Shown here piece after piece: positions 1-64,000 of a DNA stretch of 64,000 nucleotides. Location: the NCBI GenBank assembly GCA_013374015.1, contig BLLL01000002.1, positions 62,001-126,000 on the forward strand, written 5' to 3'. A model generated the notes under the pieces. It did no database searches and was not told the origin of the DNA. It saw only the letters and a program-made list of their open reading frames with translations. Numbering within the stretch: position 1 is the first letter of the stretch; every line of letters starts with the position of its first letter. The DNA comes from Candidatus Desulfovibrio kirbyi. Lineage in GTDB: Bacteria; Desulfobacterota; Desulfovibrionia; Desulfovibrionales; Desulfovibrionaceae. A program made the translations under genes and the position numbers.

Positions 1-165
1 CTGACGAGGTTCCGGTTTTTCATAAATCTTTTCCGCGAAAAGTCTCACCCAACGCACTACGGCCGGTGTCGAAACTTTGAGTGTTCGAGCGATGCTGTTC
101 AGTGAAAGCCCCAGTGTGTACAACAGAACCGCAGTAGCTTTTTCACTTGTTAATACTCTCAAATT
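1..165 (-). pseudogene. IS transposase N-terminal HTH fragment (IS1/IS1595-like), cut by window edge
   Basis: Minus-strand reading gives NLRVLTSEKATAVLLYTLGLSLNSIARTLKVSTPAVVRWVRLFAEKIYEKPEPRQ, a transposase-type HTH; in-frame TAA/TAG lie just upstream. Confidence 0.5.
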
Positions 166-253
166 TTACTATACATGCTCCGCAACATACTATCTAAAGG
201 GTGTCAGAACAGATTTTTTGTCGGAACAGCCTTGGGCAGCGGTGCAATTTTTC

Positions 254-535
254 TTATCCCTTTGAAGATTTCAGATAGTTTTTCAGTGAAGAAACGCCGC
301 AGGAATGCAGCAAATGCAGGGGGATATTGTGTGTGTTGGCAAACTGCACCGCCTTGCGTTTGGCCTCATGGGACACTTTGTTGGTAAAGACAATCAGGGC
401 GTCCGGATGCCCCAGCTTGTCGTTAAAGTTGCATTCGTTGCGGCTCAGGCATTTGAGGCTGTGACCGCCCAGTCTGGCTGCCGCGATATAATTGGGTTTC
501 AGCCTGTCTATTCCACCAATAAGAACAAATGACAT
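254..535 (-). CDS. DUF2325 domain-containing protein
   Basis: MSFVLIGGIDRLKPNYIAAARLGGHSLKCLSR...ALIVFTNKVSHEAKRKAVQFANTHNIPLHLLHSCG matches the DUF2325 pattern (VLIvGG.DR ... D.vIv.T..vsH ... a...gip). Confidence 0.7.
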   Translation of the reverse strand: MSFVLIGGIDRLKPNYIAAARLGGHSLKCLSRNECNFNDKLGHPDALIVFTNKVSHEAKRKAVQFANTHNIPLHLLHSCGVSSLKNYLKSSKG

Positions 536-598
536 GGTTTCCTCCTGGTTGTTGGCGGCGGCAAACACGCCGGAATATTTCGTGTAGGGCCGCACTAT

Positions 599-617
599 AT
601 TGAAAATGAATTTCAAT
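599..617 (-). promoter_or_regulatory. Fur-box-like palindrome upstream of the DUF2325 gene
   Basis: ATTGAAAATGAATTTCAAT, perfect 7-bp arms ATTGAAA/TTTCAAT, 64 bp upstream of the DUF2325 start codon. Confidence 0.5.
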
Positions 618-699
618 GTCAACAAAAGAAAATTTTTCTATTGTCAAATGACTATGAATAACACCCTGAATTGAAAGGGATTGAGACTCCGCTTGCTTA

Positions 700-799
700 C
701 GCAAGCCAGCCAACATCCGGCGCAGGCTTTGCCGTTGCACACGGGGCAGACATTGCAGCGTGTAATGCGTTTACGCGCTCTGCTTTTATATTCCAGCAT
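700..799 (-). pseudogene. Relic of alpha-hydroxy-acid oxidizing (FMN-dependent) dehydrogenase N-terminus
   Basis: Minus strand from 799: MLEYKSRARKRITRCNVCPVCNGKACAG, then homology is lost; resembles the CRVCPVCDGRACAGE N-terminus of this family. Confidence 0.4.
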
Positions 800-910
800 G
801 ACATCCCACTGTTTTTTGTAATATTAACATAATAAACAGCCGGTTGCGAATGGTAAACTGTGCCATAGCAGTCTTATGTGGTGTTCAGGCAATTTTTTTC
901 ATGGAACCGC

Positions 911-973
911 TTGACACTTTTTTTGTATTAGGCCATAAGTGGAAAAAAGTGGGAAAAAAATATAAAAAAGTGG
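911..973 (+). promoter_or_regulatory. mraZ promoter with MraZ-box-like GTGG direct repeats
   Basis: TTGACA (911-916), 17-bp spacer, CATAAG (934-939); AAGTGG/AAGTGGG/AAAGTGG repeats with GTGG at 939, 949 and 970. Confidence 0.6.
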
Positions 974-979
974 TAAATT

Positions 980-1426
980 GTGCAAAAACGATTTACAAAA
1001 AGTCTCAGCCGCAACCTGGACACCAAGGGCAGGCTGATGCTGCCGCCGGAATACCGTGATGTGCTTTTCGCCAACGGGGAACAGGGAGTTTTCTGGCTGA
1101 CGTGTTTTTATGGGCGTCTGGTGGCCTATCTGCCCGCTGACTGGGAAGTCGTTATTGAGCAGTTGAGCCGCATACCCATCCCTTCGCCGCGTCTGTCTCA
1201 TTTCAAAACAAAACTTATGGGGCTTGCCCAGGAGCTGATTCCGGATATTCAGGGGCGGGTGCGCATCCCGCAGTCACTTATGCGCGAGGCTGTTCTGCGC
1301 AAAGACGTTATGCTTGTCGGCATGGTGAATACCTTTGAAATATGGGATCAGCAGCGTTTTGACGATTTGCGGATTGAGGATGTTTCCCAGGAACTGGTCA
1401 GCGCTGGAGTGAACATTGCGTTGTAG
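980..1426 (+). CDS. mraZ: Transcriptional regulator MraZ
   Basis: LDTKGRLMLPPEYRD ... DIQGRVRIPQSLM ... VGMVNTFEIWD; first gene of dcw cluster; GTG start. Confidence 0.9.
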   Translation: MQKRFTKSLSRNLDTKGRLMLPPEYRDVLFANGEQGVFWLTCFYGRLVAYLPADWEVVIEQLSRIPIPSPRLSHFKTKLMGLAQELIPDIQGRVRIPQSLMREAVLRKDVMLVGMVNTFEIWDQQRFDDLRIEDVSQELVSAGVNIAL

Positions 1427-1435
1427 GAATCATAC

Positions 1436-2419
1436 ATGGTGCTTGTGATGCGCGCTTTTGAAGAAGAAACGCATCATCTCCCCGTTCTGCTGAAGGAAAC
1501 GCTGACAGCGCTTGCGCCGCAGGCAGGCGGGCGCTATCTGGACGGGACTCTTGGTCTTGGCGGGCATTGTGCCGCTATTGCGGCTACAGCCTCCGACAGC
1601 GAGATTTGCGCTCTGGACCGTGACGCGCAGGCGCTGGCAATTGCAAAAGACAGACTGTCCGCTGTCGGGGAGCGTGTGCATTTTTTTCAGTACCGCTACA
1701 GCCGGTTTGCCGAGGCTCTTGCGCAGCTTCAATGGGACAGGGTGGACGGCGCCTTGCTGGATATCGGCGTTTCGTCGTTGCAGATTGACAACGCTGCCCG
1801 CGGGTTCAGTTTTTACGGCAACGGCCCTCTGGACATGCGTATGGACAGGGATTCCGGCGCGCCGTCTGCCTGGCATTGGGTAAACCGGGAAAGCTATGCG
1901 AGACTTAAACAGTGCATCGCAACCCTTGGTGAAGATCCCCAGGCTGGCCGTATTGCCAGATTTATTGTGGAGGCCAGGCAAAAGTCCCCTATTGAGACTA
2001 CCGAAGAACTGGCCGCCCTTGTGGAAGCGGCCTACCCGCATGCCTGGCGCGTGAAAGCCAGGCATCATCCGGCTACCCGTACGTTTCAGGCTCTGCGCAT
2101 GGCGGTGAATAACGAGCTTGAGGAACTGAAAATGTTTTTGGACCAGATTTTTACGTATTTGTCCCCTGGCGGGCGCTTGGTCGTCATCACGTTTCACTCG
2201 CTGGAAGATCGTTTTGTCAAGCAGGCTGCGCGGCATTGGGCCGAAGGGTGCCGTTGCCCGCGTCACATACCGGTTTGCGTGTGCGATCATCAGCCGGAAG
2301 CCCGTATCTTGTACAAAAAACCCGTGCGGGCGGGACATGCGGAGGTGGCGGCCAATCCGCGCGCGAGCAGCGCAAAGTTGCGCGCTGTGGAAAAACTTGC
2401 CGGGGCGGGACATTTGTGA
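1436..2419 (+). CDS. rsmH: 16S rRNA (cytosine1402-N4)-methyltransferase
   Basis: HLPVLLKETLTAL, YLDGTLGLGGH, DIGVSSLQID, VVITFHSLEDRFVK. Confidence 0.95.
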   Translation: MVLVMRAFEEETHHLPVLLKETLTALAPQAGGRYLDGTLGLGGHCAAIAATASDSEICALDRDAQALAIAKDRLSAVGERVHFFQYRYSRFAEALAQLQWDRVDGALLDIGVSSLQIDNAARGFSFYGNGPLDMRMDRDSGAPSAWHWVNRESYARLKQCIATLGEDPQAGRIARFIVEARQKSPIETTEELAALVEAAYPHAWRVKARHHPATRTFQALRMAVNNELEELKMFLDQIFTYLSPGGRLVVITFHSLEDRFVKQAARHWAEGCRCPRHIPVCVCDHQPEARILYKKPVRAGHAEVAANPRASSAKLRAVEKLAGAGHL

Positions 2420-2727
2420 AAAAAAACGGCGCCCGGCGTCAGATTACCGGCAGGGGGTGGCTGTTTGCGCTGGCGATCGAACTACTGGCCTGCATGGTCA
2501 TGGGACTTGTGATGGTTTGGTACAATATTGAGCGTATGGACACAACATTTTTTATAAACAACGCCCAGAATGAAATGCGCGCGCGTCAGGATTTGCAGGC
2601 AAAACTGGAAGTTGAGCGAGAGCGCCTGCTTTCGCCGTACGAGTTGCGCCGTAAGGCTGGAGAATTCGGGATGCGTGAGCCGAAAGCCGACCAGATACGG
2701 CGTATGGAATCTCCTGGAAGATGGTAA
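2416..2727 (+). CDS. ftsL: Cell division protein FtsL-like
   Basis: Small single-TM protein (GTG start overlapping the rsmH stop) between rsmH and ftsI, coiled-coil after TM. Confidence 0.75.
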   Translation: MKKNGARRQITGRGWLFALAIELLACMVMGLVMVWYNIERMDTTFFINNAQNEMRARQDLQAKLEVERERLLSPYELRRKAGEFGMREPKADQIRRMESPGRW

Positions 2728-2744
2728 TACGTTAAGGAAAAAAT

Positions 2745-4850
2745 ATGTTTACGCTACTTTCACGCAGGCATAATCGTCCGAACGCGGTCAGGGTGCGGCG
2801 CAAGACCGCCTCCGGTGACAGGGCGCCGCATTCCGGCGGTGGCAAGAGGCAGTGGTTCAGGAACGTGGACTGGTCGCGTGTGCGCATCAACAGTGTTGTC
2901 TGCGTATTCGGACTTCTCTGGTTGGGCATCTGGGGGCGCGCCTGGCATTTGCAGATGATAGAAGGACCGCACCTGGCGGATCGGGCAAAGCGTCAGCATA
3001 TGACATCGGAACTGGTGACAGGACGGCGCGGCATGATTTATGACCGCAACGGGCAGATTCTGGCGCGGAGCATTGAAGTGCGGTCCGTATATGCGAATCC
3101 TCGGGAGATTCAGGATTTTTCCGCTGTTGCCGCCATATTGGGCCCGGTATTGGGGATGGACGCGCAGGAACTGTACGAAAAACTGTCCCGATCAAAGCGC
3201 GGTTTTGAATACATCAAGCGCAAAGTGGACGATTATACTGCCGAAGCTGTGCGTCAGGCCAGCTTGCCTGGCATCGGCCTTACAAGAGAATATGACCGCA
3301 TTTATCCCTTCAGGCATATGGCCGGACAGCTTCTGGGTTTTGTGGACATGGACGGCAAGGGCAGTGAAGGTCTTGAAGCGGCGCTGGAATCCAGGCTCGG
3401 CAGCATTCCGGCGCGCCGTATTGTACAACGCGCACCGGGAGGGCGCAGATTTTATCTGCATGAGGAAGGTCAGGCGGAGCCGAGCGGGCAGGACGTGGGT
3501 TTGACCATTGATGTGCAGATGCAGTTTTTTGCGGAAGAAGCCGTGGCGCGCGCGTCACGGGAGTATGACGCCCGCTGGAGCGGCGCGCTTGTCGTGGATG
3601 TGCCTACGGGCGATATCCTTGCCTGGGCGCAGTACCCGTTTTTTAACCCGAACAGCTACAGTGAATCCAGCCCTGCCGTGCGCCGCAACCGTTTGGCCAT
3701 AGACGCGCTGGAGCCGGGATCGACGTTCAAGCCCTTTGTTATGGCAACAGCTCTTCAGGAACGCAAGGTAACGCCTTCCACACTGATTGATTGCGAGCAG
3801 GGCAGGTGGAAAACAAAAAACTTTACCATCCGTGATACATCAAGCCACGGCACCCTGCCGGCAACCAAGGTATTGCGCTACTCTTCAAATATCGGCATGG
3901 CAAAAATAGGTCTCTCTCTCGGCGTGCCCACGTTTTACCGCTATCTGCACGCAATGGGCTTTGGCGAGCGTACCGGCCTGCCTCTTGCCGAGATCAGGGG
4001 TATTTTGCACAAACCAAGAGACTGGAGTGAAGTGGACATTATGTCCACGGCCTTTGGGCAGAGCGTGTCCGTAACAGGCGTACAGATGGCCCAAGCCTAT
4101 CTTGCCCTGTTGAGCAGCGGTTTTCACAAGCCCCTGCGGCTTCTTGAGGAAGAGGCCCGTGTGGAAGAGCCGAGGGAGCGTGTTTTCAGCGAGCAGACAG
4201 CGCAGGCCGTTGTGCAGATGATGCGCGACGTTGTGCAGGAAAACGACGGCACGGGAAAACGCGCGCGCGTTGACGGCGTGACTGTGGGCGGCAAAACGGG
4301 CACCGCGCAAAAGGCTGACAACAGGGTGGGCACATATGGGCAAAAACGCCTTGCCTCTTTTGTCGGGTTTTTTCCGGCAGACAGGCCGCGCTATCTGATT
4401 CTTGTTATGGTGGATGAGCCAAACAACCAGCAGTTTGGCGGAGTTGTCGCCGCGCCGGTTTTTCGTGAGATTGCCGGCAGGGTGGTGGCCTACAGCGGCA
4501 TGTTGCAGCACGCACCCACGATAGCGAAATCCTCTGGGGATTCTTCCGGCAAGATTTACCGGCGTGGGCTCAAACTGGCAGGCAACGATATTCCGTATCT
4601 GGGTGAGATTCCGCCTCCCAGACCTCTCTCCATGAATCTGCCCGGGCATCTGGCAAAAGCCTCGGAGCGCGTGCCCGATGTGCTGGGCAAGTCTGTTCGC
4701 AATGCGGTTGAACTGTTTGCGCGAGCAGGGATTATGCCGGCGCTTAAGGGGACGGGCGGCAAGGTTGTGCGGCAGAGTCCGCAGGCAGGTTCCACCTGGG
4801 CCGACGAAGGCAGGGGCGTTGAATATATTTTGTGGCTTTCGGAGAGGTAA
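2745..4850 (+). CDS. ftsI: Peptidoglycan D,D-transpeptidase FtsI/PBP3 with C-terminal PASTA-like domain
   Basis: LEPGSTFKPFVMATAL (SxxK), YSSNIG (SxN), GGKTGTAQK (KTG); C-terminal VPDVLGKSVRNAVELFARAGI. Confidence 0.92.
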   Translation: MFTLLSRRHNRPNAVRVRRKTASGDRAPHSGGGKRQWFRNVDWSRVRINSVVCVFGLLWLGIWGRAWHLQMIEGPHLADRAKRQHMTSELVTGRRGMIYDRNGQILARSIEVRSVYANPREIQDFSAVAAILGPVLGMDAQELYEKLSRSKRGFEYIKRKVDDYTAEAVRQASLPGIGLTREYDRIYPFRHMAGQLLGFVDMDGKGSEGLEAALESRLGSIPARRIVQRAPGGRRFYLHEEGQAEPSGQDVGLTIDVQMQFFAEEAVARASREYDARWSGALVVDVPTGDILAWAQYPFFNPNSYSESSPAVRRNRLAIDALEPGSTFKPFVMATALQERKVTPSTLIDCEQGRWKTKNFTIRDTSSHGTLPATKVLRYSSNIGMAKIGLSLGVPTFYRYLHAMGFGERTGLPLAEIRGILHKPRDWSEVDIMSTAFGQSVSVTGVQMAQAYLALLSSGFHKPLRLLEEEARVEEPRERVFSEQTAQAVVQMMRDVVQENDGTGKRARVDGVTVGGKTGTAQKADNRVGTYGQKRLASFVGFFPADRPRYLILVMVDEPNNQQFGGVVAAPVFREIAGRVVAYSGMLQHAPTIAKSSGDSSGKIYRRGLKLAGNDIPYLGEIPPPRPLSMNLPGHLAKASERVPDVLGKSVRNAVELFARAGIMPALKGTGGKVVRQSPQAGSTWADEGRGVEYILWLSER

Positions 4851-4852
4851 CT

Positions 4853-6286
4853 GTGCAGTCTGATTTTGCAGCCCTCCTGGATGTCTGTCAACGCGGTGGT
4901 GTTGAGGTGCGTTCTGATTCGCGTCTGGTACAGCCCGGGGATATTTTTGTGGCTGTGCTCGGCGCTGCTGAAGACGGGGCGCGCTATAGTGTCGCTGCCG
5001 CTGAAGCCGGCGCCGGGTATGTGGTTTGCAGTCCCGATGCCTTCAGGGAACTGCCCTGCAGGGTCGTGTGTCACGATGACCCGCGCGAAGCGCTGTGGCG
5101 TCTGGCTGAAGCGCGTTGGCGCACCAAGGACATTTCTCTTACGGCGCTTGGAGTTACCGGCACCAACGGCAAGACAACAAGCGCGTATCTGCTGGAACAT
5201 CTCTATGCCGGGGCGGGCTTTCGCGTAGGGGTTATGGGCACGATCAACTACCGATGGTCGGGACACATTGAGCCTGCGCCTCTGACAACGCCTGATCCCT
5301 TGCGCGTGCACTCCCTGCTGGCGCAGATGGCTGAAGCCGGCGTCAGGGTTGTTGTCATGGAAGTTTCCTCTCATGCGCTCTCGCAGCGGCGTGTAGGCGG
5401 AGTGCCCTTTGCCGGCGCGCTTTTCAGCAATTTAACTCAGGACCATCTGGACTATCACGAGTCTCTGGAGGCGTATTTTCAGGCAAAGGCAAAACTTTTT
5501 CTGGAATTGCCGCGCGCGGACAAGGGAATGGCGGTAAATGCCGACGATGCCTACGGACGCCGCCTGCTTGAGAGGTGTCCAGACGCGCTTTCCTTTGGTC
5601 TGCAAAAAAAGGAAGGAAGGCATCTTTGGGGCGCTATGCTGTATGCCGGCACACAGGGCTGCGGCTTGCGCATGGAATTTCAGGGGCGTTCGTGGGATCT
5701 GCGCTCCCCTCTGGTCGGGGCGTTTAATGCTTCAAATCTTCTGGCTGTTCAAGCACTTGCGCTTGAAATGGGCTTTGATCCGTCCCAGCTTGCCGTGCTT
5801 GAATCCTTCAACGGTGTTTGCGGCAGACTGGAGAGGGTCGAGAATCCGCAGGGGCTGGACGTGTTTGTGGACTATGCCCACACGCCGGACGCGCTTTTCA
5901 ATGTGCTCAAGGCGCTGCGGGAAGCGGGTTTTTCCCGTATTGTCACCCTTTTTGGCTGTGGCGGCGACAGGGACAGGAGCAAGCGCCCCCTGATGGGCGC
6001 TGCTGTGGCGCGGTATTCCGATGTGGCCGTGCTGACGTCCGATAATCCCCGTTTTGAAAATCCGGAACGTATCTTACAGGATGTGCTACAGGGACTGAAA
6101 AGCGCCAAAGAGGTTGTCGTGGAGGCGGACAGGCGCGCGGCCACCGAGAAAGCGCTGAACATGTTGGGCAAGGGCGATGCTTTGCTGATTGCCGGTAAAG
6201 GGCATGAAGACTACCAGATAATTGAGGGAATTAAACACCGGTACAGTGATCAGCAGGTTGTGCGGGAAATACTGGGATGCGCCTGA
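4853..6286 (+). CDS. murE: UDP-MurNAc-L-Ala-D-Glu:meso-DAP ligase
   Basis: GVTGTNGKTTSAYLLEHL, DNPRFENP motif, dcw position; GTG start at 4853 inferred. Confidence 0.93.
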   Translation: MQSDFAALLDVCQRGGVEVRSDSRLVQPGDIFVAVLGAAEDGARYSVAAAEAGAGYVVCSPDAFRELPCRVVCHDDPREALWRLAEARWRTKDISLTALGVTGTNGKTTSAYLLEHLYAGAGFRVGVMGTINYRWSGHIEPAPLTTPDPLRVHSLLAQMAEAGVRVVVMEVSSHALSQRRVGGVPFAGALFSNLTQDHLDYHESLEAYFQAKAKLFLELPRADKGMAVNADDAYGRRLLERCPDALSFGLQKKEGRHLWGAMLYAGTQGCGLRMEFQGRSWDLRSPLVGAFNASNLLAVQALALEMGFDPSQLAVLESFNGVCGRLERVENPQGLDVFVDYAHTPDALFNVLKALREAGFSRIVTLFGCGGDRDRSKRPLMGAAVARYSDVAVLTSDNPRFENPERILQDVLQGLKSAKEVVVEADRRAATEKALNMLGKGDALLIAGKGHEDYQIIEGIKHRYSDQQVVREILGCA

Positions 6287-7716
6287 CATATAATGAAATT
6301 GCGGAATTGCTGTGCCTTGCGCATATCGTGGAGGACAGGTATCTGACATGTGCGGCAACAGACAGTCGTGAGGTTGTGCCGGGCGCCCTGTTTGTCTGTG
6401 TGCCGGGCAGCCGTGTGGACGGGCATGATTTTGCGCGCGACGCGGAAGATGCCGGGGCGTCCGCATTGCTTGCCTCGCGTCAGGTTTCCGGGATAAACGC
6501 GCCTGTCCTGTATGTTGCGGACACTGTCAAGGCATTGGGGCGGATAGCGGCATTCTGGCGGGAAAAAACACGGGCGCGTGTTGTGGGCGTCACGGGTACG
6601 GCCGGCAAGACAACGGTCAAGGAACTGCTTGCCCGGGTGCTGGCCGTGCGGGGTAAAACGGCGCGCAACGCCATGAACTACAACAATCAGATCGGTATGC
6701 CCCGTGCCGTCCTGTCTGCGGACGGAGATGAGGATTTTTGGGTGATGGAGACCGGAATCAGCCGCGCGGGCGACATGGAAGAGCTTGCGCGGATTTTGCG
6801 CCCGAATATTGGCATTGTTCTCAATGTGGGGGCCGGTCATCTGGAAGGTTTGGGTGAGAAGGGCGTTGCCTGGCACAAAACGCGTCTGCTTTCGTATCTG
6901 CGGGACAACGGCAACACGCAGTGTCTGGGGCTTGTCAGCGCGGACTATCCGGACCTCGCGCGTGAAGCAAAAAAGAGTGGCGCTCCAGTGCGTTTTTTCA
7001 GCGTTGCGGACCAGCGCGCGCCTTACTACGGGCGGTATGAGGGCAGGACTGGGGGGTATGGTCGCTATCGTCTGAAGCTGCAAGGAGAAGAGTGTGACGT
7101 ACGCGCGCCTTTTTATGGAGAATATGGGGCGGAAAACGCCATTGCCGTAGCGGCCGCAGCGCATCTGCTTGGACTGACGACAGGGGAGATTGCGGAGGGT
7201 TTTGCGCAGGCGGCGCTTGAAGGGCGCTTTACGACAAGCCGTCTTGGCATCTGGGAGATTATTGATGATACGTACAATGCCAATCCCTTGTCCGTGCGGA
7301 AAATGCTGGCTGCCAGCCTTGAGGCGGCAGAGGGAAAAACCTTTGTGCCCGTGCTGGGAGAAATGCTGGAACTGGGCGCTCGGGCGGCGGAGGAACATCT
7401 TGCCCTTGGGCGGCATCTGGCGGAACTTTGTCCCGCCGCTGTGCTGTGGAAGGGCGGCCACGCCGAAGATGTGCGCAGGGGGCTGCACGATGGCGGGTAT
7501 GACTGTCCCTGGTATACGGTGAACGGAAGCGCTGCGCTTCTCGCAGCCTGGAATGAGCTTCTGGCGATGCCGGCAGTCGGCGGCACACAGGGCGGCGTGG
7601 TGTTGTTCAAGGGGTCACGCGGCAATCGTCTGGAAGAACTGCTTGCGGCGTTTCAGGCCGGAATGCGGCAAAACATTTGTAACGCTGAAGTCGGGGAACG
7701 TGCAGATGTTTTATAA
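6277..7716 (+). CDS. murF: UDP-MurNAc-tripeptide--D-Ala-D-Ala ligase
   Basis: [32 protein letters not shown], dcw position. Confidence 0.93.
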
Positions 7717-8782
7717 CCTGTTGGTTCCTTTGACGTCAGAATGGTCTGTCTTTAACGTTTTTCGTTATATTTCCTTCAGGTCAATGGCGGCCATGATCAC
7801 TGCCCTTGTGCTTTCCATCCTTATTGGACCGCGCTTTATCGCCTGGCTGCGGCGTTTGAAATGCGGCCAGTATATCCACGAGGACGTCGGGGCGCATGCC
7901 GCCAAGGCGGGCACACCCACAATGGGTGGTCTGCTGATGCTGGCAACTCTGGGAGTCAGCATTCTGTTGTGGGCTGATTTGACCAACAGATACGTTTGGC
8001 AGACGCTTTTTGTGTTTGCCAGTTTCGGCGCGGTGGGACTTTGGGACGACTTGTCCAAGCTGCGCGCGCGGCAGAACAGGGGTATTTCCGCAAAGACAAA
8101 GTTTGTGGCGCAGCTTTCAGTGGCCTTTGTCACCATGTTGTTTCTGTATGCAAATCCGGATTACAGCCACAGTTTGAGCATTCCGTTTTTCAAGGACGCG
8201 AGTCCGAATATCGGGTGGTGGTATCTGCCTTTCGGTATGTTTTTACTGGTCGCCTCGTCAAACGCCGTCAATCTCACTGACGGGCTGGACGGACTGGCAA
8301 TCGGTCCGTCGGTTGTGGCGGTCATCATTTTTTCAATATTCATCTATGTTACCGGAAACGCGCGTTTTGCGGGGTATCTGCTGGTTCCCTATATCCAGGG
8401 AGTGGGAGAGGTGACGGTCTTTTGCGCCGCGCTTATGGGGGCCGGTTTGGGTTTTTTGTGGTTTAACGCCTATCCGGCCCAGGTTTTTATGGGCGATGTA
8501 GGGTCGTTGAGTATTGGCGGCGTCCTGGGGTATCTGGCGTTGCTCAGCAAACAGGAGCTTGTGCTGGCTGTGGTCGGCGGATTGTTTGTCGCGGAAACGC
8601 TTTCTGTCATCTTTCAGGTCGGTTTTTTTCGCTGGACAGGTGGAAAACGTATTTTTCGCATGGCGCCTCTGCACCACCATTTTGAACTCAAGGGCGTGCC
8701 GGAATCCAAGATTATCATACGGTTCTGGATCATGTCCATTTTGCTGGGGCTTGTCGCGCTTTCTGTGCTGAAACTGCGTTAG
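7706..8782 (+). CDS. mraY: Phospho-MurNAc-pentapeptide transferase
   Basis: Multi-[46 protein letters not shown]. Confidence 0.95.
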
Positions 8783-8807
8783 GGCTGTTTTTACGAGGAG
8801 ATCGGGT

Positions 8808-10100
8808 ATGGGCAAAGTGCGTGGCAGGCGTGTGCGCGTGGGCGATCTGGCGGTTGTCGTTGGTGCGGGGCGCTCCGGTTTGGCCGCGGCGCGTCTGTTG
8901 CTGCGGGAGGGAGCAAACGTGCGCCTGCTTGACCGCAATTCCGAATCGCTGAAAACAGAGCCTGTTGTCGCCCTGCGCGGACAGGGGGTGGAACTCATTG
9001 GGGGAGAGCACAGGCCGGAGCATTTTTCCGGAGCCGGTTTTGTCGTCCCAAGCCCCGGAATGCCGGTTGCGGCACTTGGCGCATACTTGAACGTCGAGCC
9101 GCCGGAGATTGTGGGAGAAATGGAACTGGCCTGGCGGTATCTTGCGGACGAACCTGTTCTGGCCGTTACGGGCACCAGCGGTAAAACCACAACGGTTTCT
9201 CTGGCTGCGGCCATGCTGAAAGCTCAGGGGCGCACAGTGTTTTTGGGCGGCAATATCGGCACGCCCCTGTCGGAATATGTGCTTTCCGCATCAAAGGTTG
9301 ATGTGGTGGCTGTGGAAATTTCCAGTTTCCAGTTGCAGGCATGTTCGACGTTTTGTCCCGATGTGGGCGTGCTTTTGAACATCAGCCCCAACCATCAAGA
9401 TTATCATAAGGATATGCGTGAATACAGCGAGGCGAAATTTCGACTGTTCCGTTGTCAGGGTAAAGACGATCTGGCCGTGTTCGGCTCCAGCATGAAGGCA
9501 ATGGCCGCGCGGTTCGAGCTGATGGCCAGGCAGGTGTATGCGGAAACAACAGACAGATTTGCGCACAGCGGTCTTTTGGGAGCGCACAACAGGGCCAATC
9601 AGGAAGCCGCCTGGCTTGCGTGCCGGTATCTGGGGGTCAGTGAGGCGAGTGCTGCCAGAGCGGTTGCAAACTTTGCGCCTTTGCCCCATCGGCTTGAAAT
9701 TGTGCAGGAAAATAACGGTGTCCTGTACGTCAATGATTCCAAATGCACGACAGTTGATTCGTTGCGGGTTGCGCTTGAGGCGTTTGACCGTCCTGTGCGT
9801 CTGTTGTGCGGCGGCAAGTTCAAGGGGGGCGATTTGGCCGCTTTGCGTGAGCTTGTGGGGCGGCGTGTCGCGGAAGTCGCCCTGTTTGGCGCAAGCAGGG
9901 AACTATTTGAAAGCGTCTGGCAAAATACGGTTCCGCTGTGCTGGCACGCAACGCTTCAGCCTGCTGTGCGTTCTCTGGCAAGCAGGGCGGAGCGTGGTGA
10001 TGTGGTGCTGCTTTCGCCGGCTACGTCCAGTTTTGATCTGTACAGCGGCTATGTTGAGCGCGGTAATGATTTCAAACGTCTTGTGGAAGGCTTGTCATGA
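8808..10100 (+). CDS. murD: UDP-MurNAc-L-alanine--D-glutamate ligase
   Basis: VVGAGRSGLAAARLL, AVTGTSGKTTTVSL, NDSKCTTVDS, LLSPATSSFDLYSGYVERGNDF. Confidence 0.93.
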   Translation: MGKVRGRRVRVGDLAVVVGAGRSGLAAARLLLREGANVRLLDRNSESLKTEPVVALRGQGVELIGGEHRPEHFSGAGFVVPSPGMPVAALGAYLNVEPPEIVGEMELAWRYLADEPVLAVTGTSGKTTTVSLAAAMLKAQGRTVFLGGNIGTPLSEYVLSASKVDVVAVEISSFQLQACSTFCPDVGVLLNISPNHQDYHKDMREYSEAKFRLFRCQGKDDLAVFGSSMKAMAARFELMARQVYAETTDRFAHSGLLGAHNRANQEAAWLACRYLGVSEASAARAVANFAPLPHRLEIVQENNGVLYVNDSKCTTVDSLRVALEAFDRPVRLLCGGKFKGGDLAALRELVGRRVAEVALFGASRELFESVWQNTVPLCWHATLQPAVRSLASRAERGDVVLLSPATSSFDLYSGYVERGNDFKRLVEGLS

Positions 10101-11263
10101 AAAATGTGCGAACGGAAAAACGGGCGGCCCAGGGCGTGTCGCAATCCGTTGAGCCGGCACTGTCGGCCGCGTTTGACTGGTGGCTTTTTGCCATCATGCT
10201 GTCCATTTTGGGCATGGGGCTTGTGATGGTTTTTTCCGCAAGCGGTATTGTGGCGGAACAGATGAACGGCGACAAATATTATTTTTTCAAGCGCCAGCTT
10301 GTTTTTGCCCTTTTTGGAGTGGCCGGCTTATGGGTGGCGGCGCTGTTGCCTCGCGCATGGCTGTATAAAATGCAGTACCCGGCGTTGTTTTTCACACTGT
10401 TGCTCATGCTGATCACGCTTTCACCATACGCGCCGGCCATTAACGGCGCAAAACGCTGGATTCCGATAGGCCCTGTTTTCATACAGCCTATGGAATTTGT
10501 TAAAATAGCGCTGGCGCTCTATCTGGCATATTTTATGAGCGTCAAGCAGGATTTGATCAAAACCTTCAGTCGCGGAGTTATTCCTCCCTTTGCCGTTACG
10601 GGCCTGTTCTGTTTTTTACTGCTCCTTCAGCCGGATTTCGGTAGTGCGGTCGTTTTGGCGGTCTTGCTGTTTTTTATGTGTGTGGCGGGCGGTACGCGCT
10701 TTATTTATCTTTTTTTCTCTGTAGCGCTTGCCTGCGGGGGGACTATGGGGTTGGCCATTGCCTCGCCGTACCGTTTGCGCCGGCTGCTGGCTTTCCTGAA
10801 TCCGTTTGAGGACGCGCACAACACGGGGTATCAGCTTGTGCAGTCCCTGCTGGCTATCGGCTCGGGCAGTTTTTTTGGCGTGGGAATCGGGGCAAGCAAG
10901 CAGAAAGTGTTTTATCTGCCTGAAGCCCACAATGATTTTATCATGGCCGTGCTGGCGGAGGAAATGGGCTTTGTCGGAGTGAGCGTGGTGATGCTGCTTT
11001 TTGGCCTGCTGTTCTGGCGTTGCTACAGAATTATTATGGCGCAGAAAAATTTGCGCGATCGCTTTACTGCCTTCGGCATTACGACAATACTGGCGATGGG
11101 GGCGGCGATGAACTTGGCGGTGGTCACGGGCATGGCGCCGCCAAAGGGCGTGCCGATGCCGCTTATGAGTTACGGCGGCAGCAATCTGCTGGCGACAATG
11201 CTGTGTGTCGGGCTGCTTATGAATTATTCAAGGACAATGGATGCATGGACAAAATCCTGCTGA
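10097..11263 (+). CDS. ftsW: Lipid II polymerase FtsW (SEDS family)
   Basis: Polytopic membrane protein; NGAKRWIPIGPVFIQPMEFVK, LPEAHNDFIMAVLAEEMGF, PLMSYGGSNLLATM. Confidence 0.95.
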   Translation: MKNVRTEKRAAQGVSQSVEPALSAAFDWWLFAIMLSILGMGLVMVFSASGIVAEQMNGDKYYFFKRQLVFALFGVAGLWVAALLPRAWLYKMQYPALFFTLLLMLITLSPYAPAINGAKRWIPIGPVFIQPMEFVKIALALYLAYFMSVKQDLIKTFSRGVIPPFAVTGLFCFLLLLQPDFGSAVVLAVLLFFMCVAGGTRFIYLFFSVALACGGTMGLAIASPYRLRRLLAFLNPFEDAHNTGYQLVQSLLAIGSGSFFGVGIGASKQKVFYLPEAHNDFIMAVLAEEMGFVGVSVVMLLFGLLFWRCYRIIMAQKNLRDRFTAFGITTILAMGAAMNLAVVTGMAPPKGVPMPLMSYGGSNLLATMLCVGLLMNYSRTMDAWTKSC

Positions 11264-12309
11264 CAGGCGGCGGCACAGGGGGGCATGTTTTTCCCGCGCT
11301 GGCCGTTGCCGAGGAGCTGCGGCATCAGAATGCTGTCCTGTTGTTTGTGGGGTCGCGCTACGGCCCGGAGGCCCGCCTTGTAAAAGCGCGTGGCATTGCC
11401 TTTGAAGGCCTGCCTGTTCGTGGTTTTTTGGGCAGAGGGCTGCGTTCTCTTGACGCGGCCGCGCGTATGTGTTTTGCTGTATGCAGGGCGCTGTGCATCG
11501 TACGCCGTTTCAAGCCGGCCATGGTGGCGGGATTCGGCGGCTACGCGGCCTTTGCGCCCATGCTGGCAGCCTCTCTTTTGGGAGTGCCCTGCATATTGCA
11601 CGAACAGAACGCCGCGGGCGGCATGAGCAACAGAATTCTTGCCCGTCTGGCGCGCAGAGTGTGCCTTTCCATGCCCGGCACGGAAGGTTTTGCGTCAGAC
11701 AAATGCGTGGTCACGGGCAATCCCGTCAGAGACGCCGTGTGTGAGATCGGTCGGCGGCCACGTTGCCACACAGGCAAGAATCTGCTTGTTTTGGGCGGTT
11801 CGCAGGGGTCGCGGGCGCTCAATACGGTTATGCCGGAAATTCTGCCTGTCCTGAAAGCGGCAAATGTGGCGGTTCGTCATCAGAGCGGCAGCGCTGATGA
11901 GCAGGCTGTGCGCGCGGCTTATATCAATGCCGGTTATGAGGGAAGCGTTGTTGTTCCGTTCATTGAGGATATGGGGGAGGCGTATGCTTGGGCTGACCTG
12001 GCGCTTTGCAGGTCCGGCGCAAGCACTGTGGCGGAACTGTGTGTTGTTGCCCTGCCGTCTGTCTTGGTGCCTTTTCCGCAGGCCATCCATGACCATCAGA
12101 CAAAAAACGCCCGTCTTCTGGAAAGCGCTGGCGCGGCGGTGTTTTTGCCGGAACGCGAATTGCGCGAACGGGATTTGGGCGGACTGATAGTGGATATTCT
12201 GGAAAATTCCGGGTATCGGGCAAAAATGTCCGCCGCCGCTTTGGGCATGGGAAAGCCTGACGCCGCGGCGCGTGTTGTCGCGGCGTTGCGGGAAACGCGG
12301 GCAGCCTGA
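11245..12309 (+). CDS. murG: UDP-GlcNAc:lipid I GlcNAc transferase
   Basis: MDKILLTGGGTGGHVFPALAVAEEL, HEQNAAGGMSNR, GGSQGSRALN, CRSGASTVAEL. Confidence 0.95.
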   Translation: MDKILLTGGGTGGHVFPALAVAEELRHQNAVLLFVGSRYGPEARLVKARGIAFEGLPVRGFLGRGLRSLDAAARMCFAVCRALCIVRRFKPAMVAGFGGYAAFAPMLAASLLGVPCILHEQNAAGGMSNRILARLARRVCLSMPGTEGFASDKCVVTGNPVRDAVCEIGRRPRCHTGKNLLVLGGSQGSRALNTVMPEILPVLKAANVAVRHQSGSADEQAVRAAYINAGYEGSVVVPFIEDMGEAYAWADLALCRSGASTVAELCVVALPSVLVPFPQAIHDHQTKNARLLESAGAAVFLPERELRERDLGGLIVDILENSGYRAKMSAAALGMGKPDAAARVVAALRETRAA

Positions 12310-12342
12310 AAAGCTGTGCGGTCAATACTGTGGATTCAAAGT

Positions 12343-13716
12343 ATGAACAGTAAAATTCGGCGTATTCATATGGTGGGAATCGGCGGCGCGGGCATGAGCG
12401 GCATTGCCGAGGTGCTGCTTGATCTGGGATATCAGATTTCAGGGTCGGACAGTGGAGATTCCGCCATAGTGCGGCGTTTGTGCGATATCGGCGCACGGGT
12501 GGCTGTTGGTCATGCGGCGGAAAATGTCGGCAATGTGCAGGTGCTGGTAGCCTCCACGGCCATACGTCGTGACAATCCGGAAATTCTGGAGGCGAATCGT
12601 CGCAACATACCTGTTATTCCGCGCGCTGAAATGCTGGCGGAGCTTATGCGGCTGCGCCAGGGGATCGCCATTGCCGGGACGCACGGCAAGACAACCACAA
12701 CATCGCTGACGGCGTCCATTTTTGACGCGGCCGGTCTTGACCCCACTGTGATAATCGGCGGTCGCCTCAATCTGTACGGCACGAACGCCCGCCTGGGGCA
12801 CGGCGACTATCTGATTGCTGAGGCTGACGAATCGGACGGGTCTTTTTTGTGTCTTTTGCCGATCATCAACGTTGTCACAAATGTGGACGAAGATCATCTG
12901 GAGTATTACCAGAAGCGCTGTGCCATTGACGCGGCATTTGCGGAGTTTATGAACAATGTGCCCTTTTATGGCGTCAATGTGGTGTGCGGCGACGATCCGG
13001 GGGTTCGCGCGCTTTTGCCGGGAATCAAACGTTCCGTGCTGACCTATGGTTTTGACGCGGGCAACGTCCTGCGCGCTGTCCCGTTGGAAAGCGGTTTGCG
13101 CAGTCATTTTGAAGTGTGGCATGACGGAGAACTCCTGGGCGAGGTGAATCTGCCCCAGCCTGGCCGCCACAATATCCTGAACGCGCTCGGAGCCATAGGC
13201 GCCGCTCTGGAGGCGGACATCAGCTTTGCGGATTGTGTTAAAGGTCTTAATGCCTACAGCGGCGTGGCGCGAAGATTCGAGTTCAAGGGCGAGAAAAACG
13301 GCGTGACCGTTGTGGACGACTACGGTCATCATCCCGCGGAAATTGCGGTCACGTTGTCCACAGCCCGCCAGATATTTCCAGGGCGGCGTATTGTCGCGGC
13401 CTTTCAGCCGCATCGTTTCAGCCGCACACGCAATCATTTCGGCGAGTTTTGCAAGGTTTTCGATTGTGCGGACATGGTTTTGCTGACAGAAATTTACGCC
13501 GCCTCTGAAAAACCCATTCCCGGCGTTTCCGGACAGAGTCTCGCACAGGGCATGCAGCAGGTGTCGTCCACGCCAGTGCGGTATTATCAAAAGCTGGACG
13601 CGCTGGCTGAAGCATTGCCGCACGTGCTTGATCCCGGCGATGTGTTGTTGACCTTGGGCGCCGGCACAATCACCCGTTTGGGGGCGGTATTTCTGAAAGG
13701 CGATTCGTATGCGTGA
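12343..13716 (+). CDS. murC: UDP-N-acetylmuramate--L-alanine ligase
   Basis: [60 protein letters not shown]. Confidence 0.95.
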
Positions 13717-14596
13717 AGTGTCCTCTCCTTCTCTTGCGGATCTGACAACGCTGCGTATCGGCGGCAAGGCTCTTGCCGCGTTGCGTCTTGAGAGAGCGTC
13801 CGATTTTGAAGTGTTGCCGATGCGCTTACGGGCGCTGGGAGGCAGGCCGCTTGTGCTGGGGGCCGGCAGCAATATACTGGCACGTGACGGAGAATTGCCG
13901 ATTGTGCTGATATGTCCGGATTTTTTGCGGCAACTGGAAGTGGTTTCCGAAAAAGACGACAAAGTCTGTGTGCGGGCCGGCGCGGCTGTGCCCATGGCGC
14001 GGCTTGTGCGTTTTTGCGCGCGTCATGGCTTGTCCGGCCTGGAGGGGCTTGTGGGGATACCGGGCAGGGTTGGGGGCGGTATTGCCATGAACGCCGGTTC
14101 TTTCGGCACGGAAATTTGCGCTGCTCTTGAGAGTGTCCAAATACTTAGCGGAAATTCCGTGCATAAAATCCCGGCCCGGGACATGAGGTTTGGCTACCGG
14201 AGTTTTTCTGTTTCCAAAGGAATTTTAGATTTTGTTGTTCTTGAAGCCATATTTAGCTTGATCAAGTTGTCAATTGATGGCATCCGTAATTCCATGCGTC
14301 ACAACTTTTTTGAGAAAAAGTCTAAACAACCCCTCACAGCCTGGAGCGCCGGCTGCGTGTTTAAAAATCCTCCTTCGGAGATGCCGGCAGGTCGGCTTTT
14401 GGAACTTTCCGGATACAAGGGGAAAAAGTTGGGTGGTATGGCGTTTTCATCCCTCCACGCGAATTTTTTGCTGAACGAAGGCAGGGGATGTGCAACCGCG
14501 GCTCTGGATTTGATACATGAGGCGAGAGAAGCCGTGCGCCGCCGCTTTGGCTGTATGCTTGAGCTGGAGGTGAGAGTGACGCCATGCCTTTGCTGA
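13709..14596 (+). CDS. murB: UDP-N-acetylenolpyruvoylglucosamine reductase
   Basis: [56 protein letters not shown]. Confidence 0.92.
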
Positions 14597-15468
14597 CAAA
14601 GCGGCGCGGCGCGAGACCGCGTAACACATACACAAAGAATGTTGCTTCAGCCCCAGCGGGCGGAAGGCTGAAAAAAATTTGTATGCCGCCGTTTTTAAAG
14701 TTTGCGGGAATAAAGTGGGTTAACGGGCTAAAAAGGGTTGTGGCTGTTACGCTGTTGTTGATGACGGTTGTGCTGGTGCCGGCTTCGGTCTGCGCCGTCA
14801 CTCTCTGGCTCTACAACAAAGCGGTGACGAGCGAGTTCTTTGTCACAAAGCATGTGGACGTAACCGGCAATGTAAGACTGTCACGCGATATGGTGTTGCA
14901 ATACTGCGGGATCAAGGTGGGGGACAACAGTTTGGCTGTAAGCATTATCAATGCGGAACAAAATCTTCTCCGCACGCCCTGGGTGGAGGAGGTGTCCGTC
15001 AAGCGGCTTTTGCCGGACAGATTTGTGATCAGACTGAAAGAGCGCCTCCCCTCGTTCTGGATCTACAAGGACGATGTTTTGTACTATGCAAATGAAGCGG
15101 GCGAGGCTATCGCGCCTGTGGAGAGCGGCAATTTTCTTTCCCTGCCGACGCTGGCTGTCGAAACCGGCGCCGAGGACGCAACGCCGTATCTTACGCGTTT
15201 GATCAGGGACATGCACAGCGGCGTGCTGCCGGTTGAATTTGGGGCTATTGCTTCTGTTACAGCAAGCGCCGGCAGGGGTATTGAAATCTATATGGCAGAT
15301 CGTGAACTGCGCCTGTCCGTTGCGGTGGACGACTGGGACAGCAATCTGACCAGACTGGGAACAGCGCTTGGGGATCTTGCCGGACGGCATGAGCTGAAAG
15401 ATGTGCGAGAGGTCCGCGCCGCCAACGGTGATGTTTGGGTTATATTGAACAAGCCGGCACAAGGATGA
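14584..15468 (+). CDS. ftsQ: Cell division protein FtsQ (POTRA/FtsQ)
   Basis: Single N-terminal TM, VDVTGNVRLSRDMVLQYCGIKVGDNSL POTRA-type segment, between murB and ftsA. Confidence 0.85.
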   Translation: MPLLTKRRGARPRNTYTKNVASAPAGGRLKKICMPPFLKFAGIKWVNGLKRVVAVTLLLMTVVLVPASVCAVTLWLYNKAVTSEFFVTKHVDVTGNVRLSRDMVLQYCGIKVGDNSLAVSIINAEQNLLRTPWVEEVSVKRLLPDRFVIRLKERLPSFWIYKDDVLYYANEAGEAIAPVESGNFLSLPTLAVETGAEDATPYLTRLIRDMHSGVLPVEFGAIASVTASAGRGIEIYMADRELRLSVAVDDWDSNLTRLGTALGDLAGRHELKDVREVRAANGDVWVILNKPAQG

Positions 15469-15475
15469 GGAAGAT

Positions 15476-16708
15476 ATGGCCAAGTCTGATTTGATTGTGG
15501 GACTTGATATCGGCACGACAAAAATCTGTGCTGTCGTGGGGGAGCTTTCAGAAACCGGCCTGGTGGATATAGTGGGCATCGGCACAAGTGTTTCTACCGG
15601 TCTGCGCAAAGGTGTTGTGGTCAATATTGAGCAGACCGTGCAGTCCATACGCAAGGCGGTTGAAGATGCCGAACTGATGGCCGGCTGTGAAATCCGCGCT
15701 GTCTATGTGGGGATAGCCGGCAGTCACATTATGGGAATCAACAGTCACGGCGTCATCGCCGTGAAGGGCGGCGAGGTGGCCCAACGCGACATTGAGCGCG
15801 CTCTGGACGCGGCCAGGGCTGTTGCCATACCTGGCGACCGCGAGGTGATTCACATCCTGCCGCAGGAATTTATTGTGGACAGCCAGCGCGGCATCGCCGA
15901 CCCGCTGGGCATGGCCGGTGTGCGTCTGGAGGTCAAGGTGCATATCGTGACCGGCGCTGTTTCCTCCGCGCAGAATATAATACGTTCGTGCCACCGCAGT
16001 CAGTTGGAAGTTGCCGATATTGCCCTGGAGTCCCTGGCCTCGGCCAAGGCGGTGCTGACAGAAGAAGAGCGGGAGATAGGCGTGGCCCTGGTGGACATGG
16101 GGGGCGGGACCACAGATATTGCGATTTTTGCCAACGGCGCCATCAAACACACGGCTGTGCTGGCCTTGGGCGGGCAAAACCTTTCCAATGACATTGCCTT
16201 TGGTTTGCGAACCCCTGTTGCCTCCGCTGAAAAAATCAAGATCAAGTACGGCTGCGCATTGGCCGAGATGGTGCGTCCGGACGAATTTGTTGAAGTGCCC
16301 AGCGTCGGAGGCCGGGAGCCACGCCGCCTTTCACGGCAGGTACTTGCGGAAATTTGCGAACCGCGCATGGAGGAGATTCTCGCCCTTGTGGGTCAGACAC
16401 TGGAGCGTTCCGGCTACAAGAAAATGATCGGCGCGGGCATCGTGCTCACCGGCGGCACGTCTCTTATTGAAGGATGTCAGGAACTTGGCGAACAGATTTT
16501 CGATCTGCCCACGCGCATCGCCTACCCGCGGTGTGTGGGCGGACTCAAAGATGTTGTGAACAGTCCCAAATATTCAACAGCGGTTGGGCTGTTGCGGTAC
16601 GGCACTGAAAAGGAAGCGACCGGCAGGCCTTTTTCAAGGGACAATGAGTCCGGTTGGTTTAACAGTGTGCTTGCGCGGATGAAGAAATGGTTTTCGGATA
16701 TTTCGTGA
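15476..16708 (+). CDS. ftsA: Cell division protein FtsA
   Basis: LIVGLDIGTTKICAVVGE, VDMGGGTTDIAIFANGAIKHT, GIVLTGGTSLIEG. Confidence 0.95.
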   Translation: MAKSDLIVGLDIGTTKICAVVGELSETGLVDIVGIGTSVSTGLRKGVVVNIEQTVQSIRKAVEDAELMAGCEIRAVYVGIAGSHIMGINSHGVIAVKGGEVAQRDIERALDAARAVAIPGDREVIHILPQEFIVDSQRGIADPLGMAGVRLEVKVHIVTGAVSSAQNIIRSCHRSQLEVADIALESLASAKAVLTEEEREIGVALVDMGGGTTDIAIFANGAIKHTAVLALGGQNLSNDIAFGLRTPVASAEKIKIKYGCALAEMVRPDEFVEVPSVGGREPRRLSRQVLAEICEPRMEEILALVGQTLERSGYKKMIGAGIVLTGGTSLIEGCQELGEQIFDLPTRIAYPRCVGGLKDVVNSPKYSTAVGLLRYGTEKEATGRPFSRDNESGWFNSVLARMKKWFSDIS

Positions 16709-16744
16709 GTGTGGGTAGTGTCTTTTAAAACAGGAGAGGACGGA

Positions 16745-18013
16745 ATGGCACAGTCAATTGTTGACGATATTGAGCTTACGCTGGCAAACAGCGCCAAGAT
16801 CAAGGTATTTGGCGTTGGCGGCGGCGGGGGAAACGCCGTTCAGCACATGATTGCTTCCGGGTTGCGCGGGGTACAGTTTATCTGTGCCAATACCGATGTG
16901 CAGGCGCTGAACAAAAGCAGCGCGTCCATCAAACTGCAGCTGGGTGAAAAACTCACCAAGGGCCTTGGGGCAGGCGCCAATCCCGCTGTCGGGCGTGATG
17001 CTGCCATTGAAAGCTCGCACGCTATTAAAGACGCCATCGGCGATGCGGACATGGTGTTTGTGACCGCCGGTCTGGGCGGCGGCACAGGCACGGGCGCGGC
17101 ACCCGTTGTGGCGCAGCTTGCAAAGGAAATGGGCGTACTGACCGTGGGAGTGGTTACCAGACCCTTCGCTTTTGAGGGGACGCCGCGCAAGCGTTCGGCC
17201 GAGGACGGCCTTGGAGAGATCAAGCAGCATGTTGACTGCCTTATCACAATACCCAATGACAGACTGCTGGCCTTTGCCCCGAAGAAGGCCAAGATGAATG
17301 AAATGCTGCAAAAGGCCAATGAGGTGCTGTACTATGCGGTGAAAGGCATTGCTGATGTTATTGTCGGCGACGGCATGATCAATCTGGATTTTGCCGACGT
17401 GCGCACAACAATGGCCGAGTCCGGGCTTGCCCTGATGGGCACCGGCATGGCATCGGGCGAAAACCGCGCCCGTGAGGCGACCCATCGCGCCATAATCAGC
17501 CCGCTTCTGGAAGACGTTTCTCTGGAAAGTGCAAAGGCTGTGCTGTACAATGTTTCCGCCTCATCGGACATTACCGCTGACGAGGTCAAGGAGATAGGCG
17601 AGCTTATTGCGGACGCGGCGCCAAAAGACGCAAATATCATTTTCGGCATTATTTTTGACGAAAACATGGGAGACGAAATCCGTATCACGGTAATCGCAAC
17701 GGGCATTGAATCGCCAAAGCCTGTACCGGTTACGCCACCCGTAAGGGGAGGGGGAAGGGGTATTCGTATTCATTTCCCCCATGATGAAGAAACGTCAGGC
17801 GCTGGCAAAGGCAGACGCGGCGAACAATGGGGAGATGAACAGGGATATCCACCGATTCCTGGTCCGCATCCGCCTCGCATCCGTGATATTTCCCGCTGGA
17901 CAGGCGGTCATCAAGGGCGCGAACGTATCCGGCCGGGTGAAGAATATTCTGTATACGATGCCGACAACAGTGAATGGGATGTGCCGGCATTTCTCAAGTC
18001 CCAGGCGGACTAG
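16745..18013 (+). CDS. ftsZ: Cell division protein FtsZ
   Basis: KVFGVGGGGGNAVQHMI, GLGGGTGTGAAPVVAQ, NLDFADVRTTM; C-terminal WDVPAFLKSQAD. Confidence 0.97.
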   Translation: MAQSIVDDIELTLANSAKIKVFGVGGGGGNAVQHMIASGLRGVQFICANTDVQALNKSSASIKLQLGEKLTKGLGAGANPAVGRDAAIESSHAIKDAIGDADMVFVTAGLGGGTGTGAAPVVAQLAKEMGVLTVGVVTRPFAFEGTPRKRSAEDGLGEIKQHVDCLITIPNDRLLAFAPKKAKMNEMLQKANEVLYYAVKGIADVIVGDGMINLDFADVRTTMAESGLALMGTGMASGENRAREATHRAIISPLLEDVSLESAKAVLYNVSASSDITADEVKEIGELIADAAPKDANIIFGIIFDENMGDEIRITVIATGIESPKPVPVTPPVRGGGRGIRIHFPHDEETSGAGKGRRGEQWGDEQGYPPIPGPHPPRIRDISRWTGGHQGRERIRPGEEYSVYDADNSEWDVPAFLKSQAD

Positions 18014-18050
18014 CCGGCGCGATCTGACAGAGAGAATATCGATTTCTAAT

Positions 18051-18117
18051 TTTCAGGGCTTGCCTCTTCGGCCCTGAAATGCCCGCCGGGAGGCCCATTG
18101 AGGGCCTCCTTGCGGGG
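18051..18117 (+). terminator. Tandem stem-loops downstream of ftsZ
   Basis: TTTCAGGGC...GCCCTGAAA (18051-18079) then CCCGCcgGGAGGCCC-ATTGA-GGGCCTCCttGCGGG; no strong T tract. Confidence 0.5.
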
Positions 18118-18200
18118 ATAATCATCCGGACTCCACAGTAGCCCGCACAAAAAAAAGTGCGTTTGCATTCTCTTTTCTGACAAGGTTCACCCGCATACGG

Positions 18201-19931
18201 CTACGGAATCGGCGCTGAGGGCGTGGCAGAATCTGTTTCGGGCAATGCAAAAGGCGGTGTCGGCGCAGGCTCTGTTTCAGGTACTACCGGTGTCGGCGTG
18301 AAGGGCGGCACCGGGTTGGCCGGTTCGTCCTTGCCTGCTGACTCGTCTTTGTCGGCCGGCTCATCATTTTGTGCAGGGGCAACGCTCTGCGGTAGCGTGA
18401 CGGCGTCCGCGGGTTTGAGGCTCACAATGGTTTTCCGGAGTTCCGGCGCAAGCCGCAGCATGGCCGGCTGGGCCAGCGCAATGGCCAAAAGCGCGCAGAC
18501 AAGCAGTGTGCCGCCGGGCCCGGACTGCCTGAACGTCATGAATACAAGCGCCGCGACAAGAAAAATTGCGCCAAAAATCGGCAGCGACGTGAGCGCGCCT
18601 ATGCTGTCGCGCAGTTCATAAGTGATCGGGAAGGGCAAAAAGTTTGTCATGTAGTTGAGGGAAACGTCAAAGCCTGCTGCGATAAGCGCGCTGCCCGCGC
18701 ACAACAGGCACAGGGCAAGCAGCGCGCAAAAAATCCGGATGCCCAGCTTTGAAAGATTGAGCAGGGCTTTGCCGAGTAGCAGGGCGGCAAGACAGATCGG
18801 GAAAAAATCAACCTTTCCTGTTGATTCCGGCGCGATCAGGCTCAGGCCGTAGCCGATGCCGAGCGCGATCCACACAAAGGATGAACCGGCACGCTCGCCG
18901 CGGCTTGCCTTCAAATCCCTTACCGCGGACAGGAGCACGCGATTCCAGGACACACAGAGCACAAGCATAAGCCATGGCAAAAGCCCGACGCCCGTGAAGG
19001 CAAAAGACAGCCACCAGTGCGCTGGCGGCCGTAGCGGGAATATCAGCAGCGTATTGCACAGACTCTGCACATACGTGTCTGAATGTGTGAAAAGAATCAG
19101 GCATCCCAACCATACGGCAACACACAGCAAAAAAAGGGCAAAACCAAACAGGACATCCGGCGCGTGCCTGTGGCGGAATGTTCCTGTCCAGACAAGAAAA
19201 ATCAGACTTGTGAGCAACGGCAACAGGGCGTAAAAACCGCCCCCTGTCAGTCCGGCCAGCGCGGCCAGCGCAAAGGCAAGCGGCAGGGCAATCCAGGCGC
19301 GTTCTTTTTGCAGGCCGTTGCAGAAGCAGGCGAGAGAGCAAAGCAGCAGGGCCGCGCCAAGAGCGTCAGCAGTCAACGCATGGGACAACAACGCAAAAAA
19401 CGGCGAACACAGGAGTATGAGACAGGCAGCAAGCGCGGCCTGCGCGCCGAAACCGGCGGCGCGGCTCAAGCTGTAGACGCCGCACAAGACCAAAAATGTG
19501 CTGAGAGCGGCTGCTGCGGGAAAGAGCAGATTCTGCGGCACGGCAAAATGCGCCAAAACTTTGGCAAGCCCTGCAAGAAACCAGACAAATACCGGCCAGT
19601 ACGCGCTGTCTCCGAAGGACGTGACAAGCCACTGGCCGCTTGTTGACAGTTGTTTGTAGAGCAGGATATATTCGGCCTCAAGCGGGGAGTACAGCGCCGT
19701 GCCGACAAAACCGTACCAGACCTGCGCCGCCAGCAACACTGCCGGAAGCGCCAGACCGACTTTGCTGGACGCCTGAAAAAGTTTCTCCGTAACGCCGTTT
19801 GCCGTTGCTTCCGGCCCGGGCAGAGAAGCGCGCGCAACGGCAGTGTCCGGATCATGAGAAACCGCGCTGTTTTTTTCAGAAGGGGCGGCATGTTCTTCGG
19901 ATTCTGTCTGGCGGGAATGTTCCTGCGTCAT
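18201..19931 (-). CDS. ArnT/GT39-like membrane glycosyltransferase-family protein
   Basis: 576 aa polytopic protein; YSPLEAEYILLYKQLSTSGQWLVTSFGD near the N-terminal TM, typical of the PMT_2/ArnT group. Confidence 0.6.
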   Translation of the reverse strand: MTQEHSRQTESEEHAAPSEKNSAVSHDPDTAVARASLPGPEATANGVTEKLFQASSKVGLALPAVLLAAQVWYGFVGTALYSPLEAEYILLYKQLSTSGQWLVTSFGDSAYWPVFVWFLAGLAKVLAHFAVPQNLLFPAAAALSTFLVLCGVYSLSRAAGFGAQAALAACLILLCSPFFALLSHALTADALGAALLLCSLACFCNGLQKERAWIALPLAFALAALAGLTGGGFYALLPLLTSLIFLVWTGTFRHRHAPDVLFGFALFLLCVAVWLGCLILFTHSDTYVQSLCNTLLIFPLRPPAHWWLSFAFTGVGLLPWLMLVLCVSWNRVLLSAVRDLKASRGERAGSSFVWIALGIGYGLSLIAPESTGKVDFFPICLAALLLGKALLNLSKLGIRIFCALLALCLLCAGSALIAAGFDVSLNYMTNFLPFPITYELRDSIGALTSLPIFGAIFLVAALVFMTFRQSGPGGTLLVCALLAIALAQPAMLRLAPELRKTIVSLKPADAVTLPQSVAPAQNDEPADKDESAGKDEPANPVPPFTPTPVVPETEPAPTPPFALPETDSATPSAPIP

Positions 19932-21739
19932 GGTCGCGATCCCTCGTAAAATGGTCTGACGGAAACTATATGCCGAGCCTGTCGGGCGTCAAGGGGGATT
20001 TCAAAATTGCGCCCATCAAAGATCTGCCCGTCCAAAACATCCTGCGCGGCGTCTGCTGCGAAACCGGCGGGCAGAGCGATGGAAACCACCTGTTTTTTAT
20101 TTGAAAAATTGGAAACCAAAAGCCAGAAACCGCCGTCCGGCAGAGCGCTTGTTGCCGCGATACAGCTCGCCGGGCCGGAGACCACGGCAAGCAGCTTCCC
20201 CCTTGCCAGGTCAGCGCGCTTGCGGTGTTGCAAGAGGCGCGCCAGCGACGTCAGCATATCGGAAGACGCGGGTTCGGCAAAAAACTGTTCGGACGAATGG
20301 GATATGTCTTGGGAACTGATAAAACACAGGCCAGGCAGGCCAATACGCCATCCGAGCGCCAGCAGACGCGCTTCGGATAGAATTTTGTCTTCGTTGAGGC
20401 CGCGCGCCAGACGGCTTTGATCTGTTTTTGCGGCAATGGCTTTCCGCAGGAGCTTCAAAAGCGGCAACGTGTCCTGAGTGCGTAGGGCGTGGGCAACGGC
20501 TGCGGGTGTTGCCGAATCCCGTGCGGCATCAACAGCGGTCGACAGAATTGCGGGGGTGAGATCTTCGGGCAATATGTCCGCCTGCAACGCCCAGCCGCCA
20601 TACCGGTGAATTTCACGGGCGATTTCGTTCAGCGCCTCCAGCCCCGGCGTAAGAGCGTTCAGGGCGGGTTTGCCTGTCCGCGGTGTGTCGCGTGCGATGA
20701 CATCAAGCCCCATCAAGGCTTCCAGTTTGACTCCCGCGAGTGTTTGTTGCTGCAAGCCGGTATGCTGGATGACGGCAGCCGAAAAAATGCGCTTTGTCTG
20801 GGCCGAAGGGTCCTGCCATAACAGGACAGGCCGTAGCACGTCCTGATTGTACCTGTAAATCCAGCGCCGCGTTTGACCGTCTGTGCCGCGCACTTCGCCT
20901 GTCACAGCCCAACCTCCGGGCGTTGCCCACGGCAACGCGTCACGGCCGAGCGATTCCGGCAAAAGACCACGCTGCGCCAGTTGTGCCGTCACTTCAGGTC
21001 GCAGCGGCAGACATTCCCATTCGTCTGTCGTTTGCGGCAGCATGTCCCAGGCGTTTTGCGGTACTGAGATCATGGCGTAAATGCCGTTAAAGCGCTGGGC
21101 GTAACGAGCCTGGAGCATAAAATCAGGCCCAAGCCCTGTGGCGGCGGCAGGCAGATTGCCGCCCATCTGTATCCGCGCATTGTCCATACGTTCCGCCAGA
21201 TTGTCAAAATCAGCGCTGTCGCCAAGAATTGAATCAAATTTCAACGATGTGGCGTTTTCTCCATCGCTTGACCCGTGTTCCGATTTTTGCCAAACATCAC
21301 CGCGTTCATAAGCTGGCGCTATAAAAAGCCCGTTAAAACCTGTTCTTAACAAAAAATCTGTAAATTCTGGGGTGGCGAGCGATCTGAAAACCGGCTGCTT
21401 TACCGTGTAGGGGTTAAGATAAAACCAGTTGGGCGCCGCATCAAGCAACATCGGCAGACGTTGTGCGGTTGCGCTGTTGAGCCAGATGATCTGCGTGCCG
21501 GAAACTTGCGCGGACAGACGGGGGGCAGCGCCCAGCATGGATTGCCGCTCAAGCCACTGAATGTAGGCGGGGTCTGCTCTCGGCAGACCGCCGGACGGGC
21601 TGTTTGCAGTCGCTGTTTCGAGGCTTGCCGGAGCGGCAAGCGTGTCTGTGTGCCGTTTTGGCGCACAGGCTGTCAACGCTACGACAGCAAGCAGAAAAAG
21701 CTGAAAAATAGTTAAAAAGTATAATCTGTTATGCGGCAT
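19928..21739 (-). CDS. Predicted lipoprotein with degenerate GH13/TreS-like barrel (tentative)
   Basis: Signal plus lipobox LTAC; FNGLFIAPAYERGDVW and LLWQDPSAQTKRIFSAAVIQ...GVKLEALMGLDV resemble GH13 segments. Confidence 0.45.
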   Translation of the reverse strand: MPHNRLYFLTIFQLFLLAVVALTACAPKRHTDTLAAPASLETATANSPSGGLPRADPAYIQWLERQSMLGAAPRLSAQVSGTQIIWLNSATAQRLPMLLDAAPNWFYLNPYTVKQPVFRSLATPEFTDFLLRTGFNGLFIAPAYERGDVWQKSEHGSSDGENATSLKFDSILGDSADFDNLAERMDNARIQMGGNLPAAATGLGPDFMLQARYAQRFNGIYAMISVPQNAWDMLPQTTDEWECLPLRPEVTAQLAQRGLLPESLGRDALPWATPGGWAVTGEVRGTDGQTRRWIYRYNQDVLRPVLLWQDPSAQTKRIFSAAVIQHTGLQQQTLAGVKLEALMGLDVIARDTPRTGKPALNALTPGLEALNEIAREIHRYGGWALQADILPEDLTPAILSTAVDAARDSATPAAVAHALRTQDTLPLLKLLRKAIAAKTDQSRLARGLNEDKILSEARLLALGWRIGLPGLCFISSQDISHSSEQFFAEPASSDMLTSLARLLQHRKRADLARGKLLAVVSGPASCIAATSALPDGGFWLLVSNFSNKKQVVSIALPAGFAADAAQDVLDGQIFDGRNFEIPLDARQARHIVSVRPFYEGSRP

Positions 21740-21752
21740 ACGGCAGCCTTTG

Positions 21753-22553
21753 TCAAGTTTTTTCAAGCGATTGCTTTTCTTCCGCCTTTACCGTATCCCA
21801 CAAGGCGTCTTTTTCTTCCGGCGAAAGGGCTGCAAACTCCTGCCGGCGGCTACGCGCAAGTTCTTCCATGCGGGCAAAACGGCGCAAAAAACGCTGTGCC
21901 GCAAAATCCAGCGCTTCGCTTGCCTTGATGCCTTTTCGTCGTCCAAGCTCTGTAATGCTGAAGAGCAGGTCCCCCAGTTCGTGCCGCATCGCCTCTTTGT
22001 CGTTATTGGCTTTTGCGTCCAGCCATTCCAGCCATTCGGCCTCAACCTGCTGCTCCACATCGTCGTCTTCAGGCCAGGTAAAGCCCGTGCGCGCGGCCTT
22101 GGAGTGAATGCGGTAGGCCTTGATGAGCGGCGGCAAAGAAGAAGGAAGACCCGCAAAAATGCCCTGATCCTTATTGTCGGCATGTTCTGTTTTTTTTATC
22201 CGTTCCCACATTTTGAGCAGTTCATCCCTGCTGCTGAACACGGCATCGGCGAACACGTGCGGGTGGCGGCGCACCATTTTGTCGCGACAACCCTCCAGCG
22301 CGTTGTCCAGAGAAAATTTTCCGTCCTTTTCATACAATCTGGCCACAAAAAGCAAAAGAAAGGCCACATCGCCCAACTCTTCACACACATCTGCCATAGT
22401 GCCGCCGCGAATGGCGCTGACAAGTTCGTGGCTTTCTTCAATAATATAGTCGGCCAGGCTTTCCGGGCTTTGCTCCTTATCCCACGGACAGCCGTTGGGG
22501 CCAAGAAGCGTGTCGATAACACCCTGAAGATCCTCAAGGGCATTTTTTTTCAT
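21753..22553 (-). CDS. mazG: Nucleoside triphosphate pyrophosphohydrolase MazG
   Basis: LRGPNGCPWDKEQ-like LLGPNGCPWDKEQSPESLADYIIEESHELVSAI; ELGDVAFLLLFVARLYE; ELGDLLFSITELGRRKGI. Confidence 0.93.
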   Translation of the reverse strand: MKKNALEDLQGVIDTLLGPNGCPWDKEQSPESLADYIIEESHELVSAIRGGTMADVCEELGDVAFLLLFVARLYEKDGKFSLDNALEGCRDKMVRRHPHVFADAVFSSRDELLKMWERIKKTEHADNKDQGIFAGLPSSLPPLIKAYRIHSKAARTGFTWPEDDDVEQQVEAEWLEWLDAKANNDKEAMRHELGDLLFSITELGRRKGIKASEALDFAAQRFLRRFARMEELARSRRQEFAALSPEEKDALWDTVKAEEKQSLEKT

Positions 22554-22572
22554 TGCGGTTCCTCAAGCGGCG

Positions 22573-23064
22573 CTACAAGCCGGCTTTGACGAGCACGTCC
22601 TGCGGCAACAGCGTGCGCACCTGTTCTATAACAATGTTAAAATATTGCATGGCGCGTGAATATTGCATGAACGGGGCGTCATAAAAAAATTTTTGCAGCA
22701 CCAGCAACAGCAGCGCGCAGAGAATGACGCCCTTCACCAAGCCCAGCAGACAGCCTGCCGCCTTGTCGGCCGGCGCGACAAAGGAAAAGGAAATAATTTT
22801 TTGCAGTGCGCGGGAGAGGATGGCAACAAACAGAATAACAGCAAAAAAAATCAGCGCGTAGGCGGCAATGGTGCGCCATGAAGGATCCTGTATGGCTGTG
22901 GTGAGGCGCTCGGCGAGCCTTGCGTGCCAGACGTGCGCCGCCCAAAGACCGCCCGCGAGCGAGGCAATGCCGGAAACTTCGCCGATAAAACCGCGCAGGT
23001 AGCCGCGCGCGGCAAAAAAAACCAATACCAGAACCGTGATCAGATCAAAAATGTCCTGCCCCAT
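22573..23064 (-). CDS. cvpA: CvpA family protein
   Basis: MGQDIFDLITVLVLVFFAARGYLRGFIGEVSGIASLAGGLW, 4-TM CvpA pattern. Confidence 0.8.
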   Translation of the reverse strand: MGQDIFDLITVLVLVFFAARGYLRGFIGEVSGIASLAGGLWAAHVWHARLAERLTTAIQDPSWRTIAAYALIFFAVILFVAILSRALQKIISFSFVAPADKAAGCLLGLVKGVILCALLLLVLQKFFYDAPFMQYSRAMQYFNIVIEQVRTLLPQDVLVKAGL

Positions 23065-23250
23065 ACGTGCTCCGCTGTCCTCAAGTGTGCGCGCCGCACA
23101 ACGAAAAAGATCATAGCATAAAATCAATCGCGGGACAATGCCGAGCGAGGCAGGAGACATGGCTGTATGAATGGCGACAGTGATACTCTTGAGTATGTCC
23201 TGCCGCTGTTAAGTCATTGCGGAGTTCGGGGGGCGGCGCCATGAATCAAA

Positions 23251-23274
23251 ACAGGGCCGGAAATCCGGCCCTGT
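23251..23274 (-). terminator. Strong stem-loop ACAGGGCCGG-aaat-CCGGCCCTGT; T run on the minus strand
   Basis: Perfect 10-bp arms; minus strand continues TTTGATTC after the final T of the stem. Confidence 0.5.
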
Positions 23275-23539
23275 AAAGGCAAAAAGCATCTATACAAAGA
23301 CAGCTACCATCTTTTGTTAATACTCTCTTTTTTCTTACATAATACTTGTCGGCAAAACATGTCAAGAATTTTAGATAGAAATTTTGGCATCGCATTTGCA
23401 TAAGGCAGTACGGCGTCTGATACATGACGTGATTTGAAACCAGCCAACGGAACCGCTGAACCGGCGTCTTGTTTTCAAACGGCAAATCCCCGGACAGGCA
23501 ACGCCCTGCCCTGCAAGTTCATAACCCTGGAGCAAGCAA

Positions 23540-24349
23540 ATGAGCGGCACATTCCCCCTGGCGTTTTCCGTTACTTCCGGCAAAGGTGGTGTCGGCAAAA
23601 CAAACATTTCCATCAATCTGGCGATAAGCTTGGCCAGACTGGGCAAACGCGTCGTGCTGCTTGACGCGGATTTTGGCCTGGCCAATGTTGACGTGTTGCT
23701 GGGCTTGACACCAAAGAAAAATATCCTTGATCTTTTGCAGGGCGCTTCACTGCGCGACATCCTTTTCCCCACGCCCTACGGTTTTTCCATGCTGCCGGCA
23801 TCCTCCGGCAGCATGCTTTCCCTTTCCACAGGTCAAAAATTTGAATTGCTGGAACTGGTGAGTGAACTGGAAGACGACCTTGACTATCTGATTACGGACA
23901 CCGGCGCGGGGATAGGCGACAATGTGCGCTATTTCAACCTGGCCGCGCAGGAAAGGCTGCTCATTCTTACCCCGGAACCGACATCGCTTACCGACGCCTA
24001 CGCCCTGATCAAGGTGCTCAAACAGGCCCATGATGTGGAAAGCTTCAAGATATGCGTCAACATGACGCCGAACGAAAAAGACGCAAAAAACATATTTATG
24101 CGTCTGCATCATGCCTGCGAGCATTTTTTAAGCGGCGTTTCGCTTGATCTGGCGGGCATTATTCCGCGTGATACGGAAGTGCGCAAAGCCGTTATCCGGC
24201 AACTGCCTTTCTGTATCGGCTCTCCTGGCTGCGAAGCCTCCAAAGCGCTCGCGCGTCTTGCGGCAACAATAAGTGAGTGGGAGGTTCCCAAACACCTTGA
24301 CGGCAACATCAAATTTTTCTGGAAAAAACTGCTCTTTCGCGAAAATTGA
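23540..24349 (+). CDS. flhG: FlhG/FleN-type MinD-like ATPase
   Basis: SVTSGKGGVGKTNISINLAISLARLGKRVVLLDADFGLANVDVLLG; next to fliA. Confidence 0.8.
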   Translation: MSGTFPLAFSVTSGKGGVGKTNISINLAISLARLGKRVVLLDADFGLANVDVLLGLTPKKNILDLLQGASLRDILFPTPYGFSMLPASSGSMLSLSTGQKFELLELVSELEDDLDYLITDTGAGIGDNVRYFNLAAQERLLILTPEPTSLTDAYALIKVLKQAHDVESFKICVNMTPNEKDAKNIFMRLHHACEHFLSGVSLDLAGIIPRDTEVRKAVIRQLPFCIGSPGCEASKALARLAATISEWEVPKHLDGNIKFFWKKLLFREN

Positions 24350-24446
24350 ACAACCACCCATTCCCGTTGCCCAACCGGGCGGGTAGGAGCTTCGGGAACA
24401 ACCGTAATCAAAGGAAGAAGAGGCACGAAACAATAAGGAACACGTC

Positions 24447-25229
24447 ATGAAAACAGCCACAGCGCGCGTATTGCGTGAAAGCCCCTGGGAAGCGCTTGAA
24501 ACCGGAGGCACCGCCTGGGAAAATTTTCTCCCTGCGGAACAGGAATCCATCGTGCGGCACTATGCGCCAAAAATCCGTTTTCTTGCTTTGCGGCTCAAAG
24601 CAAAGCTGCCGCTGAGCGTGGAACTGGGCGAAATGATAAGCGCGGGCACGCTGGGATTGATGGAAGCCCTTGGCAAATTCCGTCCGCAACTCGGCATACG
24701 TTTTGAAACATACGCAGAAAACCGTATCCGCGGGGCAATGCTGGACGAACTGCGCAGGCTGGACTGGTTTCCACGCTCGCTGCGCCAGCGGTTGCGCATA
24801 CTGGACGAGGCGTTGCGCAAAGTTGAGCGCGAACACGGGCGGCAGGCTACCGAAGACGAGCTTCAAAGCCTGACAGGTCTTGACGTGCGAGATATCCGTC
24901 AAGGGCTTGAAGCGCTGCAAACCCAGCTCTGGCTTTCTCTGGACGCCATACAGGACACACTGCCGAACGATTCTCCGGAAAGCGGCGGAGAGCCTTACAA
25001 TAACACCGCCATGCGGGAACTTATCGAAAGAATTGCGCCACTTATCGAAAAATTGACACCAAGAGAAAAGCTGGTACTCTCACGTTATTATACAGACGAA
25101 CTGACCATGCGTGCAACCGCTGAACTTATGCAAATTACTGAAGGACGTGTTTCTCAGTTACACTCCCAGGCATTGGCACGGTTGCGGAAAGAATTTGCCG
25201 GCCTCTATGGCCCTCTTGATGAAATATAA
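24447..25229 (+). CDS. fliA: Flagellar sigma factor FliA (sigma-28/WhiG group)
   Basis: FLALRLKAKLPLSVELGEMISAGTLGLMEALGKF...RIRGAMLDELRRLDWFPRSLRQ; C-terminal HTH LTPREKLVLSRYYTDELTM. Confidence 0.88.
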   Translation: MKTATARVLRESPWEALETGGTAWENFLPAEQESIVRHYAPKIRFLALRLKAKLPLSVELGEMISAGTLGLMEALGKFRPQLGIRFETYAENRIRGAMLDELRRLDWFPRSLRQRLRILDEALRKVEREHGRQATEDELQSLTGLDVRDIRQGLEALQTQLWLSLDAIQDTLPNDSPESGGEPYNNTAMRELIERIAPLIEKLTPREKLVLSRYYTDELTMRATAELMQITEGRVSQLHSQALARLRKEFAGLYGPLDEI

Positions 25230-25329
25230 ATAAATCAGGGAAGATTATCCATGCAACGGAAACGGCAAAGCAGGAACAGCAAAAAGACGAGGTAGGGATC
25301 TTGACGCAGCAGGCATAGGGTTTGATTCA

Positions 25330-28300
25330 ATGTCGTTCTCCGAAATACGCATCGGACTGGATGTCGGCTCAACAACCGTCAAGGCCGTAGCTCTTGACGG
25401 GGCAGGCCGCATTCTGTTCAAAAAGTACGCGCGCCATTTTTCAGACGTGCGTGAAAGCATTACAACGCTTTTCCTGGAAATTGCGGACGCATTCCCCGGG
25501 TATGCGTGGCGCCTGTGCACCAGCGGTTCGGGCGCGATTTCGCTTTCTCTGGAATTTGGTTTTCCGTTCACACAGGAGGTCATGGCCTCCGGGCTGAGCA
25601 TACGCAAGCGTATTCCCGATGCGGATGTGGTCATTGACCTTGGCGGCGAAGACGCCAAGCTGACATTTTTGACAGGCGGCCTTGACCAGCGCATGAACGA
25701 AACCTGCGCCGGCGGCACGGGCGCGTTTATCGACCAGATGGCCGCGTTTTTACAGACAGATCCCGCCGGACTTGACGCAATGGCCCTGCGGGCGGGCATG
25801 GCGTATCCCATTGCATCAAGGTGCGGCGTCTTTGCAAAATCGGACATTCTTCCTCTGCTCAATGAAGGGGCTTCCCGCGAAGATATTGCCGCCTCCATCA
25901 TGCAGGCTGTTGTCAACCAGACAATAAGCGGCCTTGCGCGCGGGCGCGCCATAAAAGGGAAAGTGGTGTTTCTGGGAGGTCCGCTCACCTTCTTGGGATC
26001 GCTGCGCGATCGTTTTCAGACAACACTGAAAGACGCTTCAGAATGTGTTCTGCCGGAATATGCCGAATACTTTGTCGCCATGGGCGCCGCCCTGTACGCA
26101 AAAAGCCGCCCGGCGGAAACTAGGCCGTTGCGGGAGCTTGCGGCGCAACTCTCTGAACAGCCACCGCGCGGAAATGAGCAAACGCTGCCGCCGCTGTTTG
26201 AATCACACGATGATTTTCTGGCGTTTCGCGCCCGTCACGCTAGGGGCAGCATCGTCCATGCCGGCCTTGAAGAATGCACAGGGAACGCCTGGATCGGATT
26301 TGACAGCGGCTCCACAACCATCAAGGCCGTAATGATCGACGAACAGGCTAGGCTGCTCTATTCCTTTTATGGCCCGAACAAGGGCGAACCGCTCAACGCC
26401 GCGATAGACATCCTCAAGAATATTTATGCCGGAAAAAATCCAAACCTCGTCATCCGCGCCGCGGCGGCCACAGGCTACGGCAGCGGCCTCATGCGGGCGG
26501 GTATCAGAACGGACATTGACGAGGTGGAAACCGTGGCGCACTACGCCGCAGCCCGTTTTTTTGAACCAAGGGTGAGCTTCATTCTGGATATCGGCGGTCA
26601 GGACATCAAGTGCATGCGCATTCAGGACGGCGCGATCACCCGCATTCAGCTGAACGAGGCGTGTTCGGCAGGCTGCGGTTCATTTATTGAAAATTTTGCG
26701 GATTCCCTGCAAATACCCTTGCCGCAGTTTGTCAACGCGGCGCTGAAATCACGGCATCCCGCGGATCTCGGCACGCGGTGCACCGTATTTATGAACTCCA
26801 AAGTCAAACAGGCGCAAAAAGAAGGCATCAGCGTCGGCGATATAGCCGCCGGACTTTCCTACGCCGTTGTGCGCAACGCCTGTTTCAAGGTCATAAAAAC
26901 AACGCACGCGAGCGAACTTGGGAACCATATCGTAGCCCAGGGAGGAGCCTTTGCAAACGATGCCCTCTTGCGGGCGCTTGAACTGCAACTGGGTTGTGAA
27001 GTGACGCGTCCTGACATGGCAGGCCTCATGGGCGCGTTCGGGGCGGCGCTGATAGCCAGAGACCGCGGCCCTGAGGGAGAGACGACAAGCCTTGTCGGCC
27101 CCGCGGAACTGGACGCCTTTACCATGAAGACCACTGCGAGGCGCTGCAAACACTGCGGCAACGCCTGCCTGCTGACCGTCGCCACATTCCCGAACAAACG
27201 CCGCTTTATTTCCGGAAACCGCTGTGAACGGGGATTTGGACAGGACGCCAACAAACTTCCCAACCTGTACCGCTACAAATACGAACGCATTTTTACGTCC
27301 TACACGCCCCTGCCGGAAAACCGGGCGAAACGCGGCGTCATAGGCATACCACGCACCCTGAACATCTACGAAAACTATCCCCTCTGGTTCACCCTGTTCA
27401 CCACACTGGGATTTCGTGTGGAATTGTCGACGGAATCCTCAAAAGACCTGTTTTTTCACGGATACGAAACCATCCCCTCCCAAACTGTCTGCTATCCCGC
27501 AAAACTCGCGCACGGACACATACTTGACCTCATCGAACGCCGTATTCACACCATATTTTTTCCCTGCCTGCCCAACGAGCGGCAGGTATTTGACACACAA
27601 ACGGACACCTACAACTGCCCCGTTGTTATCGGTTATCCCGAACTGCTGGCAAAAAATATAAGCGCCCTGCAAAAAGACAACATAACCTTTATCCACCCCT
27701 TTTTACCGATGGACAAGGGGGCGCTGGGCAAACGCCTGTGCGCTGTGCCGTTTTTTGCCGGTATTTTCGCCACAGAGATGGAAGAGGCTGTGCAGGCGGC
27801 CTTTCTTGAATTTGAGCGCTTCAGTGAAGACATGCGGCTTGCCGGTGAAAAAGCCTTGGCAACCCTTGAACAGACAGGCGGTTTCGGCATTGTCATTGCC
27901 GGGCATCCCTACCATGTTGACCCGGAAGTGCACCACGGCATAGCCGATCTGATCACCTCCTGCGGCATGGCCGTGCTGACAGAAGACGCTGTCGCGCACC
28001 TGATGCCTGACCCTGGCCCGTTGCGCGTTGTGGACCAGTGGACATACCATTCCCGCCTGTACCGGGCAGGCGCTTTTGTGGCGGCCACAGAAAATCTTGC
28101 CGTCCTGCAGCTCGTTTCCTTCGGATGCGGACTTGACGCCATAACAGCCGACCAGCTTGAAGAAATTGTCACCAAAAAGGGGCGGTTGTACGCCCAGATC
28201 AAAATTGACGAGGGTTCAAACCTTGGCCCGGCGCGCATACGAATTCGCTCCCTGCTTGCGGCTATGCGCGAACGCCAGGCGAGAAAACCCGTCCACGCCC

Positions 28301-29541
28301 CGCCGGCGGACAGCGTCAAAGTGCCGCCCCCCTTTACAAAGCGGATGCGGGAAACGCATACCATACTGATTCCGCAAATGTCGCCCGTGCATTTTCAGTT
28401 TCTTGAAACGGTTTTTGCCGCGGACGGCTACAAGGCTGTGCAACTGCCGACCGTTGACAGGGACGCCATTGAACTGGGATTGCGCCATGTGAACAACGAC
28501 GCCTGCTTTCCCGCTATCATTGTTATCGGGCAACTTTTGCAGGCAATCCGCAGCGGACGCTTTGACCGCGACAAAATTGCCATAATGATATCGCAGACAG
28601 GGGGCGGGTGCAGGGCTACAAACTATATCGCCTTTTTGCGCAAGGCGCTCAGGGACTGCTCCATGGAGGACATCCCCATACTGTCCTTTGTCGCCAATAT
28701 CCAGACCAGGGAAAACAGCTTCAGGCTGTCCGGCAAAATGATGCTGCGCTTCATTATGGCGGGCCAGTTCGGCGATGCCCTCATGCGTATGCTGCACAGG
28801 GTAACGCCCTATGAAGCCGAAAAGGGCAGCGCCGCCCGCCTTGCGGAAGAATGGGCCGAAAAAGCAAAAAAATGTATCCGCTCCGCGAACATTATCAGTT
28901 TTGACCTCACCATGCTCGCCATGATCAAGGCATTTGACAAACTGCCCCTGCGCACTGAAGAGCGAAGACCGCGTGTGGGGCTTGTCGGGGAGATCCTGCT
29001 CAAGTACCACCCGGACGCCAACAACAGGGCGGCGGAAATAGTTGAAAATGAAGGCGGCGAAGCCGTTGTCACAGACCTTATGGACTTTGCGCTGTACTGT
29101 TTTTACGACCATATCTTCAACTACCAGCACCTGGCCGGTTCGTGGCGTGGCTACCTGTCCGGTCTTATGGGCATAGTTTCTCTGGAATTCACCCGGTGGG
29201 CAATGCGCCTTGGCTTCAGGCGCAGCAAACGCTTTACTCCGCCGGTGCGTTTCAGCGAACTCCGGGAAAAAACAAAAGGCATCATTTCGCTGGGGCACCA
29301 GGCAGGTGAAGGGTGGCTGCTTGTCGCTGAAATGGTAAAACTGCTGGAATCCGGCGTTTCCAATATCTTGTGTATGCAGCCCTTTGGTTGCCTGCCAAAC
29401 CACATTACGGGCAAAGGGCTGCTCAAGGAACTCAAACTGCGGTATCCCGAGGCGAACATTATCGCGCTGGATTATGATCCGGGCGCAAGCGAAGTCAACC
29501 AGATCAACAGGATAAAGCTCATGATGTCCATGGCAAAGTAA
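25330..29541 (+). CDS. Acyl-CoA dehydratase activase-type protein (two BcrAD/BadFG modules, DUF2229 and dehydratase-like regions)
   Basis: IGLDVGSTTVKAVALDG and IGFDSGSTTIKAVMID duplicated ASKHA modules; IDLGGEDAK, LDIGGQDIK; C-terminal hydroxyacyl-dehydratase-like region. Confidence 0.85.
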   Translation: MSFSEIRIGLDVGSTTVKAVALDGAGRILFKKYARHFSDVRESITTLFLEIADAFPGYAWRLCTSGSGAISLSLEFGFPFTQEVMASGLSIRKRIPDADVVIDLGGEDAKLTFLTGGLDQRMNETCAGGTGAFIDQMAAFLQTDPAGLDAMALRAGMAYPIASRCGVFAKSDILPLLNEGASREDIAASIMQAVVNQTISGLARGRAIKGKVVFLGGPLTFLGSLRDRFQTTLKDASECVLPEYAEYFVAMGAALYAKSRPAETRPLRELAAQLSEQPPRGNEQTLPPLFESHDDFLAFRARHARGSIVHAGLEECTGNAWIGFDSGSTTIKAVMIDEQARLLYSFYGPNKGEPLNAAIDILKNIYAGKNPNLVIRAAAATGYGSGLMRAGIRTDIDEVETVAHYAAARFFEPRVSFILDIGGQDIKCMRIQDGAITRIQLNEACSAGCGSFIENFADSLQIPLPQFVNAALKSRHPADLGTRCTVFMNSKVKQAQKEGISVGDIAAGLSYAVVRNACFKVIKTTHASELGNHIVAQGGAFANDALLRALELQLGCEVTRPDMAGLMGAFGAALIARDRGPEGETTSLVGPAELDAFTMKTTARRCKHCGNACLLTVATFPNKRRFISGNRCERGFGQDANKLPNLYRYKYERIFTSYTPLPENRAKRGVIGIPRTLNIYENYPLWFTLFTTLGFRVELSTESSKDLFFHGYETIPSQTVCYPAKLAHGHILDLIERRIHTIFFPCLPNERQVFDTQTDTYNCPVVIGYPELLAKNISALQKDNITFIHPFLPMDKGALGKRLCAVPFFAGIFATEMEEAVQAAFLEFERFSEDMRLAGEKALATLEQTGGFGIVIAGHPYHVDPEVHHGIADLITSCGMAVLTEDAVAHLMPDPGPLRVVDQWTYHSRLYRAGAFVAATENLAVLQLVSFGCGLDAITADQLEEIVTKKGRLYAQIKIDEGSNLGPARIRIRSLLAAMRERQARKPVHAPPADSVKVPPPFTKRMRETHTILIPQMSPVHFQFLETVFAADGYKAVQLPTVDRDAIELGLRHVNNDACFPAIIVIGQLLQAIRSGRFDRDKIAIMISQTGGGCRATNYIAFLRKALRDCSMEDIPILSFVANIQTRENSFRLSGKMMLRFIMAGQFGDALMRMLHRVTPYEAEKGSAARLAEEWAEKAKKCIRSANIISFDLTMLAMIKAFDKLPLRTEERRPRVGLVGEILLKYHPDANNRAAEIVENEGGEAVVTDLMDFALYCFYDHIFNYQHLAGSWRGYLSGLMGIVSLEFTRWAMRLGFRRSKRFTPPVRFSELREKTKGIISLGHQAGEGWLLVAEMVKLLESGVSNILCMQPFGCLPNHITGKGLLKELKLRYPEANIIALDYDPGASEVNQINRIKLMMSMAK

Positions 29542-29594
29542 AGGGGTACTGAGTTGTTGGGGACAGCACGACTGCCGGAATTCGCGGATATAGG

Positions 29595-31013
29595 CTATTT
29601 CCAGTACAGTTTTACAAGATTTGTACCGCCGGGCGTTGTTACCGAGCCGTCACGCTGCCCCGCTGTAATGACCACACAATCGCCGTCTTTGAAATCCTGC
29701 TTTGCCTGTATAAAATTTTCAGCCCGTTGCAGATGGTTCTGCGCTTTTTCAAGTTTGCCCACAAAAACCGGTTCAATCCCCCAGACAAAGTTCAGCGCTT
29801 TTACCGTAACAGGATCCTCCGTCAGGGCAAAAATGCGCTGCGTTGGCCGGCGTTCCGAAAGCTGCCGCGCCGCGGCGCCGGTGATGCTGTGCGCTACAAT
29901 GGCCTGCGCATTGGCCTTGTCCGCCAGCAGGCACGCGGAATAGGCCAGAAATTCCGGAATGCCCTTGTCAGCATCAGGTTCTTCAAGTTTACGCCGCGCC
30001 AGCAACAGGGCTTCAGCTTCATCGGTAATTTGCCGCATATAGCTCACTGTTTCAATGGGAAAATTGCCCAATGCTGTTTCTTCGGAGAGCATCACGCAGT
30101 CCGCTCCGTCCAGCACCGCGTTGGCCACATCCGTTGTTTCCGCCCTGGTCGGCGCCGGGCTGTTGACCATGGAAAGCAGCATTTGCGTTGCCACGATAAC
30201 CGGTTTTGAGGCTTTATTGCAGGCGCTTATGATTTTTTTCTGTAAGGCCGGCAGTTGCGGCAGCGGGCATTCCACCCCTAGGTCGCCACGCGCCACCATC
30301 ACAATGTCTGCCTCCCGCAAGATTTCTTCCAGGTTGTCCACCGCGCTGCGGCGCTCCAGCTTGACAACCACCGGCACATGACTCCCGGCCTTCGCAATGA
30401 TCGCCTTGGCTTCCCGCACGTCGTCCGCTGTCTGCACGTAGGAGATGGCCACGGCATCCACGCCGAGTTTCAGCCCGTCCGTCAAATCTTTTTTGTCTTT
30501 ATCGGTCAGCGCGCGCACCTTTGTGGACTTACCCGGCAGGGCAAGGCCCTTGCGCGAGGTCACAATGCCGGAGTTGTCCGCTTCCAGCATCATAAGGCCG
30601 TCGGCGCGGCGTTCGCACACGTCAAACTGGAGACCTCCGTCCGCCAGAACCATGCGGTCCCCAGGCTCCAGGCTTTCCAGAATGACTTCATGATCAAAAG
30701 GCAGATAGGGGAGTTCGTCAACGCGCTTTTCACTCAGGCCCAGCAAAAGGCGCATGCCCTTTGTGACGTGGATGGCGTTTTCCGGGATTACGCCCAGGCG
30801 AATTTTTGGGCCTGAAAGATCCTGCATGACAGTAATGGGGCGTCCAATCTCCTGTTCAAGTTCTCGTATGTATCCGATAATTTTTATAAAGTTTGATGCG
30901 TCACCGTGAGAAAAATTAAGGCGGAATACGCTGACACCCGCCTGGGCCAGAGCTTTAAGCTTTTCTTTGCTGTTGGAAGCGGGGCCTATGGTCGCAACGA
31001 TTTTTGTTTTCAT
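29595..31013 (-). CDS. pyk: Pyruvate kinase
   Basis: KIVATIGPASNS, VFRLNFSHG, MVARGDLGVE, ISACNKASKPVIVATQML, EETALGNFPIE. Confidence 0.96.
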   Translation of the reverse strand: MKTKIVATIGPASNSKEKLKALAQAGVSVFRLNFSHGDASNFIKIIGYIRELEQEIGRPITVMQDLSGPKIRLGVIPENAIHVTKGMRLLLGLSEKRVDELPYLPFDHEVILESLEPGDRMVLADGGLQFDVCERRADGLMMLEADNSGIVTSRKGLALPGKSTKVRALTDKDKKDLTDGLKLGVDAVAISYVQTADDVREAKAIIAKAGSHVPVVVKLERRSAVDNLEEILREADIVMVARGDLGVECPLPQLPALQKKIISACNKASKPVIVATQMLLSMVNSPAPTRAETTDVANAVLDGADCVMLSEETALGNFPIETVSYMRQITDEAEALLLARRKLEEPDADKGIPEFLAYSACLLADKANAQAIVAHSITGAAARQLSERRPTQRIFALTEDPVTVKALNFVWGIEPVFVGKLEKAQNHLQRAENFIQAKQDFKDGDCVVITAGQRDGSVTTPGGTNLVKLYWK

Positions 31014-31034
31014 AACGCATCCTTTTGATATTCT

Positions 31035-31111
31035 TGGTGCGCCCGACAGGAATCGAACCTGTGGCCTACAGCTTAGGAGGCTGCCGCTCTATCCGACTGA
31101 GCTACGAGCGC
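31035..31111 (-). tRNA. tRNA-Arg (anticodon CCT)
   Basis: Minus strand GCGCTCGTAGCTCAGTCGGATAGAGCGGCAGCCTCCTAAGCTGTAGGCCACAGGTTCGATTCCTGTCGGGCGCACCA; cloverleaf with encoded CCA. Confidence 0.95.
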
Positions 31112-31211
31112 GCGGTTTGCGGACGTTGATATTTTTGCCATTTTTATTCTGCCGTCATTTTTTGGATGTCAGGCAGTGTAAAACGAAAAACGCGCCGCGT
31201 CAAAACACAGA

Positions 31212-31979
31212 TCAGTGCCAACGGGCAAGAAATTCCGCGGCGCTTTTGCCCTCGTCCAGATGCGTCAGCAGCGCGCTGCCGAAAACAACGGCGTCCGGCT
31301 GCGCGTCCCTGGGCAAATACGTCAGCTGTGTCGGATTGTTCAGGCCGAATCCCAATGCCACGGGCACTGTAAAAACAGCGCGAGCACGGCGCAGGGTGTC
31401 CGTTACCTGTGAAGCGAGGTTTTCCCGCGCGCCGGTAGTGCCCATGACGGACACGACATAGACGTAGCCTTCATTCCCCGCAGCGTACAGAGCCATGCGT
31501 TCCTGACTGGTATTGTGCCCCACAAGGGGGATCAGGGCTATTGCGCGCTTTTTGAGGACGGCGCGCAGGACGCCGGATTCCTCATAGGGCAAATCCGGGA
31601 TAATCAGGCCGTGTACGCCGGCGGCCTGAGCGTCCTTGGCCAGATTTTCGTAGCCGTATTGCAAAAACGGATTCAGATAGCCCATCAGCACGATTCCGGC
31701 CTTGAGCAGGCCTTTGCGCTGCGCAATCTCAGCGAGGATTTGCCGCAGATTCACGCCGTCGCTCAGCATGCGCCGTGAGGCCTCTTCCACAACAGGCCCG
31801 TCAGCGACAGGGTCGGAAAAAGGAATGCCTATTTCAATAATGTCGGCCCCGTTTTCGTCCAGTTCCACAAGCGTCGGCCAAAAACGCGATTCGTCAGGAA
31901 ATCCTGCCGTCACAAAAGGAATCAGCGCAACACGCCGCTCCGCTGCCGCGTCCCGGATTTTTTTTTCAAGAATGTTCAT
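31212..31979 (-). CDS. trpA: Tryptophan synthase alpha chain
   Basis: LIPFVTAGFPD, IIEIGIPFSDPVADGPVVE, GVHGLIIPDLPYEE, ALGFGLNNP. Confidence 0.95.
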   Translation of the reverse strand: MNILEKKIRDAAAERRVALIPFVTAGFPDESRFWPTLVELDENGADIIEIGIPFSDPVADGPVVEEASRRMLSDGVNLRQILAEIAQRKGLLKAGIVLMGYLNPFLQYGYENLAKDAQAAGVHGLIIPDLPYEESGVLRAVLKKRAIALIPLVGHNTSQERMALYAAGNEGYVYVVSVMGTTGARENLASQVTDTLRRARAVFTVPVALGFGLNNPTQLTYLPRDAQPDAVVFGSALLTHLDEGKSAAEFLARWH

Positions 31980-33153
31980 GGCCTTCCTCCTCAAGGGCTT
32001 GTGTAACGATATCCATATCTTTGTCACCCCTGCCGGAAAGATTGACAATAACAGCGTTGCCCGGCGCAAAGCGGTTCGGATGATCCAGGACAAAGGCAAG
32101 CGCGTGCGAGGATTCCAGGGCGGGCAGTATGCCTTCTGATCTGCAAAGCCGGCGGAAGGCCGCAAGCGCGTTGGCGTCTTTCACCATGCCGTAGTGTGCG
32201 CGGCCAGATTTGTGCAGCCAGGCGTGTTCCGGGCCGACGCCCGGATAGTCAAGACCTGCGGAAACAGACTGTGAAGGCTCAATCTGACCGTCATTGTTTT
32301 GTAACAGCATGGTATGGCTGCCGTGCAGCACCCCTGGAACGCCCAAATTCAGGGGCGCGGAATTGAAACAGCCGGGTTCGCCCGTTCCGGCAGCCTCAAC
32401 GCCAAACAGCCGGACAGAGGCGTCTTCAAGAAAAGCGTGAAATATGCCGATGGCATTGGAGCCACCGCCTACGCATGCTACAACGGCATCGGGCAGTCCA
32501 CCGGTTTTTTCCAGGCACTGCGCGCGTGTTTCCTTGCCTATGACGCTCTGGAACAGGCGAACAAGCGTTGGGAAAGGGTGAGGACCGGCGGCGGTGCCGA
32601 AACAGTAGTGTGTTGTCCGCTGGTGACTGATCCAGTACCGCAACGCCGCATTGATGGCGTCCTTGAGCGTGCGTGTGCCGTTTTCCACAGGGTGTACTTC
32701 GGCCCCAAGGATTTTCATGCGCGTGACATTGGCGGACTGGCGTTCCACATCTTCAGCTCCCATAAAAATGACGCACTGCATCCCCAGACGCGCCGCGACC
32801 GCGGCTGTGCCCACACCGTGCTGTCCAGCGCCTGTTTCGGCCAAAAGGGCGGTTTTGCCCATGCGTCTGGCAAGCAGGGCCTGCCCGAGCGTGTTGTTGA
32901 TCTTGTGCGCGCCCGTGTGCAGCAGATCTTCACGCTTGAGCCAGAGATGAAAGCCGCATTCGGACGAAAGCGCGGGGCAGTATGTCAAGGGCGTGGGACG
33001 CCCGGCATAATCGCGCAACAGGTCGTTCAGATCGTTTTGAAACGATGGCGTTGGAAGAATGTCGTTCATGGCCGCTTCCACTTCCAGAAGCGGCGGCATA
33101 AGCAGCTCGGGAACAAAACATCCGCCGAATTCGCCAAAATAGGAGTTTTTCAT
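31966..33153 (-). CDS. trpB: Tryptophan synthase beta chain
   Basis: FGEFGGCFVPELLMPPL, LKREDLLHTGAHKINNTLGQALLA, ETGAGQHGVGTA, GGGSNAIGIFHAF. Confidence 0.96.
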   Translation of the reverse strand: MKNSYFGEFGGCFVPELLMPPLLEVEAAMNDILPTPSFQNDLNDLLRDYAGRPTPLTYCPALSSECGFHLWLKREDLLHTGAHKINNTLGQALLARRMGKTALLAETGAGQHGVGTAAVAARLGMQCVIFMGAEDVERQSANVTRMKILGAEVHPVENGTRTLKDAINAALRYWISHQRTTHYCFGTAAGPHPFPTLVRLFQSVIGKETRAQCLEKTGGLPDAVVACVGGGSNAIGIFHAFLEDASVRLFGVEAAGTGEPGCFNSAPLNLGVPGVLHGSHTMLLQNNDGQIEPSQSVSAGLDYPGVGPEHAWLHKSGRAHYGMVKDANALAAFRRLCRSEGILPALESSHALAFVLDHPNRFAPGNAVIVNLSGRGDKDMDIVTQALEEEGHEHS

Positions 33154-33779
33154 GCTCTCTCCACAGGTTGTTTCGCTGCGCGCGCCAGTGCTACCGCGGA
33201 TTCCAGCAGGCCGGAATTTTTTTTGCCCGGCGTATATTCCACACCCGAATTGAAATCCACACCATCAGGAGCGCACTGCGCGAGCGCTTGCTGTATGTTT
33301 TCCGCGTCGAGTCCGCCTGCCAGCATCCAGGGGCGCGGCGCTTGCAAGCCGCGCAGACCCGTCCATTCCAGAGGTTTGCCGCTGCCGCCCCCTGCAAGGC
33401 CTGCGTCCAGCAGGTACCAGGCGCAGGAATCAGCGTATTTTTGCAGTTCAGCGCGCAGTGGCACCCCGTGTCTGTCCGGCCAGAGAGTCCTGATAACACG
33501 GCGAGCGCCGATTGCAAGAGCGCAGTCAATGCCCTGCTGACCGTGGAGTTGCGCAAAATCAAGCCGCGCCCGCGCCATGATCTCCAGAATCTCCTCCGCC
33601 TGCTGGTCCACAAATACACCAACGCGTAGCATATTGCCAGTGTCAAGCTGATCCGCCCTGTCAGGAGCAATGCGGCGAGGACTCGCCGGATGGAAAATAA
33701 ATCCGCAAAATTGTACGCCCAGAGCGGCGGCGGCGTCCGCGTCCTGTTGCTGTGTCAACCCGCAGAGTTTTATGCGCAT
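33150..33779 (-). CDS. trpF: Phosphoribosylanthranilate isomerase
   Basis: IKLCGLTQQQDADAAAALGVQFCGFIFHPASPR, VGVFVDQ, LDAGLAGGGSGKPLEW, LAGGLDAENI. Confidence 0.94.
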   Translation of the reverse strand: MRIKLCGLTQQQDADAAAALGVQFCGFIFHPASPRRIAPDRADQLDTGNMLRVGVFVDQQAEEILEIMARARLDFAQLHGQQGIDCALAIGARRVIRTLWPDRHGVPLRAELQKYADSCAWYLLDAGLAGGGSGKPLEWTGLRGLQAPRPWMLAGGLDAENIQQALAQCAPDGVDFNSGVEYTPGKKNSGLLESAVALARAAKQPVERA

Positions 33780-34585
33780 GGCCTGTCCTTATCCTGAGTT
33801 TTTAAAAGCGCTGTCAGGTTTTCCCCGGGTTTCCCATTTTTCATGAGCGAACTGCCCACCAGCACAGCGTGATAGCCTGATTCAGCGGCCTCCACAAGAT
33901 GTTCTGGGCGGCTGATTCCGCTTGCCGCTATCCACAGCTCGTGATTTTCCGGAGGATATGCTGTTGCCAGTTTGCGGCAGGCTTTTCTGTTTACGGTAAG
34001 CGTGTCAAGGTCTCTGGCGTTTACCTGCACTATGCGCGCGCCGCTTTCACGCGCAAGGCGCAGGTCGTGCGCGTCAAACACCTCAACAACAGCCTGAAGC
34101 CCCATTTTTTCTGTTTCTTCCCGCAGCCGGCGGAGCGTGCCCGCGCTGGGGGTGAGACGCACAATCAGCAACAGGGCGGAAGCCTTTGTGCCCGCTGTGG
34201 CCAGCACCTGCAAGGGGTCAAAGATAAAATCTTTGCGCAAAAGCGGCAGGGGAGAGGTGGTATCCTGATTGGCAGCCCGTTCCAGAAACGCTATATTGCC
34301 ATGAAAATACTGTTCTTCAGTCAGGATTGACAGCGCGTGCGCCCCTGCGGCGGCATACTGCCGCGCGGCTTCTTCCACTTCAATGCTTTCACAGATGCTG
34401 CCCAGAGAAGGAGATGTCCTCTTGTATTCCGCAATCACGGCAAGTTGCCCTCCTGAGGTTCGCAGGGCCGCCGTAAAGTCTGGTCTGGGTTCGCGTAAAA
34501 TCCGCTGCAAATCGCCCCGATCGGCAGCCTGACGCAAGGCTGTGATTTCAGGTAGTTTGGCTGTGTAAAATCGTTCAAGCCGCAT
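33770..34585 (-). CDS. trpC: Indole-3-glycerol phosphate synthase
   Basis: VIAEYKRTSPSLGSI, LSILTEEQYFHG, LLRKDFIFDPLQV, IVQVNARDLDTL, AASGISRPEH. Confidence 0.94.
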   Translation of the reverse strand: MRLERFYTAKLPEITALRQAADRGDLQRILREPRPDFTAALRTSGGQLAVIAEYKRTSPSLGSICESIEVEEAARQYAAAGAHALSILTEEQYFHGNIAFLERAANQDTTSPLPLLRKDFIFDPLQVLATAGTKASALLLIVRLTPSAGTLRRLREETEKMGLQAVVEVFDAHDLRLARESGARIVQVNARDLDTLTVNRKACRKLATAYPPENHELWIAASGISRPEHLVEAAESGYHAVLVGSSLMKNGKPGENLTALLKTQDKDRPCA

Positions 34586-36155
34586 GCAGCGCCCTCCTCC
34601 CCACACCGGAGGAGACAGCGTCGCGCGCGCGCGCCATACAGCGCTGCATGTCCAGTGTTTCTTCAAGCAGATAAACGGCCAGCCCGACATTCAGAACCAC
34701 CATATCCCGCATTGCCCGCGGGCCTTCGCCTGCAAGAATTTCTTTCAGCACGGCAACGGCGTCTTCCCTGTTTTTTACAGCCAGGTCTTCGGGTGTGCAC
34801 GGTTTTACGCCAAAATCAGCCGGATTCAACGGAAGAGCTGCTATTGTGCCGTCACACAATACCGCGATGTCAGCCGGCCCAATGGGTGTTACTTCGTCGT
34901 AGTCACCCGCGCCGCACACAACAGCGGCGCGGTACAGGGAAGATTGCAGAAGCGTTTCCGCAATAAGGCGCACAAGCTCCGGGCGCGCTACGCCCATCAG
35001 CAAATGGCTGGGCCGGGCCGGGTTGATCATCGGTCCAAGAATGTTAAACAGTGTGCGCACACCCAGTTCTTTGCGCACAGGGCCGATATTTTTGAACGAG
35101 GGGTGAAAATAGGGCGCGAAAAGAAAGGCAAAGTTGCGTTTTTTTATCATGTCTGCCACAGAATTCGGATTTTCGTCCAGGGCTATGCCCAGACTTTCCA
35201 GCGCGTCCGCGCTACCGCATTTTGAGGAAACAGCGCGGTTGCCGTGTTTTACAACTGTATAGCCCATGCCGGCCAGCGTGAGCGACGTCGCTGTGGAACA
35301 GTTGAAGGAATACCTGCCGTCTCCGCCGGTGCCCACAACATCGATGCAGGTGCCGGAAACGCCGGAAACGCGCACTGCCCGCGCAAGCGCGGCGCGCGTT
35401 GCGTGCGCCAGCTCAAGCGCACTTTCGCCTTTCATGCGCAAGCCCATCAAAAACGCGCCTGCCTGCGCCTGGGTCATTTTGCCGTCCATCAGGGCGCTGA
35501 ACGCGCTTGCGGCCATATCGGCCGTCAGGTCTTGCCTTTGCGCAAGCCGTTCCAGAATGCTGTCCAGGCCAATGGATGCGGTGCCCGATGAAAGTACGGC
35601 CTGCGGAAAATTGCCCAGCAGCCGCAGTCCCTCAGGGGTAAGGACGGATTCGGGGTGGAACTGCACGCCGACCCAGGGGCGGTCATTGTAGCGCAGGGCC
35701 ATCACTTCGCCTTCAGGAGCGCGTGCCGTTACTGCAAAAAGAGGACGTTCAGCGTTCACCACAAGAGAATGGTACCTGCCGACGGTGAGAGGGTTGGGCA
35801 ATCCGTCAAACAGCCCGGTGCCGTCGTGGACAATGTCTGATTGCTTGCCGTGCATGATTCGGGGCGTTATCTCGACTTTTGCCCCGGCAAAGAGTCCGAG
35901 GAGCTGGTGCCCCAGGCAGACACCAAGCACGGGAATGCGCGTGTCAAGCCTGCGTAAAAATTCCAGACAAAGACCGGCATTGGCTGGGTGGCTTGGCCCG
36001 GGCGAGATGCAGACCATGGAAAGCTCAGGGGAACTCGCCGCTTCAAGCAATGCGGGGTCGTCATTGTGCAGCACGGTCGGCGTTTTTCCGAGCGCGTAAA
36101 AGGCCTGCACAAGATTGTAGGTAAACGAATCGTAGTTGTCTATGAGCAGAAACAT
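34575..36155 (-). CDS. trpGD: Fused anthranilate synthase component II / anthranilate phosphoribosyltransferase
   Basis: N-term GATase: LLIDNYDSFTYNLVQ, GVCLGHQLLG, QFHPES; C-term TrpD: VDVVGTGGDGRYSFNCSTA, KHGNRAVSSKCGSADALE. Confidence 0.95.
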   Translation of the reverse strand: MFLLIDNYDSFTYNLVQAFYALGKTPTVLHNDDPALLEAASSPELSMVCISPGPSHPANAGLCLEFLRRLDTRIPVLGVCLGHQLLGLFAGAKVEITPRIMHGKQSDIVHDGTGLFDGLPNPLTVGRYHSLVVNAERPLFAVTARAPEGEVMALRYNDRPWVGVQFHPESVLTPEGLRLLGNFPQAVLSSGTASIGLDSILERLAQRQDLTADMAASAFSALMDGKMTQAQAGAFLMGLRMKGESALELAHATRAALARAVRVSGVSGTCIDVVGTGGDGRYSFNCSTATSLTLAGMGYTVVKHGNRAVSSKCGSADALESLGIALDENPNSVADMIKKRNFAFLFAPYFHPSFKNIGPVRKELGVRTLFNILGPMINPARPSHLLMGVARPELVRLIAETLLQSSLYRAAVVCGAGDYDEVTPIGPADIAVLCDGTIAALPLNPADFGVKPCTPEDLAVKNREDAVAVLKEILAGEGPRAMRDMVVLNVGLAVYLLEETLDMQRCMARARDAVSSGVGRRALHAA

Positions 36156-36158
36156 TTT

Positions 36159-37577
36159 TTATTCCTCCGCCTGCAATACCATGCGCATGATGGCTGATTT
36201 GTTGAACACTTCCTCCCATTCCAGTTCGGGATCGGAATCATGGACGATGCCGCCTCCGGCCTGCCAGAACACCTTGCCGTCACGCGCCCACATGCTGCGT
36301 ATGGTAATGCCCATATCCAGATGCACCCTGTCCTTGTCCAGCCCCAGCCAGCCGATGCATCCGGCATACGGCCCGCGCGTCCGTCCTTCCATTTCCCGGA
36401 TGATTTCCAACGCGCGTATCTTGGGAGCGCCGGAAACGGTGCCCGCAGGAAATGTAGCCGTCAGCACGTCCAGTGCGTCCAGATTGTCGGCAAGGCGGGC
36501 AGTCACCCTGCTTGTCAGGTGCATGACATGGGAAAAGCGTTCCACTTCCATGGAGCGTTCAAGGTTGACAGTGCCCGGTCGCGCGATACGCCCCAGGTCA
36601 TTACGTCCCAAATCCACCAACATGACGTGCTCCGCGCATTCCTTGGGATCGTCGCGCAACTCAGCGGCCAGGCGGGAATCTTCCAGATCGTCTTCGCCGC
36701 GCTTGCGTGTGCCGGCGATAGGCGCAAGCAGCAGGCTGCCGCCGGAGCAGCGCACCATCACCTCCGGAGAGGAACCGAAGAGAGACAGGGACGGAAAACG
36801 CATAAAAAACATATAGGGCGAAGCGTTAAAGCGGCGCATGCGCCGGTAAAGATCAAAGGCGTTGCCGCTGTAGGGCGCGGTAAAACGCACAGAAGGCACA
36901 ACCTGAATCGCTTCGCCCTGGCGCAGCAGTTCCTTGACTTGCAGCACGCAGTCCTTGTAGCCCTGTTCAGACGGTTCGGAGAATATTTTGTCAGTGTCAA
37001 AAGCGTGTTGGGCAGTGTCCGGCACGCTTGTCCCACGCGCGCCGCATACGGGATGGCATGCGCCCAGGCTGATCTGGCAAAGACGGTTGTAGAGGTGATC
37101 AAAAACCAGCACCGTGCCGGGCAGCGCCAGCATGCAGTCCGCTTCTGTGGGCGGCATGCATTTGCCGAGTTTTGCGGTAAAGACGCCTGCCATGCCGAAG
37201 CCGAGATAGCCATAGAGCGCGCGGGTGATCGGCGGCAGATCAGGGAAGGTTTCCGGCGGCGTGATGTGCAGACAGCGCATGAGGGCGCGTAAGCCCTCCA
37301 CAAAGGGCAACCCTTCAAATTTTTTGAGCGGCTCCAGACGTTCGTCCGGTATGGTGAGCGCAAGATTCCCGTCGGCGCAGGAAATAAAGAGCGCCATGTC
37401 GCTTGCCAGAATGCTGTACCGGCCCCACCGGCCATCAACTTCCGCGCTTTCCAGTAATATGCCGTTGCCTCCATCGGCAATACCCAAAAACAGACTGATG
37501 GGCGTGTCCATGTCCGCCGGAAGCCAACGGGCGGACTGTTGCAGTACAAGCGGTTTTCCCACAGTGTTCATCAGCAC
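36159..37577 (-). CDS. trpE: Anthranilate synthase component I
   Basis: SPYMFFMRFPSLSLFGSSPEVMVR, IAGTRKRGEDDLED, MLVDLGRNDLGRIA, GTVSGAPKIRALEII. Confidence 0.96.
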   Translation of the reverse strand: MLMNTVGKPLVLQQSARWLPADMDTPISLFLGIADGGNGILLESAEVDGRWGRYSILASDMALFISCADGNLALTIPDERLEPLKKFEGLPFVEGLRALMRCLHITPPETFPDLPPITRALYGYLGFGMAGVFTAKLGKCMPPTEADCMLALPGTVLVFDHLYNRLCQISLGACHPVCGARGTSVPDTAQHAFDTDKIFSEPSEQGYKDCVLQVKELLRQGEAIQVVPSVRFTAPYSGNAFDLYRRMRRFNASPYMFFMRFPSLSLFGSSPEVMVRCSGGSLLLAPIAGTRKRGEDDLEDSRLAAELRDDPKECAEHVMLVDLGRNDLGRIARPGTVNLERSMEVERFSHVMHLTSRVTARLADNLDALDVLTATFPAGTVSGAPKIRALEIIREMEGRTRGPYAGCIGWLGLDKDRVHLDMGITIRSMWARDGKVFWQAGGGIVHDSDPELEWEEVFNKSAIMRMVLQAEE

Positions 37578-37600
37578 ACTTCCTCACAGGTTAAAAGTAT

Positions 37601-37631
37601 AAAAAAACGCCGTCTCATGGGGAGACGGCGT
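37601..37631 (-). terminator. trp attenuator terminator hairpin
   Basis: Minus strand ACGCCGTCTC-CCCAT-GAGACGGCGT-TTTTTT, 10-bp perfect stem plus T run, 24 bp upstream of trpE. Confidence 0.85.
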
Positions 37632-37662
37632 CAACTGCCACTGACACAAACGAACGGGTAGA

Positions 37663-37740
37663 TTATGCCCGCACGCCTCCCCTACGAACAGTTGTTCGCC
37701 ACCACTGGAAATTATTGAGGGAGATGAGAAATGCGTTCAT
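37663..37740 (-). CDS. trpL: trp operon leader peptide (MNAFLISLNNFQWWRTTVRRGGVRA)
   Basis: 25-aa ORF with tandem Trp codons TGG TGG immediately upstream of a terminator/antiterminator and trpE. Confidence 0.85.
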   Translation of the reverse strand: MNAFLISLNNFQWWRTTVRRGGVRA

Positions 37741-37748
37741 GCCTCTGG

Positions 37749-37777
37749 TCTATAAACCGGGCGCGCGCCGGAGTCAA
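37749..37777 (-). promoter_or_regulatory. Predicted trp promoter
   Basis: Minus strand TTGACT-17 bp-TATAGA; -10 ends 9 nt before the trpL ATG. Confidence 0.65.
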
Positions 37778-37791
37778 TAAAAAAGGTTGTT

Positions 37792-37867
<76 letters not shown>

Positions 37868-38320
37868 GTGATTTGTGTGCGTGTCGAATTACCTTGGATG
37901 CCGGCTTATGTCAAGGGTTTTTGCAACATAGACATTTTGCTCTCCATGCTGTTGTGAACCCATGCACAAATCCCAGCGTCCCATAAGCGAAGAAATATCG
38001 GCCTGTATTGACAAGATATTTGCTTATTGCGAATGATATGCCTTTCACGTGTCGGATCAGTAAGTTCGTTTCCATTCACGCCCCCGCGTAGTTGACACAA
38101 CGCGCCGCAAGCGGCTAAGGGGCGACAAGTGGGGCAGTGGCGTCAATTGTGTCATGGGCAACCACCACACCTGTCAACTTGGGGTAGAACCAGCTTCTTT
38201 TTATGAAAGCGGATAAAATATGTCAATCCCTTCTGTGTGTTCATACAGCCACAAAAAGCATGGCTCAAAATCGCGTCAGGCGTGAATTGACAACATAACA
38301 AACAGGAGATAAAAATATGT

Positions 38321-38593
38321 ATGTGGACGGTTAAGGTTCATAGAAAAGTGGCAAAAAAGTCAAAGACGTTGCCTATTCCTGTACAAAAAGCAATTGAAAA
38401 ACTGATCTTTGATTTAAAGATAGGTGGTATAGTAGCTCAAAACTGGCCTAATTATGGTAAACTTGGGGGGAACAAACACCATTGCCATTTAAAAAAAGGA
38501 AAGACTACCTATGTTGCTGTATGGTTGGAAGTCAGGGAAACAAAAACTATTGAGGTGACGTATGTTGGAACACATGAAAACGCGCCATACTGA
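38321..38593 (+). CDS. RelE/HigB-like toxin
   Basis: VKVHRKVAKKSKTLPIPVQKAIEKLIFDLK...HHCHLKKGKTTYVAVWLEVRETKTIEVTYVGTHENAPY; overlaps downstream XRE antitoxin; AGGAG RBS. Confidence 0.75.
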   Translation: MWTVKVHRKVAKKSKTLPIPVQKAIEKLIFDLKIGGIVAQNWPNYGKLGGNKHHCHLKKGKTTYVAVWLEVRETKTIEVTYVGTHENAPY

Positions 38594-38831
38594 ATCGGCG
38601 CAGGAAAAGGAATGGTATACGCCTGAAGAACTTTTCCCTGACCACCATGCGGGGGATGCCATACTCGGCTTGCGCTATCGTGAAAACCTGACCCAAAAGC
38701 AGCTTGCCGAAAAAATAGGTATCAACGCCCAGAACCTCTCCCACATGGAACACGGCAGGCGACCTGTAGATAAGGAAATGGCAAAGCGTTTTGCAAAGGT
38801 ACTCAATACTGACTGGCGACTGTTCATGTAG
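38562..38831 (+). CDS. XRE-family HTH antitoxin
   Basis: LRYRENLTQKQLAEKIGINAQNLSHMEHGRRPVDKEMAKRFAKVLN helix-turn-helix. Confidence 0.85.
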   Translation: MLEHMKTRHTESAQEKEWYTPEELFPDHHAGDAILGLRYRENLTQKQLAEKIGINAQNLSHMEHGRRPVDKEMAKRFAKVLNTDWRLFM

Positions 38832-38866
38832 GCAGGTCAGGAAATACATCAAAGCGAGGAGTTAAG

Positions 38867-41173
38867 ATGAAAAAGGTTTGTATTATTTTGTTAATGCTGG
38901 CGTTGTTTGGTTGCGAGGAAAGGGGCAGAGGGGCAGGAGTTCCGGTTAAGCCTCCTGTTGATGGAGGGGGCGGGACAATTCCGCCTGTTGATCCTCCTGT
39001 TTCGACTTTGCCGTCTTCTGACATTCAGACGGATAAGGATGCACTGGCGAGCGGAGAGGCGAATCTTTCTGACCGTCCTGTTGGGGGGTATGCAAAAACA
39101 GACACGGGGGACTCAACGTCTACCGGTACGGTGACAGGGGAAGCTGCGGAAGTTAACAACAATGTTTATGGCGCCTTCTCTGAGGTTATGGAATCCGGCA
39201 ATGCGGAAGCCTCTGGCACAGTGAATTTGAGTGACAGTGCTGTTACAGGCGATGTCACCGGCGCACTGGCTGCAACCGAGAAAGAAGGAAACGCCACTGC
39301 CACTGGAGATGTTGTCCTGTCAGATAGTACCGTAACTGGAGACGTAACCGGCGGGTACGCTGAAACGAGCAATGGAGACGCCACGGCTACAGGAAGTATA
39401 ACCGGAGAAGCGGTGACCATAACCGGTAATGAGTCGGACGGTATCAGTAACGTTTTCGGAGCCGCTGCACTAGTTACAGAGATCGGACATGCGGAGGCTA
39501 AAGGCAGTGTGAACATAACGGGGGGGGGGACAATCACCGCCACAACAGTAGCAGGGGCAGTAGCCATAACAGAGAACGGACATGCGATAGCCGGTCTGAA
39601 ACATGTCTATGGTGCTGAACGTGACGAGGAGCCTGTAGGGGCTACGGTTACGCTGAACGACACGACTGTAAACGGCTCAGTCTGGGGCGGTTATGCCGAA
39701 ACGAAACACGGCGACCTTCAGAACTATACAGAGGGGAACTATGACGAAAATGATAATCTTATAGGGGTGGTTGACGCAGGCGATGCCTTTGCGGTCAATA
39801 ACCATGTAAATATCACAGACAAGACAACCGTGTCAGGGTCTGTCTATGGTGGGGTTGCCAAGGCTTTTGAGGCATATAGGGTTCAAGCCGATCTGAATAA
39901 TATTACCGTAAAGGATAGCACCGTCAGCAATAACATAATGGGGGGTTTTGCAGAAGTTACAGCAGGGGGCACAGTACATTATCTTTATTCTGAAAGGAAT
40001 AATGTAATGGTTGACAACTCCACAGTAGAAGGCGGTGTTTATGGAAGTTTTGTCTCTATAACAGAAGAGGCTTCTATAGAGAGTGTATATGCGGCAGAAA
40101 ACACGGTTTTTATCAAGGGGAAAGACACTGTTATTAACGGTACAATTACAGGAGGATTGATACAGGTTGAAGGAGTAGCAGGGTCAATAGATGCAGAATA
40201 TCCGTCTTCTGATTTCCACGCTGTACGTAACAGTATTTGGTTAGAGGGTGTACCCGACCTGAATGGAGCAAAGATTTATGGTGGCCGTTTTGTCGGTGAC
40301 GCTGACAATCTTGTATCTACGGACTATGAAGCATCGGGAGATGATCCGGCGTACACAAGGAGGAACTATGATTTTTTTGGGCTCAACACCCTCGTTGTAA
40401 ACGATTATACAGGGACGGGAAAAATTGATACGATCAGTAACATTCAGTACTTCATGTTCCGTCTGGCTCCTGATAACCACTTGACAGCGGATACGGCAGT
40501 TCTGAAAACAGTAAACCTTTATCTGGGCGATGGTGGTGATGGCAGCGGATGGGGATCAATGAGCATGGTCGGGAATTGGGGAGGAATGGACGGGTCTTCA
40601 ACTTCTTCTTTTGGAGAGGGAATCCAGTACTCGGGAGCCATACGCCCCGGACTGGGCGTAGGCGACACCATTTATCTGATTGCGGCAGACAACGCCTGGA
40701 ACTATGACGGCTCCAAGGCGGCAGTTGAAGGAGTAGACTTTGAAAGCACGACGGTAAAAGCGCAATGGGGGTCATTGTTTGAACAGGAACTGACGACCCA
40801 TTTAGAGGACAATAATATCATTGCGAGAGTAACAGGAACGTCTGACTTAGGGGATGAGTCCGGCATAACATATTTCAATATGCCGATCAGTAATTCAGTA
40901 GGTATTGAGCAGGTAAAAGCGAGCAATGTCCAGTTAAAGGACTTTGAGAAAAAGGTAACATATGCCTCTGACGGCTCAATGATTGCTCGACACAGCAAGG
41001 GGCATCACACGGGAGATGGTGCCCGTATCCTGACACAAGACCAAGTAGAGCGCAGGGAAGCGCGTAAAGCTGCATGGCAGTCTCTGACGGACGAGCAGAA
41101 AGCCGAGAGACGCGCAGCGCGACAGACTCGCCCAGACGGGGCAATAATCGAGCATGGACACCGCCACAAGTAA
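38867..41173 (+). CDS. Repeat-rich beta-helix-like lipoprotein
   Basis: Lipobox LALFGC; recurrent VTGDVTGGYAET/NGSVWGGYAET/GSVYGGVAK units; charged tail LTDEQKAERRAARQTRP...HGHRHK. Confidence 0.7.
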   Translation: MKKVCIILLMLALFGCEERGRGAGVPVKPPVDGGGGTIPPVDPPVSTLPSSDIQTDKDALASGEANLSDRPVGGYAKTDTGDSTSTGTVTGEAAEVNNNVYGAFSEVMESGNAEASGTVNLSDSAVTGDVTGALAATEKEGNATATGDVVLSDSTVTGDVTGGYAETSNGDATATGSITGEAVTITGNESDGISNVFGAAALVTEIGHAEAKGSVNITGGGTITATTVAGAVAITENGHAIAGLKHVYGAERDEEPVGATVTLNDTTVNGSVWGGYAETKHGDLQNYTEGNYDENDNLIGVVDAGDAFAVNNHVNITDKTTVSGSVYGGVAKAFEAYRVQADLNNITVKDSTVSNNIMGGFAEVTAGGTVHYLYSERNNVMVDNSTVEGGVYGSFVSITEEASIESVYAAENTVFIKGKDTVINGTITGGLIQVEGVAGSIDAEYPSSDFHAVRNSIWLEGVPDLNGAKIYGGRFVGDADNLVSTDYEASGDDPAYTRRNYDFFGLNTLVVNDYTGTGKIDTISNIQYFMFRLAPDNHLTADTAVLKTVNLYLGDGGDGSGWGSMSMVGNWGGMDGSSTSSFGEGIQYSGAIRPGLGVGDTIYLIAADNAWNYDGSKAAVEGVDFESTTVKAQWGSLFEQELTTHLEDNNIIARVTGTSDLGDESGITYFNMPISNSVGIEQVKASNVQLKDFEKKVTYASDGSMIARHSKGHHTGDGARILTQDQVERREARKAAWQSLTDEQKAERRAARQTRPDGAIIEHGHRHK

Positions 41174-41325
41174 GGGGGATTTAAGGCATGGACACCTCCG
41201 CCATGACGGAAGCGGATAAAGACAAGATTTGGGACGCCATAGGGAAAAGTTGCGTAGTTTTTGAAGTCTCCACGCTGGACACAACTGAACCGCAAGGACA
41301 ACGCCATTCTGTACAAGGTGACACA

Positions 41326-41355
41326 GAGAGGCGTCCTGGTGTCCGCCTCTCTTTT
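41326..41355 (+). terminator. Rho-independent terminator
   Basis: GAGAGGCG-TCCTGGTGTC-CGCCTCTC-TTTTC. Confidence 0.65.
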
Positions 41356-41487
41356 CATCCGTCGAAAAAAAACGAGCGTAAAATAGAAGCGGACGAGCTA
41401 AAATAGAAGACGCTGAAAGATCGATATAAATTTGATTGTAAGAACACAAGATAACTAAGAAAAATTCAAAATGGGCAGTAAAAACTT

Positions 41488-41503
41488 GGCACAGTTCTTG
41501 CAG
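41488..41503 (+). promoter_or_regulatory. Sigma-54 (-24/-12) promoter
   Basis: TGGCACAGTTCTTGCA, exact match to TGGCAC-N5-TTGC[AT] with 10-nt GG-GC spacing. Confidence 0.7.
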
Positions 41504-41553
41504 TGCAAGGCTCAAAATCAGGGGTAAATATCGACACGAAAACGGAGAAAGGA

Positions 41554-41605
41554 ATGGTGGTTTTCTCAGGGTCTTGTCTGTGGATGATTTTTACAGGGCG
41601 TAGCC

Positions 41606-41631
<26 letters not shown>
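41554..41631 (+). CDS. Putative 25-aa leader ORF overlapping coaX start
   Basis: GGAGAAAGG RBS then ATG...TGA: MVVFSGSCLWMIFTGRSHAAETPSF; overlaps the coaX ATG at 41606. Confidence 0.4.
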
Positions 41632-43746
<2,115 letters not shown>

Positions 43747-43748
43747 GC

Positions 43749-44594
43749 ATGATTCTGCTCAACGGCAAAGAAACCGCTCAGGGGATACTGCGGGAACTCT
43801 CCGCTTCTGTGGCTTCCGCCGGCTGCCGTCCGCCGGGTCTCGCCGTTATTCTGGCGGGTGAAGATCCGGCTTCGCAGATTTATGTGCGCGCCAAAGAGAG
43901 AGCCTGCGGTGAGGTGGGGATTGTGCCCGTGAGCTTTACACTGCCTGCGGCCACGCCTCAAAGCGAACTTCTGGCGCTTATCCGCGACTGCAACACACGG
44001 CAGGATATTGACGGCATACTGCTGCAACTGCCGTTGCCGCTGGGCATTGAGCCTGAAACCTGCCTGCTGGCTATTGATCCCGGCAAGGATGTGGACGGTT
44101 TTCATCCGGAAAATGTCGGAAGGTGTTCACTGGGCCTGCCGGGCTTTATGCCCTGTACGCCCGCAGGAGTTCTGGAGCTTTTGCGTCGGTATCAGCTTTC
44201 GCCGAGCGGTAAAAAAGCCGTGGTTGTCGGCAGATCAAATATTGTTGGCAAGCCGCTGGCCTCCCTTTTGTACAGACAGGGAGTGGACGCCACAGTCACA
44301 ATCTGTCATTCCAAAACACAGGGGCTTGCGCGGGAATGTTGTGAAGCGGACTTTCTTTTTGTGGCAATGGGGCGTCCCGAAATCATAACCGCGGACATGG
44401 TGAAGGAGGGCGTTGTCGTTGTGGACATAGGAATTAGCCGTACCGCAGACGGCTTGCGCGGCGATGTGGATTTTGCAAGCGTCAGTCTCAAGGCGCGCGC
44501 CATTACGCCCGTGCCGGGAGGCGCCGGCCCTATGACCATCGCCATGCTGATGCAAAATACCGTGCAGGCGTGGAAAAAGCGTATGAATATCTAG
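43749..44594 (+). CDS. folD: Methylenetetrahydrofolate dehydrogenase/cyclohydrolase FolD
   Basis: VILAGEDPASQIYVRAKERAC, DGILLQLPLP, KDVDGFHPEN, VVGRSNIVGKPLASLL. Confidence 0.96.
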   Translation: MILLNGKETAQGILRELSASVASAGCRPPGLAVILAGEDPASQIYVRAKERACGEVGIVPVSFTLPAATPQSELLALIRDCNTRQDIDGILLQLPLPLGIEPETCLLAIDPGKDVDGFHPENVGRCSLGLPGFMPCTPAGVLELLRRYQLSPSGKKAVVVGRSNIVGKPLASLLYRQGVDATVTICHSKTQGLARECCEADFLFVAMGRPEIITADMVKEGVVVVDIGISRTADGLRGDVDFASVSLKARAITPVPGGAGPMTIAMLMQNTVQAWKKRMNI

Positions 44595-44631
44595 TGATTG
44601 CTTGTAAAAGCAAGCACTACAGGGGGCGCAT

Positions 44632-45705
44632 ATGTATCGCAACGCGAAAAATGTCGGCTACTGCATGATAGGGCAGGGCGCTTTAGCTCAGCTGGGGGAT
44701 ATTCTGTCGCCTTTGCGCGTTGGGCGCAAAAGCCCGGCAGTGTTTTTTCTGGATCATTATTTTATCGGCAGCCCCCTGCAGTTGCCTGTGGAAACAGGGG
44801 ATTTGACGCTGCATATCGACACAGCCCGGGAACCCACAACGCAGAGCGTGGACATGTACGCCGCGCAGGTGAAGGAGTTTCTGGACGGCGCCTGTCCGTG
44901 CGCGCTGCTGGCCTTCGGCGGCGGCTCCACGCTGGATACGTGCAAATGTGTCGGCAATTTGCTCACAAATTCCGGAAAAGCTGAGGAATATCAAGGATGG
45001 GAACTGGTCAGGCACAAAGCGCCCTATAAAATTGCCGTGCCAACGCTTGCCGGCACCGGTTCTGAAAGCTCGCGCACCGGCATTATCTGCAACGAGGCAA
45101 AAAATTTGAAACTCGGTATGAACAGTGATTTTACCATGTTCGACCAAGTGATTCTGGACGCTGATTTGACGGCGTCAGTGCCGCGCAATCAGTATTTCTA
45201 CACGGGTATTGACACATATATGCACTGTTTTGAAAATATTTCAGGGTCATATCGTAACGCTGTCGTGGACGCCTTGGCGGAAAAGGCCATGAGCATGTGC
45301 AAGCGTATTTTTCTTTCTGATGATATGATGAGTGACGAAAACCGCGAGCGGATGCTGATAGCCTCCTATCTGGGCGGCATGGCCGCAGGTTTTGTGGGCA
45401 CGGTGCACCCGGTTTCCGCAGGGTTGAGTATGGTTTTGCATATGCGTCACGGCATTGCCAACTGTTATGCCCTTATTGTCCAGGAAGACATTTATCCTGA
45501 AGAATATAAAGATGTTATGGCTATGCTTTCGCGCCAGAACATTGATCTGCCCAAAGGCATTTGTAAAAATCTGACTGAGGAGCAGTACGCCAGCCTGTAC
45601 GAAGCGACAATCGTGCACGAAAAGCCGCTTGTCAACCGTCTTGGCCCGGATTTTAAAAAAATATTTACAAAAGAGAGTGTTATTGAGCGCTTCAGGCGCA
45701 TGTGA
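44632..45705 (+). CDS. kdnB: Iron-containing alcohol dehydrogenase family, KdnB-like
   Basis: AFGGGSTLDTCKCVGNLLTN, PTLAGTGSESSRTGIICN, FDQVILDADL, FYTGIDTYMHCFE; resembles Shewanella KdnB in layout; paired with KdnA-like aminotransferase. Confidence 0.65.
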   Translation: MYRNAKNVGYCMIGQGALAQLGDILSPLRVGRKSPAVFFLDHYFIGSPLQLPVETGDLTLHIDTAREPTTQSVDMYAAQVKEFLDGACPCALLAFGGGSTLDTCKCVGNLLTNSGKAEEYQGWELVRHKAPYKIAVPTLAGTGSESSRTGIICNEAKNLKLGMNSDFTMFDQVILDADLTASVPRNQYFYTGIDTYMHCFENISGSYRNAVVDALAEKAMSMCKRIFLSDDMMSDENRERMLIASYLGGMAAGFVGTVHPVSAGLSMVLHMRHGIANCYALIVQEDIYPEEYKDVMAMLSRQNIDLPKGICKNLTEEQYASLYEATIVHEKPLVNRLGPDFKKIFTKESVIERFRRM

Positions 45706-45714
45706 CGGTGTGCT

Positions 45715-46908
45715 ATGGACATAAAAATCAATTTCAGCGGTCGTTCCGTCCGCTATACAGAAGAAGAAATTGCCGTTGTTGTGGAGGCCATGCGCAACGC
45801 GGATCCTTTGACTCAGGGCCGCTATCTGCGCGAATTTGAACGCGGATTCGCGCGCTATCAGCGGGTGGCTGAAGGCTCGTGTTTTGCCGTTATGAACGGG
45901 AGCGCTGCCTTGGAACTCTCCGCCCAGCTTTGCCGTTTTGTTTCCGGGGATGAGTTTGTCATTCCGGCGCACACTTTTACGGCTTCCGCTTATCCCTATC
46001 TCAAAAAGGGCGCGGCGCCCGTCTGGGCGGATGTGGACCCGCGCACCCGTGTTGTGACGACAAAAACCATTGAGCGGGCGCTTACCCCAAAGACAAAGGC
46101 CGTTGTCGTTGTGCACCTGTACGGCTACATGGCGGATATGCCAGAGATTGCGGCGCTGTGCCGTGAGCGTGGCCTGTTGCTCATTGAAGACACCGCCCAG
46201 GCTATCGGCACGGAAACAGACGGGAAAAAAGCCGGCAGTTTTGGCAATATGGCCATTTTTTCTTTTCATTCACATAAAAATCTGACCACGCTGGGTGAAG
46301 GCGGCATGCTGTACGTGCGCGATCCGGCCGGCGCCGCAGTTGTGCCGGCATTGCGTCACAACGGGCATTGCGCCTATGATTTTGAGCGTCCCGACTACTG
46401 GAAACCCGCTATGGGCAATGTGGACATTCCCGTGCTGGGTGATTTACCGCTTATGCCGAACAACTACTGCCTGGGTGAAGTGGAATGCGCGCTCGGCTCC
46501 AAGCTGCTTGAGCGTATCGACTTGATCAATGACGAAAAACGTGAAAGAGCGCTCAGATTTATAGACGCGCTGGCGGACTGTCCCGAACTGGAATTTCACC
46601 GTGTCGCCTCCCGTCGCCACAACTATCACCTGCTGGCCGCCAGGATGACCACAGGCCGGGAGATGCGCGACAGATTTTTGCGCGCCATGTTTGAAAAAGG
46701 CGTAAAGTGCGTTGTGCAGTATCTGCCGCTCAATCGCTATGATTTCTACAAACGTCTGGGATATGGGCATGCAAACTGCCCTGACGGCGACGCATTTTTT
46801 GACTGCATGGTGTCTTTTCCTTTCCAACACTGGCTTTCAGAAGACGATATGGCGTATATGCTGGGCGCTACGCGTGAAGTCCTCCAAGTCCTCCGCAGCC
46901 TACGGTAA
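45715..46908 (+). CDS. kdnA: DegT/DnrJ/EryC1 aminotransferase, KdnA-like
   Basis: VMNGSAALELSAQL, VIPAHTFTASAYPYLKKGAAPVWADVDP, LLIEDTAQAIGTETDGKKAGSFGNMAIFSFHSHKNLTTLGEGG. Confidence 0.65.
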   Translation: MDIKINFSGRSVRYTEEEIAVVVEAMRNADPLTQGRYLREFERGFARYQRVAEGSCFAVMNGSAALELSAQLCRFVSGDEFVIPAHTFTASAYPYLKKGAAPVWADVDPRTRVVTTKTIERALTPKTKAVVVVHLYGYMADMPEIAALCRERGLLLIEDTAQAIGTETDGKKAGSFGNMAIFSFHSHKNLTTLGEGGMLYVRDPAGAAVVPALRHNGHCAYDFERPDYWKPAMGNVDIPVLGDLPLMPNNYCLGEVECALGSKLLERIDLINDEKRERALRFIDALADCPELEFHRVASRRHNYHLLAARMTTGREMRDRFLRAMFEKGVKCVVQYLPLNRYDFYKRLGYGHANCPDGDAFFDCMVSFPFQHWLSEDDMAYMLGATREVLQVLRSLR

Positions 46909-46929
46909 AAGGCGTTGTGCGGCACGGCT

Positions 46930-48567
46930 GTGAAAGAACGCTGCATCATTATTCCCGCAGTCAAAAAGAACGCCGTCATACCGGACCAGTTGGTCAAAAA
47001 GCTGGCCGGCGTTACGCTTATGGAGCGCGCCATTCAAACGGCGCGTTGTGTGGCGTCTGAAGAGGATATTGTGGTCGTTACGGACAGCGAGGAAATATCG
47101 CTGATTTGCGAACGGGCCGGCGTGTGCTTTCGCTACAACAATGCCCTGCATTTTACAAGCCTTGATATTGTGGCGGAATTGCGCGAAACGCTGTGCGAGC
47201 TTGTCCCCCTGTATGCGCATCTGCTCATACTGCGCGCGTCCTGTCCGTTGTTGACCGGGCCGGATGTGGAAGACGCCTGGAGAAAATACCGCGGCGCCGA
47301 AGCTGACGGACTTGTGACCGTAAAGAGTGTGCGGCAGCGAATCTGGAATGTGCGCAACGGTGCGCTGGGGAGTCTGCTTGGCAGTGAGAACAGCGGTGAA
47401 GAGCGGTTTCTGGTGGAAAGCCGCGCCCTGATTATTCTGCGCTCCGCCTTGCTGCTCAACGCCGTATCCGGCAAAATTATTCCCTATTTTCTGAACGAGC
47501 GTTCCATTGAAATCCAGAGCTATCAGGACTGGTGGATTTGTGAACATCTGCTTATGCGCCGCCATATCGTCTTTGTTGTGGCGGGATACCCGGCCATCGG
47601 CATGGGGCATGTGTACCGTGCGCTTATGCTGGCGCACGAAATCACCAACCACAAGATAACCTTTGTCTGCACCCGTCAGAGCGAGCTGGCTGTGAAAAGC
47701 ATTGCTGAAAAAGATTACCGCAGTGTGCGCCAAGGGCAGGACACTCTGACCGATACCGTGCTGCGTCTGCGTCCTGACCTTGTTGTGAACGATATCCTGA
47801 ATACGGACATGCTCTATATGACGCGCCTGCGTGCCGCAGGCGTATGCTGCGTCAATTTTGAAGACGAAGGCCCGGGCGCGGGCATGGCGGATCTTGTGGT
47901 CAATGCGTTGTACGAAGGCGCGCAAAGCACACAGCGTTTGTGTTGCGGGCCGGAATATTTTTGTCTGCGTGACGAGTTTGTGAGCGCCGAGCAAAACCAG
48001 CTGCGCGACGCGGTCAAGGTTGTGCTGATCACCTTTGGCGGAACGGATTCGCGCAACTTTTCGCGGCGTGTGCTGGATGTTGTCGAGCCGGTGTGCCGGG
48101 GCATGGGCATTGCCGTTCGCCTGGTGGCAGGCCCCGGCTATGCGCATAAAAAAGCTATGGAAGATCATCTGCGGGCATTGAAAAACGATCTTGTTGAATT
48201 TACCTGGGCAACAAACGCCATGAGCCGTATGATGGAGGGCGCTGACCTGGCCGTCTGTTCCGCCGGACGCACACTGTATGAGCTTGCCCATATGCGTGTG
48301 CCCGCCATGGTGGTGGCGCATCATGAGCGCGAGGTCAGCCATTCTTTTGCGCGTCCGCGCAACGGTTTTGCTTTTTTGGGCATTATGGACCGTATTGATG
48401 ATGTAAAACTGCGCAATGTGTTTTTGGCCATGCTGCGGCAATCACGGCGCGCGCGGTTTTTTGAGCGGCAGGCGCGTCTTGATTTCAGAAACAACAAGGC
48501 GAAGGTTGTGGGGATGATGCTGGACTTGCTGAAGGAAAAGGAGGCTGTGGCGTGCCGAACAGCATGA
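46930..48567 (+). CDS. Bifunctional: N-terminal cytidylyltransferase (KdsB/NeuA-like) fused to SpsG/PseG-like nucleotide-sugar hydrolase/GT-B domain
   Basis: N-term CIIIPAVKKNAVIPDQLVKKLAGVTLMERAIQTA...VVTDSEEI; C-term GYPAIGMGHVYRALMLAHEI and FGGTDSRNFSRRVLDVV, CSAGRTLYELAHMRVPAMVV. Confidence 0.75.
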   Translation: MKERCIIIPAVKKNAVIPDQLVKKLAGVTLMERAIQTARCVASEEDIVVVTDSEEISLICERAGVCFRYNNALHFTSLDIVAELRETLCELVPLYAHLLILRASCPLLTGPDVEDAWRKYRGAEADGLVTVKSVRQRIWNVRNGALGSLLGSENSGEERFLVESRALIILRSALLLNAVSGKIIPYFLNERSIEIQSYQDWWICEHLLMRRHIVFVVAGYPAIGMGHVYRALMLAHEITNHKITFVCTRQSELAVKSIAEKDYRSVRQGQDTLTDTVLRLRPDLVVNDILNTDMLYMTRLRAAGVCCVNFEDEGPGAGMADLVVNALYEGAQSTQRLCCGPEYFCLRDEFVSAEQNQLRDAVKVVLITFGGTDSRNFSRRVLDVVEPVCRGMGIAVRLVAGPGYAHKKAMEDHLRALKNDLVEFTWATNAMSRMMEGADLAVCSAGRTLYELAHMRVPAMVVAHHEREVSHSFARPRNGFAFLGIMDRIDDVKLRNVFLAMLRQSRRARFFERQARLDFRNNKAKVVGMMLDLLKEKEAVACRTA

Positions 48568-49256
48568 AGGGCAAAACAGCGGCGGTGGTGCAGGCCCGGC
48601 TCGGCTCAAGCCGTCTGCGGATGAAATCCCTGTTTTGTCTGCGTGATACACCTGTCATCAACTGGGTTGTCCAGAGGCTTGCGCGGGCGGCCTGTCTTGA
48701 CAGCATTGTGGTGGCCATTCCGGACACAGCCCTTGATCAGGTATTGTACACGCACCTGCGGCGTCACAACATCCCCTGTTTTGTCGGGCCGGAAGAGGAC
48801 GTGCTCGCGCGCATGCTGATGGCCGCAAAATTCTGTGATGCGGGCCTTGTGGTGCGCGTGTGCGCGGATAACCCTCTGGTGTGGGGTGAGGCTGTTGATC
48901 GGCTGCTTGCCCATTACAAGGGCACTGTCTGCGATTATGCCTATAACCATATACCCAGAAACAACCGCTGGCCGGACGGCCTGGGCGCTGAGGTCGTTTC
49001 CCGCGATCTGCTGGAAGAACTGGACGCAAAGGCCAAACAAATTTCACAGCGCGAGCACTGTTTGAACTATATCTGGGACAATGCCGGGCTTTTTCGTATT
49101 TCCACCTTTGACCCTGTGGAAGCCTGGCTTTGCCGCCCTGATCTCAAACTGGACATGGACACGCCGGAGGATTTCAGACGCCTTGCCCTGCTGCCCCTGT
49201 CTTCTGATTCTGATGCGCGCGCCATTGTACGTGCCTTTGATGAGGCCGCAACATAG
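48564..49256 (+). CDS. SpsF-like cytidylyltransferase family protein
   Basis: AAVVQARLGSSRLRMKSLFCLRDTPVINWVVQRL, VRVCADNPLVWGEAVDRLL, KLDMDTPEDFRRL. Confidence 0.8.
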   Translation: MKGKTAAVVQARLGSSRLRMKSLFCLRDTPVINWVVQRLARAACLDSIVVAIPDTALDQVLYTHLRRHNIPCFVGPEEDVLARMLMAAKFCDAGLVVRVCADNPLVWGEAVDRLLAHYKGTVCDYAYNHIPRNNRWPDGLGAEVVSRDLLEELDAKAKQISQREHCLNYIWDNAGLFRISTFDPVEAWLCRPDLKLDMDTPEDFRRLALLPLSSDSDARAIVRAFDEAAT

Positions 49257-49272
49257 GGAAAATACGCTGAAT

Positions 49273-49407
49273 TTACAGCATGATCAGTTCATACCGGTCA
49301 GTACCCATGCCCAGAATCTTCATGTATTCGAGCTGGCGTAAACCGCTACGGCTTTCAATATGCTCCACGAGAGCATGTGGCTGCTCTTCAGGCAGAGCAT
49401 AATCCAT
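49273..49407 (-). other. Short unassigned ORF (44 aa) beside AraC relic
   Basis: MDYALPEEQPHALVEHIESRSGLRQLEYMKILGMGTDRYELIML; no family recognised. Confidence 0.25.
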
Positions 49408-49429
49408 TATCGATCATCAAGAAATCACC

Positions 49430-49569
49430 GTACGTAGCCTGCTCACATCCCTGCGGTGCGGCTCGCCGAATTGCCGTTTGTATTCTCTGATAAATTGCGT
49501 AGGGCTTTCATAGCCGACATAATGGGCGGCTGTGTTGACATCATACCTGTCAACAAGCATCAACCGTCA
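49430..49569 (-). pseudogene. AraC-family regulator, C-terminal HTH relic
   Basis: Minus strand RLMLVDRYDVNTAAHYVGYESPTQFIREYKRQFGEPHRRDVSRLR, typical second AraC HTH; N-terminal part absent. Confidence 0.65.
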
Positions 49570-49580
49570 AAGGGGAGGCA

Positions 49581-50020
49581 TTGAAAACTGATGTTTTGTG
49601 GTGTATTGATCAGGCTATTCCTTTCCCGCTGTTGTTTGAACTGCGCAAACAAGGACAGGCTCGGATGATAGCAGCATACAAGCGCCCCAGCAAAGCTGAC
49701 GGGAACAAATGGGTTGTGGGTAGCTATTTTGCAAGCGATTGGCTAACAACTGATGCTGAAACACCGCGTGTTTCGCTGCCGGTAGCGCTGAATATGGAAG
49801 CTTTATACGCAGCCTTGCTTGCTTCCCCTATTGCCGTATCCTGCGCGACAGGGTGAGAGCCTTGCGGAGCATGTGACTCGCATGGAAAATATACAGGCGT
49901 TGGAGCGGGATATCGAACGGTGCAATGCCCGAATAAACAAAGAAAAACAGTTTAACCGCAGAATTAAACTCAACTAGAAGAAACGCGAATTGCATAACAA
50001 AATTGCTGAATTATGTTTAT
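49581..50020 (+). pseudogene. DUF4391 domain protein, N-terminally truncated and frameshifted
   Basis: IDQAIPFPLLFELRKQGQARMIAAYKRP...YFASDW then frame change (~49820-49831) to LPYPARQGESLAEHVTRMENIQALERDIERCNARINKEKQFNRRIKLN*. Confidence 0.65.
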
Positions 50021-50077
50021 ATGACCTATAAAGGGATGATTCATAATTTTTGTCATACAGCCATAAAAGGATAGGCA

Positions 50078-52469
50078 ATGAAGGTAGCTTTTCTTGACAT
50101 TCAAAATTTTAGAAAACTTCAGTCTGTTCAGATAGAACTTGCAGAAAAGCAGACTGTTTTTGTTGGCGCAAATAATAGCGGCAAAACATCAGCAATACAC
50201 GCTCTTGATAAATTTCTTAATCAAGCAAAGGAACACAAAGAAACAGATGATGAAGACAGTATAAATAGCAGTCTCTGGTTTGTTGTGGAAGATTTTACCC
50301 TTTCTCTATGGGACAAAATAAATAATATTGGCTCGACATGGGAATCACTTAGCGATGATGAGCCATTTCCCGCTCCAGTGCTTGATGAATGGACTGGACT
50401 TTTGCCATTTCTTGATGTCTGGCTCAAAGCTGAGGCGAATGAATACCACTATATCTACAAGCTAATCCCCACTCTTGATTGGGGTGGTGGATTGTTGGGC
50501 ATACGTCTCCGGCTTGAACCAAAAGAAAAACAGTTGGAGCAGTTGCTTGCCGACTATCGACAGACTAGGCAGCGGGCTAAAAAGAATTTGCAACGTTCTC
50601 AATCAGAGGCTGGACAAATATCGCAAAAATATCTAGAGCGAGCCTTTTGGCCTAAGGATATGAAAGATTTTTTAAGCAGGAAACTGCGAACATATTTTGC
50701 GGTTCGCTATTATATTCTTGATCCAACAAAATTCAGTTGTGGTAGTGGTGTTGTCCCTCAAGCTGTGCCAGAGTTTTCTTTTGCCCAAGATGGCGACCCT
50801 TTTGCGGGGATCATACGTGTTGATGCCATCAACGCCCAACGTGGTTTTGAGGATGCTGATGCCGCTATCAAAAATCAGCGTCTAGCCAGCCAATTTTATG
50901 AATATTTCAAAGTCCACCTGAATCCAGAAAACGCCCCTGATTCTCAAGACACTGACTTGCAAGCTATTTTAGCTGTATCACATTCCGAGCAATTATTTGA
51001 TAAAAGTCTGGCAGCATCATTTCAGAAACCAATAAAAGAACTTGAACATCTTGGTTATCCTGGTGTTTACAGCCCAAGCATCAAAGTTAGAACAAAGGTA
51101 CAGAGAAAGGATGTTCTCAGCCATTCAGCAGCAGTGCAATATAGTCTTGATGAAAATGGCAGCCTTGAAACTGATTGGTATCTACCTGAAACGTATACAT
51201 GGTTTAGGGTATCAAAATCTCATTTCTATGGTTTTCAGATTGATGCGTTTTCGAGATGGGTGGATGCGCGTAAACAAAGAAATTATGGAAGAGCGAAAAA
51301 ATGTAAATTCTCCTGAGCCGATACATCTTGTATTTGTTGAAGAGCCTGAAGCTCATCTCCATGCCCAGGTACAGCAAGTATTCATCCGTAAGGCTTACGA
51401 TGTATTGCGTAATAACACGAATTTGGGAGATAAACCACAATTTTCAACGCAACTGATAGTATCTACACATTCAAGTCACATTGCCCATGAATGTGATTTT
51501 GCCGAACTGCGCTATTTTCAGAGGATTCCAGCAACACCAGAGGTCAATATTCCCCATGCACATGTAGTTAACCTGTCCACAGTTTTTGCTGCTGCAAATG
51601 AGCCACAAAGGAGAGGGCAACAACCAAGCACGGAACAAGAGGCAGAGGAAGCAAAACGCCTTGCTACACAAAAATTTGTTACGCGCTATTTACAGACAAC
51701 CCATTGCGATCTCTTTTTTGCGGATGCCGCAATTTTATTTGAGGGAGCAGGGGAACGTATGCTGTTGCCTCACTTTCTTAAATCTTACAAATATGGTGCA
51801 TTATCCTCGTGTTATATTTCACTACTGGAAATTGGTGGTAGTCACGCTTTTCGCCTGAGAAATCTGATTGAACATCTTGGCCTGACAACGCTCATCATAA
51901 CAGATATTGATTCTGTTGAGGCCAATCGTTCCGCCTGTATGGTAGCAAAAGGCGCAAGTCAAAAGACTGCCAATAGTACGTTAAAATCATGGATACCAAA
52001 CAAAGAAAGTATTGATGAGCTACTTGCACTTGATGATAATAGTAAAGAAAAAGTTGAGAGTAATTTTGGCGCGGCTATCCGCGTTACCTATCAAACGGCA
52101 GTTAATACTTGTATTGCTTGTAATCCAGAAGAAATATTTCCTCGCACATTTGAAGACGCACTGATTGCTGAAAATATAGCATTATTTGATAATGAAAGTA
52201 TTGATGACAATTTTACACAATTAATAAAAATAAAATCTAAGCTGTCAGACACACAAAATTCTTCTCTACAAAAAAAACTATTTGAATTGATTGCTAAAGA
52301 TAATTCATTTAATAAGGCTGCATTCGCCCTTGAGTTGTTATTTCATATAGACACTAATGAAATACAGATTCCAAATTATATAAAAGAAGGGCTTGCATGG
52401 CTTTGCAAGAAACTTGTCATTCCTAATACCATACAACAAGCTGTGGCAGCGGATGAGGAAGCGCAATGA
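50078..52469 (+). pseudogene. OLD-family ATP-dependent endonuclease (Gabija GajA-like), split by a +1 frameshift near 51195-51200
   Basis: ORF 50078-51316 has VFVGANNSGKTSAIHALDKFL (Walker A); ORF 51042-52469 has GLGYQNLISMVFRLM, VFVEEPEAHLHAQ, QLIVSTHSSHIA and TOPRIM-like LFEGAGERMLLPHFL...LIITDID. Confidence 0.8.
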
Positions 52470-54406
52470 GCCTCCCTGAGTCATCGCAGCTTACGCAAAA
52501 AGTCAGATGGCAAGAGGAAGCTGATACAACTATTCAACACTGTCTTTCCCTTGACCATCCCCAAAGTTTTTTTCTGTTCGCTGGAGCCGGTTCAGGCAAA
52601 ACAGGTTCTTTGGTTGCCGCATTAGACTTTGCCCGTGACAGTCTTGGCAAAAAACTTTTTCGTGATAAACGTCAGATTGGCGTGATTACATATACCAATG
52701 CTGCGGCAGATGAAATCATTCGTCGTAGCAAGCAATTCCCCTGTTTTTCCATCAGCACAATTCATAGTTTCGCGTGGCAGTTAATAAATCCATTTCAAGG
52801 GGATATCAAGACGTGGCTGACAAACAAACTGCAAAGCGACATCAAAGAATTGGAGCAAGGAAAAAGCCGTTCCAACGCATTTGAAATATCGCAAAAATGT
52901 GAGCGGTTGCGAAAGATTTCTATTAGTCATAGATTTACATATAGCCCCACTGGAGCCAACAGTGGGCGCGATTCATTAAACCATGGAGAAGTGATCAGTA
53001 TTTGTGCAGATTTTTTGACACGCCCCCTGATGCAGGAAATCTTTATCAGCCACTATCCAATACTGCTCATTGATGAAAGTCAGGATACTCGAAAAGAACT
53101 GATGGAAGTGTTTTTGGGCATACAGCATCGGTATCCTACGCAATTTATGCTCGGCCTTTTCGGTGACATGATGCAGCGTATTTATATGGACGGCAAGGAG
53201 CATCTGGCAGATTCAATCGGTGATGGTTGGGCTACTCCGGCCAAAGCAATCAATCATCGGTCGCCCAAGCGTATCATTCAGCTTATTAACGCAATTCGTA
53301 GTGAATCTGATGACCACCGGCAAAGCCCACGAGAAGACGCAGAAGAAGGAGCTGTGCGTGTATTTATCACCAATTCGACTTTTGCTGATAAGGAGGCGTT
53401 TGAGCAAAATGTCTGCCGTAAAATGGTGGATATGACGGGTGATGCTGCATGGAGTGCCCCTGATGCCAATGTGAAAATATTGACGCTGGAACACAAAATG
53501 GCATCTGTGAGACTTGGTTTTGCAGATATATATGATGCTTTTGATATTTCCAAAAAATTAAGATCACGTGCTTTTGAAAAGCTGACCTCTCTCAATCCAA
53601 AACCGCAAATTCGTGACCTTGCTTTTATTACCGAAATACTCCTGCCTCTTGTCCATGCTCACCGCATGGGAGATCGTTTCGGCGTGGCGAGTATTTTAAA
53701 GACACACTCCCCTCTTTTGCAGCCAGTTTCCGAGAATGTCCACGTTGATTCTGAACTCACACGTCAAGTCAAAGGAGCCAAACTTGCAAGCGAAGCATTG
53801 TTTAGGCTGTGGACAGATAATGCTGACCCCACGCTCAAAAGTATTGTTTCCTCTCTGTTAGACACCAACTTGCTGGATGTGCCTGACCGTCTAAAGCATG
53901 GGGCCGTTACAGCTAATGAAAGGGAAATGACAGGCACTTCGCCTGAGATTCATTTGGTTGAGGAAGAGGGGACTGATGGTATCGACTCAGAGGAGCGCAA
54001 CAAACGCCAAATGGCATGGGCTGCGTTCGTTAATGTGCCTTTTTCTCAACTTATATTGTTTCACCAGTATATCAAAGGAGAAAGCCTGTTTGATACTCAC
54101 CAAGGGGTTAAGGGCTTGGAATTCCCCCGTGTGATGGTCATTCTGGACGACGAGGCTGCTGGAGGGCATTTATTCAGCTATGACAAACTATTTGGTGCAA
54201 AAAGCCTGACTAAAATTGACAAAGACAATATCAGAAGCAATAAAGACAACTCACTGACACGCACAAGGCGACTTTTTTATGTGATTTGCAGCCGCGCACA
54301 GGAAAGCCTTGCGATTGTCATTTATTCCGTAAACCCAAGCCAAATACGCAGCACTTTGCTTGAAAAACATATTTTCGCTGAAGATGAGATCATTCTCAGC
54401 CAATAA
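52466..54406 (+). CDS. UvrD/Rep-family SF1 helicase (Gabija GajB-like)
   Basis: FLFAGAGSGKTGSLVAAL, VITYTNAAADEI, ILLIDESQDTRKELM, FGDMMQRIY, THQGVKGLEFPRVMVI, TRTRRLFYVICSRAQESLAI; ATGA overlap with upstream gene. Confidence 0.85.
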   Translation: MSLPESSQLTQKVRWQEEADTTIQHCLSLDHPQSFFLFAGAGSGKTGSLVAALDFARDSLGKKLFRDKRQIGVITYTNAAADEIIRRSKQFPCFSISTIHSFAWQLINPFQGDIKTWLTNKLQSDIKELEQGKSRSNAFEISQKCERLRKISISHRFTYSPTGANSGRDSLNHGEVISICADFLTRPLMQEIFISHYPILLIDESQDTRKELMEVFLGIQHRYPTQFMLGLFGDMMQRIYMDGKEHLADSIGDGWATPAKAINHRSPKRIIQLINAIRSESDDHRQSPREDAEEGAVRVFITNSTFADKEAFEQNVCRKMVDMTGDAAWSAPDANVKILTLEHKMASVRLGFADIYDAFDISKKLRSRAFEKLTSLNPKPQIRDLAFITEILLPLVHAHRMGDRFGVASILKTHSPLLQPVSENVHVDSELTRQVKGAKLASEALFRLWTDNADPTLKSIVSSLLDTNLLDVPDRLKHGAVTANEREMTGTSPEIHLVEEEGTDGIDSEERNKRQMAWAAFVNVPFSQLILFHQYIKGESLFDTHQGVKGLEFPRVMVILDDEAAGGHLFSYDKLFGAKSLTKIDKDNIRSNKDNSLTRTRRLFYVICSRAQESLAIVIYSVNPSQIRSTLLEKHIFAEDEIILSQ

Positions 54407-54437
54407 AGTATTTGACATTAAGAAAGGCACAAGCATC

Positions 54438-56408
54438 ATGGACAAACTCAAAATGCACTCCCCGGACATGACACAGGAAAATATCACCCGTATCCGCGAA
54501 CTTTTCCCCAACTGTGTCACCGAGGCCCATGATGAAAAGGGCGAAGTCAGGTTTGCGGTGGATTTTGATCTGCTGCGGCAGGAACTTTCCGATTCTCTGG
54601 TGGAAGGCCAGCAGGAACGCTATCGCCTTGATTGGCCCGGTAAGCGTCAGGCTTTACTCACTGCCAATGCTCCCATAGCCAAGACCTTGCGCCCCTGCAG
54701 GGAAGAAAGCGTTGATTTTGATACAACGAAAAATTTGTATATTGAGGGCGACAATCTGGATGCTCTGAAGCTCTTGCAGGAAAGCTATCTTGGCAGGGTC
54801 AAGATGATTTATATTGATCCGCCGTACAATACCGGCAATGATTTTATCTATAAAGATGATTTTTCGGAAAATACGGATGAATATTTTGTGCGGTCAAATC
54901 AAAAGGATGAAGAAGGCAACAGACTTTTTGCAAATACAGAAAGCAACGGGCGTTTTCATTCTGATTGGTTGAGTATGATGTATGGTCGTTTGAAACTTGC
55001 AAGGACATTATTGCGTGACGATGGGGTTATTTTTATCAGTATTGATGATAATGAAGTTGCGCAGTTGAGGAAGATTTGCGAAGAGGTGTTTGGGAGTGGA
55101 AATTTTGTTAATCAAATTGCTTGGGTAAATAACATTACGGGTAGGCAAATATCAGGATTGGGTGCGGCAAAGACTTACGAATATATTTTGATATATGCTA
55201 AAAATATTTCAAATCTATCAGTCTTTACTATATCCATAAATTTTGCAAAATCTGCAATGCCGGATGCTTATAAGGGGTTTAATAAGGATATACGGACGGA
55301 TGAACGCGGTGAATATGCCGTTGGGGATACTTTGTACAACCACAATCGTATATTTAATGAGGAAACACGACCGAACCTTGTTTTTTCCATATATTACAAT
55401 CCAGATACCGGAGCCATTGAACCTGACAATATTGGTGTTACCAAACAGGATTTTGTAGAATTGCTGCCACATAAAAATGGCGATGGCACTCATAAATACC
55501 ATGCGTGGAGATGGTCGCGGCAAAAAGTGGTCAATGAAAATTACGACCTAATCGTATTGCCAACAAATTCTGGTGGCTATGAAATCTATACCAAGATCCG
55601 TGAATTCAATAAGACAATCCTAAAAGACATTATTACTAACATATCGAATGGCGATACTGAATTCAAACAACTGTTTGAAGGCAAAAAGTGTTTTGACTAT
55701 CCCAAGTCATCTGACTTGTTAAAAACACTCTTTGGTGCTGTTTCAATTTCAGCCGACAGTACCATACTCGACTTCTTCTCCGGTTCCGCCACCACAGCCC
55801 ACGCCGTCATGCAGCTTAACGCCGAAGACGGCGGCAATCGTCAGTTCATCATGGTGCAGTTGCCTGAAGTTTGCGCTGCTGGCAGCGAAGCAGCTAAAGC
55901 CGGATATGAAAACATCTGCGAAATCGGCAAGGAACGCATCCGCCGTGCCGGCAAAAAAATCAAGGCAGCACGTCCCCTCACCACACAAAACTTGGACATC
56001 GGCTTTCGCGTCCTGAAAGTTGATTCCTCCTGCATGGAAGACGTGTACTACACACCGGACGCCACCAGCCAAAAACAATTGAGCCTGTTTACGGACAACA
56101 TCAAGAAGGATCGCCGCGACAAGCCGGAAGACCTGCTCTTTCAGGTACTCATTAACTGGGGCGTGGAACTGCACCTGCCCATCACACCCAAAACCATTCA
56201 GGGCAAAAAAGTCTTTTTCGTGGATGAAAACAGCCTTGTCGCCTGCTTCGACTCCGGCATAAATGATGCTTTCATCAAGGAACTTGTCAAGTTCCAGCCC
56301 TTGCGTGTTGTCTTTCGTGATGGCGGTTTTGCTTCAGATGATGCCCGCATCAACGCCGAACAGATATTTAAGCAACTATCGCCGGAAACCGAGGTAAAGG
56401 TGCTGTGA
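54438..56408 (+). CDS. Type III restriction-modification system methyltransferase (Mod)
   Basis: [78 protein letters not shown]. Confidence 0.92.
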
Positions 56409-56515
56409 AGCGCGGCAAACTTTGCAAAAATGCGGACAAGTTGTCGTCCGTCGAGCAGGCTTTTCTGGAAAGCATCAAACAGGCGCAAAAAAAGCTGGAA
56501 GGGAAAAATTCATGA
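56405..56515 (+). CDS. 36-aa microORF between mod and res
   Basis: GTG start overlaps the mod stop, TGA stop overlaps the res [39 protein letters not shown]. Confidence 0.55.
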
Positions 56516-59500
56516 AGCTCAAATTCAAAATACAGCCTTTTCAGGCGGAAGCTGTATCTTCTGTGGTTGATTGTTTTGCCGGGCAGCAATTTTCTTCCGG
56601 TCTGTCCTACCGTATTGACCCCGGCAAGGAGCGCAAGCCGGCTCGTCCTGTGCAGGTAAATTTATCCCTTCAGGAGCCGGAAGAATCTCCCGGCTGGAAA
56701 AATGCCGATTTGACTATCCCTGAAGAAGCCCTGCTGGACAATATTCACGCAGTACAGCGCAGGCAAAACCTCTTTTTATCGGATACATTATCCGAAAGCG
56801 CAGGTTGCCGATGCAATTTGGACGTGGAGATGGAAACCGGCACGGGCAAAACTTATTGTTATATTAAAACTATTTTTGAATTACATGAACGCTACGGCTG
56901 GGGAAAATACATCGTTGTTGTGCCGAGTATTGCCATCCGCGAAGGCGTCTATAAATCCCTGCAAATTACAGCCGACCATTTTGCTGAAACCTACCACAAA
57001 AAAGCCCGCTTTTTCATCTACAACTCCAAAAGCCTGCACCAGTTGGAGAGTTTTTCTTCCGACAGCGGCGTCAATGTCATGGTTATCAATATTCAGGCGT
57101 TCAACGCCACAGGTGCTGACAACCGCCGTATTTATGAAGAACTGGACGATTTTCAGTCGCGCAAGCCCATTGACGTTATCAGCGCCAATAGCCCCATACT
57201 CATTCTGGATGAGCCGCAGAAAATGGAAGGCGCGAAAACCCTTGAGGCATTGAAAAAATTCAAACCGCTGATGATATTGCGCTACTCTGCCACACACAGA
57301 ACACAGCACAACAAAATCCATCGTCTGGACGCTGTTGACGCCTACAATCAAAAGCTGGTTAAAAAAATCGCCGTGCGTGGCATCAGCGTCAAAGGCATAG
57401 CGGGAACCGCTCCCTATCTGTTTCTGGATTCCATAAAAATTTCCAGCCAGGCTCCAGTAGCCCGTATGGAAATAGAAATGCGGCAGAAAAGCGGTGCCAT
57501 AGTGCATAAACTCAAACGCCTTTGTAAGGGCGATGACCTGTTTGAACATTCCGAGAAACTGAACCAGTACAAAGGCTATGTCATTACAGAAATTGACTCG
57601 CGTTCCAATACCGTGGAATTTGCCAATGGCGTAACCATCAGCAACGTGGAAGCTATGGATGACGGCGCAGAAGACGCGCTGCGGCGCATACAAATTCGTG
57701 AAACCATACAATCCCATCTGGAGAAAGAACAAACACTCCATGCAAGGGGCATCAAAACGCTTTCTCTGTTTTTTATTGATGAAGTCAAAAAATATCGGGA
57801 CTATGACCAGAGCGACGAAAAAGGCGAATATGCCCATATCTTTGAAGAAGAATACACCCAGCTTGTCCAGAAATATACGGCCAACCTTGGGTCAGATAAA
57901 GAAGCACTCAAGGCATACTGGCAGGGCATTGATGTCAGCCGTACCCACAATGGCTATTTTTCCGTAGACAAGCACAAACGACTTGTTGATCCTTTAGTGA
58001 AGAAGACAGGCGAAGAAAAAGGGCTTTCTGATGACGTGTCAGCCTATAAACTTATTCTCAAAGACAAGGAACGCCTGCTTTCCTTTGAGGAGCCGGTACG
58101 TTTTATTTTTTCACATTCCGCCTTGCGTGAAGGCTGGGATAACCCAAATGTCTTTGGCATGTGCATGTTGAAGCACAGTGACAGCAATATTTCACGCCGT
58201 CAGGAAGTGGGGCGCGGTTTGCGCCTGTGCGTCAATCAAAACGGCGAGCGTATTGACACTCCGGCCATAGTGCATGACGTGAATGTGCTGACCGTTGTTA
58301 CCGGCGAGAGCTACACGGATTTTGTCTCGAACCTGCAAAAAGAAATCAGCGAGGCACTGTCTGCGCGTCCACGCAAGGCTGATGCGACCTACTTTACGGG
58401 TAAGACTTTGCGGACGGAAACGGGTGATGTCCAGGTTACTCCCATCATGGCAAACCAGATTTATCGCTACCTTGTCAAAAATGACTACACAGATAACTTC
58501 GATGCCATTACAGCGGACTACACCACAGCCAGAGAGCAGGGAACGCTTGCAGCTCTACCACCGGAACTTGCTCCATATGCGGATCAAATTCTTACTCTGA
58601 TTGACAATGTGTACAGCGAATCGCAGCTTCCGTTGCCGGAAAATGAGCGTGAGCAACAAATCAATCATTTGAACAAAAATTTTGATAAAAAGGAATTTCA
58701 GAACCTTTGGGACAAAATCAACCACAAGGCCGTGTACAGCGTTCATTTTGATTCGGCGGAACTGGTTAAAAACTGCATTACGGCTATTGATAAAGAACTT
58801 AAAGTTGCTCCGTTGCTCTACACGGTTGACTCCGGCACTCAAAATCAAAGCGTGACCGTTGAGGAATTGCGGAAAGGCGCGACATTCCGGCTGGAAAACA
58901 CGACTACAGACACTCTTGAAGGCTCTGCACACTCACAGGTGAGCTATGATCTCGTCGGCAAACTTGCGGAGAACACACAGTTGACGCGAGCGACCGTAGG
59001 CAAAATTCTTTGCAGCATTACGCCGGATGTCTTTGACAAATTTAAACAAAACCCTGAACAGTTCATCACCGAGGCTACACGCCTGATTCGGGAGCAAAAG
59101 GCGACAATTATCATTGAACGCCTGAGTTATGATACCACTGCCGAAAAATACGATTCCGGCATCTTCACCTCTCCGCCGCAAAAAATTGCCAAGAGCGCCG
59201 TCAAAGAAAAGCTGAAAAGGCATATCTACGACTACGCCGTGACGCAATCCGGCGTGGAGCGTGAATTTGTGGAAAAGCTGGATGTCAGCGATGAGGTGGT
59301 TGTGTACGCCAAACTGCCCGGCGGATTCTTTATCCCCACGCCCGTGGGCGACTATAACCCGGACTGGGCAATCGCCTTCAAGGAGGGTAAGGTTAAACAC
59401 GTCTACTTTGTGGCTGAAACCAAGGGTTCCATGTCTACAATGCAACTAAAGGCTATTGAAAAGAACAAAATCGAATGCGCCAGAAGGTTTTTTGAAAAAC

Positions 59501-59580
59501 TGAATACTGCGGCGCGGGATAAAGTTAAATACGATGTTGTGACCACCTACGGGAAGCTGATGGAAATTGTAACGCTCTGA
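56512..59580 (+). CDS. Type III restriction endonuclease subunit (Res), DEAD/DEAH helicase-nuclease
   Basis: [88 protein letters not shown]-terminal [23 protein letters not shown] nuclease motif. Confidence 0.92.
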
Positions 59581-59591
59581 GGAGAAAGAAC

Positions 59592-60167
59592 ATGAAAATA
59601 ACTGTGCTTGAAATAATTGCGGGAATTGTGGGACTGCTTTCAGGCTTTCAATCCTTGGCTCACGCTGCTGACGCCAATGCGGGAGGGAAAAAAGTGTTAA
59701 TCCTTTATTATTCATGGAGCGGCAACACCCGTGAACTTGCAAAGCAGATACAGGCGCAGACCGGCGGCGATCTTGTTGAACTGGAAACAGTGACTCCCTA
59801 TCCCACTGCTTACAACCAAACAGTGGAACAGGCCAAAAAAGAACTGGAAGCCAACCACTTGCCGCCATTGAAAACGCGCGTGGATAATCTTGCTTCCTAT
59901 GACGTTATTTTCCTCGGTTCGCCAAACTGGTGGTACACGCTGGCCGGACCTGTCAGAACCTTTTTGTCACAAAACAATCTGGCCGGAAAAACGGTTATCC
60001 CGTTTATGACGCACGGCGGCGGGGGGTTTGCCAACAGCCTTAAGGATATTAAGGCATTTTGCCCCAACGCGACTATTTTGGAAGGATTGGCCATACTTGG
60101 AACCAGAGCCAAAAATGCGCAAGGCGATGTGGCGCGCTGGCTGCATACATTGGGAATGGCAAAGTAA
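59592..60167 (+). CDS. Flavodoxin with N-terminal signal peptide
   Basis: Signal MKITVLEIIAGIVGLLSGFQSLAHAA; flavodoxin KVLILYYSWSGNTRELAKQIQ, VIFLGSPNWWYTLAGPVRTFL. Confidence 0.8.
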   Translation: MKITVLEIIAGIVGLLSGFQSLAHAADANAGGKKVLILYYSWSGNTRELAKQIQAQTGGDLVELETVTPYPTAYNQTVEQAKKELEANHLPPLKTRVDNLASYDVIFLGSPNWWYTLAGPVRTFLSQNNLAGKTVIPFMTHGGGGFANSLKDIKAFCPNATILEGLAILGTRAKNAQGDVARWLHTLGMAK

Positions 60168-60413
60168 ACATAAACATGCTGCCCGCATTTGACTCCGGCT
60201 AAATTATCGGTGATCGCTACCCCGCAGAACAGCAAAGACAGATTCAACAAAACTGACGAAGCCGGATATGCCGTGAATCGTGTGTGACAGTCTTTCTTAC
60301 AGTACCGGAGAGACGATGGTCTCTCTAGAGCTTTTCTAAAAATTCATTCGATTGCCTTGGCGATACGGCTTGCCCCGCTTGCCATAACGGGGCATGACTG
60401 CTATTTTTTCCTG

Positions 60414-63329
60414 ATGAATACGCCGAAAAAAACCATACATATTGAAGGGGCGCGTCAGCACAACCTCAAAAATGTCAGTCTGGACATTCCGCGCGACGAG
60501 CTGGTTGTGGTGTGCGGTCCTTCCGGCTCCGGCAAGTCCACACTTGCCTTTGACATCGTGTACGCCGAAGGCCAGCGCCGCTATGTGGAATCGCTTTCCG
60601 CGTACGCGCGGCAGTTTCTGCCGAAGATGGACAAGCCGGACGTGGAAAAAATCGAGGGACTTTCGCCGGCCATCTCCCTGGAGCAGCAGTCCGCCTCGCG
60701 CAACCCGCGCTCCACCGTGGGCACGGTCACGGAACTGCACGACTTTTTGCGCGTGTTCTTCGCGCGACTAGGGCGCATGCACTGCCCGAAATGCGGCGAC
60801 CCCATAGAGGCATGCGCTGCGGACGAAATCATCGCCGACATCCTTTCTTTGCCCAACGACGCGAAATTCATGACGCTTGCCCCGCTCATCGAACTGCAAA
60901 AAGGCACGCACGCGGACAGGCTGAAGAAACTCAAAGCCGAAGGCTTTGCCCGCGTGCGCGTCAACGGGGAGTTTTACACACTGGAAGACGCGCCAACGCT
61001 TGACAAAAACAAAAAACACACAATTGACCTTGTAGTGGACCGTCTCGTCAACAAGGAGGGCATACGCGGCAGGCTGGCGGATTCCGTGGAACTTGCCCTG
61101 CGCTACGGACAGGGACGCCTCATCGTGCACCTGCCGGACGCAAGAAAGGACGTCGTCCACTCCACAACGTCGGTCTGCGCGCGCTGCCGTATCTCCCTGC
61201 CCGCCCTGACTCCGCAGCTTTTTTCCTTCAACGGGCCGAAGGGGGCGTGCCCGCGTTGCGTGGGTCTCGGCAGCGTGGACTATTTTGAGCCGCGTCTCGT
61301 CGCGCCGAATCGCGGGCTTGCGCTCGACAGGGGGGCGCTGCTGCCTTGGGCGGACAAAAAAGTTTTTGAGCGCTATGCCGTAGCCCTCGCCGCCTTGGGC
61401 AAACGCTTTGCCTTTGATCTGTCCTCGCCGCTGGATTCGTTTTCGGACAATGCCCTGCGCGCCCTGTTTTACGGAGAGGACGAACACGGCGCTCCGGCTG
61501 CCGGCTCCCAAGGTCTGCGCCGTAACTGGATGGGCGGTAACGTGGCCCTTGGCGCTGTGGGGGACTATCAGAGCGCGCATTTTGTCGAGACGCAGAAAAT
61601 CGAAAACAACATGACAAAGATTGCCAGGCGCTGGCCGGGCGTGGTGCCCCTGCTGGAAGAAGGCATGCGCTACGGCTCCTCCTGGCGCGAAGAACTAGCG
61701 CGCTTTCGCCAGTCCACAAACTGCCCGGACTGCAAGAGCGCGCGCCTGAAGCCGGAGGCGCTCTGCGTGCGCGTGGACGACAAGAACATTGCGGAATTCT
61801 GCGCGCTTTCCGCGGAACGTGCGCTCGCTTGGTTGAAGGGATGCACCTTTGCCGGACGGCATAGCCTGATCGCCGAACCTCTGACCAAGGAACTGATCCA
61901 CAAACTCTCTTTCATATGCGGCGTTGGGCTGGAATATATATCTCTCGACCGCTCCATGATTACTCTTTCCGGCGGCGAGGCCCAGCGCATACGCCTTGCC
62001 TCCCAACTCGGCTCCGGCCTTGTGGGGGTGACATACGTGCTGGACGAGCCGTCCGTCGGCCTGCACCCGCGCGACAACGCGCGCCTGCTGGGTACCCTGC
62101 GCTCCCTTCAGGCGCGTGGCAACACCGTGCTTGTCGTGGAGCATGACGAGGCCACCATCCGCGCCGCGGACACGGTCATTGAGCTTGGGCCAGGCTCAGG
62201 ATCCCAGGGCGGCGAAATCATGTTTGCCGGCTCCGTGCCCGATCTGCTGGGCAAAGCCGACACCCTCACCGCCCGCTATTTGCGCGGGGATGAGACAATC
62301 CCCCTGCCGGAGGCGCGGCGCAATCCTACGGGCAGCCTTGTCCTGCACGATGTCGCCACCCACAACCTGCGCGGAATTACCTGCGCAATCCCGCTGGGCG
62401 CGCTTGTGTGCGTGACGGGCGTTTCCGGATCGGGCAAAAGTTCGCTTGTGGTGGACACGCTTTACAAACATCTGGCGCTTGCCTTGGGAATGCGTGTTGA
62501 TCAGCCGGGGAGCATAGGCAATCTCACCTATACGGGCGCGGCATTGCCCATAGAGCGCGTCATCGCCATAGACCAGACCCCCATCGGGCGCACGCCCCGC
62601 TCAAACCCGGCCACCTACACAAAAGTTTTTGATGAAATACGCGCCATCTACGCCATGACGCCGGACGCGAAGCGGCGCGGCTACACGGCCTCAAGATTCA
62701 GCTTCAACGTGCGCGGTGGACGGTGCGAAGCCTGCGCCGGCGACGGGCAGATTCGCGTGGAAATGCACTTTCTGCCGGATGTGCACGTCACATGCGACGT
62801 GTGCAAGGGCATGCGCTACAACTACGAAACCCTGGAGGTGCGCTACAAGGGACTGAACATCGCCGAAACCCTTGATCTCACCGTCCGGCAGGCGTGCGGC
62901 CTTTTTGAAAACTACCCTCCCCTCGCGCGGCGGCTTGCCGTGCTTGAAGATGTCGGGCTGGAATACCTGCGCCTCGGACAGCCGGCTACAATGCTTTCCG
63001 GCGGAGAGGCCCAGCGCATCAAAATATCGCGCGAACTCGGTAAAAAATCGCTGCCGAACAGCCTGTACGTGCTGGACGAACCCACAACAGGGCTGCACAT
63101 GCACGAAACAGGCAAACTCATCAAGGTGCTGCATTCCCTAGTGGACAAGGGCGCCACAGTGGTTGTCATTGAGCACAATACCGACATGATACTGGCGGCG
63201 GATTACGTGCTGGACATGGGCCCGGGTGGCGGAGAAAACGGGGGGCTTGTCATTGCCGAAGGCACGCCGGAGGCCATCGCGGCGAATCCGGACTCCGCGA
63301 CGGGGCGCTTTCTGGCACAGGGAAAGTGA
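60414..63329 (+). CDS. uvrA: Excinuclease ABC subunit A
   Basis: IHIEGARQHNLKNVSLDIPRDELVVVCGPSGSGKSTLAFDIVYAEGQRRYVESLSAYARQFL; two ABC cassettes and Zn-finger motifs. Confidence 0.97.
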   Translation: MNTPKKTIHIEGARQHNLKNVSLDIPRDELVVVCGPSGSGKSTLAFDIVYAEGQRRYVESLSAYARQFLPKMDKPDVEKIEGLSPAISLEQQSASRNPRSTVGTVTELHDFLRVFFARLGRMHCPKCGDPIEACAADEIIADILSLPNDAKFMTLAPLIELQKGTHADRLKKLKAEGFARVRVNGEFYTLEDAPTLDKNKKHTIDLVVDRLVNKEGIRGRLADSVELALRYGQGRLIVHLPDARKDVVHSTTSVCARCRISLPALTPQLFSFNGPKGACPRCVGLGSVDYFEPRLVAPNRGLALDRGALLPWADKKVFERYAVALAALGKRFAFDLSSPLDSFSDNALRALFYGEDEHGAPAAGSQGLRRNWMGGNVALGAVGDYQSAHFVETQKIENNMTKIARRWPGVVPLLEEGMRYGSSWREELARFRQSTNCPDCKSARLKPEALCVRVDDKNIAEFCALSAERALAWLKGCTFAGRHSLIAEPLTKELIHKLSFICGVGLEYISLDRSMITLSGGEAQRIRLASQLGSGLVGVTYVLDEPSVGLHPRDNARLLGTLRSLQARGNTVLVVEHDEATIRAADTVIELGPGSGSQGGEIMFAGSVPDLLGKADTLTARYLRGDETIPLPEARRNPTGSLVLHDVATHNLRGITCAIPLGALVCVTGVSGSGKSSLVVDTLYKHLALALGMRVDQPGSIGNLTYTGAALPIERVIAIDQTPIGRTPRSNPATYTKVFDEIRAIYAMTPDAKRRGYTASRFSFNVRGGRCEACAGDGQIRVEMHFLPDVHVTCDVCKGMRYNYETLEVRYKGLNIAETLDLTVRQACGLFENYPPLARRLAVLEDVGLEYLRLGQPATMLSGGEAQRIKISRELGKKSLPNSLYVLDEPTTGLHMHETGKLIKVLHSLVDKGATVVVIEHNTDMILAADYVLDMGPGGGENGGLVIAEGTPEAIAANPDSATGRFLAQGK

Positions 63330-63369
63330 GCAAACACTGACATCCTCCCCACTCTAGAGCGTGTTAATA

Positions 63370-64000
63370 TTAGTGGAACATACGGGAGTTCCCCTGCCGG
63401 ATGTGCGCGGCAAAAGCGTCTATTTCCTGCACAGGCACTAGATACTGCGTCAGTGCCCTTGTGAGCACCTCAATGGATGTTTCAAATTCCTCGGCAATGA
63501 CCTCATCCGCGCCAAGCTCCTGTAAGGGCGCAACTTCGCTCAAAAAGCGCGTGCGCGCGATAATGAATACATTGGGATTCATGTGGCGGGCTTCAACGGT
63601 GATCGCACGCACCGCCGAGGGGTCTGAAATAATAATGGCCAGAACGCGGGCTTTTTCAATGCCCAGATGTTCCAGCACAACATGCTGTGTGGCATCGCCG
63701 TGGGAAATGGGTTCCCTGTTTTTATAACGCGCCACGGTTTCCGGATTCATTTCCAGAATGGTGTAGGGGATGCCCGATTCCTTGGCCGTGTGCGCCAGAT
63801 GCTTGCCGCTGACGCCGAAACCGACAATGATCAGATGGTCTGTCAGGGAGCGGACATGCTCTTGCGCGGTATCCTCTGGGTCCGCCTGGTGTTTGGCGCG
63901 TAAGTGTTTCGCCGCGCTGTCGGCAATTTTGGGGGCAGCGGCAAACATGGCTGGCGCAAGCATCATACTGAGCACGCTCACGTTCAGAAAGGCCTGATAG
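63370..64000 (-). CDS. KefB-like K+/H+ antiporter, C-terminal TrkA-N domain (partial, runs off window)
   Basis: HLIIVGFGVSGKHLAHTAKESGIPYTILEMNPETVARYKNREPISHGDATQHVVLEHLGIEKARV; reading frame open to window end. Confidence 0.8.
   Translation of the reverse strand, partial: YQAFLNVSVLSMMLAPAMFAAAPKIADSAAKHLRAKHQADPEDTAQEHVRSLTDHLIIVGFGVSGKHLAHTAKESGIPYTILEMNPETVARYKNREPISHGDATQHVVLEHLGIEKARVLAIIISDPSAVRAITVEARHMNPNVFIIARTRFLSEVAPLQELGADEVIAEEFETSIEVLTRALTQYLVPVQEIDAFAAHIRQGNSRMFH

Follow-up and report, generated by a model that had tools for sequence, protein, structure and literature searches.

We found that four consecutive genes in the window (the whole 64,000-nucleotide stretch of DNA analysed here) appear to encode half of a pathway for a nonulosonate, a sialic-acid-like C9 sugar, namely its oxidation, amination, hydrolase and activation steps, with a NeuB-family synthase and a putative LIC12162-family transferase encoded elsewhere in the genome; we regard this reading as fairly probable. 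The assignment to the nonulosonate class is well supported, and the product is probably a sialic-acid-like nine-carbon sugar with an extra amino group. The model is built on gene content, linkage, co-occurrence across the genus, the loss and retention of motifs, and folds.

The four-gene cassette

The four ORFs lie consecutively on the same strand at 44632-49256, all intact and tightly packed, with gaps of 9 bp between the KdnB-like and aminotransferase (AT) genes and 6-21 bp between the AT and fusion genes, and a 16-bp overlap of the fusion and SpsF-like genes. An earlier note, made from the letters alone, had described the same close spacing, and its family assignments agree in outline with ours (Fe-ADH, DegT/DnrJ/EryC1, CTP_transf_3 plus PseG, and CTP_transf_3).

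43749..44594, + strand: folD, upstream neighbour, in a gene order conserved across the genus
44632..45705, + strand: KdnB-like iron-type alcohol dehydrogenase (Fe-ADH), proposed C9 oxidase, 357 aa
45715..46908, + strand: DegT/DnrJ/EryC1 PLP aminotransferase (AT), 397 aa; PF01041, 276 bits
46915..48567, + strand: fusion of a CTP_transf_3 N-domain and a PseG/SpsG-like C-domain, 550 aa from TTG
48552..49256, + strand: SpsF-like cytidylyltransferase, proposed CMP-nonulosonate synthetase, 234 aa; PF02348, 67 bits

Translation of the fusion gives 550 aa from the TTG at 46915 and 545 aa, the length first reported for it, from an in-frame GTG at 46930, which is the likely start codon. Upstream, folD ends 37 bp before the KdnB gene and is possibly co-transcribed with the cassette as a gene outside the pathway. 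The order coaX-eno-folD-KdnB-AT-fusion-SpsF is kept in most of the genus loci examined, with KdnB proteins 72-82% identical to that of the window; given this recurrent order, the cassette is a vertically kept unit beside housekeeping genes and no chance array. A mobile origin was rejected, there being no relatives of KdnB or the fusion in the plasmids searched and no KdnB relative in the viral contigs searched. No transferase gene lies within the four-gene cassette.

When compared by phmmer, the window KdnB matched Shewanella KdnB (5k8c) with E=3.6e-83 and 283 bits, as against 9e-25 and 91 bits for the next Fe-ADH family; 3rf7 was matched as well. The Asp/His metal-ligand motifs GIDTYMH, VHPVSAG and RHG are common to both proteins, with the D-x-x-x-H, H and H positions aligned. 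These similarities place the gene convincingly, as far as sequence comparison goes, in the KdnB (Kdo 8-oxidase) subfamily of Fe-ADH, as the note had suggested. The same cannot be said of its KdnA-like aminotransferase. KdnA (5k8b) is just one among a number of comparable PDB matches to AT: it comes tenth in a single-sequence search and 22nd of 34 when a seven-sequence profile is used, with scyllo-inositol, perosamine and other sugar aminotransferases ahead of it. The best curated model is PseC (217 bits, cut-off 423), and AT is closest in sequence to enzymes acting on keto-sugar nucleotides. KdnA orthology was therefore rejected, as AT is no closer to KdnA than to many DegT aminotransferases. 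Thus, by the similarity check that the note itself had put forward for the pair, KdnB stays within its subfamily and AT falls outside KdnA.

Elsewhere in the window, a 768-aa repetitive lipoprotein-like ORF with Ala/Gly/Thr repeats (38867-41173) has no Pfam match above cut-off. Downstream of the cassette, a GajA-like nuclease is split over two overlapping frames at 50078-52469 (model positions 1-346 and 347-726) and adjoins an intact-looking GajB at 52466-54406, so that the first gene of this Gabija system appears frameshift-broken. A type III restriction-modification pair (methyltransferase and restriction enzyme, 54360-59580) adjoins the Gabija genes.

The second locus and co-occurrence across the genus

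The synthase is encoded on another contig of the same genome:

G000:C1:184865-187659: second locus, NeuB and LIC12162 transferase
G000:C1:186595-187659: NeuB-family synthase with SAF domain (NeuB 244 bits, plus SAF)

This NeuB is single-copy in the genome, and its best PDB relative is SpsE of B. subtilis. It is followed directly by the LIC12162-family transferase (366 bits, cut-off 225) and then by a Sel1-repeat protein, a trio kept through the genus. The structure model of the transferase is poor (pLDDT 49), with only a weak GT-B-like half to be seen. Of the 79 genus genomes, 65 contain both the fusion and NeuB, 10 contain neither, and 4 are discordant; KdnB was never found without the fusion. 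Fisher tests of these co-occurrences (fusion, NeuB and KdnB) give p values of 2e-9 and 4e-13 with shared ancestry ignored; neither the co-occurrence nor the motif loss described below is phylogenetically independent, and one or two events may lie behind them.

The cassette had been put forward as a whole pathway of synthesis, activation and transfer. Of this, the predicted activation enzyme, SpsF, does lie in the cassette, but the synthase and the putative transferase belong to the second locus.

Relatives outside the genus

In one genome of another family in the same phylum (G236), KdnB, AT, the fusion, NeuB, a DUF4910 protein and SpsF follow one another in a single operon, the proteins being 36-63% identical to their Desulfovibrio counterparts. 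This all-in-one operon is a single case outside the genus. Together with the co-occurrence of NeuB, it supports the guess in the earlier note of a new nonulosonate-like residue. The DUF4910/DUF2172 protein between NeuB and SpsF (L110:4494-5867) is aminopeptidase-like, and a similar-looking protein adjoins NeuB at another locus (L109); it is possibly a sugar amide hydrolase of nonulosonate pathways.

We also found the fusion directly followed by NeuB in eight other genomes, including G090, G347 and Myroides indicus, with no KdnB, AT or SpsF near these pairs, the contigs of G283 and G488 being too short to judge. A scan of genome contigs with one divergent fusion as query yielded four loci.

Proposed pathway and precursor

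In the pathway that we infer (its substrates, site of amination, order of steps and acceptor alike), the PseG-like domain of the fusion would release a hexosamine from a nucleotide sugar, and NeuB would condense it with PEP to give a free nonulosonate. KdnB would then oxidise the CH2OH at the end of the chain, whose carbon (C9) corresponds to C8 in Kdo, AT would aminate the oxidised carbon, SpsF would activate the nonulosonate to a CMP-sugar, and the LIC12162 transferase would add it to a surface glycan. Alternatively, KdnB and AT may act on C6 of the hexose, with the same product. Amination at C9, the counterpart of C8 in Kdo8N, is suggested by analogy with the chemistry of KdnB on the terminal carbon of Kdo.

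The hexose precursor is the weakest point of the model, as neither of the usual routes to it was found. A ManNAc-type precursor would come from a UDP-GlcNAc 2-epimerase (NeuC/WecB, PF02350), which is absent from the window genome, and a PseB/LegB-type dehydratase (PF02719) has no match there either, the SDR matches in the genome being assigned to a WbpP/TviC-like 4-epimerase, a CDP-glucose dehydratase and GalE-like proteins. With neither a PseB-like dehydratase nor a 2-epimerase found, we do not predict a 6-deoxy product (C9 methyl), and it is plausible that KdnB has a hydroxyl at C9 to act upon. Since no known precursor route (NeuC/WecB, PseB or LegB) was found, we file the system as nonulosonate-type by its synthase, and not as neuraminic, pseudaminic or legionaminic.

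The resemblance of AT to 4-aminotransferases (PseC, WecE and perosamine-type enzymes are its closest relatives) keeps a second route under consideration, in which KdnB would oxidise a secondary hydroxyl of a UDP-hexosamine and the PseC-like AT would make a 4-amino sugar, leading to a 7-amino (C4-derived) nonulosonate. KdnB and AT would then replace PseB and PseC, with the PseG domain, NeuB and SpsF acting as in pseudaminic or legionaminic synthesis and the C9 hydroxyl kept. Such a route would fit both the missing PseB-like dehydratase and the G236 operon, where KdnB-AT stands in the position at which PseB-PseC would act. However, KdnB is related specifically to a primary-alcohol (Kdo C8) oxidase, with the metal and neighbouring motifs kept, and the cassette has no acetyltransferase partner; we consider this route rather unlikely, if clearly the strongest competitor to C9 amination.

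The fusion protein and CMP activation

The fusion consists of an N-domain (about residues 8-210) with the CMP-nonulosonate-synthetase fold and a C-domain (about 217-540) resembling PseG/SpsG UDP-sugar hydrolases, which agrees with the domain pairing read from the letters alone, as do the CTP_transf_3 and PseG matches. In an AlphaFold model (mean pLDDT 88), the N-domain matches the CMP-Kdn synthetase 9t4z and CMP-Neu5Ac synthetases, and the C-domain matches PseG 3hbm with a TM of 0.78 on target length. The G-x-G-H motif of PseG is present, with an invariant His (His232). We label the C-domain PseG-like instead of PseG because its score against TIGR03590 (118 bits) falls below the curated cut-off of 153.6.

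To the N-domain we applied a comparison of motifs between 21 KdnB-associated fusions (20 from the Desulfovibrio group, and G236) and 8 KdnB-free ones. Three cytidylyltransferase motifs, IPARGGSKGIPRKN, QPTSP and IDID, are mostly retained in the KdnB-free fusions. Each of the 21 KdnB-associated fusions has IPA[V/I]KK..IPDQLVK in place of IPARGGSKGIPRKN; QPTSP has become RASCP or RAGCP (RPTAP in G236), and IDID has become IEI-Q, -N or -A. Gone together are the Arg/Lys/Asn loop, the QPTSP Gln and the two acidic residues of DID, and the N-domain seems to have lost the ability to catalyse cytidylyl transfer. SpsF, which the note had already recognised as a cytidylyltransferase of this type, keeps QAR-GS-RL--K, the DNP Asp and LD-x-D in 12 of 12 members compared. 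This pattern of loss in the one and retention in the other suggests that SpsF is probably the real CMP-sugar synthetase of the pathway, and the simplest reading is that CMP activation passed to it once KdnB and AT had entered the pathway. Since the altered N-domain remains conserved, it has probably retained a function in structure or binding; in our model it would serve in something other than cytidylyl transfer.

That conservation could also be read as the mark of a divergent but active nucleotidyltransferase of new specificity, with SpsF activating a second sugar and the cassette making two activated sugars. Conservation extends to the altered motif IPA[V/I]KKNAVIPDQLVK, the fold is kept, and mean pairwise identity within the genus is nearly as high for the N-domain as for the hydrolase domain (71% versus 76%), but the joint loss of the loop, the QPTSP Gln and both DID acidic residues makes this distinctly improbable, and we retain SpsF as the predicted activating enzyme.

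Kdo and the lipopolysaccharide genes

The window genome comprises 43 contigs and 1,611,038 bp (largest contig 232,244 bp), with a completeness of about 99%. It has no match to KdsA (Kdo-8-phosphate synthase, TIGR01362) or to WaaA (Kdo transferase, PF04413), whereas the controls were positive. KdsA was found in 16 of 79 genus members and in nearly all other relatives; PF04413 had no match in any of the seven genus members tested and was present in three outgroups. Searches without a match do not prove that these genes are missing, but with so complete a genome and with controls that did match, an 8-amino-Kdo product is very unlikely here, and the amino-Kdo product that the earlier note had entertained was rejected for this genome.

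A separate cluster at C1:36516-40260 (L129:12517-16261) encodes an HpcH/HpaI aldolase, an NAD epimerase, a KdsB-like cytidylyltransferase (PRK13368, 315 bits), a hexapeptide acyltransferase and a HAD phosphatase, and may serve to make another ulosonic acid by way of an aldolase in a KdsA-free genome. The identity of KdnB, and this KdsB-like enzyme with a neighbouring aldolase that might supply a Kdo-like acid, would speak for a product that is 8-amino-Kdo or closely derived from Kdo. Against it stand the undetected KdsA and WaaA, an AT that is not KdnA-like, and a KdnB and fusion that track NeuB and in G236 lie in one operon with it; we consider such a product very unlikely.

KdsA and the cassette do not strictly exclude each other, as 13 of the 16 KdsA-positive genus genomes have the fusion. 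LpxC was found in none of the 24 genus members tested and is present in four outgroups, which raises the question of an alternative deacetylase or a different lipid. Desulfovibrio lipid A has been described chemically. Thiobarbituric acid, as an assay reagent, does not detect Kdo alone. Contradicting an earlier claim that there was none, an older chemical study of endotoxin from D. desulfuricans did report Kdo (PMC3354558); the strain used may differ from the genomes considered here. The window genome is that of a termite-gut symbiont, the Desulfovibrio phylotype ZnDsv-02; in describing this ectosymbiont of Trichonympha collaris, its authors note that several LPS genes have been lost (PMC7608387). 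The pathway is retained in the shrunken symbiont genomes of ZnDsv-02 and a 1.41-Mb relative, suggesting that it is needed on the cell surface.

Novelty and significance

The individual parts are all members of known families, but neither their combination nor the predicted product seems to have been described. In the literature searched, which was mostly open-access, we found no published pathway of this make-up and no paper that joins KdnB with nonulosonates; the earlier note likewise knew of none combining Kdn enzymes with SpsF/SpsG proteins. If the model is correct, KdnB chemistry (terminal amination of a sugar acid) extends from C8 octulosonates to C9 nonulosonates, a new sialic-acid-like sugar is predicted on common gut sulfate reducers, and a conserved cytidylyltransferase domain devoid of catalytic motifs is explained. 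The pathway also makes the surface chemistry of the genus testable, most members tested lacking KdsA, and neither WaaA nor LpxC having been found in any member examined for it. More speculatively, and we think improbably, Desulfovibrio would make a natural 9-amino-9-deoxy nonulosonate, the sialic-acid counterpart of 8-amino-Kdo, that replaces the surface role of Kdo in many KdsA-free members of the genus.

Comparison with known systems

Like the Shewanella KdnB/KdnA system (Kdo8N), the window system places a KdnB-subfamily Fe-ADH beside a DegT aminotransferase in a sugar-acid pathway that ends in cytidylyl activation. It differs in that its AT is not KdnA-like, it is linked to NeuB and a PseG domain, KdsA and WaaA are undetected, and the organism is a sulfate reducer of the anaerobic gut. 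Compared with the pseudaminic acid pathway (PseB-C-H-G-I-F), a PseG-like hydrolase, a NeuB/PseI-type synthase and a CMP-sugar synthetase are common to both, whereas no PseB-like dehydratase was detected in the window genome, no PseH lies beside the cassette, and the PseC, PseG, PseF and PseI models all score below their curated cut-offs. The fusion-NeuB pairs of G090, G347, Myroides indicus and others have the same fusion domain architecture, with NeuB adjoining the fusion; unlike the window system, they carry active-type cytidylyltransferase motifs and have no KdnB, AT or SpsF nearby.

B. subtilis requires spsC, D, E and G to make legionaminic acid and spsF to transfer it to the spore surface (PMC7439481), and this lends support to the roles proposed for the parts that the two systems have in common. 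A DegT aminotransferase, a NeuB-type synthase, SpsF and an SpsG/PseG hydrolase are common to the sps system (SpsC, D, E, F, G and M; PMC7439481) and that of the window. The latter is set apart by KdnB and by a pathway divided between two loci; its SpsG-like domain forms a fusion with a cytidylyltransferase domain that is catalytically altered, and neither a dehydratase of the SpsM type nor an SpsD acetyltransferase was found to accompany it.
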